Positions 1 through 33,940 of a stretch of 33,940 nucleotides of DNA are shown here, one piece after another. The notes beneath the pieces are model-generated. The model was not told the origin of the DNA and ran no database searches. It worked only from the letters and a program-made list of their open reading frames with translations. Numbering within the stretch: position 1 is the first letter of the stretch; each line of letters opens with the position of its first letter. The translations under genes and the position numbers were made by a program. The DNA is taken from positions 1 to 33,940 of IMG/VR virus record IMGVR_UViG_3300022690_002177, one strand, 5' to 3'. This stretch comes from a virus.

Positions 1-297
1 GATTTTCCAACAATTGACAATATAGCGTACAAGCATTCGGCAGCAAGACAAGCCCAAAAAAAGTACGATCACTACATGGGCAAACAGCAAGTTGTTTATG
101 CACAACGTTTTGACAGGGATTATGTAGTTATCTGTACTGATAAATCGGGGGGATACGCCCAGCGAGCCTACCTCGTAGATCCCCGACCTATTGAGAAAGA
201 ATGTAAACATTTCCCTCTTCCAAACCTAACTGCTGAGGGCGGATGGGTTTGTGAAAATTGTGGGAAGAAAATCCGATGGGTGGTGGTGGATGACTGA
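1..297 (+). CDS. Hypothetical protein with zinc-ribbon-like C-terminus (5' end outside window)
   Basis: The frame is open from base 1, so the gene begins upstream of the window and only its last 98 residues are visible. An ATG at base 76 is internal and need not be the start. The C-terminal third has a C-x-H pair (ECKHF) followed about 15 residues later by CENCGKK, which looks like a small metal-binding ribbon. I do not recognise a family. It ends in an 8-base overlap with the next gene (ATGACTGA), so it heads or belongs to a translationally coupled plus-strand operon of five small genes. Confidence 0.7.
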   Translation, partial: DFPTIDNIAYKHSAARQAQKKYDHYMGKQQVVYAQRFDRDYVVICTDKSGGYAQRAYLVDPRPIEKECKHFPLPNLTAEGGWVCENCGKKIRWVVVDD

Positions 298-547
298 CAA
301 ACGAAAGAAGTTAGCAGAGATTGAGGGTAGAGTTGCAAAGTTTGGGATGTATCATACCGCAACAACGGCGGGCATGCCTTGGCTCATCTCCCAACTAAAA
401 GACGCGTGGGCTCGAGAGGCTATTATGAAAAAAGACATAGAATATTTTTTAGATGATGAGACGTTTGAAAAGAAATATGGTTGGCCGGTGAAACTCATGT
501 TTGAGAAAGCCCTCAAACAAGTAGCCGAGTTGGAGGGGGAGGGATGA
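290..547 (+). CDS. Hypothetical small protein, 85 aa
   Basis: The reading frame is open from a GTG at 251, but the ATG at 290 is preferred because it overlaps the upstream stop (290-297) and has the purine-rich GGTGGTGG before it. The protein is mixed charged and mostly helical by eye, with aromatic residues near the middle. No domain is recognised. It overlaps the next gene by ATGA (544-547), so the order looks like one coupled operon. Confidence 0.7.
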   Translation: MTDKRKKLAEIEGRVAKFGMYHTATTAGMPWLISQLKDAWAREAIMKKDIEYFLDDETFEKKYGWPVKLMFEKALKQVAELEGEG

Positions 548-789
548 CTAAAATAATTGAATGTCTAGATGTTGATAGTCCGGATGTTCATAAAAAACTT
601 GTTCTTAAGGGGGCAAAACTAATACTACAACTTCAAGAAGACATACTTAAAAAAATGCAAAAAGAACAACCAGAAATACCAGGTGTAAGCTGGGACAATC
701 TTTTCTACATGATAGACCGACTTAAAAATAAAGAACCAAAATTCGTTTTTGCTGAGTCTTTGGAAGAAGCGGAGAAGATGATGAAATGA
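544..789 (+). CDS. Hypothetical helical protein, 81 aa
   Basis: It starts at an ATG that overlaps the previous stop (ATGA) and ends with the same kind of overlap with the following gene (786-789). The sequence is rich in Lys, Glu and Leu, with heptad-like stretches suggesting helices. No family recognised. Its place inside an unbroken chain of overlapping genes is the main evidence that it is real. Confidence 0.7.
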   Translation: MTKIIECLDVDSPDVHKKLVLKGAKLILQLQEDILKKMQKEQPEIPGVSWDNLFYMIDRLKNKEPKFVFAESLEEAEKMMK

Positions 790-1265
790 ACACCCCAACA
801 ATAACTCTTTCGATTTTGGCTTTTTTTATGTCTTTGTTTAGTCTCTGGTATTCAATAGCGCTTATAATCAGAGTTAATAAAGCCACAAAATTTACTTGGT
901 ACAATAATAACTGGGAGTTCAAAAATGAGCCCGAACGATTTGTTAGAAAGCTTATTGAAGAATATTGTAAGAAACACAAATCGGAATACATGGAAAAGTA
1001 TTCAAAAGCAATCGAAGAACAAATAAATATACAGACCCACGCGGGGGGTAGTGCGCTGTATAATTTTCACAGAATAGAAGATTCTGTATCTGAAAAAGTA
1101 GCTGTGGAATATACAAAAACACATTTCAATGAAATTATCGCTGGTGTCGATATTAAAGCAGTCTCAAATGCCCTGCTTCTAAAAATAACAGGTAATATTT
1201 TAGATAGGCAAAACTTACTAGAATCTGATGTTGCGCAAAGACAAAGGGGTGTATTGCGGCGATGA
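786..1265 (+). CDS. Single-pass membrane protein, 159 aa
   Basis: Residues about 5-27 form one hydrophobic segment (ILAFFMSLFSLWYSIALII) followed by RVNK, so the protein is probably anchored in the inner membrane with a long charged helical domain in the cytoplasm. No enzymatic motif is visible. It is joined by ATGA overlaps to the genes on both sides, so it is expressed with them. Function unknown; a coupling to the host envelope or membrane-bound replication would be speculation. Confidence 0.7.
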   Translation: MNTPTITLSILAFFMSLFSLWYSIALIIRVNKATKFTWYNNNWEFKNEPERFVRKLIEEYCKKHKSEYMEKYSKAIEEQINIQTHAGGSALYNFHRIEDSVSEKVAVEYTKTHFNEIIAGVDIKAVSNALLLKITGNILDRQNLLESDVAQRQRGVLRR

Positions 1266-1549
1266 ACTCCCTCGACGATGTTAAAAAAAAACTTGATTTC
1301 ATCCGAACCGAAGGAGACTGGGATCATAAAGCTTATGAGTACTCTGATTGGCTTTGTGTTGAGACGGGCACACTTATCGAAAGAATTAGAGCCGCCGAGG
1401 ATGAATTAAAAAGAAGTTTGTTTTCACATAAAAACTCTTTAGCTCTTAAAAGGAATACTACTTCTCAAGTAATGTCGGTTGAATTGACAGAAAAGTACTT
1501 CAAAGTATGGAAGACTCAAGGATCTTCTGCCTCTGATATCATGCGGTAA
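1262..1549 (+). CDS. Hypothetical protein, 95 aa
   Basis: Last gene of the coupled plus-strand operon, starting in an ATGA overlap with the membrane protein gene. It is charged and helical, with no recognised motif. Its 3' end overlaps by 34 bases the 3' end of the convergent winged-helix gene on the minus strand. An AT-only palindrome (CTTTTTAAAAAG) lies just after the stop near 1550; it has no GC stem and is not a convincing terminator. Confidence 0.65.
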   Translation: MNSLDDVKKKLDFIRTEGDWDHKAYEYSDWLCVETGTLIERIRAAEDELKRSLFSHKNSLALKRNTTSQVMSVELTEKYFKVWKTQGSSASDIMR

Positions 1550-1809
1550 CTTTTTAAAAAGCCCAGATACTCCACACTTATTTTAAGTGGCTTAAGTTTT
1601 ATTCTTAAAGAATTAAGGTGTACAGCAAAGCTTTTGGTTTTAGTCATTTTTCTTTTCCATATAGTTTTTAGTATGTTTTTTCTAAGTACTGGAACCGGAT
1701 GATGGGGAGCCAATAATTTTACGATATTATACTCGGTTGGTGTTAATAGGGCCTGTCCTTCACTAGTACTAATTTCTCTAGTAAATTCGTCAATATAAAT
1801 TTTACACAT
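1516..1809 (-). CDS. Stand-alone OmpR/PhoB-type winged-helix DNA-binding protein
   Basis: The 97-residue protein matches the Trans_reg_C winged-helix pattern of OmpR/PhoB response regulators: LTPTEY at residues 22-27, then a helix with LLAPHHPVPVLRKNIL, the recognition-helix region with VHLNSLRIKL, and an aromatic C-terminal wing (YLGFLKSYRM). No receiver domain precedes it, so it cannot be phosphorylated in the usual way. The frame extends to a TTG at 1821, but the ATG at 1809 overlaps the upstream stop by 8 bases (ATGTGTAA) and is preferred. It is the last gene of a leftward three-gene operon opposite a ribbon-helix-helix gene, so a role in the phage's early or lysis decision is likely by context. 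DNA target unknown. Confidence 0.8.
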   Translation of the reverse strand: MCKIYIDEFTREISTSEGQALLTPTEYNIVKLLAPHHPVPVLRKNILKTIWKRKMTKTKSFAVHLNSLRIKLKPLKISVEYLGFLKSYRMISEAEDP

Positions 1810-2014
1810 TGGGGGTATCAATTTGCTGTAGTCCTTTTTTAAGAATTACTTCTTTACTAATATTTCGGAATGTATCATTGATTTCCTTAATAATCTTTTT
1901 AAGGGCACGCCTATCTGTGGAATGAATCTCTCCACAATTACGCAATTCTTTTAAAAACTTTTCTCCGAATGTTTTTGTTTTTCTTATATGTGCTATATTC
2001 TCAAATTGATTCAA
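1802..2014 (-). CDS. Hypothetical basic protein, 70 aa (TTG start)
   Basis: Lys/Arg/Ile-rich helical protein. An in-frame TAA lies directly before codon 1, so the only possible start is the TTG at 2014, which overlaps the end of the 32-residue gene upstream by 14 bases. Its 3' end overlaps the start of the winged-helix gene by 8 bases. No domain recognised. It could be a partner or anti-repressor of the winged-helix protein by position only. A frameshifted continuation of the upstream mini-gene is the alternative, but I see no slippery sequence. Confidence 0.5.
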   Translation of the reverse strand: MNQFENIAHIRKTKTFGEKFLKELRNCGEIHSTDRRALKKIIKEINDTFRNISKEVILKKGLQQIDTPNV

Positions 2015-2099
2015 TTAATGGGGCTAAATCTCCGCAGTCTTTCCGTGGGTAATTCTCTACATTAATTTCATACGTCCCTAACTCTTTTAATTGTTTCAT
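2001..2099 (-). CDS. Micro-protein, 32 aa, first gene of the leftward operon
   Basis: ATG at 2099 preceded by a strong ribosome binding site (GGGAGCAATAG), ending in TGA at 2001. The product is a short acidic peptide beginning MKQLKELGTYE. It lies directly downstream of the leftward promoter-like sequence and upstream of the 70-residue gene, with which it overlaps. It may be a leader peptide that feeds ribosomes into the TTG-start gene, or a small regulator. No homology recognised. Confidence 0.5.
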   Translation of the reverse strand: MKQLKELGTYEINVENYPRKDCGDLAPLIESI

Positions 2100-2153
2100 C
2101 TATTGCTCCCTTTCCTTGGGGTGGAACTAGAGCAAGGTTTGTGCCAAATATTT

Positions 2154-2163
2154 TTGTTAACAA
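2154..2163. promoter_or_regulatory. Palindrome TTGTTAACAA, possible operator
   Basis: A perfect 10-base palindrome about 30 bases downstream of the leftward -10 element, with a nearby half-copy (CTAACAA region at 2165-2171). Its position in the leader of the leftward operon fits an operator for one of the two regulators, but AT-rich palindromes also arise by chance. Confidence 0.3.
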
Positions 2164-2195
2164 TCTAACAATATAGATCTCTAATATGAGTAAAA

Positions 2196-2223
2196 TTTAT
2201 ATTATTGACTAAATAATAGACAA
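2196..2223 (-). promoter_or_regulatory. Leftward promoter for the winged-helix operon
   Basis: On the minus strand TTGTCT (2223-2218) is followed after 16 bases by TATAAA (2201-2196), a good match to a sigma-70 promoter. Transcription would start near 2189, about 90 bases before the first ribosome binding site of the leftward operon. Confidence 0.5.
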
Positions 2224-2251
2224 TTTTGATTAATAAATCTTAAGTAAAAGT

Positions 2252-2280
2252 TTGACTTCAATCTTTCGATAGTGTATTTA
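2252..2280 (+). promoter_or_regulatory. Rightward promoter for the ribbon-helix-helix gene
   Basis: TTGACT (2252-2257), 17-base spacer, TATTTA (2275-2280). A second TTGACT at 2205-2210 has ATTAAT 18 bases later and could be an alternative. The -35 elements of the leftward and rightward promoters are only about 30 bases apart, which would let one bound regulator affect both. Confidence 0.45.
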
Positions 2281-2505
2281 AGGGATGTGGAAATAGTGCA
2301 AGGAAAATTTAAAGAAAATCTGTCGTGTAAGATAGGTAAGATACATGAGTCTGATGCTGAAAATACAAGATCATTCGCCGTTCGTCTTCCTACAGAACTT
2401 ATAAAGGAACTTAAGATATTATGTTCTGTTAATGACTGGACACTTCAAAAAACAGTTTGTGTTATTTTAGAAGACGCTGTTAAATCTATTAAAAATGAGA
2501 TGTAG
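2272..2505 (+). CDS. Ribbon-helix-helix (CopG/Arc-like) DNA-binding protein
   Basis: The C-terminal 45 residues fit the ribbon-helix-helix fold: a beta strand RSFAVRLP, then helix A (TELIKELKILCSV), a turn with NDW, and helix B (LQKTVCVILEDAVKSI). Such proteins bind operators as dimers and often autoregulate. Starts are ambiguous: GTG at 2272, 2287 or 2296 are in frame, and if the promoter at 2252-2280 is used the later ones are needed, giving a very short leader. It stands divergent from the winged-helix operon, so the pair resembles a two-regulator switch. Which strand's promoter it controls cannot be read from sequence. Confidence 0.75.
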   Translation: MYLRDVEIVQGKFKENLSCKIGKIHESDAENTRSFAVRLPTELIKELKILCSVNDWTLQKTVCVILEDAVKSIKNEM

Positions 2506-2577
2506 AAAAATATTCTATAACCTTGATCGCTTGCGGAAATGGCCGTCCAAGATATTAAAATTTTATATTGAATACTC

Positions 2578-2647
2578 CTCCCGGGGGTTTTATAATAGTT
2601 AAATGCATGAACAAAATAGGACACATGGTGTGTCCTATCCCCGGGAG
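2578..2647 (-). terminator. Terminator-like hairpin after the lysis genes, within a larger inverted repeat
   Basis: A 9-bp stem (TAGGACACA with TGTGTCCTA, 2617-2637, 3-base loop) is followed on the minus strand by TTTTG, the form of an intrinsic terminator just downstream of the holin-candidate gene. It is enclosed by a perfect inverted repeat CTCCCGGGG (2578-2586) and CCCCGGGAG (2639-2647), so alternative folding is possible. The T-run is short. The rest of 2506-2650 shows no gene. Confidence 0.5.
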
Positions 2648-2650
2648 TTT

Positions 2651-2833
2651 TTAATCCTTCTTAGATAGTTCCCAGACCTTAGTTTCAATCCGTTCTAAAA
2701 TTTTGACTACTTGCTCATGCCTGATATCAACATATTCTTTTACCCAAGATTGCTGGGCAAAAGTACTGCTAAACCACCACAACAAAACCCCCGCTGCAAC
2801 AAATATTGGAAGGTTTTCTTTCAGCCACTTCAT
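2651..2833 (-). CDS. Small membrane protein, candidate holin
   Basis: A 60-residue protein with one hydrophobic segment at about residues 8-28 (LPIFVAAGVLLWWFSSTFA) and a charged C-terminal helix ending KKD. Size, single membrane span and position immediately after an endolysin gene suggest a holin or a membrane partner of lysis; small holins are too diverse to identify by sequence. The frame opens at a TTG at 2842 that overlaps the amidase stop, but the ATG at 2833 gives a better start. Terminator-like hairpin follows. Confidence 0.6.
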   Translation of the reverse strand: MKWLKENLPIFVAAGVLLWWFSSTFAQQSWVKEYVDIRHEQVVKILERIETKVWELSKKD

Positions 2834-2838
2834 TATTA

Positions 2839-3294
2839 TCAATTATACACGATATATTTGCAGTCGGTATCATCCACCATTTCTAGGAGTTTTCTAATAA
2901 CCACCATTGAAATTCCAGGGCAGGATTTATCTTGATTGTACTCATAGTGGCCATGCCAGTCTGGATATTTGATCCCAAATTTTACCTTTAGCTTGTAGTA
3001 AAGCTTTATAATTGCGTCCAGTTGAGCCTTTGTCGGCCTAGATCTCCCCATCCAGCAAATGGCTATACTGTCCTCGTTGTGGCCTTTCACATGAGCCCCA
3101 ATCACATCCAGGGCCCGTCCCACCTGTACTTTCCCGCCTCTGGTAATGACAAAATGATAGCCAACACTATTAAATCCCCTCTCTTTATGCCAGATATCTA
3201 TGTCAAATATGTCATATTGGTCTTGATTTGGGCTCCCTTCCTTAAAGTCTGGGGTATCAGAACAGTGCAGAATGACCTTTACAGGGACGTTCAT
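2839..3294 (-). CDS. N-acetylmuramoyl-L-alanine amidase (T7 lysozyme-like endolysin)
   Basis: A 151-residue Amidase_2 protein, the same length as T7 lysozyme (151). It cleaves the amide bond between N-acetylmuramate and L-alanine in peptidoglycan to release progeny. Visible motifs: zinc ligands His10 (HCSDT), His116 (HGHYEY) and Cys125 (KSCPG), the catalytic-site GYHF at 45-48, and Lys123 just before the Cys ligand, as in T7 lysozyme. No signal peptide is present, so it needs a holin to reach the wall. The ATG at 3294 lies only 14 bases from the divergent plus-strand gene start, leaving no room for a promoter between them; no strong Shine-Dalgarno sequence is seen. Confidence 0.92.
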   Translation of the reverse strand: MNVPVKVILHCSDTPDFKEGSPNQDQYDIFDIDIWHKERGFNSVGYHFVITRGGKVQVGRALDVIGAHVKGHNEDSIAICWMGRSRPTKAQLDAIIKLYYKLKVKFGIKYPDWHGHYEYNQDKSCPGISMVVIRKLLEMVDDTDCKYIVYN

Positions 3295-3308
3295 GGTACA
3301 ATTTTAAC

Positions 3309-3485
3309 ATGTGGAAGGTTGCTTTGCTTATTGGTCAGATTGTCCTAGCCGGCCTGAAAGCCATTCCAATAGTGAACAAGTGGATAAGTAAGACACGGCG
3401 AGAAAAATTAGAGGCAGAGAAAGAAGAAATAGAAAAGGATATAGAATCAGAGCAAGAAGACATGAGACCCGGGAAGGGTCCTTGA
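3309..3485 (+). CDS. Membrane coiled-coil protein, spanin-like inner subunit
   Basis: A 58-residue protein too short for many gene finders: N-terminal hydrophobic segment (VALLIGQIVLAGLKAIPIV), then a basic stop-transfer stretch (KTRR) and a highly charged helix rich in Glu and Lys. This layout is that of inner-membrane spanins, which act with an outer-membrane lipoprotein to breach the outer membrane at lysis. It overlaps the following lipoprotein gene by TTGA, and the ribosome binding site for that gene (AAGGG) lies inside it. The neighbouring endolysin supports a lysis role. A small holin-like function is the alternative. Confidence 0.6.
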   Translation: MWKVALLIGQIVLAGLKAIPIVNKWISKTRREKLEAEKEEIEKDIESEQEDMRPGKGP

Positions 3486-3739
3486 AGTCGATACTTTTCA
3501 TGGTATTCATACTAGCCTCATGCACATCAACTCCTAAAAGAATTAAAGAAGCCACATTTGAACGCTACATTCTTTATAAGGGTATATTGCGTAGTAATTT
3601 AGGTCAAGAAAAGGACCTCCCACAAGAAAAAGGCGATGGTTTCTATTGTCACAGCGCTGCCTATGAATTGTATCTGAGATACAAATACCTGGAATTACAA
3701 AGGGGTTTGGATTTCTGCCAAGAACTACTACCTAGGTAA
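3482..3739 (+). CDS. Lipoprotein, possible outer-membrane spanin
   Basis: An 85-residue protein starting at a TTG that overlaps the previous stop. Residues 1-14 are a lipoprotein signal peptide with lipobox L11-A12-S13-C14, so the mature protein is lipid-anchored at Cys14. Following a membrane coiled-coil gene and adjacent to the amidase, it would suit an o-spanin. It is not proline-rich as many Rz1-type spanins are, and it has two further Cys residues, so an unrelated envelope lipoprotein (for example for superinfection exclusion) is possible. Confidence 0.6.
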   Translation: MKSILFMVFILASCTSTPKRIKEATFERYILYKGILRSNLGQEKDLPQEKGDGFYCHSAAYELYLRYKYLELQRGLDFCQELLPR

Positions 3740-3772
3740 TAAAAGACTTAACAAAATCAGTGCCTTAGTCTA

Positions 3773-3801
3773 TTGACAATGTAAACATTTTTTGTTACAT
3801 T
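3773..3801 (+). promoter_or_regulatory. Strong sigma-70-type promoter
   Basis: TTGACA at 3773-3778, 17-base spacer, TACATT at 3796-3801, followed 22 bases later by ATG with a perfect AAGGAG. The spacer and -10 form an imperfect palindrome (TGTAAACA near 3780 with TGTTACA near 3793), which may be an operator. It drives the plus-strand accessory operon 3824-5514. Confidence 0.7.
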
Positions 3802-3823
3802 TAGATATACAAAGGAGAATGAT

Positions 3824-4150
3824 ATGAAACATACCACCGGACCCTGGGAAGTGAATAATAAATTAACCACCCCACCAGGAATGATTGCAATAAGTTCCAC
3901 GCAAGTACCTGAAATAGTCTGTTACGTAGGCAGTGCAAACAAAGACTACGGAGATAAACCAATACGCAACAGTGAATCCTACATAATCATCGATTCTACA
4001 GATAAAGCCAATGTTCGACTTGTCACCGCAGCTCCCGATCTACTTGAGGCACTGGAACAATTAGTTGAAGAACTACCAAGCAAGGGAACCGTAACTCAGC
4101 TAACCCTTAGAGATGCACATGAGGCAATAACCAAAGCCAAAGGAGAATGA
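3824..4150 (+). CDS. Conserved phage hypothetical protein (APDLLEAL type)
   Basis: The 108-residue protein has the pattern common in phage small proteins of unknown function: TTGPWEV at the N-terminus, a central strand region, then NVRLVTAAPDLLEALEQLV near residues 66-84. I know this pattern from many phage and prophage genomes but no function is established. It has an AAGGAG ribosome binding site six bases from the ATG and is the first gene after the promoter at 3773. The next gene starts one base after its stop. Confidence 0.8.
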   Translation: MKHTTGPWEVNNKLTTPPGMIAISSTQVPEIVCYVGSANKDYGDKPIRNSESYIIIDSTDKANVRLVTAAPDLLEALEQLVEELPSKGTVTQLTLRDAHEAITKAKGE

Positions 4151-4151
4151 A

Positions 4152-4475
4152 ATGAAAGCACTAATTTTAACTATATTAATTGCACTAATTGGATGTGACG
4201 ACACTGGGAAAATGCTCTTTTCTAAATGGGAGACTAAGGACAAGAAAACCACTCTGAATTTGACTGATATGGATTATGGTGATAACTCCCTAGTCGTTGG
4301 GACCGAAGAGTTTGGGATTTGTTTAATGGATTTATATATATTGGGTGACAACAATGGTGGAGTTTATGAGATTACAAATGATGACTGTGGAGTGTTTGAT
4401 GAGTCGGGTACTTACACCAATAATGGTACTGAGCTAGAACTTTGTTCTGATGGTGAATGTGGGAAGTATTATTGA
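4152..4475 (+). CDS. Small lipoprotein, 107 aa
   Basis: N-terminal MKALILTILIALIGC is a lipoprotein signal peptide with lipobox L12-I13-G14-C15. The mature part is acidic and beta-rich with several Cys and Asp/Asn/Gly turns (DNNGGVYEITNDD region), and has four further Cys that could form disulfides in the periplasm. It is not a known spanin. Phage-encoded lipoproteins often act in superinfection exclusion; that role is only inferred. The ribosome binding site AGGAG lies at the end of the upstream gene, and the next gene starts within its stop codon (TGATG). Confidence 0.7.
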   Translation: MKALILTILIALIGCDDTGKMLFSKWETKDKKTTLNLTDMDYGDNSLVVGTEEFGICLMDLYILGDNNGGVYEITNDDCGVFDESGTYTNNGTELELCSDGECGKYY

Positions 4476-4939
4476 TGACTAGGGGTTACTGTGGAATTGT
4501 CATGTATCAACCAAAAACTAGCTCAAACTGGGGATCACTAATGCGTACAGCTGATATTTTGAATGTCAATTTTATTGCAACCATAGGCCAACGATTTCCC
4601 AAACAAGCCGCAGACACTCTTAAATCGTGGCGCCATACACCGACATTTCAATTTGATGACATTGATGACCTATGCAAACACTTACCTTATAGTTGCCACC
4701 TAGTAGGAATAGAATTAACCCCAAAGGCCATAGAACTAAAAGACTTTTCCCACCCAGAACGTGCAGTTTACCTTTTGGGAGCTGAAGACAACGGGCTGCC
4801 TAATAAAGTTTTAGATAAATGTCATGGGGTTGTAAAGCTACGTGGTGGTACCTCAATGAATGTATCTTGCGCCGGTAGTATAGTATTGTATCACCGCTTA
4901 GCCCTTAGGAATTTAGATGATGAAAAATCAATGTCCTAA
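4475..4939 (+). CDS. SpoU/TrmH-family RNA 2'-O-methyltransferase (TrmL-like size)
   Basis: The 154-residue protein has the three SpoU motifs of SPOUT methyltransferases: motif 1 with N18 and R24 (NWGSLMRTA), motif 2 RAVYLLGAEDNGLP at 96-109 with E104, and motif 3 with N129 (SMNVSCAGSIVLYHRL). These enzymes use S-adenosylmethionine bound in a trefoil knot to methylate a ribose 2'-OH in tRNA or rRNA. The length fits TrmL, which modifies the tRNA-Leu wobble base, but the substrate cannot be assigned here. The frame opens upstream at 4457, but ATG 4475 overlaps the preceding stop and is preferred. It sits in an accessory operon and is an unusual phage cargo. Confidence 0.88.
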   Translation: MTRGYCGIVMYQPKTSSNWGSLMRTADILNVNFIATIGQRFPKQAADTLKSWRHTPTFQFDDIDDLCKHLPYSCHLVGIELTPKAIELKDFSHPERAVYLLGAEDNGLPNKVLDKCHGVVKLRGGTSMNVSCAGSIVLYHRLALRNLDDEKSMS

Positions 4940-5060
4940 ATGTAAGGGAAAAGGACATTTAGAATGTGAATCCTGTAAGAAGAAGGAGGTGCATGCCAAA
5001 CATCTTTGCTCTGCTTGTTACATAAAGAAATACATGCGCCAGTATAGGAGTAAGAAATGA
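4917..5060 (+). CDS. CxxC zinc-finger micro-protein, 47 aa
   Basis: A very small gene with two adjacent ATGs (4917 and 4920), AGGA upstream, starting inside the methyltransferase gene and ending in an ATGA overlap with the next. The product has three CxxC pairs: CPKCKGKGH, which resembles the DnaJ-type CxxCxGxG knuckle, then CESC and CSAC. It very probably binds zinc. DnaJ-type knuckles bind unfolded protein or nucleic acid, but the isolated micro-protein has no assigned function. Confidence 0.7.
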   Translation: MMKNQCPKCKGKGHLECESCKKKEVHAKHLCSACYIKKYMRQYRSKK

Positions 5061-5140
5061 AACTTTGGCTTTTACTATTTATTTCGTCGTGGACTTCTAT
5101 ACTGGTTTGGGAATTCTTTATTAGGGGTCTCATCCAATGA
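5057..5140 (+). CDS. Membrane micro-peptide, 27 aa
   Basis: An ATG overlapping the preceding stop and a TGA overlapping the next ATG (ATGA at both ends) bracket a 27-residue peptide, MKLWLLLFISSWTSILVWEF then a short tail. It is almost entirely hydrophobic and would span the inner membrane once. The double overlap strongly supports translation. Function unknown. Confidence 0.55.
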   Translation: MKLWLLLFISSWTSILVWEFFIRGLIQ

Positions 5141-5514
5141 AGGCATTGTTGTTTCTTTTCAGCATTAATGCTCACGCTATGGAATCCTTTGTCTGTGAGA
5201 AGGATGGGAAAGAGTTTAACGTGAATGAAATTAGTTCTATGAAAAGCGTTAAAACTGATGCTTGGGTGTTTTATGGCAGCGTCATTGAAGAAAATTGGGG
5301 TGTGAGCATTATCCTGGATTCAGAATTTGGTTTGATGGAAGTAGAGACAACTTGTATCTCTACTTCCTTGCGTCCCGTTCCCTTTTCCGGCGTTTCCTTA
5401 TTGTCTCTCTGGCTTTCTTCGATGCCGCGGAAAGAATTGCTCCCCGATCTTCCAGTTGGGCCTCAGTCCTACCAGCTGCCCTTCGCCTGTTATTCTTTGA
5501 ACGAAACAACCTAG
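5137..5514 (+). CDS. Exported small protein with uncertain C-terminus
   Basis: Residues 1-14 form a Sec signal peptide ending in AHA (SINAHAMES), so the product is probably periplasmic. The next 55 residues look like a normal small folded protein with two Cys. From about residue 75 the frame runs opposite the 70-residue basic gene of the minus strand for 155 bases and its composition becomes odd (Ser/Leu/Pro-rich), so the true C-terminus may be shorter through a sequencing or natural frameshift near the hairpin at 5338-5366. It is the last gene of the plus-strand accessory operon. Confidence 0.5.
   Translation: MKALLFLFSINAHAMESFVCEKDGKEFNVNEISSMKSVKTDAWVFYGSVIEENWGVSIILDSEFGLMEVETTCISTSLRPVPFSGVSLLSLWLSSMPRKELLPDLPVGPQSYQLPFACYSLNETT
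5338..5366. terminator. Hairpin at the convergent gene ends
   Basis: GAAGTAGAGA (5338-5347) and TCTCTACTTC (5357-5366) form a perfect 10-bp stem with a 9-base loop. The stop codon of the minus-strand gene lies inside it. It stands where the plus accessory operon and the minus late block meet, so a two-way terminator is plausible, although no T-run follows on either strand. Confidence 0.4.
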
Positions 5515-5572
5515 TTTCTCTAAAAGCCCTTGATGTCTTCTTTAATCTTTCGCTTTCTGTATGACTTGGCAT
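5360..5572 (-). CDS. Very basic small protein, 70 aa, last gene of the late block
   Basis: Arg/Lys-rich helical protein ending in a run of basic residues (RKRRKRERDARK). It is joined to the upstream 90-residue gene by a TAATG overlap, which supports translation. A basic tail suggests nucleic-acid contact, for example a DNA-associated virion protein, but no family is recognised. It overlaps the convergent plus gene by 155 bases, so one of the two must be partly wrong or both are tolerated. Confidence 0.5.
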   Translation of the reverse strand: MPSHTESERLKKTSRAFRETRLFRSKNNRRRAAGRTEAQLEDRGAILSAASKKARETIRKRRKRERDARK

Positions 5573-5844
5573 TACAGAGCAGCTCTGATTGCTTTATAAA
5601 TCTCAAATGTTTTCTCACCAATAATCAGAGCCTCATCAATCTTCAGATCTTTAAACTCTCCACCAATATCGCCTAATCCTTTAAAGCCTTCTAAAAGAAC
5701 CTGGTAATCTTTCACTAGATCTAACACCTTAGAAAAATCCCCCAAATCAAATCCATCTTTAGAGGCTTCGGCTATTGTTACGCCAAGTAGTTTTAATGCT
5801 TCCAGCAGTTCTAGAATTTCTTTTATACTTTTTTCTTCTTCCAT
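5572..5844 (-). CDS. Hypothetical helical protein, 90 aa
   Basis: Acidic, strongly helical protein (SIKEILELLEALKLLGVTI at the start, KTFEIYKAIRAAL at the end) with a clear AAAGGAG ribosome binding site. It follows the beta-rich small gene in the late block, so a minor virion component or assembly helper is likely by position. No domain recognised. Confidence 0.65.
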   Translation of the reverse strand: MEEEKSIKEILELLEALKLLGVTIAEASKDGFDLGDFSKVLDLVKDYQVLLEGFKGLGDIGGEFKDLKIDEALIIGEKTFEIYKAIRAAL

Positions 5845-5856
5845 CTTTAGTCTCCT

Positions 5857-6228
5857 TTATAGTTGATCGTTAGTGCCCACTTCAGCCACATGAAATGTGG
5901 CCGACCCAGTAGCGGGTATGAGTCTTAAAAAAGCCCTATCGGGATCAACCGATAGCTTTAGTTCTCTTGATGCTCGCCACAACATATCTGAAGTATCCAC
6001 ATCGCTTATATTCGAAGGGCCTACTTTAAAGTGGAAGTCGGCCGTTGCAGTAATTACCATACCGGCAAACTCAGCAAATTTATTAGTCTTGCCTGAAAAT
6101 GGATCAGTCGATACCGAGACACTAGCAGTCACAACTGTCTGCGCCTCAATAATATCAAGAAAATCCTGCATGCCCTCTAGGTTGTCTGCTTTTAATGTTT
6201 TTATGCTGCCCTGAAATCCTTGTGCCAT
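5857..6228 (-). CDS. Putative virion-associated protein, 123 aa
   Basis: Beta-rich protein with alternating Val/Thr/Ser strands and few Cys, typical of small structural proteins. The start is in a TAATG overlap with the upstream 639-residue ejection-type gene, and a GGAGGAGG ribosome binding site precedes it. Position after three ejection-type proteins suggests a minor structural role. Family not recognised. Confidence 0.65.
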   Translation of the reverse strand: MAQGFQGSIKTLKADNLEGMQDFLDIIEAQTVVTASVSVSTDPFSGKTNKFAEFAGMVITATADFHFKVGPSNISDVDTSDMLWRASRELKLSVDPDRAFLRLIPATGSATFHVAEVGTNDQL

Positions 6229-8147
6229 TATTGTCCTCCTCCATCAAAGAGACTCTCAACTTGTTGTTGAACATCTATTTGTGGTTGAATTATTGCTTGC
6301 CCCACACCAGATCTTGTAAAACTTGCCTTGCCAAATAAAGCCTCTGCCCCACCAGCAGTATCAATTAACCTGTCCACTATATTAGACGGTTTGGGCGCGG
6401 TCAAACCCCTTAATAGTGCCAACCTGCCAAGTGCACTTCCTTGTTGGATTAGATTGAATATTCTTGTGATTTCTAATTGTCTTGCGGTGCCACTGGGATT
6501 TAGTGCATCTGGGATGGCATTAATTAGGGTTTCTATATCGGCCACTTTATCAAGGTCTTTACCAAAAAGAACCTTTCTAAATTCTTTAGGCATTTTAGAT
6601 ATGTTGGTCACTAGTTTTTTGAGACTTATTTCACCAGCTTTTGAACTCTTTTTAATTAGTTCATTCATTCTAGCAATTCTCATGGTTTCAAACTGTCTTG
6701 GAAAGATTTCTTCCACTGCCTTTAATGTAGCGACATCATTTATATTAAATAGTTTCTTTTGAATTTGCTCAGCATTTAGGCCATCAATTTTGGATACTAG
6801 ATCAGATGGAGACCTTGCGGCTTTACCGCCTAGAGCTTTGTCTATTCTTTCAAACTTATTAAAGAATGCTTTCCATGATTTATTAGCAAAACTCAATGCC
6901 TCTCTAAGGTCAGCATCCCCAGTGTTTTTAACCAGTAAATCTCTAGCAGATGTAAGCTTATCTAATGCTTTAGCAATAACAGTTTTTTGAGTGCCTGTTA
7001 AATTCGGGTTACTTAATTCTTGTCTCAACGTTGTGCGGAGTATCTTTATATCTGAAATACTTTGCAATTGTTGAATATCAGATTCAATCCTTTTAGCAAT
7101 TTGTCTCCCGCCACCAGTTGTTAAATTAGCACCAGGAGAAGACTTAACGGATCTAATCATTCCCCTCTTTAATGAGTCTGGTACTGGAACACTGCTGAGT
7201 TTACTGTCTATAAGTTGGAAAGTGGCTTGTGCAGGTGCAGTGGCCTCACCAATATCGGCTATTAAGCCAGTCTTCACACTTTCGCCAACTTCAAATGCGC
7301 TCAGATTATTTGGCACATTGGTGACCTCTTCGGCCCTTCCGGTCAAGCCTTTAAAGAAAGCATCTTCTGTCTTTCTAATGCCAGTACTTGCTACTGTAGG
7401 AGAAGTGGCTAGAGATTGTTCTAGGTCTCTAATAAATCTTGAATTATTTTTTAGTCTCTCTGGTAATTTTACGCCTAAGTTTCTAGCGGCGATTACCACT
7501 CTTTGAACACCAGGAGTAAGACCCTTTTCTAAAAGACCCCTACCAGCCCTTAATGCCCCCCCAACTCCCCTAGCTCCTAATGCAATACCCTTTCCTACTA
7601 CTTGACCCGTTCCCTCACCAGCCGCCGCCTCTAAACCAGCGGCCCCGGCCCTAAGAAAAGCTTCCCCTGTAGTTTTAGGCGCGGTTTCTAGTTCAAAGAA
7701 ACCCCTTAAGGCATCTGCAGCGGCCTGCCCACCAGCGGCCCCTAGTGTCGCTCCACCCACGCCAAAAGCAATTGCACCTGGCCCAGTAGGAGAAGTTAAA
7801 CCACCAGCTATTGCTCCGCCCGCAATTCCACCAGCTATTGGTAGAGCCTCTAGCCCAGCCTCAGGTAATCCCTCTAATTGTTTTTTGAAATCTTCCATTG
7901 AGAAATCACTCAAGGGTTTGGTTGGACTTGTCGGCCTTGGAGCCGCAAATATGTCTATTTCTCCAAATTCTTGTTGGGGTAGTCCTAGTTCATCAGCTAG
8001 GGCGTTGCCTCCTTGTACTGGTGGTTGTCCTAACTCTTGTCCTGATTCAGTGGCTAAGACGTCTCTTTCTTCTTGGATTAGTTGGTTAAACTCTGCCAAC
8101 TCTTCAGGTGTAAGTTCTTGTTGGGGTTGAGGTTGTCTTAGTCCCAC
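6228..8147 (-). CDS. DNA ejection / internal virion protein candidate, 639 aa
   Basis: The N-terminus (about residues 1-100) is Gln/Pro/Glu-rich and probably disordered. Residues about 100-200 are a long Ala/Gly-rich hydrophobic stretch (IAGGIAGGAIAGGL and similar glycine-zipper repeats), followed by a helical basic domain. Such Gly/Ala segments are usual in podovirus ejection proteins (P22 gp7, gp16, gp20 class) that leave the head with the DNA and form a channel across the envelope. The GTG start at 8147 directly follows the upstream stop. I cannot assign it to one P22 equivalent. Confidence 0.7.
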   Translation of the reverse strand: MGLRQPQPQQELTPEELAEFNQLIQEERDVLATESGQELGQPPVQGGNALADELGLPQQEFGEIDIFAAPRPTSPTKPLSDFSMEDFKKQLEGLPEAGLEALPIAGGIAGGAIAGGLTSPTGPGAIAFGVGGATLGAAGGQAAADALRGFFELETAPKTTGEAFLRAGAAGLEAAAGEGTGQVVGKGIALGARGVGGALRAGRGLLEKGLTPGVQRVVIAARNLGVKLPERLKNNSRFIRDLEQSLATSPTVASTGIRKTEDAFFKGLTGRAEEVTNVPNNLSAFEVGESVKTGLIADIGEATAPAQATFQLIDSKLSSVPVPDSLKRGMIRSVKSSPGANLTTGGGRQIAKRIESDIQQLQSISDIKILRTTLRQELSNPNLTGTQKTVIAKALDKLTSARDLLVKNTGDADLREALSFANKSWKAFFNKFERIDKALGGKAARSPSDLVSKIDGLNAEQIQKKLFNINDVATLKAVEEIFPRQFETMRIARMNELIKKSSKAGEISLKKLVTNISKMPKEFRKVLFGKDLDKVADIETLINAIPDALNPSGTARQLEITRIFNLIQQGSALGRLALLRGLTAPKPSNIVDRLIDTAGGAEALFGKASFTRSGVGQAIIQPQIDVQQQVESLFDGGGQ

Positions 8148-9431
8148 TTATTTTTTACCTCTCAGAGCTTTTCTTTTTCTTAGCGCCTCAATGGCGGATC
8201 TAGACGGCAATACGTTATTTAGGGCCTCAATATCTAGTTTAAACTTATCTTCCTTGGCTCTATCACGACTAAATTCTTGGACAATATCCCTAGGATCTAG
8301 ACCATTCCTTTGGGCGGTTTCTACATACCATCTGTTTAATTTACGCTGACCCTCTTCTTGAGCTTGTAAGAATTTCCTTGAAAGGTTAAGAAACGCGGCC
8401 CTTTGTTCTTTAATTAGTTTTTCCCCAGTCTGTAGTTTCTGTAATTGAAGGGCCGCCCTATCAAATAATCCTGCTGTGTCTGCCGCAGCTTTAAACTCTG
8501 ATTCTCTAACTACTGAACCCGGATCAAGCATCTTCATAAATGAAAAGACTAATGCCACGTCAGCCGCCGCCCTTTCTTTAGGGTCCTTTGCGCTTATAGC
8601 CTGAACAGCTGCGGCCTCAAGTTTCTGTCCCTGGATTCTGACTTCTCTAGTGGCTTTAGTAACTGGGTTCCCATTCCATTCTTTTCTTAGGCCAGTAGTA
8701 TTTTCAAATCTTTTTTGATTTAATTTAATAATCTCTTTTTCAGCCGCCGTTTGAAACCCTGGTATCCTTGGCCCCAATCCAAAAACTTCTGTATCAATAA
8801 CCCCTTGTGTCGGATCAACAAGAGGTGTTTGTTCAACTTCAGTGGCGGCGTCTTGAAGTGGATCACCGGTGGGTTGAATGGGTTGTAGTGGCTGTGGAGC
8901 CGGTTGAGGTTGTAATGGAGCCCCGGGTTGTTGTTCTGGTAATCCTGGAATTTGTTGTGTTGGTTGAACGACGGCCTGAGGTGGTGCCAGTAATTGTTGG
9001 GCCCCGACTGTTTCTTGGGTTGGAATGGCTTGCTCACCAGGAGCCTGCAATAAACCCTCAATGCCGGCCATTTCTTCTTCTTCCTGCTCTTGTTGTTGTT
9101 GTTGGACCACTTGAGTTTGAAATATTTCTTCGGCCTCTGTACCAGCAGTCAGAGCAGCGATTGCTGCTGATGAAAGTGGTCTTCCTGTTTTTTCTAAAGA
9201 CTGTGTTCCTAGAGTTAATACTGATTTTGTTGCTTCTCTAGTGGCTTTGTCATTTTCTCGTTGTAATCTCAATTGGCGGTCTTCTCTGGCTAGTCGCCTT
9301 TTCTCTATCTCTGCAGGTACTCTGAATGCCGATAAAATACCTTGTACTAAAACCTTTCCAGACTCAGAACGAATTTGTCTTCTGGCTTCATTTTCTTTTT
9401 CTATCTCTCTAAAAAGATTGACGTTTGCCAT
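8148..9431 (-). CDS. Internal virion / ejection protein with MLDPGSVVRE motif, 427 aa
   Basis: Layout: basic helical N-terminus, a Gln/Glu-rich tract (QQQQQEQEEEE), a Pro/Gln-rich linker at about 130-200, then a helical domain with FSFMKMLDPGSVVRESEF near residues 295-312. The phrase MLDPxSVVRExE recurs in phage internal proteins and in virion transglycosylase-linked proteins, as I recall from family knowledge. The role is inferred as DNA ejection or head-internal; I see no lysozyme motif in this copy. Neighbours on both sides are ejection-type. Confidence 0.72.
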   Translation of the reverse strand: MANVNLFREIEKENEARRQIRSESGKVLVQGILSAFRVPAEIEKRRLAREDRQLRLQRENDKATREATKSVLTLGTQSLEKTGRPLSSAAIAALTAGTEAEEIFQTQVVQQQQQEQEEEEMAGIEGLLQAPGEQAIPTQETVGAQQLLAPPQAVVQPTQQIPGLPEQQPGAPLQPQPAPQPLQPIQPTGDPLQDAATEVEQTPLVDPTQGVIDTEVFGLGPRIPGFQTAAEKEIIKLNQKRFENTTGLRKEWNGNPVTKATREVRIQGQKLEAAAVQAISAKDPKERAAADVALVFSFMKMLDPGSVVRESEFKAAADTAGLFDRAALQLQKLQTGEKLIKEQRAAFLNLSRKFLQAQEEGQRKLNRWYVETAQRNGLDPRDIVQEFSRDRAKEDKFKLDIEALNNVLPSRSAIEALRKRKALRGKK

Positions 9432-9434
9432 TAA

Positions 9435-10145
9435 TTATCTCACAGTACCAGGGATTTGAGCCGCCCCGGATACCAGACTTATTTTTTTACCAGCGGTTTG
9501 CCCTAGAGTACCACCAACGCTAGCCCCAACTGGCCCACCAAAAAATGCTCCCAACCCTGCCCCCGCTAAACCGGCCACAGTCGGTGCCACCCTGCTAAAA
9601 AGACTGGCTTGCCCCGGCTTAAATTGAGGAGCTAATCCTGAACCTAAAAATGCTTGTGCACCACCTAGTCTTTCTTGGGCCGCAGTCCTAACTCCTTGTT
9701 GTTGGGCTTGCTGAAGAAGTAGAGGAGTCTGGGCTTGTAAGAAGGCGGCTTGTTGTTGGAATGGCCTAGCTGCGGCGGCTCCTGAAGTAAAACTAAGGCT
9801 TGAGATACCCGTCCCGCGCCTTGCTAGCTGTCTACTGATATCACGCTGGGATTGTTGTTGGGCGCTTACAAGACCCCTTTGTTGTTGAGAGATACCGAAC
9901 CTTGCGGCTTCTCTTGCCTGCCTCCCCCTTGCCGCTACATCAATTTTTCCAACTCTTTTTAATTCGGCCCCAAATATTCCAGTGGCCCTTCTTCTAAGAC
10001 CCCTAAGCCTTGCTATTTCTCGCTCATCGGCAGACTTCTTACCTTTAAATAACCCAGCCTTTTTAGCGGCAACCCCTGTAGCTGCAAAAGATAGCGCCGC
10101 AATTCCACCAGTAGCAACCGCGGCTAATTTACTAAAGAGTCCCAT
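9435..10145 (-). CDS. Ejection-type protein, P22 gp7-like composition, 236 aa
   Basis: N-terminal Ala/Gly hydrophobic segment (GGIAALSFAATGVAA), an Arg/Gln/Ala-rich helical middle with long Q-runs, and a second Gly-rich hydrophobic segment near the C-terminus (VAGLAGAGLGAFFGGPVGA). This two-segment layout fits small ejection proteins that insert into the host membrane. Start in a TAATG overlap with the signal-peptide gene upstream. Exact counterpart not determined. Confidence 0.68.
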   Translation of the reverse strand: MGLFSKLAAVATGGIAALSFAATGVAAKKAGLFKGKKSADEREIARLRGLRRRATGIFGAELKRVGKIDVAARGRQAREAARFGISQQQRGLVSAQQQSQRDISRQLARRGTGISSLSFTSGAAAARPFQQQAAFLQAQTPLLLQQAQQQGVRTAAQERLGGAQAFLGSGLAPQFKPGQASLFSRVAPTVAGLAGAGLGAFFGGPVGASVGGTLGQTAGKKISLVSGAAQIPGTVR

Positions 10146-11146
10146 TATAAACTTACCTTAGTTATTCTAAATCTAGCAAACTCTGTAGCATTGTCACAGT
10201 TCGTATTAGTGTGGGCTCTTATTATGTCCGCAGCTAATAGGGGAAGAGAAATATTAAACTGAGACCCTATAGTTGTAGATACTTCAACAAACCCTAAGTT
10301 TCCTTGAGCTATAGTCACAGAGCCTATATCAGTTGTTAGATTAGAACTATTTAAAGAAACTCCTAATTGACAAGTAGATGCTGAAGGTTTATCTGTTACT
10401 GCTATATTATAGATTCCATCTTCATTAATAGTAAAAGAGGCACCATTTGGAGGACTGTCAGCAAAGGTAATGGCTGGACCAATGTTTTCAGGAGTATTTG
10501 AATAGCGTCTAATCCTGGTATTGGTTGATCCGTATCCATTTCCAGTATCAGCGCTCACAGTGGAGAAGGGCTGATAACTATTTCCTACTTTATCGCCTTG
10601 AGCTACAATATCTGAACTTGCATCATTAAAGAATCTCCCAATTGCTCTATCACCAGAGCCATTGTACCCATCAGCATTAGGAGCGGCTGAGAGTATTAAA
10701 AGAGTAAATGTAGAATCGTTTTTTACAAATATGTAAAACGTGTCGCTGCTAGATTCGCTTGAACATCCAGTACAACCCCAGGTAACCGTAGTGGCAGAGG
10801 TCTTATTTAAAAAGTTTCCACTTACTGCAATCTTACAAAGATTAACACTTATAGTATTAGTATCTGAAATAGATAACTCACACCCAGCCCTTGGCGCATT
10901 TAATACAACATCAAATTGAGTTGTGTTCAGAGAATCCGGTTCCAAAGTTCCAACGGTGACACATCCACCATCAAAAGAATTGTGGGCGGAATAAGCGGTA
11001 TTGTGATCAGCATTATACTTAGTTGAGGTTAATACGCTGTTTGATGAATTGTCGGTCCTACTAATGGTTGTGCATGTACCGGCCTTAGCGTTTTGAGTAA
11101 CCAGAAAAAACGCAAAAAACATTATTGTTGTCAAAATAGATTTCAT
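10145..11146 (-). CDS. Exported Cys-rich fibre-like protein, possible receptor-binding or surface protein
   Basis: Residues 1-22 are a Sec signal peptide (MKSILTTIMFFAFFLVTQNAKA then G23), unusual inside a tail module. The mature part has eight Cys, including CTGC, suggesting disulfides formed in the periplasm. Near residues 40-60, STKYNADHNTAYSAHNSFDGG resembles fibre N-termini of the YNADHN type, and the C-terminal ~100 residues (SFTINEDGIYNIAV, then LPLLAADIIRAHT) resemble a C1q/TNF-like jelly roll found in phage fibres. It lies between the hub and ejection genes with GGGGACGG before the ATG. It may be a virion adhesin assembled in the periplasm, or a host-surface protein acting in exclusion. 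Confidence 0.65.
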   Translation of the reverse strand: MKSILTTIMFFAFFLVTQNAKAGTCTTISRTDNSSNSVLTSTKYNADHNTAYSAHNSFDGGCVTVGTLEPDSLNTTQFDVVLNAPRAGCELSISDTNTISVNLCKIAVSGNFLNKTSATTVTWGCTGCSSESSSDTFYIFVKNDSTFTLLILSAAPNADGYNGSGDRAIGRFFNDASSDIVAQGDKVGNSYQPFSTVSADTGNGYGSTNTRIRRYSNTPENIGPAITFADSPPNGASFTINEDGIYNIAVTDKPSASTCQLGVSLNSSNLTTDIGSVTIAQGNLGFVEVSTTIGSQFNISLPLLAADIIRAHTNTNCDNATEFARFRITKVSL

Positions 11147-11155
11147 ATCCGTCCC

Positions 11156-13105
11156 CTAATTATCATTGCCGTTTCTGCTAAATTCCAATTGGCTGGCCAA
11201 TAGTTGTAGTTTAGCACCTATTATCTTCTGTCTTAAACCTATTAAAATATTTTTAGCAGAGATGTTTATATCTGCTCCCACCCTAATTCTGGCCCTCTCA
11301 TCACTTAAAATATCCACATCCAACACACTTATATCAAGCGTAAAACCAGATTCTGATTGAAAATCATACTGGAAACCCTCTGGCGTTGCCCGATCGAAGT
11401 TCTTAAAAATGCTGACATCCACCAAATTATCCGCTAAATTTGGGTCAGATATAGCCTCAAAGGTAAGAGTCCTGAAATTAAAACTAGATGTAAAGTCCTC
11501 ATTTGGGATCCAGTTGAAGAATAAAAACACCGGGATAGCGCTGGCGACAGGTTCTTGAAGGAGCCCCTGATCCAACAATGACTGATCTAACACAAAGTCA
11601 TCAGATGACACGGTCTCTATCCCATCGTCTTGTGACGGGTTTCTGATATTGTATGTATAGATAAACCCATCGGTGTCTCCCAAAAACACAGTCTGTAAAT
11701 CATTAGCATCTTGACCCATAGCAGCGGCGCTTGCCTTTAGTTTCAATGGCATAAATTGCTCACTATCTAAATGGTAATTATAACATTTTTCAAATGTGGT
11801 GTCAGATCCCTCGGTGACCCAGCTCATGTAAGATTTTAATTCAGGATAATAAACACTGAATGAATTTTCTAGTTCTTGCTTGTTGATACTAAAGCTTATG
11901 CCACTTTCTGAGAATATATCATCAACCGCTCCCTCGCCTAGATTTGCCGGTATTATCTTTCCATTAACAATAGCTCGCCAGCCCATATCACTTAAAAATA
12001 TTATATTCCCATTAAGGACTCTAATTTGCTTATCAGATACGCATCCAACGTCATAATCTATCGTCTGGAAAACGACATTACCATTAATATCCTCAGAATA
12101 AACATGCGTAGAACGCCTCTTAAAAACAACGAGGTATTGACTTAAGTTATCGCCTCTGTAATACCCAATAGTCCCCCCAGTTACTGGACCCTCTGCTGAG
12201 GTAATCGCAGTACGGGGTGAAATTGCAAAGTCAAAGGTATCTGGTTCATCAATGTTAGAAAAGAAGACCTCATTTTGAAAGGTGCCATTACCTAATAAAA
12301 CTAGTCGCCTATTAAAGATAGCAAGAAATTTAGCTCCACCACCCAAAGGCGCACTAGCGTCTTCTCTTATTGTTTGGGTTGAGGTGGGTATCTCATCAAT
12401 AGTAAATGTTGTGGTCCCCTCATTAATTTGAGCTACAAACAAAAACGAACCAGCATTTGTGACATCTCTTAGATAAATATTAACCTTATCAATAAGTGGG
12501 TTAGTGGTAGTTGCTATATTGGTTACATCTATCTGTAAATTAGGATCGGCTGTGGTTACTTGGGCGCTTACTGTTCCGGCATTACCTTCTGTACCAATCC
12601 CACTCCCTTCAAAACTTGTTCTAACTTCATATATAGTAGCATCTAATAGGGAGCCGCCACTTGACACCGCTACTGTGGGGGCTCCAGGTACTGGTATTCC
12701 TAAAGCTACAAAGTTGGTTCCATCATAACTAAAGGCACCGTCAGCCCCCAAAGCCACAATGTGTCTGCCATTCATTGTTAAAGCAGAATGTCTTATGCCA
12801 CTAGTAAGACCCGTTTTTACATCTGTTTTTTGTCCTATTTCATCGTATCCAGAAAGAATAGTGGATGACTTAGATAGTAGTTCCTTAACTGTTCCATCAC
12901 TATTTACATAGTAACTCAAAGAATTTATGGTGGCGTTTGTGGACACTGAACTAAACTTTTTACGTCCAGGTCTTGTTTGTAATTTATTTTGTATAAGTAA
13001 AAGATTTTGGGCATCAATTAAAGCATCCCCTATTTCACCACTAGAATAATCTACTCCCTTGGTAAACCGCTTTATTTGTCTGACTATTCCTTGGGCTAAA
13101 GGCAT
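11156..13105 (-). CDS. Tail hub / packaged-DNA stabilisation protein (P22 gp10-like)
   Basis: The 649-residue protein begins with a basic N-terminus and NKLQTRPGRKKFSSV, then has repeated aromatic/Gly strands (DGTNFVALG, FLAIFNRRLVLLGNG, QYLVVFKRRSTHVYS, IIFLSDMGWRAI) of a beta-propeller-like body as in P22 gp10, the needle-plug adaptor that closes the head. It is longer than P22 gp10 (472 residues), with an extra Ig-like insertion near 140-250 and a C-terminal beta domain. It follows the adaptor gene directly (stop then ATG), the usual order. Confidence 0.75.
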   Translation of the reverse strand: MPLAQGIVRQIKRFTKGVDYSSGEIGDALIDAQNLLLIQNKLQTRPGRKKFSSVSTNATINSLSYYVNSDGTVKELLSKSSTILSGYDEIGQKTDVKTGLTSGIRHSALTMNGRHIVALGADGAFSYDGTNFVALGIPVPGAPTVAVSSGGSLLDATIYEVRTSFEGSGIGTEGNAGTVSAQVTTADPNLQIDVTNIATTTNPLIDKVNIYLRDVTNAGSFLFVAQINEGTTTFTIDEIPTSTQTIREDASAPLGGGAKFLAIFNRRLVLLGNGTFQNEVFFSNIDEPDTFDFAISPRTAITSAEGPVTGGTIGYYRGDNLSQYLVVFKRRSTHVYSEDINGNVVFQTIDYDVGCVSDKQIRVLNGNIIFLSDMGWRAIVNGKIIPANLGEGAVDDIFSESGISFSINKQELENSFSVYYPELKSYMSWVTEGSDTTFEKCYNYHLDSEQFMPLKLKASAAAMGQDANDLQTVFLGDTDGFIYTYNIRNPSQDDGIETVSSDDFVLDQSLLDQGLLQEPVASAIPVFLFFNWIPNEDFTSSFNFRTLTFEAISDPNLADNLVDVSIFKNFDRATPEGFQYDFQSESGFTLDISVLDVDILSDERARIRVGADINISAKNILIGLRQKIIGAKLQLLASQLEFSRNGNDN

Positions 13106-14104
13106 CTATAGCGCCCATCCACTGCTACTGCCCGTAACATCTCTCACTCTTCCTGATACCCATCTTGCCCTAGATTTACTTACGGCCAATTCAAGTTGTT
13201 GTTCATACCGGTCCATGTATGTCTGTGCTTGAGGTCTTTCTCTAAATTCATAACCCAAAGACAACACTCCGGTTCTAAATAACCGTTTTAATTCTATGGG
13301 CATGGTGGGTTGACTTGTGGTCTCGGCAAATATCCTAGCTGGTTTCCTTAAATATGGAAACCTTACTACATCGGTAACGCTTGGTTTAGGATACAAGAGA
13401 ATACTAAATTTTGAATCACTCGCTTCAACATCGGCCCACCATTGAGGAGTGCCAGTTGAGAAATCACCAGGGAAAAGAAATCTTAACTCGTCTTTTCCTC
13501 TGGGTAAGATAATTCTATCCACTACGCCGCTTAAATAAGGGTTTCCATCTAATGCTCTTATTCCTATGTGGTCTGGCGGCTGAAGTGTTGATGTTGTGTC
13601 CGCGATAAAACTAAAGATTGTAGTGGTGTTATCTGCCAGTTCAACAATCCTTAAATACTTCCCACCATCTTTAGATGCATATACTCTTCTCTTTGTAACT
13701 AGTGGCTCGGTACTTACCGGTATAGCGGTCAAGTTAATGGCTAAATTCCCAGCAGTTGTTGTTAGAGTGTTACTTACAGTGCCGCCTTCAGATTCATAAA
13801 GGTCTTGGTCTTGAAAAAACGTAACCCTAAACGAATATGTAGACCCCAGTGTTAGTCCCGAACCAGCTGGTACTAAAACAGCCGTTGGTGCACCAGGAGC
13901 ATCGATGTTTAAATTTTGTTCTTCTTCAGAGGCAACTAAATTTTTAGCCCCAGACTTTTCCAACCACGGCCACCGATGTGCGGTGGATATATCGTCCTGG
14001 ATGTCATTCATCCATTCTAAAACCCTAGCTTTAAACACGGTGCTTGTGTCACCTAGTGTTTGGCTAAACCTTGTTTGAAGATCAAGTCCGTTCCATGACC
14101 CCAT
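13106..14104 (-). CDS. Head-tail adaptor protein with inserted Ig-like domain
   Basis: The N-terminus (LQTRFSQTLGDTSTVF... VLEWMNDIQDDISTAHRWPWLE) is the pattern of podovirus adaptors that dock under the portal: a helix followed by WPWLE. The middle (about residues 70-170) has an Ig/FN3-like beta insertion (STYSFRVTFFQDQDLYES, KRRVYASKDGGKY). The C-terminal helical part has many Arg and Gln. Role: joins portal to hub. It precedes the hub gene in transcription. Confidence 0.72.
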   Translation of the reverse strand: MGSWNGLDLQTRFSQTLGDTSTVFKARVLEWMNDIQDDISTAHRWPWLEKSGAKNLVASEEEQNLNIDAPGAPTAVLVPAGSGLTLGSTYSFRVTFFQDQDLYESEGGTVSNTLTTTAGNLAINLTAIPVSTEPLVTKRRVYASKDGGKYLRIVELADNTTTIFSFIADTTSTLQPPDHIGIRALDGNPYLSGVVDRIILPRGKDELRFLFPGDFSTGTPQWWADVEASDSKFSILLYPKPSVTDVVRFPYLRKPARIFAETTSQPTMPIELKRLFRTGVLSLGYEFRERPQAQTYMDRYEQQLELAVSKSRARWVSGRVRDVTGSSSGWAL

Positions 14105-14106
14105 TT

Positions 14107-14382
14107 TTAGTTTCCAAGTACGCGTGCTCTTAGGGTGGCTGAGTTTGCTAAACCACTAATGTGAATACTACCTAGTTGGCTTCCCTCTGTTCCATCATCA
14201 CTATTTATAACCACCTTGCCGTTATCCTCATCACTATCCACTTCGACGTTACAAATATCAACATTGTTCATCCCGGTGGCCCAGGTGGCAACGGTATCTG
14301 ATGCTCCGATAGTGACATCCCAAATTTGTTCTTTCTTGCCAGAGTTAGGAAATTCGTCCGTCCTGGTTGATGTAGTAGCCAT
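14107..14382 (-). CDS. Small structural protein, 91 aa
   Basis: Acidic, Asn/Asp/Ser-rich beta-type protein with a perfect AAGGAG ribosome binding site. Its start lies 38 bases inside the end of the O-antigen polymerase-like gene. By position between capsid and adaptor it may be a capsid accessory or small decoration protein. No family recognised. Confidence 0.65.
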   Translation of the reverse strand: MATTSTRTDEFPNSGKKEQIWDVTIGASDTVATWATGMNNVDICNVEVDSDEDNGKVVINSDDGTEGSQLGSIHISGLANSATLRARVLGN

Positions 14383-15472
14383 AATGTTTCTCCTTGTAGC
14401 CTATTAAATATGTGTACCCAATTAAAATAACCATGCTTATTGGAACGATGTGGAATGTGAAATTTCCTAATGCGTTACTGAAAGCAGCTATCATCATTGC
14501 TAAAATTATACCCTTATTTGGTATTGTCGAGGGAAGATAGAATATTCTTTTGAGGACTAATCCTATCATAATTACCCCTGCTAGTCCGAATTCATAAACT
14601 AACTGCAGGGGTTCACTATGAGCATACAAAAATCGCTGGTTACAATCAGTGCAATAATCGCTGAAATGATGCCAAAAACTCCCAACACCGCTCCCAAAGA
14701 GTATATGCCAAAACCCACGATCTTTAATGACGCCATATATCGTCTCCCATACTTTGAATCTTTCATTGTCGTTAAAATATCCATCAACTCCAATAAAACC
14801 CGTTACAAACGCAAAGGTCATTAAATAGAATCCTAGAAGAGATAACAATGCTTTTTTTAGTTTTAAACAGCTAAAAGCCACAAAAAAAACAGAGGCGGCC
14901 ACTACCGAAATAGCACTCATGGCGCTGCCAGTAAAAAAGATGGCCATTAAGGGTATTGGCAAAAGAGGTGCCCATTTCTTATTAAAAAATGTGGGCAACA
15001 AAACGGCTATAAAAGCCGCCGTTAGGGTCTCTTGACCAAAAGACCCAAGCGCTCTTGGTACAGGGACGTCTAGATTATATAGATTTATGCCAAACATATT
15101 GGTAAAGACTAGTACTGATTGTATCAACACCGAAGCCCGGAAATAGTTCAGAAATAAATTTATTTTCATATTCTCATAATTGCTGACCAAATGTGGCACA
15201 GCTATACAGAAAGCCCCAAGAGTAGCAAATTGCTCTAAAGTGGCCGGCTGGTAGAGGTAATCAATGTTAAACCATGCCAAGACCAACAAACCCACCCAGG
15301 GGAGATAATCTTGAAGCTTTAGTTTACCGTTTTTAAATAGACTGATGCTAAGAAATACGATGAATATAAACAGGTAATTCCTGCATATTCTGACATCATT
15401 AACACCGTCAACTCTAACATATAAAGGGAGCAGCACAGAGGCTACTCCCCAAAAGTTAGTAAACCCATTCAT
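14345..15472 (-). CDS. O-antigen ligase/polymerase-like (WaaL/Wzy) multi-pass membrane protein
   Basis: The 375-residue protein has about ten hydrophobic segments. Near residues 262-300 it has the Wzy_C/O-antigen ligase loop: FGSGVGSFWHHF followed by AHSEPLQLVYEFGLAGVIM, that is G-x-G-x-x-S-F, then A-H-[SN]-x-x-L-Q, Leu/Glu and G-L-x-G. These enzymes join or polymerise lipid-linked O-units at the periplasmic face of the inner membrane. Here the gene is in the late structural operon, between a decoration-like gene (TAATG overlap) and a small structural gene (38-base overlap). It probably changes the host lipopolysaccharide during infection. Donor specificity cannot be seen. Confidence 0.8.
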   Translation of the reverse strand: MNGFTNFWGVASVLLPLYVRVDGVNDVRICRNYLFIFIVFLSISLFKNGKLKLQDYLPWVGLLVLAWFNIDYLYQPATLEQFATLGAFCIAVPHLVSNYENMKINLFLNYFRASVLIQSVLVFTNMFGINLYNLDVPVPRALGSFGQETLTAAFIAVLLPTFFNKKWAPLLPIPLMAIFFTGSAMSAISVVAASVFFVAFSCLKLKKALLSLLGFYLMTFAFVTGFIGVDGYFNDNERFKVWETIYGVIKDRGFWHILFGSGVGSFWHHFSDYCTDCNQRFLYAHSEPLQLVYEFGLAGVIMIGLVLKRIFYLPSTIPNKGIILAMMIAAFSNALGNFTFHIVPISMVILIGYTYLIGYKEKHYGYYINQDGRIS

Positions 15473-15933
15473 TACCTAAGTTTAAGATAAGCATCAATGG
15501 TTCCAGACGCGCTATTTGCGTCAAGCCCCACCCCTACAAAGGTTCCAGAACCCCCGTCTACTCGTCCAGCACGTGCGGATGATGAGATTTTTTTGCCTGC
15601 TACGATGGCGTTTGTTTGACCATCAGCCTTTAGGATAGTAGTCAAACCATAAGTTTGGCATCTTCCCATCGCCGCTGCCGCAATAGCCGCTTCTACCATA
15701 CACAAAGGAACATCAGCTTTTTCGGTGGTCAATTTAACCGTGACACCGTCGTCTAATGTAGAGTCCAATTGGACAAGGTCACCAGCCGCTAAAGCGACGG
15801 ATTCTCCATTTTTTACTACAATAGACGCCTTTTCTGGATCTGATGTCGATTCGGATGATCCGTGCCGGTGGATGACTCCATAGGCCTGGTATACGGCAAC
15901 GCAAACAAGAAGTGATACTAAAAATTTCTTCAT
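15472..15933 (-). CDS. Decoration-like protein with signal peptide, 153 aa
   Basis: Residues 1-19 (MKKFLVSLLVCVAVYQAYG) form a signal peptide, then a Ser/Asp-rich linker and a beta domain with SVALAAGDLVQLD, GVGLDANSASGTIDAYLKL and AGKKISSSARAG. The beta part resembles the DUF2190/decoration-protein pattern of capsid-stabilising proteins that follow the coat gene. A signal peptide on such a protein is unexpected because head assembly is cytoplasmic. It may be exported instead, or the segment may be retained as an anchor. AAGGA ribosome binding site. Immediately follows the coat gene. Confidence 0.6.
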   Translation of the reverse strand: MKKFLVSLLVCVAVYQAYGVIHRHGSSESTSDPEKASIVVKNGESVALAAGDLVQLDSTLDDGVTVKLTTEKADVPLCMVEAAIAAAAMGRCQTYGLTTILKADGQTNAIVAGKKISSSARAGRVDGGSGTFVGVGLDANSASGTIDAYLKLR

Positions 15934-15948
15934 ATAATTATCCTTTCC

Positions 15949-16896
15949 TTATACACTCTCTTGCAGAGCCTCAAGCAACGCTTGATATCTCCGTCCATTA
16001 CATGTTAAATTACCGGCCCAGAATATTCTACCTAAAGAAGCCGCTTGAGACTCGATCTGTGTGATTTTTTCAAATCTAAGATTTTCTTCTCTGTGGACCA
16101 TTAATTTTACGTACTTTTCGTTTACCATGTAGACCGAATTACCTACTTGATGCTCATCAATAAACCATGGCCGCCCATTGAAAGACCCGTCAACAAAACC
16201 AATGTTGTTTTGTGTGTCTGGCACTGTTCTTTGGAATGGTTGGGTCAGACTCCAATAAACGTTAAATACGCCTCTATTAGACGATATCATACTGGGTCTG
16301 TCAGAACCAAAAGACGCGGCGTTAAACAACTTTTGAAGAAGTGCAAGTGTAAGCGCCCTATTCGAGCCAGCGGTGTCAACCACGGCAATCCATTCTGCCA
16401 GATCCGCCACCGCAATCCCACCATACGTCACAGTTGTGGACAAAATAGCCCGAAGTCCCGTTATTTGTTTAGTGGTGTTCGCGCCGGTTGAAGCGGTTCC
16501 GTCAGAGAAAAGACCTAGAGACAGGTTTTCGGCGATATTTTTTTCAGCAATCTGCATTTTAGCTGCAACTAATCGGATCTTAGCTGCATCACCGTTGTTT
16601 TTTAATTCCTGCAAACGACTCATTTTGATTGGTTCTTGTAGCTGTTTCCAAACATGAGCCGCTGAGGTTATATCATCAGTAGGTGAAGTATTAAGTGCAT
16701 CAAAGTCACTAAAATACTCGCCTGAACCAGGCTTGCTCTTGATGATAGGGGTTAATATTTCATGACCGCCTGAAATCAGTTCCATCCCCATCTTTAGACG
16801 TTTTAGTGCAGCACTCTCTTCATACACGTTGTCTACCAGCCGGGGAACGAAAAATCGTTCAGTTATGGCGGTTATTTGATCAAATGTCAAAGCCAT
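15949..16896 (-). CDS. Major capsid protein (HK97-fold type)
   Basis: The 315-residue protein has the coat pattern: N-terminal helix with ITAITERFFVPRLVDNVYEESAA, then the segment WKQLQEPIKMS with TSAAHVW, ITGLRAIL in the middle and a C-terminal RIFWAGNLTCNGRRYQ. Size (about 34 kDa), location straight after the scaffold and a strong GGAGGAATAGAT ribosome binding site support this. It forms the icosahedral shell around the scaffold. No separate protease gene is seen, so maturation may not need cleavage. Confidence 0.85.
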   Translation of the reverse strand: MALTFDQITAITERFFVPRLVDNVYEESAALKRLKMGMELISGGHEILTPIIKSKPGSGEYFSDFDALNTSPTDDITSAAHVWKQLQEPIKMSRLQELKNNGDAAKIRLVAAKMQIAEKNIAENLSLGLFSDGTASTGANTTKQITGLRAILSTTVTYGGIAVADLAEWIAVVDTAGSNRALTLALLQKLFNAASFGSDRPSMISSNRGVFNVYWSLTQPFQRTVPDTQNNIGFVDGSFNGRPWFIDEHQVGNSVYMVNEKYVKLMVHREENLRFEKITQIESQAASLGRIFWAGNLTCNGRRYQALLEALQESV

Positions 16897-16935
16897 ATCT
16901 ATTCCTCCAAATTAGTTGGAAGAACATTTAGACCA

Positions 16936-17985
16936 TTAAGCTATTTTACCCTCAATAATAGCATTCGCGATTTGGCTATAGTTCCAATCTTTAGTTGGAT
17001 CAACGGTTTCTACAACGACGGCACCTTTGTTTTTTATAGTGCCAGCTGTTTTAACCCCAATTCGTCTTACCTTTGGTTTAGCTGTTTTTTGTTTTTGTAC
17101 AGCCAGGTCCAACAAATTGTCACCATATAAAATTTTAAAATTATCAACAAGTGTGCCACCTTCTTCAACCCACCTATCTACAACCTTTTCTTTATCCCAT
17201 TTTAGTTCAAGATGTTTATATTTATTGGCCAGTATATCAAGCCGTTTTTCTTGGCCTAGATATACCTCCCTCATTCTATCTTCATCATTGTCCGCCAGTT
17301 TCTGTTCAATTTCTTTCTGAGACCTGGCTTGGGCTTTTAGTTTTGCTTCATATTGAGGATTATAAGAGTGTTTTTGCCATTCAGCATTCTTCTCTTGGAA
17401 TTGATCAAAGAACTCGTGATCGGTTTCTTTAATCCAATCGACTAGTTGGTCAAAATGTTCCTTTTGTGTTAGTTCTGTTTCGTATTTCGACTCAATCTCT
17501 TGCTGAAACTCTTCTGTCTTAGCCCTAAGAGCATCGACCTCTTTACGTTCATCGGCTAGGGCCATCGTTTTTTGACGATAATCTTTGTCCCTTAAGCCGC
17601 TGTCTTTAAGTTCTTTGAACTCTTTCATGGTGATTTTTTCGTCACCTATCTCGTAAACTGTTTCAGCTTTTTCGTCAGACGATTTTTCTTTTTCGTCCGT
17701 TTTTTCAGACTCGGGAGATAGTTCCTTTTTTAATTGAGCTACCTCGTCGATATCCTCATCACCTTCAGTTCCCTCTGGTTGACTGTCGGTTTCTGATTCT
17801 CCGTCATTCCCATCACCCAATATGACGTCTAAGTCTAAACCGTCATTTCTTTCCTCAAAACCTAGCTTCGTTAATTCTTCTATAGGAACAGAATAGTTTC
17901 CTTTTCCTACAGTACCGGCTGGCGCGGCGTTTGAGGGATCGACCTCGACTGGTTCATCTATGGGTTGTCCTTCTTTTTGAGCCAC
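16936..17985 (-). CDS. Scaffolding protein
   Basis: Acidic, coiled-coil protein without Cys: the first ~110 residues are Asp/Glu-rich, then EKITMKEFKELKDSGLRDKD, long Glu/Lys heptads, and a basic C-terminus (KTAKPKVRRIGVKTAG). This charge layout fits phage scaffolds whose C-terminus binds coat protein. The frame extends upstream, but GTG at 17985 has a GGAGGA ribosome binding site five bases before it and is preferred (349 aa). It lies between portal and coat genes as expected. Confidence 0.8.
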   Translation of the reverse strand: MAQKEGQPIDEPVEVDPSNAAPAGTVGKGNYSVPIEELTKLGFEERNDGLDLDVILGDGNDGESETDSQPEGTEGDEDIDEVAQLKKELSPESEKTDEKEKSSDEKAETVYEIGDEKITMKEFKELKDSGLRDKDYRQKTMALADERKEVDALRAKTEEFQQEIESKYETELTQKEHFDQLVDWIKETDHEFFDQFQEKNAEWQKHSYNPQYEAKLKAQARSQKEIEQKLADNDEDRMREVYLGQEKRLDILANKYKHLELKWDKEKVVDRWVEEGGTLVDNFKILYGDNLLDLAVQKQKTAKPKVRRIGVKTAGTIKNKGAVVVETVDPTKDWNYSQIANAIIEGKIA

Positions 17986-18024
17986 TGTATTCCTCCAATG
18001 TTGCTTGACCACTTGGCAGTTTTG

Positions 18025-20055
18025 CTACCCTTGTACCAATTGAGGAGCCGGTTGCGGTTGTCCTTCCGTTGGCGCGGGGGCTGGCTGTCCACCAGTTAGT
18101 TGCGTTAGTTGCTGTTTTAAAAGCTCGTTTTCTTGAGCTAAAGCCTCGGCGTTCGCCTGAAGCTCATCTCTTTCTCTTATCTTAGATATTATAGTATTTT
18201 TGAACGGTAGGTCATTTAAAATGACAAAAGTTTCGGGATCGAGTACGCCTTTGTCGAATAGATTGCCGGTTGTTTCTAGTATTGCCTCTTTAGACACACC
18301 AAATGTGGTGCCGGGAGTGACTCTTAAATCAAATTTGAAGTTATTAACTTTTTCTGGATCAAATTGGACGCCTGTTATTTTCCCATTATCATCAAATACT
18401 CGGAGCATTCTTTTTTCTTTCCAATATTTTATTATCCTCGACACAGTGAGGTTACCCAACCTGCCAATGCTGAATTCCTCTAGCATCCTGGTTTTGAGTC
18501 GGATTCTTCCGACTGCTTGTTGTTGTAGGAATTCTATAGCCCTTGCGGCGGTCACACCTCTGGGTTTGCGGCCCTGGGTGGCTTCATTTATGCCTGATAT
18601 AGATTCAATGATACCGCGCTTATCTTGTTGTTTTAGTGACAGTTGAGGGCTTACTTGGCCAGGCTCTAAACGCCTTACTTCGGTGCCGGCCTTTTTGGTA
18701 ATAACAATTCCGACCGCATTTGTAAGGGTATCTGCATTGACATTAGAATTATCGTCTTTAATCCAACCAGGGTTAGATACTAGTCTCAAAGCCTGATACT
18801 CAGCATAGTTCATATCGTTGTATTCAATTTGAGCGCTTAAAATATTTTTTACTTCTCCAAACCCATAGGGTTGGTCTTCTTCTTTATATGCATAAATCGG
18901 GACAATCGGGATCTTGCCGTCCTCTACTGGGGCAGGTCCATCATAAAGTATTTGGAAGCCAGTTTTTAATGTCAATCTTAAATTGCCAGGATATTTTGGT
19001 CGCTTGACTAATTCACTATCTGCCATTTCTTCTAAGAATTGCTCATGTTGTTCTACGGCTTCTTCTAACCTTGTTTGAAAATCAGCTATTTCGGGAATGG
19101 TTAAAACAGCCTCATCAAGATCTAATTCTTCTTTTTCGAAACTCAAAAAGTCACTAGAAAATCTAACTAACGAGCCTTCATGAGCGGCTATAAAATCTTC
19201 ATGGTCCATCCACTTAGTAACATCAGCCCTTCCACCATTAGCAAGAGCCTGGTACTCGTTTTCTATCTCAATGGCGGTTTCTTCCTCTGGGATGGTCTCT
19301 AAAGTATAGTCTCTTCTCCAAACTTCAAAAAGATAAGCCATATCAACTGGCCTAAAAAATCCTCTACCGGGCGATGTACCAGTTGGGGGATTAAATCTTG
19401 TTGGGTCTTCAAATATAGTTGATGTGACACCATCATCTATTTCAACATCTTCTGCTTTAATCCCCTTAGCATGTTCTGGATATAAACGCTTAAGATTGGC
19501 AACCTTCATTGGAATTCTTAAGACAACATAGCTCATGTCATCAATATCACCAGAAGAGGGGTCTAAATAAACATATCTCCATGGCATGTTTTTGATAACA
19601 ACCTGACCGCTCCCTCCCTCTAGGTCACCATCAAAATCAACATAAAGAAAACCCGTTCCTATTTTAAGTGCTGTCCTTATAGCTTGTGCAATTCTTATAT
19701 CTAAATGGTTGAAGCTATAAACAAAATTAATAGCCTCCTTTAAGACCCTAGCTTTTTCTAGGTTTTCTTCTTCTATGGCTACAATATCAGTCCCTGGTAG
19801 AGTATCTGTCAGTACGGGAACTTCAGACTCAAGGATAGTAAATATCCAGTTGTCGACTGGTTTTTGGTCGTCTCCGAAATTGTTTTCCCACTGTTCACCA
19901 TCATAAAAACGTTCATACTTTTTCCATCTAGAATCAAATTTTTTGCGGTAACTTCTTGCCTCATTAAATACAAATTCAATCTCTTTTAATAATTTCTTAT
20001 CTTTTTCAGGCAGTTCCGGCGGAATCCTCACTGATGGTTCTTCTAAATTCGTCAT
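18025..20055 (-). CDS. Portal protein (P22-like)
   Basis: A 676-residue protein of the P22 portal size class (725 in P22). The N-terminus has RSYRKKFDSRWKKYERFYDG and NWIFTILESEVPVLTD, the middle includes YVYLDPSSGDIDDMSYV, and the C-terminal ~60 residues are a Gln/Glu coiled coil ending QLTGGQPAPAPTEG. The portal is the dodecameric ring at the vertex through which terminase packs DNA. It precedes the scaffold and follows terminase, the standard order. Confidence 0.85.
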   Translation of the reverse strand: MTNLEEPSVRIPPELPEKDKKLLKEIEFVFNEARSYRKKFDSRWKKYERFYDGEQWENNFGDDQKPVDNWIFTILESEVPVLTDTLPGTDIVAIEEENLEKARVLKEAINFVYSFNHLDIRIAQAIRTALKIGTGFLYVDFDGDLEGGSGQVVIKNMPWRYVYLDPSSGDIDDMSYVVLRIPMKVANLKRLYPEHAKGIKAEDVEIDDGVTSTIFEDPTRFNPPTGTSPGRGFFRPVDMAYLFEVWRRDYTLETIPEEETAIEIENEYQALANGGRADVTKWMDHEDFIAAHEGSLVRFSSDFLSFEKEELDLDEAVLTIPEIADFQTRLEEAVEQHEQFLEEMADSELVKRPKYPGNLRLTLKTGFQILYDGPAPVEDGKIPIVPIYAYKEEDQPYGFGEVKNILSAQIEYNDMNYAEYQALRLVSNPGWIKDDNSNVNADTLTNAVGIVITKKAGTEVRRLEPGQVSPQLSLKQQDKRGIIESISGINEATQGRKPRGVTAARAIEFLQQQAVGRIRLKTRMLEEFSIGRLGNLTVSRIIKYWKEKRMLRVFDDNGKITGVQFDPEKVNNFKFDLRVTPGTTFGVSKEAILETTGNLFDKGVLDPETFVILNDLPFKNTIISKIRERDELQANAEALAQENELLKQQLTQLTGGQPAPAPTEGQPQPAPQLVQG

Positions 20056-20443
20056 CGTCCTTAAGTTCCTTCACGAAGTTGTCATTGACTTTAACGCCTA
20101 GGCCTTCTTTAACATAGTCTATCATGTCATCTGCAATGTAATTATTTTTTTTTGGAACTTCGCGTTGTTGCGGTGGGGGCTCAGTGCCGGCCTCCATTAA
20201 GCCTAACTTCCCCATCTTTTGTTTAAATTGTTTTCTGGTTTCTACCCATTCACCAAGGCTGTGGTTAAAATGTGGTTGGAAACTGGTTCCATCTACTACA
20301 AATCCATCATGTCTTGTGACACTATAGATGCCATGGTATCCCTTTTCTTTACAATATTCATGAGCCTTATCGATTGAATCAAACCAACGGGCTCCCCAAG
20401 ACCACCTGGATCCAGTATTAAATTTCACATAGATTCTAGACAT
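20006..20443 (-). CDS. Hypothetical protein between terminase and portal, 145 aa
   Basis: The N-terminal 60 residues are aromatic-rich (SRWSWGARWFDSIDKAHEYC), and residues 55-80 (FQPHFNHSLGEWVETRKQFK) match a pattern I associate with small phage proteins next to terminase and portal genes. The rest is charged. It overlaps the portal start by 50 bases and the upstream membrane gene by 8. Function unknown; possibly a virion-assembly or DNA-handling helper. Confidence 0.65.
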   Translation of the reverse strand: MSRIYVKFNTGSRWSWGARWFDSIDKAHEYCKEKGYHGIYSVTRHDGFVVDGTSFQPHFNHSLGEWVETRKQFKQKMGKLGLMEAGTEPPPQQREVPKKNNYIADDMIDYVKEGLGVKVNDNFVKELKDDDEFRRTISEDSAGTA

Positions 20444-20636
20444 ATTCCTTGTCTTTACCAGGGACTATAGCCTTATATTGTTCTTTAGGAATATAATTAA
20501 TCCACCCAGAATCGGGCTCTTGTTCAAGACCCTTCTTATACCCGATCTTAAAACCTTTAACAAAAAGGACGGCTCCACCAGCGGCAAGCCCGCCAGCTAT
20601 CAAGACCGTAAATAAAGCCCAGTAATATTCATTCAT
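20436..20636 (-). CDS. Small membrane protein, 66 aa
   Basis: One hydrophobic span (about residues 6-28: ALFTVLIAGGLAAGGAVLFV) followed by a basic loop and an acidic/Pro C-terminus. It starts in ATGA overlap with the end of the large terminase gene. No family recognised. It is one of several short membrane proteins in the packaging region. Confidence 0.6.
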   Translation of the reverse strand: MNEYYWALFTVLIAGGLAAGGAVLFVKGFKIGYKKGLEQEPDSGWINYIPKEQYKAIVPGKDKEYV

Positions 20637-22285
20637 CTATACCCCCATCCGGTATTCTTCTTTTCTAGTTTTTTCATTCGTTCTGCAAAAGGCAAAGTCC
20701 TTGTCTCTTCTGGAATATCAGCCCTGTATTCACTTTCTTTGGGTAATTGTTTAATACATTGTACTGCAATGCAAGCTGAAACTGTCAAATCTTTACCATT
20801 AAGGATGACATTTCCATCTTCTTCTATCTGGAGTAGTTTCATTTCCTTAAATAATTCCACGTCCTTTATGGTGATATCCCCATCTCTGTAGGCCGCCTTA
20901 AACTCATCCAACATGTGCATCTTACTTTTACTTGTTGTTAGCCAAGCCAGTTTTTTCACTCGTCTGTCGGCCAACTCATCATAGACCTCTCTGGTGTAAA
21001 TATTAATATATCCGTCATTTTTCAGTCTGGCTAACACGGCGTGACCATGATTATTAAGTTCGGGAGCTAGGAGGGCATTGTTATAGTATTTACCTAGTTT
21101 TATTAACTCTTTGCCAAATTGGTCGGGGTCAATTCTACCAAAGAATCTTGCCACTTGGCGCATTTTCCTATCAATAACAAAAGCAGAATCAGCATCCCCA
21201 TCTTCTAACCCTTCAGCAACATCGGCCCCTATGCCATAAATACCTTTTTCTTGTGGCTCCTCATAGATGCGCAACATACCATCAGAGGATTCATGGAACA
21301 CACCCTTATCATCTAAATAACCTTGCTTGTACTTTACGTCTTTGGCTAGAGATATCCTTTTAATTATATCAAACTGGTTAAAGAATGGCCTCCCAGATAG
21401 AACAAAAGCCTCTTCTGGAGTGGAGGGATATTCTTGACAAAATGTCATCCAATCCCCGTCGCAAACGTTTTTAAGCGTATAGGTGGCCCAATACAATTGC
21501 TCATCGTCTAATTCTGGGAACCTAACAGCTAGGTCTGCGATTTTACCTTCTGCCTTAAACCCCATCGGTGGTTTCATGCGATAGTCATCATCTTCAAACC
21601 AGGCAATAAATATAAACCTGAATTCATCTAGCCCGGTTTGGGCGCGCACACATTTTTCATAGAAGACGCCGCCGTCACCACTCATCCCATTGGCAGTGGC
21701 TTCTATAATAATGCATGAATTTGCTTTATTAGGAACGGAACTAACCAGGCCGGCCATTGTTTTCTTCGCGTGAAGCCAGTATGGTAATTCTGAAATGTGT
21801 AGATTATGTATGGTTTTTGATCTACCCGCAGTCTTTTTTCCAGCAGTGGCAACTCCCATCTTACTCATAAGTCCTGGTGTGGATTGTCTGCTCTTATTAT
21901 CAGGATTTTCAAACACCAATTCTTTTCGGTTAGAAAATCTTTTCATGGGTTGAATGTCGCTTAAATCATAAAACCTATGGCTCATCTCAAAGATATTAAT
22001 TGTTGATTCTTCGTCATGTGCAATGGTTAAGGACCTAATGTATTTATTGGTTATGGTCTTATAATAAAGATAGGCCGCGACAAGGGTAGATATGCCTAAT
22101 TGCCTAGCCTTTAGAATTATAATCCTTACCGGTAATCCGGCATCGATCATCTCTTGAATGACGTTGGCTATTCTTAATTGGTAGGGTTTTAAAATGAATG
22201 GGATTTCTGTCCCACTTTTAGTAGTTATACGTAGGTGTTTCTCACAGAACTTAGGAAAGTTTAATAGATCATTTTGGGATGTCAA
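20633..22285 (-). CDS. Terminase large subunit
   Basis: A 550-residue packaging motor. ATPase: Walker A-type ILKARQLGIST at 57-67, Walker B with HISELPYW (Glu166), coupling motif IIIEATAN at 192-199. Nuclease: GIGADVAEG with Asp355, Glu409 in APELNN, and the C-terminal DLTVSACIA region near 499-507 in the place of the usual Asp-Asp/Asn motif. It pumps DNA into the procapsid at the portal and cuts concatemers. It begins at TTG 22285, overlapping the previous gene by 17 bases; no in-frame ATG precedes the Walker A region closely, so a TTG start is required unless an upstream start lies in another frame. Confidence 0.93.
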   Translation of the reverse strand: MTSQNDLLNFPKFCEKHLRITTKSGTEIPFILKPYQLRIANVIQEMIDAGLPVRIIILKARQLGISTLVAAYLYYKTITNKYIRSLTIAHDEESTINIFEMSHRFYDLSDIQPMKRFSNRKELVFENPDNKSRQSTPGLMSKMGVATAGKKTAGRSKTIHNLHISELPYWLHAKKTMAGLVSSVPNKANSCIIIEATANGMSGDGGVFYEKCVRAQTGLDEFRFIFIAWFEDDDYRMKPPMGFKAEGKIADLAVRFPELDDEQLYWATYTLKNVCDGDWMTFCQEYPSTPEEAFVLSGRPFFNQFDIIKRISLAKDVKYKQGYLDDKGVFHESSDGMLRIYEEPQEKGIYGIGADVAEGLEDGDADSAFVIDRKMRQVARFFGRIDPDQFGKELIKLGKYYNNALLAPELNNHGHAVLARLKNDGYINIYTREVYDELADRRVKKLAWLTTSKSKMHMLDEFKAAYRDGDITIKDVELFKEMKLLQIEEDGNVILNGKDLTVSACIAVQCIKQLPKESEYRADIPEETRTLPFAERMKKLEKKNTGWGYR

Positions 22286-22424
22286 GCATTATCCCCACTT
22301 CACCATTTGGTAGTTCCCCCACCTTGTTATCAAATTGCTTATCAAAAGCAGTATACAAAGTGTAACCACCTAGTGCAAAGAGCACTAAGCTAATTACTAT
22401 TAACTTTATCCTCATTGGTGACAT
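22269..22424 (-). CDS. Small membrane protein B, 51 aa (paralogue of the upstream gene)
   Basis: The frame is open from 22484 but ATG 22424 lies four bases after the upstream stop with AAAGGA before it and gives a compact 51-residue protein: MSPMRIKLIVISLVLFALGG, one span, then DK and GEVGIM. Its layout (MSP, one span, Tyr-rich turn, DK, NGE/NGD-GI) parallels the preceding gene, suggesting duplication. It overlaps the terminase start by 17 bases. Function unknown. Confidence 0.5.
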   Translation of the reverse strand: MSPMRIKLIVISLVLFALGGYTLYTAFDKQFDNKVGELPNGEVGIMLDIPK

Positions 22425-22428
22425 AATT

Positions 22429-22617
22429 TTAATCATCCTTTCGCACGTTTTCAACGCCTTTGCCCCAATAGATCCCATCCCCATTTATTGCTATCCTTGG
22501 CTTAGGTCGAATTTTATCTAAAACGGAACACAAACTATAAGTGCCCCACACACATAGAAATAAACCACTAACCGCTATCCCCACCATTATCCAATTTGTT
22601 GGTGACATCTTTTTCAT
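22429..22617 (-). CDS. Small membrane protein A, 62 aa
   Basis: MSPTNWIMVGIAVSGLFLCV forms one hydrophobic segment, followed by GTYSLCSVLDK and INGDGIYWGKG. It lies 50 bases inside the end of the small-terminase gene. The start may be ATG 22617 or ATG 22608; the latter matches the MSP start of paralogue B. No family recognised. Two adjacent short single-span proteins between the two terminase genes are unusual. Confidence 0.5.
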   Translation of the reverse strand: MKKMSPTNWIMVGIAVSGLFLCVWGTYSLCSVLDKIRPKPRIAINGDGIYWGKGVENVRKDD

Positions 22618-23092
22618 TTACTTTTTTTACCCTTTCTAAATACTGTTCATAAGACTCTGTGATTGTATCTGAACTCACATCCACAGCATCTTTTTGTTCC
22701 AAGTATTGTATCCCAAGCCACCGTTGCATTGGGGCGCTCATTTTATCTACAGCGTTTTGCAATTGAGCCCGGCGTAGCCTAATTTTCATTATAGTCTTGC
22801 CCCTGTCGTACTCACCTTTAAACCTTTGTCTTACCACATCTTTATCCACGCAAGTAATAAAACCTATCTCTTCATATGTACTACCAAGGAACGCCATTTT
22901 CATTACAAGACTACCATTAAGGTCAGGGGGGACAGGGCGTTTCTCATTAGAATTTCTTTCGAACAAATCATTAAGATCTAACTTTTCTATTTCTTCGGAT
23001 GGAGTAAGACTCTGGTCTGATTGTTCGGTTGATTTTTCTGCAGTTGGTACAGATCCTGTTTTGTCTACCATAACTTTTGAATACTCCGTCAC
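22568..23092 (-). CDS. Terminase small subunit candidate
   Basis: The core (about residues 60-135) reads MKMAFLGSTYEEIGFITCVDKDVVRQRFKG then RRAQLQNAV and WLGIQYLEQKDA. This is the DNA-recognition helix-turn-helix layout of small terminases that bind the packaging site and feed the large subunit. The N-terminal 50 residues are acidic and disordered. GTG 23092 has no ribosome binding site; ATG 23071 has GGAG 12 bases upstream, so the start is uncertain. It directly precedes the two small membrane genes and the large terminase. Confidence 0.7.
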   Translation of the reverse strand: MTEYSKVMVDKTGSVPTAEKSTEQSDQSLTPSEEIEKLDLNDLFERNSNEKRPVPPDLNGSLVMKMAFLGSTYEEIGFITCVDKDVVRQRFKGEYDRGKTIMKIRLRRAQLQNAVDKMSAPMQRWLGIQYLEQKDAVDVSSDTITESYEQYLERVKKVNEKDVTNKLDNGGDSG

Positions 23093-23134
23093 ATTTCAGG
23101 CATTGTCTTTTTTTTGCTGTGCTGCTTGGCAACG

Positions 23135-23455
23135 CTACTTCTTCTTTTTTGCAGCGTCTTCTTCTCCTTCTAATATCCTACATATAGGACCAACTACAAT
23201 GGGTCCGTAAAGGGAGCCGACCATTTTTTTAATGAGCACGCAATCTTCGCTAGTGATAGTAGTTGCACCTTCCCATATTGTTTTAGCTAACTTTTCCATG
23301 TCAAATTTAATTTTCCATTCCTGCGGATTATCGTTAGATCGTGCAACCGTTAAAGCCAAGCAGCAAACTTCTTTGACTGTTAGATACTTTTCATCATCAC
23401 CTTTAATGGGGTCGCCTCTATAGTTGACAAGTTTTTGATCGAAATTTATTCTCAT
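23135..23455 (-). CDS. Hypothetical phage protein, 106 aa
   Basis: Starts RINFDQKLVNYRGDPIKGDD, then helix with LTVKEVCCLALTV, ends in a Lys run. The pattern 'INFDxx..G.PI..D' recurs in small phage proteins near fibre or assembly genes, but I cannot name a family. A good AAGGA ribosome binding site precedes the ATG. Position between fibre-side genes and terminase suggests an early-assembly or regulatory role. Confidence 0.6.
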   Translation of the reverse strand: MRINFDQKLVNYRGDPIKGDDEKYLTVKEVCCLALTVARSNDNPQEWKIKFDMEKLAKTIWEGATTITSEDCVLIKKMVGSLYGPIVVGPICRILEGEEDAAKKKK

Positions 23456-23470
23456 TAATTTTTTTCCTTA

Positions 23471-23719
23471 TTAGTTAATATTATCTGTCCCATATTTCAC
23501 TCTTTTTGATGTATCAGAAGCGATATTTTTCCATCCCTGTCTTACTTCATGGCAGACCCAACTTGCAATAACATTAGCGAAATTTTCTAGCGATGTATCT
23601 CCCTCAGAAAGCGGATTTTCTTTTTCAAAGCCTTCTTTGAAGTCTAAAATTCTAGCAGATGGGATAGTTTTAACAACTTCTTGAGTCCCCATTTTAAATG
23701 TTATTGTTAAATCAGCCAT
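23471..23719 (-). CDS. Hypothetical protein, 82 aa
   Basis: Compact protein with a beta-type N-terminus (DLTITFKMGTQEVVKTI) and helical middle. AAGGAG ribosome binding site eight bases from ATG. It lies just downstream of the structural gene 23729-24544. No family recognised. Confidence 0.6.
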   Translation of the reverse strand: MADLTITFKMGTQEVVKTIPSARILDFKEGFEKENPLSEGDTSLENFANVIASWVCHEVRQGWKNIASDTSKRVKYGTDNIN

Positions 23720-23728
23720 AGAATCTCC

Positions 23729-24544
23729 TTATATGCCGCGAAAGCCGCTAGGTAAACCAGTTAAATTTTCTGCGACTAAAACGACCGTATAGTCTACTTC
23801 TATTTCACTTCCATTTGCCCCACCAATTGCCGCAAACCAAACATCTGTTTTTGCAGGAAGTTCATACGGAAGCTGTGGGTGTTCATCTGCTTGACCAATA
23901 ACGCCATCAAATCTATCAATAACTCTTGGACAACTAAATGGAGCTACCACTACGTCAGCATCGTCTCTTTGCAATAGTACAACATTAGCAGCCTTACTGG
24001 ACTGCACACTTATGTGTATTGAATAAATAAAAGCAGTAAATCCATTTGGGACAGTAAAATGAGAAAGATGTGTTTGTCCTTTACGGAGATTGTTCTCAGT
24101 TAAAATAGTACCCTGTGTGGCCCCAGCACTAGAAAGTCTTACGGTTATATCTCCGTCATTTCCGCCGTCGTCAGTTTGTCCGTAAGCACCACCTGTTTGT
24201 GCTTGTGCACGTAGTAATCTTATAAAGGATGTAGATGAAGGAGCAGATGGACTAGTACCATTAGTTGCTAAGTTTTCAATAGCTAAATCAAAATTAGAAT
24301 CTAAGCCTATTAAAACAATGCTTCTTGCGCCAGTACCTAAGGCCGTGTCGTTAGCACTAGTACTAATTAATTCAAGTGTGGACGCAGAAGTTAAAAAGTT
24401 TTTTATCCCGCCAGTTTCCCATATATCTTCATATGTGGTTTTGTTGACTAGTGGATTTCTGCCAAATAAATGTACACTAAAATGACCCGGTACAACACCT
24501 TTAGCAACCTCAAAAAGAAAATTTTTAGCCCCAAAATTACTCAT
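23729..24544 (-). CDS. Putative virion structural protein, 271 aa
   Basis: Beta-rich protein with Gly, Thr and Ala. The phrase STLELISTSANDTALGTGAR near residues 54-73 is shared by many marine and environmental phage structural proteins, as far as I recall. The C-terminus has IEVDYTVVLVAENLTG. No enzymatic motif. It is translated with the 102-residue gene through an 8-base overlap and lies next to the large fibre gene, so a baseplate- or fibre-linked virion protein is likely. Confidence 0.65.
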   Translation of the reverse strand: MSNFGAKNFLFEVAKGVVPGHFSVHLFGRNPLVNKTTYEDIWETGGIKNFLTSASTLELISTSANDTALGTGARSIVLIGLDSNFDLAIENLATNGTSPSAPSSTSFIRLLRAQAQTGGAYGQTDDGGNDGDITVRLSSAGATQGTILTENNLRKGQTHLSHFTVPNGFTAFIYSIHISVQSSKAANVVLLQRDDADVVVAPFSCPRVIDRFDGVIGQADEHPQLPYELPAKTDVWFAAIGGANGSEIEVDYTVVLVAENLTGLPSGFRGI

Positions 24545-24845
24545 CGGTGGACTCTAGATGGGCCACATTGGCTGTGCCAGATTCAGTTATTCCTGTTATT
24601 GATTCAGTCGTATGATTGTCTCCCCCAACAACATAAGCAGCATTTCGAATGAGAGGTAAGCCGCGTAAAGCAACAGCCGGTCTTCCAAAAGCTATATAGA
24701 CAGTTTCAGCACTGGTATTTGTAACACAGGCCCAGGCTCTATCTGCATTTGCTGCTAAAATTTCAGAACTTGTATCAGTAACTGGGTGAATGCCTGGAGC
24801 AGCTGTGGTGCCGGAGTTTTTTAAGCCTAATTTTATTTTGACCAT
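24537..24845 (-). CDS. Putative small virion protein, 102 aa
   Basis: Beta-type protein with ILAANADRAWACVTNTSAE near residues 29-47, a pattern found in small phage structural proteins. GGGAT ribosome binding site upstream. It overlaps the following structural gene by 8 bases, and follows the fibre gene, so it belongs to the same virion module. No function assigned. Confidence 0.6.
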   Translation of the reverse strand: MVKIKLGLKNSGTTAAPGIHPVTDTSSEILAANADRAWACVTNTSAETVYIAFGRPAVALRGLPLIRNAAYVVGGDNHTTESITGITESGTANVAHLESTDE

Positions 24846-24857
24846 AGTTAGTTATCC

Positions 24858-26699
24858 CTATCTTACATGCCATTCGCTTGCACCAGCTATAATTTCTGGC
24901 GCGTCATATTGAAATGCAATCACTAAAGTTGTTGCACCGTCAATAGTTTCAGCACCATTTCCATCGATAGTGACAGTATTAATAGATACATCAATCTTTT
25001 TAATATTATAAATTCTGCCTTCAATACCTGATATTGCAGGTAAATTTACAGTTATATTACCCGTTGTAGCATCGAAAGTTGTTTGAAAGTGAGTAGCGTC
25101 AAGTGTTACAGGTCCCGAAGTAAAGGCTGTAACATTGGCAGTTAAGCCTTCGTCAAATTTAAATAGTCCATTTGTGAGTGCTAGTTCGCCATCTACTGAC
25201 CAATCTAATACTGGATCATCTGACCCAGAATTGAATATAAGTGTGTTGGCAGCAATTCTTACTTCTTCATTTGATCCAATAATAAAATCATGGCTTATAT
25301 CAGCAATATGATCTATGTGACCGTCGGTTTGTGAACCAATAGAAAGAGCAGAATCTCTAAAGAAAATTTCACCAGCTCCTTCTAGAAATATCTCTCTGTT
25401 AGAAGTAGTGCCGTTTGATAATTCAGCTATTCTTAATCCGTGAACATTAACGAGTGCAGTACCAGTACAAACATTCATTCGCATAAAGCAAAAATCTGTA
25501 ACAGCATTGCCTCCCATTTCTAGTGGTTCATAGTGAATAGCATTAAATTGAGGCAGTGTAGCAAAACTTCCACCACTATCATCTATTTTAATAGCAAGAG
25601 CTGCGTGTGGATTAGAATCGTTGTAGTTGCCTGCAGCAGCAGTATTAGAAAAATATTCAGCACGAAGAGCACACATCTGTGTGATATCTGTGTCGCCACC
25701 AGTTGGTTTTTCTAGAAGTTGTCCAGTTTCGTTTGTAAAAAAAGCTGATGCGGTATGAACTAACGATTTTCTGGCCCCAGTGCCTACATCATACATCCCA
25801 TGTGCCCGAAAAACATAGAATGGAGTATCTGCGTCCAAGCTTGAGTTATATTCTCTAGACACAACAAGTTGGTCTCTACCATCGGCAAAAGATTGGTGTG
25901 ATGAATTGGCTGTCGTATCCCCAAATCTGGAAACATTATTTGAGTTTGAATTAACAATAATGTCATTTGTAAATGTACAAGCATTTGTCATATCAAAAGT
26001 GCCTATTGATGCATCTACATTAAAATCAAAACAGACATTTACCTTAACGTCACCATCACTATTTCCTAGGCCCCCAAATCCTGCATTTAAAATTAAGTCT
26101 CCGCCTATTCCCCCAATGACTACATTATGTGGGCCTGCACTTAATTGAGTAGTTGGACCTGTGCTGTTTCCGTTAACACCAGGAAAAATAGTGAGTCTTC
26201 CAGATACTGCCGCAGGAAGACCACCATCATTGTGAGCTTCTATGATTGTGGCTGCTGTCGGAACAGTAGGGTTTGCATCACCGCTACCAAAAATAGCCAG
26301 AGCGTCTGAAGCTGATCTACAAATAAGACCTGCAGCTGATGTAATGGTAAAGGCTGCTCCAGAATCTATTGTAATAGCAGCGACGGCATCTATATCGAGA
26401 CTTGCAATACCACCTGCATTTATTACTAATGTGGCTGGGTCTGTGGCTGAAATAAAATTAGTTATCGTATTAAATTCAATTTGGTCGCCACTATCAACAG
26501 TAATATTATTACCGCCAGTATTATTTCCGACAGCCAAAATATCAGCCAGAGTAAGACTTTCTATGATTGTGTCTAGTTCGTCAATAGCACCTTGGACGTT
26601 ATCAGCTAGCCCAGAAGTGGTGTTGTCGTATTTAATTGCATTAGCGTTGTGTTTAATAGGGATAAGATGAGCAATAGCGGTAGCGAAATCAAGAGCCAT
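24858..26699 (-). CDS. Tail fibre protein, 613 aa
   Basis: N-terminus KHNANAIKYDNTTSGLADNV then QGAIDELDTII is the head-binding-type phrase common in phage tail fibres. The body is repetitive beta with Ser/Thr/Asn/Gly. The C-terminal ~90 residues (NLPAISGIEGRIYNIKKIDV, then VTIDGNGAETIDG) match a frequent phage fibre C-terminal domain. No collagen repeats. It is probably the host-recognition fibre. It is the first large gene after the small genes at the upstream end. Confidence 0.72.
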   Translation of the reverse strand: MALDFATAIAHLIPIKHNANAIKYDNTTSGLADNVQGAIDELDTIIESLTLADILAVGNNTGGNNITVDSGDQIEFNTITNFISATDPATLVINAGGIASLDIDAVAAITIDSGAAFTITSAAGLICRSASDALAIFGSGDANPTVPTAATIIEAHNDGGLPAAVSGRLTIFPGVNGNSTGPTTQLSAGPHNVVIGGIGGDLILNAGFGGLGNSDGDVKVNVCFDFNVDASIGTFDMTNACTFTNDIIVNSNSNNVSRFGDTTANSSHQSFADGRDQLVVSREYNSSLDADTPFYVFRAHGMYDVGTGARKSLVHTASAFFTNETGQLLEKPTGGDTDITQMCALRAEYFSNTAAAGNYNDSNPHAALAIKIDDSGGSFATLPQFNAIHYEPLEMGGNAVTDFCFMRMNVCTGTALVNVHGLRIAELSNGTTSNREIFLEGAGEIFFRDSALSIGSQTDGHIDHIADISHDFIIGSNEEVRIAANTLIFNSGSDDPVLDWSVDGELALTNGLFKFDEGLTANVTAFTSGPVTLDATHFQTTFDATTGNITVNLPAISGIEGRIYNIKKIDVSINTVTIDGNGAETIDGATTLVIAFQYDAPEIIAGASEWHVR

Positions 26700-26960
26700 C
26701 TAACTATAACTCAATGTTAAAACGTCGTCCCACACTTGGTCAAACAGATCACTTCCACCAGCATAGTCTATATCGTCAGTGGTTTGATTAATGCGGGCTA
26801 TTCGCCACCTTTCTGCACTTGTGGCGGTACTCGGGAGCGCCAAACCCAAATAATCAAACCCATCATTAGATGTATTTCTTGACTTTAAACCCAGGGGAGT
26901 TATGTTCCTATTGCGCATTTGATCTGCTAGTGCAGATAATAATAAATCAGTCCTTGTCAT
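26700..26960 (-). CDS. Hypothetical virion-associated protein, 86 aa
   Basis: Starts at ATG 26960, inside the upstream gene by 14 bases, and ends directly before the fibre gene (TAG then ATG). Polar, with Asp and Trp near the end (SDLFDQVWDDVL). Because it is coupled to the fibre it may be a fibre-linked component. No family recognised. Confidence 0.55.
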   Translation of the reverse strand: MTRTDLLLSALADQMRNRNITPLGLKSRNTSNDGFDYLGLALPSTATSAERWRIARINQTTDDIDYAGGSDLFDQVWDDVLTLSYS

Positions 26961-27165
26961 CTATGATTACCTTCTTTGCTTCTGAGCTATACCATTTGAA
27001 TGTCATTTTCTCATATTTGCAAAGCCTACAGCCCCACCACTTGCGATAAACTTTCCTCTCATCAGATTCTATCTTCTTCTCACTAATTAATTTTTTCATA
27101 AAGAACCAGTGCCACCATTCGTGTTTGTGATCAACACAAATTCTAACTTCTTTGCTTACGTTCAT
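26947..27165 (-). CDS. Hypothetical basic protein with CxxC, 72 aa
   Basis: Aromatic- and Lys-rich protein with WWHWFFMKK near residues 17-25 and WGCRLCKYEK, a single CxxC pair. A second metal ligand pair could be CVDH near residue 10. Similar style to the partial gene at the left end of the window. It may be a metal-binding or nucleic-acid protein; function unknown. A promoter-like region lies just upstream. Confidence 0.55.
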   Translation of the reverse strand: MNVSKEVRICVDHKHEWWHWFFMKKLISEKKIESDERKVYRKWWGCRLCKYEKMTFKWYSSEAKKVIIDDKD

Positions 27166-27220
27166 TCTTTTTACTCACATGTGAATTGTATCAATTATTC
27201 TGTGGATAAGTCGAAATTAT
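27166..27220 (-). promoter_or_regulatory. Promoter-like region with DnaA box upstream of the fibre genes
   Basis: On the minus strand TTATCCACA (27209-27201) is a perfect DnaA-box consensus. Downstream TGATACAAT is an extended -10 (TG-N-TACAAT); the -35 is not clear. A 10-base palindrome TCACATGTGA lies at 27175-27184 between it and the ATG at 27165. The 55-base gap is the only non-coding space between the 77-residue gene and the 72-residue gene, so it may hold an internal promoter for the virion genes. Confidence 0.4.
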
Positions 27221-27454
27221 TTACGCGTAGCCGCCATCATCCGAGGTGGCCACCCTAGGGACGCGTCTTTTCTGTGCCTCCATCGTCATTTGCATGGGGG
27301 AGGGTGGTGGGGGGGATCTAAAAAGTTCTTTTGCATCGGTTTTACATTCAAGAATCTCTTCTATGATGTTTTCTGGGAGATCATCTTTTAAGTCTGACAA
27401 TCTGTCAATTAATCCGGTCATTCGCCCAAGCAAGTAAGCTATCTCTGGTGTCAT
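27221..27454 (-). CDS. Hypothetical acidic protein, 77 aa
   Basis: Helical N-terminus (IAYLLGRMTGLIDRLSDL), then a Pro-rich linker (SPPPPSP) and a basic tail. AAGGATAG before ATG 27454, which lies 50 bases inside the end of the DNA methyltransferase gene. No family recognised. It is the last gene before the promoter-like gap. Confidence 0.6.
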   Translation of the reverse strand: MTPEIAYLLGRMTGLIDRLSDLKDDLPENIIEEILECKTDAKELFRSPPPPSPMQMTMEAQKRRVPRVATSDDGGYA

Positions 27455-28154
27455 TTTCTATCCTTTTTTTAGCTATTTCAAAATATCTCTTGTCTTTTTC
27501 GATGCCTATAAATTTTCGGTTTAAGCGCTTTGCCGCTAACCCAGTTGACCCACTACCCATTGTAAAATCTAAAACAGCGGCACCCTCAAGGGTGTATGTT
27601 TTAATTAAATATTCTAAGAGTGGGATGGGTTTTTGTGTAGGATGGAAACCCTTATTGTTACCATTGCTAAATTTTTGAACACTTGATGGAAACCTGGTTC
27701 CTTTATTTATAATGGCTTGTTTTTTTGGTAAAGCATTCCCGGTCACACCCATTGTTCTATTCCTAACTTTATCAAAATAAGGCTTTCCTTTCTCCATCTG
27801 AGGGAAGTATGCTGGTTGTTTTTTATAAAAAACGCAAATAATTTCATGTCTTTTACCTGGTTGTTTTTTTACCATTGCAAAATTTGAAAACAATGTTTTT
27901 TCCCACACCCAATCATATTTATACATTTTAATATTACTTAATCTTAAATGGGAACTAAAGGGTTCACTACCAAATAGACAAATTGCCCCATTATCTTTTA
28001 CTATTCTTTTCAATTGTTCCCACATCGGCTCAAAAGGAATAACCGAATCCCATTTACATTGTGTTGCTCCGTATGGCGGGTCTGTTAAACATAGGTCGAT
28101 ACTTTTATCGGGGAGACCTTCCATTACAGCCAAACATTCACCATGGTAGAGCAC
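27405..28154 (-). CDS. DNA adenine-N6 / cytosine-N4 methyltransferase (beta class)
   Basis: The 249-residue protein has DPPY at 25-28, HPTQKP at 171-176 and DFTMGSGSTG at 196-205, the SAM-binding F-x-G-x-G-type motif. Motif IV precedes motif I, the beta-class order, with the target-recognition region between. It methylates the exocyclic amine of adenine (or N4 cytosine) in a specific site. No restriction endonuclease gene is adjacent, so protection of phage DNA from host restriction, or gene regulation, is the likely role. GTG start follows the esterase stop directly. Confidence 0.88.
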   Translation of the reverse strand: MLYHGECLAVMEGLPDKSIDLCLTDPPYGATQCKWDSVIPFEPMWEQLKRIVKDNGAICLFGSEPFSSHLRLSNIKMYKYDWVWEKTLFSNFAMVKKQPGKRHEIICVFYKKQPAYFPQMEKGKPYFDKVRNRTMGVTGNALPKKQAIINKGTRFPSSVQKFSNGNNKGFHPTQKPIPLLEYLIKTYTLEGAAVLDFTMGSGSTGLAAKRLNRKFIGIEKDKRYFEIAKKRIENDTRDSLLAWANDRIN

Positions 28155-29147
28155 TCAGGTGCTGAACATCCCTTTTAACCATGACCAGAACCCTACCTCA
28201 ACTCCCACCAAAAACTCAACTATTTTCACGGGGTTAAGGTAATTGTGTGAACCCTTATGTTCTATGAGAGTAACATCTACTCCTCTTGATTTAGCTAATT
28301 CAGTCCATTCGGGGGCTCTAACAAAGAATCTCCAATCATCATCTAATGCTGATTGGTAGTGTACAGGTGGTGTTTTATCGTCTAGGTTTACGCTCAGTGC
28401 GCCGAAGGGGTTGTTTGGTTCATAATGCTCCTTGCCCTGGAAGTTAGATTCGATAATAACCACCGGCGCACCTTCAAATATTTTACCAGCAATTATCCAA
28501 CAAGCGGGGTTACCGCATTCAAACGGAACACAGCATATAGGTAACATGGCATTAACCAAGACAACTTTTTTGAACATGGATTTAGTCAGTGGGTTGGAGA
28601 TAAGCTGTATAGTATTGAAGCCGCCCATTGAATAACCCAGGATAAATCTATCGCCGTTTAATTCGAATCTTCTCTCAAGTCCCAATACAAGATCTCGGAA
28701 AGTCTCGATATTGGCATCTTGTGGAGGTTTATCTCGTTTGGGATGTTTGTCTTTGTCTTTAAGTTCGGGGGTAAGAATCCAGCTATTTCCATAAGATATT
28801 GTGACCACTGTAGGGTGCACGTCTCCGAAGAGCATGTGCATTCTTTTAAAATGGACAAAGGACTCTGGGAATTGGGAGTCGACCCATGCCGTATGAGAAT
28901 CACCAAACCCATGCATATAGTACAATATGTCTTTACTTTTACTTTCCGTTGGCTGATGGATACAAAAATTGAATTCCGATTGATAGCCTTTTTGTTCACA
29001 CCTTCCGTCTTTACATTCGGTGGTCCCATAATCACGCTTGACCTTTTCGCAAGTAGTTTTAAACACCTGCAATCTAACCTCATCAGGTAATTCGATGGAT
29101 GTACAGCTAATTAGACTTAGTAATAATACTAGGGCGAAGTTTTTCAT
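28155..29147 (-). CDS. Lipoprotein alpha/beta-hydrolase (esterase-D-like)
   Basis: The frame is open to 29246, but ATG 29147 gives a lipoprotein signal peptide MKNFALVLLLSLISC with lipobox L12-I13-S14-C15. The 330-residue protein then has an esterase fold (PF00756-like): HGFGDS at 79-84 (oxyanion region), nucleophile Ser173 in GYSMGG, and a likely catalytic His301 in GSHNYLNP; the acid may be one of Asp269-271. It is thus a membrane-anchored serine esterase facing the periplasm. Substrate unknown; an O-acetyl group on O-antigen or peptidoglycan is an inference from the nearby O-antigen polymerase-like gene. Four Cys in the mature N-terminus may form disulfides. Confidence 0.82.
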   Translation of the reverse strand: MKNFALVLLLSLISCTSIELPDEVRLQVFKTTCEKVKRDYGTTECKDGRCEQKGYQSEFNFCIHQPTESKSKDILYYMHGFGDSHTAWVDSQFPESFVHFKRMHMLFGDVHPTVVTISYGNSWILTPELKDKDKHPKRDKPPQDANIETFRDLVLGLERRFELNGDRFILGYSMGGFNTIQLISNPLTKSMFKKVVLVNAMLPICCVPFECGNPACWIIAGKIFEGAPVVIIESNFQGKEHYEPNNPFGALSVNLDDKTPPVHYQSALDDDWRFFVRAPEWTELAKSRGVDVTLIEHKGSHNYLNPVKIVEFLVGVEVGFWSWLKGMFST

Positions 29148-29391
29148 TTTCGTTGTCCAGTCTCTTTTTTGTTTTGCAAAGTTGGTTGACCATTTTATTA
29201 TATGCATAATTGAGTTTCTCTCTTGAATCGTACTCGTCAAGCACATTCTCTACAGCGGCACATAGTCTAGTTAGGGAGTCTGCAAAGGGCTCGCTTAGAT
29301 CGTGGTAGACGCCATCCAGCGGTTGTTTCTTGGTTGTTTTGGGTTGGTTATCCAACCGGTACCCCAACCGAGCTATTTCCTCATTTGTCAA
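29107..29391 (-). CDS. Hypothetical coiled-coil protein, 94 aa (TTG start)
   Basis: Starts at TTG 29391 with a perfect AAAGGAG seven bases upstream; no ATG in frame is close. The product is helical with two long charged helices and YAYNKMVNQLCKTKKRL near the C-terminus. It overlaps the esterase start by 41 bases and the ABA-sandwich stop by 11. No family recognised. Confidence 0.65.
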   Translation of the reverse strand: MTNEEIARLGYRLDNQPKTTKKQPLDGVYHDLSEPFADSLTRLCAAVENVLDEYDSREKLNYAYNKMVNQLCKTKKRLDNENEKLRPSIITKSN

Positions 29392-29827
29392 TATCTACTC
29401 CTTTCATTTTCAACGCAGCCAACGCCACCGCTTTGGGGGCTAATGGGTGAGAACTGGTAAAATCAAATTGACCTCCGCCAGTCTTTTCGTAGCTGAAATG
29501 AGCAGTCCATAAAGAAAAATGCTCTAACTTGAAGGCCCCTATTATCTCGTGGTCCTTTTTTGTCATCTTCTCAATCACCTCCCCCATCGCTTCCCATGAG
29601 TTGCAGTAGTCTGGACAGGAAAAATGTGGGGATTTAATCCAGGGGAGTTCTAGTCGCTCTTCCCAACTAGGTACTCTTTCTTTGTACCGCTGGATAACTT
29701 TTTTAGCCTCTTCCAGAGAACAACCGTCGTCGTAACCTTTAAAACCAGACATTCCTATCCTAGGCTCATAGACATCTAACCCCATCACCTTTTCGTGGAC
29801 TAATCGATTTATCTTTTCATCTGTCAT
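29381..29827 (-). CDS. Phage ABA-sandwich domain protein, 148 aa
   Basis: N-terminus MTDEKINRLVHEKVMGLDVY and C-terminus PLAPKAVALAALKMKGVD match the Phage_ABA_S pattern (helix, beta, Ala/Leu-rich C-terminal helix), with SCPDYCNSWEAMGEVIEKM in the centre. The family is common in phages and its function is unknown to me. GAGGACAAG precedes ATG 29827. First gene of the late block, after a structured leader with a tRNA-like element. Confidence 0.72.
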   Translation of the reverse strand: MTDEKINRLVHEKVMGLDVYEPRIGMSGFKGYDDGCSLEEAKKVIQRYKERVPSWEERLELPWIKSPHFSCPDYCNSWEAMGEVIEKMTKKDHEIIGAFKLEHFSLWTAHFSYEKTGGGQFDFTSSHPLAPKAVALAALKMKGVDIDK

Positions 29828-29846
29828 CTTGTCCTCTTTATAAATC

Positions 29847-29944
29847 TGCTAGGCCAGACTCGACACTGGCTACGGGCTGCGCTACCTTTCGGCATTCCGA
29901 CCCTACATGCGCTCTTGGTAATGAGTCCTTCCCCACCGCTAGCA
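29847..29944 (-). ncRNA. tRNA-like structured RNA element, copy 1 (98 nt)
   Basis: Read on the minus strand: an acceptor-like stem TGCTAG (29944-29939) with CTAGCA (29852-29847); three bases, then a D-like arm TGGG-GAAGGA-CTCA; a middle region with GCGC-GCGC and TCGG-AATG-CCGA hairpins; then GCCAG-TGTCGAGT-CTGGC (29870-29853), directly joined to the acceptor 3' strand as a T-arm. A G-T pair in the D-like stem is a mismatch on the other strand, so the RNA is read on the minus strand. The T-arm and the D-loop GAAGGA are identical in copy 2 (33109-33243), while stems differ. No standard anticodon arm; the T-loop has eight bases. Confidence 0.55.
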
Positions 29945-29965
29945 TTAAGTTCAATTTAATAGCAA

Positions 29966-30038
29966 GGAGGAAGCCGAGACAAGATGTAAAATAGGTAAAC
30001 CTTACAAAGAAGAATCTTCAAGATGATAGGCTTCCCCC
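29966..30038 (-). promoter_or_regulatory. Long hairpin in the late leader
   Basis: GGGGGAAGCC (30038-30029 on the minus strand) pairs with GGCTTCCTCC (29975-29966), nine of ten bases, enclosing GTAA-ACC-TTAC (near 29994-30004) and GAAGA-type small hairpins. A second CTAGCAT copy at 30039-30045 repeats the acceptor half of the tRNA-like element, so two mutually exclusive folds are possible. It lies between the promoter-like sequence at 30063 and the tRNA-like element. Confidence 0.4.
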
Positions 30039-30062
30039 TAGCATAATTTCATTGTAGCATCC

Positions 30063-30091
30063 ATTATATATTAAAGGAGATGTTTATGAAA
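30063..30091 (-). promoter_or_regulatory. Possible leftward promoter of the late block
   Basis: On the minus strand TATAAT (30068-30063) is a perfect -10, with TTTCAT (30091-30086) 17 bases upstream as a poor -35. The -35 coincides with the ATG of the plus-strand gene at 30086. An activator or a phage factor would be needed. Downstream leader is about 225 bases and highly structured. Confidence 0.35.
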
Positions 30092-30304
30092 GGGCACCCA
30101 CAGCCATATAGAAGGTCGGAAGAAAGAGATACGAGGATATTAATTGGAGTATTATGTTTGGTCATTGGGTGGGTGGCATGTGATTTCCTGACTTCTTCCA
30201 ACCTTGCAGATGTCATGGCAAAGAGAGTGGGAGCCTATAGCTGTACTCTAGATCTTAAGAGATGCTTTACTGCTGTGGAGGTTGATCCTCCAGACTTTCA
30301 ATAA
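30086..30304 (+). CDS. Small membrane protein on the opposite strand, 72 aa
   Basis: ATG 30086 has AAAGGAG six bases upstream (30074-30080); an in-frame ATG at 30080 lies inside that site and is less likely. One hydrophobic span (ILIGVLCLVIGWVACDFL) follows a basic N-terminus, with Cys residues after it. It is a lone plus-strand gene within a minus-strand region, and its 3' end overlaps the RusA gene 3' end by 38 bases. Function unknown. No convincing plus promoter is seen. Confidence 0.5.
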   Translation: MKGHPQPYRRSEERDTRILIGVLCLVIGWVACDFLTSSNLADVMAKRVGAYSCTLDLKRCFTAVEVDPPDFQ

Positions 30305-30683
30305 CTATTTCTATCCTAACTTCATTGCGCTTACACTTGCGCCACTTGGATACTAATTCCACGATGACCTTGGGATTGTCATCCTCAATCACACCATAAC
30401 TTACTAGCGCATCAATTACTGGCTTCCATGACGCCATTAGATTGTCTTCGTCTGGTTGCCGACTCGAATATCTAACCAGAGTCAGCTTTGCTTTAGTCAG
30501 CGGATCATCCCAATACCTGAAATCATTAAGCGCATGGTTTACCATACGCTCCCATCTCTTTCTTTCTCCATGTCTAGAGAGCCATGTACGGCCAAACCTA
30601 TTTGGGAGCTTAGGAGGTTTGCCCAGGATAATCACCCGCAGAGCGTCCCCAGAACAGTCTTTAAGAGCTTTTAACGGTGTCAT
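30267..30683 (-). CDS. RusA-like Holliday junction resolvase
   Basis: The 138-residue protein (ATG 30683 preferred over TTG 30704) has the RusA acidic motif: RQPDEDNLMASWKPVIDAL with Asp78, Asp80 and Asp91, then GVIEDDNP with Asp101-Asp102. RusA dimers cut four-way junctions symmetrically and process replication or recombination intermediates before packaging. Its size is typical. It overlaps the small gene upstream by 23 bases and the plus-strand gene at its 3' end. Confidence 0.87.
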   Translation of the reverse strand: MTPLKALKDCSGDALRVIILGKPPKLPNRFGRTWLSRHGERKRWERMVNHALNDFRYWDDPLTKAKLTLVRYSSRQPDEDNLMASWKPVIDALVSYGVIEDDNPKVIVELVSKWRKCKRNEVRIEIVIESLEDQPPQQ

Positions 30684-30846
30684 CTCTGTCTTCCTGATAT
30701 TCAATCGCCTTTGTTAAAGAATCCCGTAATCTTATTAACTCATCCCTATTGAGCAACGTTTTGGCACAGAAACTACTAGGTATATTGGGGTCGCGGTCAA
30801 CCATTAAGGAGACATCTTCTGTTATATTCATGAACCAGTCTGGCAT
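30661..30846 (-). CDS. Hypothetical protein, 61 aa
   Basis: ATG 30846 has AGGAG eight bases upstream; a GTG at 30855 lies too close to that site. The product is acidic (ITEDVSLMVDRDPN) with a helical C-terminus. It follows the preceding stop in the pattern TAATATG and overlaps the RusA start. No family recognised. Confidence 0.6.
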   Translation of the reverse strand: MPDWFMNITEDVSLMVDRDPNIPSSFCAKTLLNRDELIRLRDSLTKAIEYQEDRDDTVKSS

Positions 30847-30847
30847 A

Positions 30848-31153
30848 TTACTCACTCCTGTAATTATATAACTTTTTCACATTAGCTAACATGACCTTTT
30901 TGTCGCGGTCAATCAGAGCATTATGAAGCCGCTTGAAATATTTACTTACTGGTGGTTCCGGGCCGTGAAAATAAGCTTCTAATTGTTTGACTTTATATAC
31001 TGTACCGCAGCAATTTAGCGTGTAGTCAGTGCTTGGTCTGCGCGTGTCATAATACTTATCAAGGAGTCGCAATACTGCCTCTAAATCAATAAAGATCCTG
31101 TGGCCCAGTCTGACAGAATCTATCCAATGGAGCGGCTGGTCATCGTCACTCAT
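30848..31153 (-). CDS. Hypothetical protein, 101 aa
   Basis: ATG 31153 overlaps the preceding stop by 8 bases (ATGAGTGA); the frame is open to 31165. Polar protein with LGHRIFIDLEAVLRLLDKYY and NALIDRDKKVMLANVKKL helices and two adjacent Cys (NCCG). No domain recognised. It is part of a tight early-type operon with its neighbours. Confidence 0.6.
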   Translation of the reverse strand: MSDDDQPLHWIDSVRLGHRIFIDLEAVLRLLDKYYDTRRPSTDYTLNCCGTVYKVKQLEAYFHGPEPPVSKYFKRLHNALIDRDKKVMLANVKKLYNYRSE

Positions 31154-31445
31154 CCTCACGGCCATAGAATTTGTTTAGGGCTGAGGTGGCGGTAAAACCC
31201 TCATCTTTCAGTAATTTTGGCATCCAACCACTTTTACCCAAAGTAGTCTTACCACTTAGATGGCTGGTGTAAAACTTCAAAGCATCAACAAATGCATTTA
31301 CCTCTTCGGATTCTAGGGTAGCGATGTAGCCATTGATATAATCAAGCATGGCGGCCTTACCCTCGTTTCTTAAAGGGTTGTGTCTAGCCTCTAAATAAGA
31401 GAAAGCTCGTTCTTCCATCTTAGCTATTTGCTCTGGTGTCATCAT
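31146..31445 (-). CDS. Hypothetical protein, 99 aa
   Basis: The frame is open to a GTG at 31502, but ATG 31445 has AAGGA five to six bases upstream and is preferred. Helical protein (MTPEQIAKMEERAFSYLEAR) ending with acidic GREDE. It is the first gene after the repeat-rich operator region, so it may head the early operon. No family recognised. Confidence 0.6.
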   Translation of the reverse strand: MMTPEQIAKMEERAFSYLEARHNPLRNEGKAAMLDYINGYIATLESEEVNAFVDALKFYTSHLSGKTTLGKSGWMPKLLKDEGFTATSALNKFYGREDE

Positions 31446-31570
31446 CCCAATCCTTTTATGTGTTTCAGCATTATTAACACACAGAGCCTGAAGTTGGAAC
31501 ACTTAGGACTATCAATGACACGGTTAATTAAGTAGTAATTAATTTTGTCATGTAAGCCTAAAATAACCCT

Positions 31571-31602
31571 AATTACTGGTGTCATTATGATACCAGGTAA
31601 TT
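31571..31602. promoter_or_regulatory. Long palindrome, possible operator
   Basis: AATTACTGGTGTCAT (31571-31585) is repeated inverted as ATGATACCAGGTAATT (31587-31602) with one mismatch and one extra base. No T-run follows on either strand, so a protein-binding site is more likely than a terminator. Confidence 0.5.
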
Positions 31603-31673
31603 ATTACAAAAAAAATAGGCTCTAAGTATTTAATTATTTATTATTTGGATATGTATCCGAAATTGATCCGTAT

Positions 31674-31808
31674 TGACAAAATACTTTTGTCATCCTTGCA
31701 CCGTGACGTGACAAAAATTGTCACCATAGACACGGAGTGACGTGACAAAAATTGTCACCGGTAGTTTTCAAATTGACGCATGTGATGGTGACAAAATTGC
31801 TTGCGTCA
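31674..31808. repeat. Array of TGACAA-N3-TTGTCA palindromes at 33-34 bp spacing
   Basis: Three palindromes: TGACAAAATACTTTTGTCA (31674-31692), GTGACAAAAATTGTCAC (31708-31724) and the same sequence at 31742-31758; the last two are each preceded by GTGAC, making a 23-base direct repeat. Centres are 33 and 34 bases apart. A weaker copy (GTGACAA...GTCA) begins at 31788. This is typical of multiple operators or replication iterons. The binding protein is unknown. Confidence 0.7.
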
Positions 31809-31834
31809 TTTCTCTGATGTTTTGGAACACTTTC

Positions 31835-31951
31835 TTAGGTTAGGTGTGGCTTTAGATCTAATCCCAGTTTCCTGAGCTCACCCAGTGCTTCCGCCGTCCC
31901 CGCCCTCTTGGCGCATCGTAAACGCGCCGCACTAGCACGTCTCTTACCCAT
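31835..31951 (-). CDS. Small basic protein, 38 aa (alternative frame)
   Basis: ATG 31951 to TAA 31835 encodes a basic Ala/Arg/Leu protein with a plausible helix (GTAEALGELRKLGLDLKPHL). No good ribosome binding site. It overlaps another frame (31858-31968) that has better start signals, so only one is probably used. Base composition here is more GC-rich than nearby. Confidence 0.3.
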   Translation of the reverse strand: MGKRRASAARLRCAKRAGTAEALGELRKLGLDLKPHLT

Positions 31952-31968
31952 CTCAGCAAAATACTCAT
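31858..31968 (-). CDS. Small basic protein, 36 aa (coupled frame)
   Basis: ATG 31968 overlaps the previous stop in the pattern ATGA and follows GAGGAG by six bases, so initiation is likely. The product is rich in Arg, Trp and Val (MSILLRWVRDVLVRRVYDAP at its start). Composition is less protein-like than the overlapping 38-residue frame. Low confidence. Confidence 0.3.
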   Translation of the reverse strand: MSILLRWVRDVLVRRVYDAPRGRGRRKHWVSSGNWD

Positions 31969-32216
31969 CGACTCTCCTCGTATATTTTCTTCAACTCCTC
32001 ATAGAATGGTCTAAACATGTTCGCTGAAATTTGCGCTACAGTGAAAGTTGCACCGCGGCCTTGCATTAAAAATAGAAAAGTATGTTTATCGTCAACACTT
32101 CCGTCTGGTTTGACATAAACCCTAATTGGTCTAAACTCTTCGCGCACCTCAAATTTACTCAAATCAATGGGCCGACCTTTAGGGGTATGATGCACTGAAA
32201 ATGTATTTATTCTCAA
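31965..32216 (-). CDS. Hypothetical protein, 83 aa, behind RNA element A (TTG start)
   Basis: TTG 32216 follows AAAGGAGGAT with a six-base gap; no ATG is in frame. Beta/helix mix with IRVYVKPDGSVDDKHTFLF and a C-terminal helix (FYEELKKIYEESR). Its ribosome binding site lies within RNA element A, so translation is probably controlled by that fold. No family recognised. Confidence 0.6.
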   Translation of the reverse strand: MRINTFSVHHTPKGRPIDLSKFEVREEFRPIRVYVKPDGSVDDKHTFLFLMQGRGATFTVAQISANMFRPFYEELKKIYEESR

Positions 32217-32224
32217 CTTAATCC

Positions 32225-32314
32225 TCCTTTGAACGAACGACTGGCCCTATCGGTACCAATAGGACATAAGCAAAGGCCTTTTGCAGTACAACCCAGTCGT
32301 CCGATCAAAAAGGA
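32225..32314 (-). ncRNA. SD-sequestering RNA element A (90 nt)
   Basis: On the minus strand the 5' flank TCCTTT (32314-32309) pairs with AAAGGA (32230-32225), which is the Shine-Dalgarno region of the next gene. Inside is ACGACTGG (32300-32293) with CCAGTCGT (32244-32237), and two hairpins: GCAAA...TTTGC (32284-32270) and CCTATTG-GTAC-CGATAGG (32263-32246). A T-G pair in the last hairpin is a mismatch on the plus strand. The outer helix is broken by a two-base bulge and one T-T mismatch. Related to element B at 32452-32544. Confidence 0.65.
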
Positions 32315-32443
32315 CTACCTATTCATGCAATTTTTACATAATAAGCAGGCTTGTCCGTCTTCATAAAGCCTTCCATTTCTTGTCCTGCATCCGTCGCAGC
32401 GGGTGTTAAGTAACCATAGAATAAATCGTTTAATTGGGTGCAT
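32315..32443 (-). CDS. CxxC micro-protein, 42 aa, between RNA elements A and B
   Basis: ATG 32443 with AAGGGAGGATTGTC upstream, stop TAG at 32315. Five Cys in the pattern CxxC (CDGC) then CxxCxxC (CLLCKNC), so it is probably zinc-binding. An in-frame hydrophobic N-terminus (MHPIKRFILWLLN) may interact with membrane. Its ribosome binding site is part of element B. Function unknown. Confidence 0.65.
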   Translation of the reverse strand: MHPIKRFILWLLNTRCDGCRTRNGRLYEDGQACLLCKNCMNR

Positions 32444-32451
32444 GACAATCC

Positions 32452-32544
32452 TCCCTTGAACGAACGACTGGTATAGTTCAAACCAACTTTAGGCATCCTC
32501 TCAAACGCGCGGGGTAGCCACTCCAATCGTCCGATCAAAAGGGA
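32452..32544 (-). ncRNA. SD-sequestering RNA element B (93 nt)
   Basis: On the minus strand TCCCTT (32544-32539) pairs with AAGGGA (32457-32452), the Shine-Dalgarno region of the 42-residue gene. Inner helix ACGATTGG (32530-32523) with CCAGTCGT (32471-32464) contains one T-G pair. Compared with element A, the outer pair changes from T-A to C-G at one position while pairing is kept, and the flanking GATCGG and TCGTTC sequences are conserved. The loop interior differs from A and its hairpins are less clear. Confidence 0.65.
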
Positions 32545-32545
32545 C

Positions 32546-32629
32546 TTACCATTTAGAACCCAAACCACAGGCAATAAGGATTATCACAAGTGCGGCTATT
32601 ACTAGAATTATAGCCTGTGCGTGTGTCAT
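32546..32629 (-). CDS. Membrane micro-peptide, 27 aa
   Basis: ATG 32629 overlaps the previous stop (ATGA), with GAGGTC two bases before it. The peptide is mainly hydrophobic (IILVIAALVIILIACGLG) and ends GSKW; IIAC-like Cys could be a lipid-attachment site but the N-terminus is not basic. Ends just before RNA element B. Function unknown. Confidence 0.45.
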   Translation of the reverse strand: MTHAQAIILVIAALVIILIACGLGSKW

Positions 32630-32955
32630 AAGACCTCTGTTAAAATTCTAAAATCTTTAAAAACATTATTCTCAATAGTAACTTCTACAGGCTTACCTAT
32701 TAATGCGTGGACTGACTCAACTTTCGCCTCTTCTAAAATACTTTTGACCTTTAATACCATTTTAAAAACAGCTTCTTTATGTTCCGCATCATTAGACCAC
32801 TTGGCCTCTGTGTTCATATTTACCATGTCTCTTCCACCACTACCAATACCCCAACTATCCGCACTAAAGCTCAAATCGAGCCCCATTAAAAAAGGATAGT
32901 CAGAGATTACCCCAAAGTAAGCTCTACTAATTTTAGCTAACTTTTTTTCAAGCAT
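32626..32955 (-). CDS. Hypothetical phage protein, 109 aa
   Basis: Starts directly after TAA (TAAATG) with GGGGAGG upstream. A centre with IGSGGRDMVNMNTEAKWSND and a C-terminus with ALIGKPVEVTIENNVFKDF recalls small phage proteins of unknown function. It precedes the micro-peptide gene and is in the early-type cluster. I cannot assign a function. Confidence 0.6.
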   Translation of the reverse strand: MLEKKLAKISRAYFGVISDYPFLMGLDLSFSADSWGIGSGGRDMVNMNTEAKWSNDAEHKEAVFKMVLKVKSILEEAKVESVHALIGKPVEVTIENNVFKDFRILTEVL

Positions 32956-33090
32956 TTAATCCTCCCCATTTTTTATTCCAAATATCTTCAAAAACAGCTG
33001 TGTCTCAGTCAACTCAGGATTGTCAAAGCGCACATAAGTACAGTAGAAGACAAAAGCAAAACTGAATATGAAAACAATAATCCTAAGCAT
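32956..33090 (-). CDS. Small membrane protein, 44 aa
   Basis: ATG 33090 with GAGGGG six bases upstream. One N-terminal span (MLRIIVFIFSFAFVFYCTYV) and a polar C-terminal half (LTETQLFLKIFGIKNGED). It follows the second tRNA-like element at its 5' side and is immediately followed by the 109-residue gene. Not recognised. Confidence 0.5.
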   Translation of the reverse strand: MLRIIVFIFSFAFVFYCTYVRFDNPELTETQLFLKIFGIKNGED

Positions 33091-33108
33091 AATCGCCCCT
33101 CTATAAAA

Positions 33109-33243
33109 TGCACTCTTGCCAGACTCGACACTGGCTTAGCGGTTCCCACGAACATACCCGCAAGGGGAAAATGAAGGGACTACGGAATGTATTCCAGTAG
33201 ACCGTGTTCGTATCCTGTGTGTCCTTCCACACCGAAGAGTGCA
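33109..33243 (-). ncRNA. tRNA-like structured RNA element, copy 2 (135 nt)
   Basis: Minus-strand fold: acceptor-like TGCACTCTT (33243-33235) with AAGAGTGCA (33117-33109), two bases, D-like arm GTGTG-GAAGGA-CACAC, a large middle closed by ACGAACA (33211-33205) with TGTTCGT (33154-33148) and holding hairpins at 33179-33199 and 33157-33166, then GCCAG-TGTCGAGT-CTGGC directly joined to the acceptor. The D-loop and T-arm equal copy 1; acceptor and D stems differ but still pair. It fills the space between the primase-like gene and the 44-residue gene. Confidence 0.55.
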
Positions 33244-33250
33244 AGGTGTT

Positions 33251-33940
33251 CTATACCATAAACTCAGGTAAAGCTTTAACTAATTTCGAGGGTCTCCCGG
33301 CCTTATTCCCTCCAGGATCATTATATGAAATGATGTATTCTTGGTCCTCCAGATCCTCCAGGATGTTCCTCAGTTGCTGCCCAAGGTGCTGAAATTTACG
33401 TCTCACATCTCGTAACCTCATTGGTTTTCGGCTCCCTCTGGTGTAATTTAACACCGCCTTAAGGTTCCTATGGTAAGCACTCAGGGTGAAACTTTCTGGC
33501 AATTTAACCAGGTATTTTTTATAGTATAAGTCCAAAAACTTCTCAGCGTATTCGATATCGTAGGCGGTCACTAGTGGGAGATATTCTTGTTGTGGTCCAT
33601 GGTAGGGATCTGGGTCACGGCTAATGACTGAAGCCAGGCAGAGTTTATTAAGATGTTCTGGGAATTTGCCAACTAGTAATCGGATGATTTTATCCTCTTC
33701 GTTTTTGGCTAAGTCCCTATATTTTCTCATTAATTCCTTGTATAATTTCTTAGACTGTGGTTCTAATTCAATACTAATAGCTACTGATTGCCCATCATAA
33801 ATGGCACTATTTGGTGTCTTCATATTAGCTAGAGCGTTTAATTCGGAATTAAGTTTAGGTAGATTAGGTTTGGGATGTTCATCAGGCAATCTCCCACCAA
33901 AATCACTCACCACAAAACATCTATTTAGTAAACCTTGAGT
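33251..33940 (-). CDS. C-terminus of a DUF3987/primase-helicase-like protein (5' end outside window)
   Basis: The frame is open to base 33940; 229 C-terminal residues are visible. It begins TQGLLNRCFVV, the phrase typical of the ATPase end of DUF3987/primase-helicase-type phage proteins, and continues with YLPLVTAYDIEYAEKFLDLY and a basic winged-helix-like tail ending GRPSKLVKALPEF. It probably takes part in phage DNA replication. A GTG at 33913 exists but is internal to the open frame, so it need not be the start. Confidence 0.65.
   Translation of the reverse strand, partial: TQGLLNRCFVVSDFGGRLPDEHPKPNLPKLNSELNALANMKTPNSAIYDGQSVAISIELEPQSKKLYKELMRKYRDLAKNEEDKIIRLLVGKFPEHLNKLCLASVISRDPDPYHGPQQEYLPLVTAYDIEYAEKFLDLYYKKYLVKLPESFTLSAYHRNLKAVLNYTRGSRKPMRLRDVRRKFQHLGQQLRNILEDLEDQEYIISYNDPGGNKAGRPSKLVKALPEFMV

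Follow-up and report, generated by a model that had tools for sequence, protein, structure and literature searches.

Two tRNA-like elements in the window, a stretch of viral DNA of 33,940 nucleotides (IMG/VR record IMGVR_UViG_3300022690_002177), are members of a large family of viral RNAs, with 230 copies at 226 loci, all built on one geometry. The family matches no entry in Rfam 15, at gathering score or at high E-values, and a description of it was not found in the papers searched, a literature whose coverage mostly leaves out subscription papers. The comparison with Rfam, proposed as a check with the original prediction, thus leaves the element unexplained by any known family. A control search of the same 2.59 Mb read backwards returned 0 copies, against 230 in the forward sequence. 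On balance we favour the reading that the element is a small non-coding RNA of tailed phages, a natural "tRNA scaffold" that would be excised by host tRNA-processing enzymes and would carry a fast-changing insert.

Within the window, the 18-mer GCCAGTGTCGAGTCTGGC occurs exactly twice, both times on the minus strand (29853-29870 and 33118-33135), where shuffled sequence leads to an expectation of 0.01 at up to 3 mismatches, and D-like loops GAAGGA lie at 29926-29931 and 33222-33227. The two copies with a common T-arm and GAAGGA loop, as first described, are therefore real, and the positions predicted for the closing stems and for the 2-nt linker to the D-arm were confirmed in both. The parts of the two elements, and the gene next to the first, are as follows.

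29846..29945, minus strand: element 1, whole tRNA-like RNA of about 100 nt, closing stem TGCTAG/CTAGCA of 6 bp
29939..29945, minus strand: element 1, closing (acceptor-like) stem, 5' strand ATGCTAG, 6 of 7 positions pair
29937..29938, minus strand: element 1, linker CG (equivalent to tRNA positions 8-9)
29921..29936, minus strand: element 1, D-like arm GTGGG-GAAGGA-CTCAT
29871..29920, minus strand: element 1, variable insert of 50 nt
29853..29870, minus strand: element 1, T-like arm GCCAG-TGTCGAGT-CTGGC
29846..29852, minus strand: element 1, closing stem, 3' strand CTAGCAG
29381..29827, minus strand: 148-aa gene, ATG 18 nt downstream of element 1, weak matches only, to PHROGs without assigned function
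33109..33243, minus strand: element 2, whole tRNA-like RNA of 135 nt, 9-bp closing stem
33235..33241, minus strand: element 2, closing stem, 5' strand CACTCTT (inner 7 bp)
33233..33234, minus strand: element 2, linker CG
33217..33232, minus strand: element 2, D-like arm GTGTG-GAAGGA-CACAC
33136..33216, minus strand: element 2, variable insert of 81 nt
33118..33135, minus strand: element 2, T-like arm GCCAG-TGTCGAGT-CTGGC
33111..33117, minus strand: element 2, closing stem, 3' strand AAGAGTG (inner 7 bp)

Folding energy is uninformative on its own (z = 0.06 for element 1 and -2.06 for element 2). We regard the pair as proven because of comparative evidence, namely the further family copies, a register test and covariation.

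Whole-window and whole-element BLAST against known phages and plasmids gave no match, and short scaffold queries were needed to find further copies. The family RNA is about 100-230 nt long and consists, in order, of a closing stem of at least 7 bp, a 2-nt linker C-R (227 of 230 copies), a 5-bp D-arm with the loop GA(N)GGA, an insert, an invariant A, a 5-bp T-arm and the other strand of the closing stem. The T-loop has 8 nt of the type WDUCRANN in all accepted copies, where the canonical loop has 7, and one search that permitted 7- and 9-nt T-loops yielded no convincing copies. While the T-arm letters are the same in both window copies, they differ across the family, which has 24 distinct T-stems. 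Searches that started from T-arms alone recovered the D-arm, with the loops GAAGGA (55), GATGGA (28), GATTGGA (3) and GACGGA (2); variants such as GATTGGA indicate that the stretch 5' of the GG can vary in length, as in tRNA. The inserts range from 43 to 174 nt and fall into 188 sequence clusters among the 230 copies. The closing stem reaches at least 9 bp in 95 of 200 copies, with a maximum of 22, and so exceeds a tRNA acceptor. Where it has 7 bp (34 copies), an A stands at the discriminator position in 24 and ACCA is encoded in 4. Two exact T-arm matches (L001, L008) and eight pattern matches (L026, L029, L031, L035, L036, L037, L041 and L043) were dropped, as they lack the stems and resemble coding coincidences.

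The long-range pairing was assessed on 112 pattern hits chosen with no pairing requirement. The closing stem was present at the exact predicted register, with at least 6 of 7 pairs, in 106 of the 112, and in none at shifts of 1-2 nt. In a covariation set of 55 sequences, 98.6% of the cells are paired, compared with 30-39% for slid-register controls, and compensatory change on both sides is seen in 16 of 17 pairs, with 217 two-sided changes in total; none of 500 shuffles matched the observed values. Comparison across the family establishes that the RNA ends form a closing stem on which the T-arm stacks without a gap, that the D-arm follows after the 2-nt linker, that an unrelated insert replaces the anticodon arm and variable loop, and that the invariant D-loop GG and T-loop UC occupy the positions they have in the tRNA elbow. 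The register test and covariation also answer the concern, raised at the outset, that the repeat might be only a DNA site with no conserved pairing in homologues. A protein-binding DNA palindrome, or a recombination or packaging site, would account for the conserved hairpin sequences and for the copies close to integrase or terminase genes, but the neighbours vary, the tRNA-elbow letters lie on one strand only, and distant ends pair through arbitrary covarying sequence across an unconserved insert; we therefore consider a DNA site highly improbable.

Copies are located in intergenic gaps and are over-represented next to or within phage tRNA arrays, always on the tRNA strand. Within 50 nt of an element there are 0.445 tRNA genes per kb, about 30 times the 0.014 per kb seen at distances above 3.2 kb, and 106 of 106 tRNA genes within 3.2 kb share its strand. 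The gap to the neighbouring tRNAs is often 3-26 nt; at one locus (L003) the next tRNA begins 3 nt past the element, so that 5' maturation of this tRNA must release the element's 3' end. The element is present in unannotated gaps of annotated phages of Caulobacter, Komagataeibacter, Alcaligenes, Acidovorax, Iodobacter and Pseudanabaena, and is nearly absent from cellular genomes. Promoters and terminators directly adjoining it are rare, with weak signs at most (promoter-like sites, 8 vs 4 or 1; terminators, 9 vs 6).

The array location, together with a canonical T-arm or tRNA remnant inside 9 of 200 inserts, could also be expected of decayed or pseudo-tRNA genes with insertions and no function. 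There is very little chance that this is the case, since decay would not yield a D-loop, a linker and an 8-nt T-loop that are constant in phages of distant hosts, and it is contradicted by the compensatory evolution of three helices and the invariant loop letters.

We also weighed a cis-acting leader of the downstream gene, that is, a riboswitch or a translation or antitermination control, with a tRNA-like fold as in the yjdF riboswitch, whose overall shape is tRNA-like (PMC9142559). For both window copies, the next minus-strand gene has its start codon 18-20 nt further downstream, the element precedes the first gene of an early operon in Iodobacter phage PhiPLPE, terminase-like genes recur downstream, and long closing stems are typical of riboswitch P1 helices. 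Among 90 copies with clear neighbours, the gene immediately downstream is in sense in 58 but antisense in 32, and about one third of the elements thus have no sense gene there, so that a 5'-leader riboswitch, which the original prediction had listed as an option, is unlikely as a general role. Nor does the element keep to one place ahead of a sense gene or have a universal partner gene, the biggest neighbour cluster holding 10 of 132 loci, whereas yjdF acts in cis on the translation of its gene. The tRNA-array position and an insert that, unlike an aptamer core, is not conserved also speak against a leader, and we judge this explanation unlikely overall.

With respect to known RNA classes, the element is not a tRNA, tmRNA or YrlA, and ARAGORN called no copy as a tRNA or tmRNA. 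It resembles canonical tRNA (RF00005) in its 7-bp acceptor-like stem abutting a 5-bp T-arm, its D-arm with GG 2 nt away, its T-loop core UCRA, and its sharing of the strand and clustering of tRNA genes. Unlike tRNA, it follows the D-arm with the insert rather than with an anticodon arm and its 7-nt loop, and it has an 8-nt T-loop in place of the 7-nt UUCRANY, C instead of U at position 8, a closing stem that is often longer and a CCA that is rarely encoded, and the Rfam tRNA model misses it. In tmRNA (RF00023), too, a tRNA-like domain at the ends is joined to a large insert that takes the place of the anticodon arm, whereas the element is far shorter and has a stable 5-bp D-stem; the tmRNA mimic suggested earlier found no support, with no match to the tmRNA covariance model and none to a tag reading frame.

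YrlA, the bacterial Y RNA (RF02553), is a tRNA-mimicking small RNA with other modules (PMC7790460), and one phage (L024) has a YrlA-like RNA adjoining a tRNA-Glu and the element. That the element is itself a phage version of YrlA binding Ro60/Rsr is most improbable, given that no element scored as YrlA, that a TROVE/Ro60 gene occurs in 0 of 30 contigs (some of them fragments), and that the topology is opposite: YrlA is a permuted mimic tied to Ro60, with the T-arm before the D-arm and a capped acceptor end, whereas the element is unpermuted, with D before T and an open closing stem. The strong YrlA hit in a phage (G015) was a separate RNA beside the element, and the YrlA model picked up nothing more than such a neighbour in one phage.

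The nearest analogues are RNA C and RNA D of T4 (species 1 and 2), stable phage RNAs of 119-139 nt in a tRNA array with no assigned function (PMC9697503). T4 rnaC also has a T-arm with a pairing partner, but its T-loop is the canonical 7-nt TTCGAAT, and the family D-arm, linker and 8-nt T-loop, looked for in both T4 RNAs, are not shared. Plant-virus tRNA-like structures, such as that of TYMV, are viral RNAs imitating the tRNA elbow (PMC4810234); they form the 3' ends of RNA genomes with a pseudoknotted acceptor, in contrast to the plain stem of an element found in DNA phages.

There is strong support for the description of the element as a tRNA mimic in which variable structure takes the place of the anticodon part, and it withstood two of the refutation tests set for it, on an Rfam match and on the pairing in homologues. 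In our preferred explanation, that of a tRNA mimic carrying a variable insert, the RNA would be co-transcribed with operons or tRNA arrays, and the elbow and the 12-bp stack of closing stem and T-stem, a predicted RNase P-substrate geometry, would be read by host RNase P and 3' tRNA-processing enzymes, leading to excision. Processing by RNase P/Z is plausible because of the 7+5 bp geometry, the tRNA-array position and the occasional encoded ACCA. The frequent closing stems beyond acceptor length, the 8-nt T-loop and the rarity of directly adjoining promoters and terminators count against this explanation. The tRNA-like body would then confer stability, and the insert delivered by this conserved scaffold may, in the least certain step, be the working part, for example a base-pairing segment, a protein-binding segment or a decoy, differing by phage and host. 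The inserts are not significantly more stable than flanking DNA (z -0.42 vs -0.32, p = 0.17) and match their own loci in antisense no more than shuffled sequence does, so an effector role of the insert is putative.

In the engineered tRNA scaffold, a laboratory tool, foreign RNA takes the place of the anticodon arm for stability; the element, unlike this man-made construct, would be a natural counterpart. In a broader and more doubtful form, which we put forward tentatively, tailed phages would employ the conserved mimic as a common vehicle for small RNAs that evolve fast; host tRNA enzymes would excise and protect the RNA, and the interchangeable insert would act in trans on a target or defence that is specific to the phage or host.

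ARAGORN and Rfam have thus overlooked an abundant family of viral RNAs, which published phages carry in unannotated gaps. The family is relevant to the long-standing question, going back to T4, of why stable non-tRNA RNAs are carried in phage tRNA clusters. The tRNA-like frame may also be useful as a natural template when RNAs are to be expressed stably. That the tRNA frame is conserved while the insert keeps changing suggests that the RNA acts in trans in the conflict between phage and host, and cultured phages, among them Caulobacter phage DMCA and Iodobacter phage PhiPLPE, make this idea accessible to experiment.

The 18-base hairpin GCCAG-TGTCGAGT-CTGGC occurs twice in the window, both times on the minus strand and nowhere else, against 0.01 matches expected by chance. 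Around both hairpins we recovered the tRNA-like geometry described in the original prediction: a closing stem, a linker, a D-like arm, an insert, a T-like arm and the closing stem resumed without a gap. The linker is 2 nt (CG) and the D-like arm loop is GAAGGA in both copies, and the inserts measure 50 and 81 nt. The two elements and the other structured repeats of the window are as follows.

29846-29945, minus strand: tRNA-like element 1
33109-33243, minus strand: tRNA-like element 2
32220-32330 and 32447-32553, minus strand: second structured repeat pair, with conserved termini GATCGGACGACTGG / CCAGTCGTTCGTTC able to pair
31703-31759: non-coding gap with two perfect 23-bp direct repeats GTGACGTGACAAAAATTGTCACC, a near-palindrome in each, which look like operators or iterons
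29950-30045: arms GGAGGAAGCC / GGCTTCCCCC, about 60 nt apart and just upstream of element 1, found by eye; possibly further leader structure

The second repeat pair differs in its interiors, each repeat stops directly before a AAAGGAGG-type ribosome-binding site, and the GATCGGACGACTGG / CCAGTCGTTCGTTC pattern is absent from all other fetched loci.

Thermodynamics alone would not convince for the window copies (folding z of 0.06 and -2.06), and ARAGORN and Rfam, both among the checks proposed with the prediction, returned no match to either copy. An exact search of IMG/VR with the window T-arm gave 8 loci, four of which (L003, L004, L006 and L007) presented the entire architecture at once with unrelated closing stems; a fifth, L002, has the architecture too, but with a different D-stem. 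Free-insert patterns yielded further copies, and a loose T-loop pattern gave at least 120 matches. In total, 230 copies in 226 loci pass a descriptor of the accepted geometry, compared to 0 in the same 2.59 Mb reversed. The closing stem takes 142 forms among them, the D-stem 31 and the T-stem 24, with UAUCAAGC as the commonest T-loop and the window's UGUCGAGU second. Two copies with differing inserts are found in each of L004, L118 and the window, lying about 220 nt or less apart in the former two. One subgroup (L070, L082, L097, L111 and others) has a common 14-17-bp closing stem (CATCATYGAAGCGG), then ATGATGGTG 3' of the element, and several of its members carry a GCGCA...TGCGC hairpin just 3' of the element. 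A shortened relative in Bordetella phage PHB04 (L179:3960-4030) shares the long closing stem CATCATCGAAGCGG and has a hairpin resembling the T-arm, without the D-arm.

Since the descriptor itself demands pairing and core loop letters, independent support comes from tests free of that demand. Among 112 D-arm matches selected with a loose T-loop pattern only, pairing not being required, the closing stem has 6 or all 7 of its pairs in 106 at exactly a 2-nt linker and a stem abutting the T-arm, in none when the register is shifted by 1 or 2 nt, and in 2-9 when it is shifted by 3-4 nt. Starting instead from 127 exact T-arms, and accepting any hairpin after any pairing partner, we recovered the D-arm with many compensating stems and the loops GAAGGA (55), GATGGA (28), GATTGGA (3), GACGGA (2) and others. 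Finally, 55 diverse cores are paired in 98.6% of cells, a percentage partly by construction because the cores were drawn from accepted copies; the changes on both sides, seen at 16 of 17 pairs (217 cells), are not. None of 500 shuffles attains even one of these values, and pairing in slid registers is 30–39%.

The element presents the features of the elbow and acceptor/T stack of established tRNA structure: D-loop GG then A, T-loop UCRA, a purine as the linker's second base, and a 5-bp T-stem abutted by a stem of 7 bp or more (PMC4810234). It differs by one extra base in the T-loop, which is 8 nt long and whose second and fifth bases co-vary (A-A 149, G-G 38). This loop, together with the lack of an anticodon arm, rules out a tRNA. 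Where the stem is exactly 7 bp, the discriminator position is A in 24 of 34 copies and ACCA is encoded in 4; closing stems of at least 9 bp, found in 95 of 200 distinct copies, count against a simple tRNA-like end. We also rejected tmRNA and YrlA, whose tRNA mimic, unlike the element, is permuted and tied to Ro60. A YrlA-like Y RNA (L279:575-709, 57.7 bits, under the gathering score of 69) adjoins tRNA-Glu and the element on the phage contig of L024, where no Ro60 gene was found. By setting, the nearest analogues are two stable RNAs from the tRNA cluster of T4, RNA C and RNA D, whose function is unknown (PMC9697503) and which are without the family's D-arm and T-loop. No description of the family was found in the open papers searched; the literature at large may differ.

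The insert spans 43-174 nt in the family (search minimum 25 nt) and is unconserved, with 188 clusters in 230 copies. We saw no clear excess of insert stability over flanking DNA and no antisense match between an insert and its own locus. Some insert families retain a hairpin, one with a C-G to T-A change in the same stem. A canonical tRNA T-arm lies inside 9 of 200 inserts, against 0.035 expected in shuffles, and ARAGORN, in part at relaxed stringency, found whole tRNA-like molecules nested in three inserts: Cys-like in L151, and with unusual anticodon loops in L230 and L246.

tRNA genes are strongly enriched close to the element, at 0.445 per kb within 50 nt of it versus 0.014 per kb at distances above 3.2 kb. 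The 106 tRNAs lying no more than 3.2 kb away all share the element's strand, although they are not 106 independent events, all tRNAs seen falling in 40 of 226 loci. The element belongs to a tRNA array in six loci (L003, L086, L120, L150, L207 and L237); in other loci a tRNA lies a few dozen nt away. The next tRNA in L003 starts 3 nt past the element, and 5' maturation of that tRNA must therefore free the element's 3' end. Outside arrays, the element occupies intergenic gaps. Among its neighbours, terminase-like genes (assigned by eye from sequence) recur most often, with no universal neighbour among the loci compared. In the window, PHROGs assigns terminase and portal functions to genes some 7.6-12 kb downstream of element 1 and on its strand, the proteins between being mostly without assignment. 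Annotated phages with the element infect Caulobacter, Pseudanabaena, Alcaligenes, Komagataeibacter, Acidovorax and Iodobacter, and all carry it in unannotated stretches. The element is almost absent from cellular genomes: one variant gave 1 true match in 84,980 species (L042), and the commonest variant gave none among 369 genomes from a single class.

The main alternative, a cis-acting leader of the downstream gene, suits the window, where each copy closely precedes a start codon. It misfits the copies in tRNA arrays and those followed by an antisense gene, which number 32 of 90 (58 sense) according to a home-made gene finder. These comparisons establish the element's structure and genomic company, and are most simply explained by a discrete RNA of tRNA-like form. 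Its geometry and position suggest that host tRNA-processing enzymes would cut it out of tRNA arrays or operon transcripts, and that the tRNA body would stabilise the freed RNA, of which, we propose, the insert may be the variable working part.
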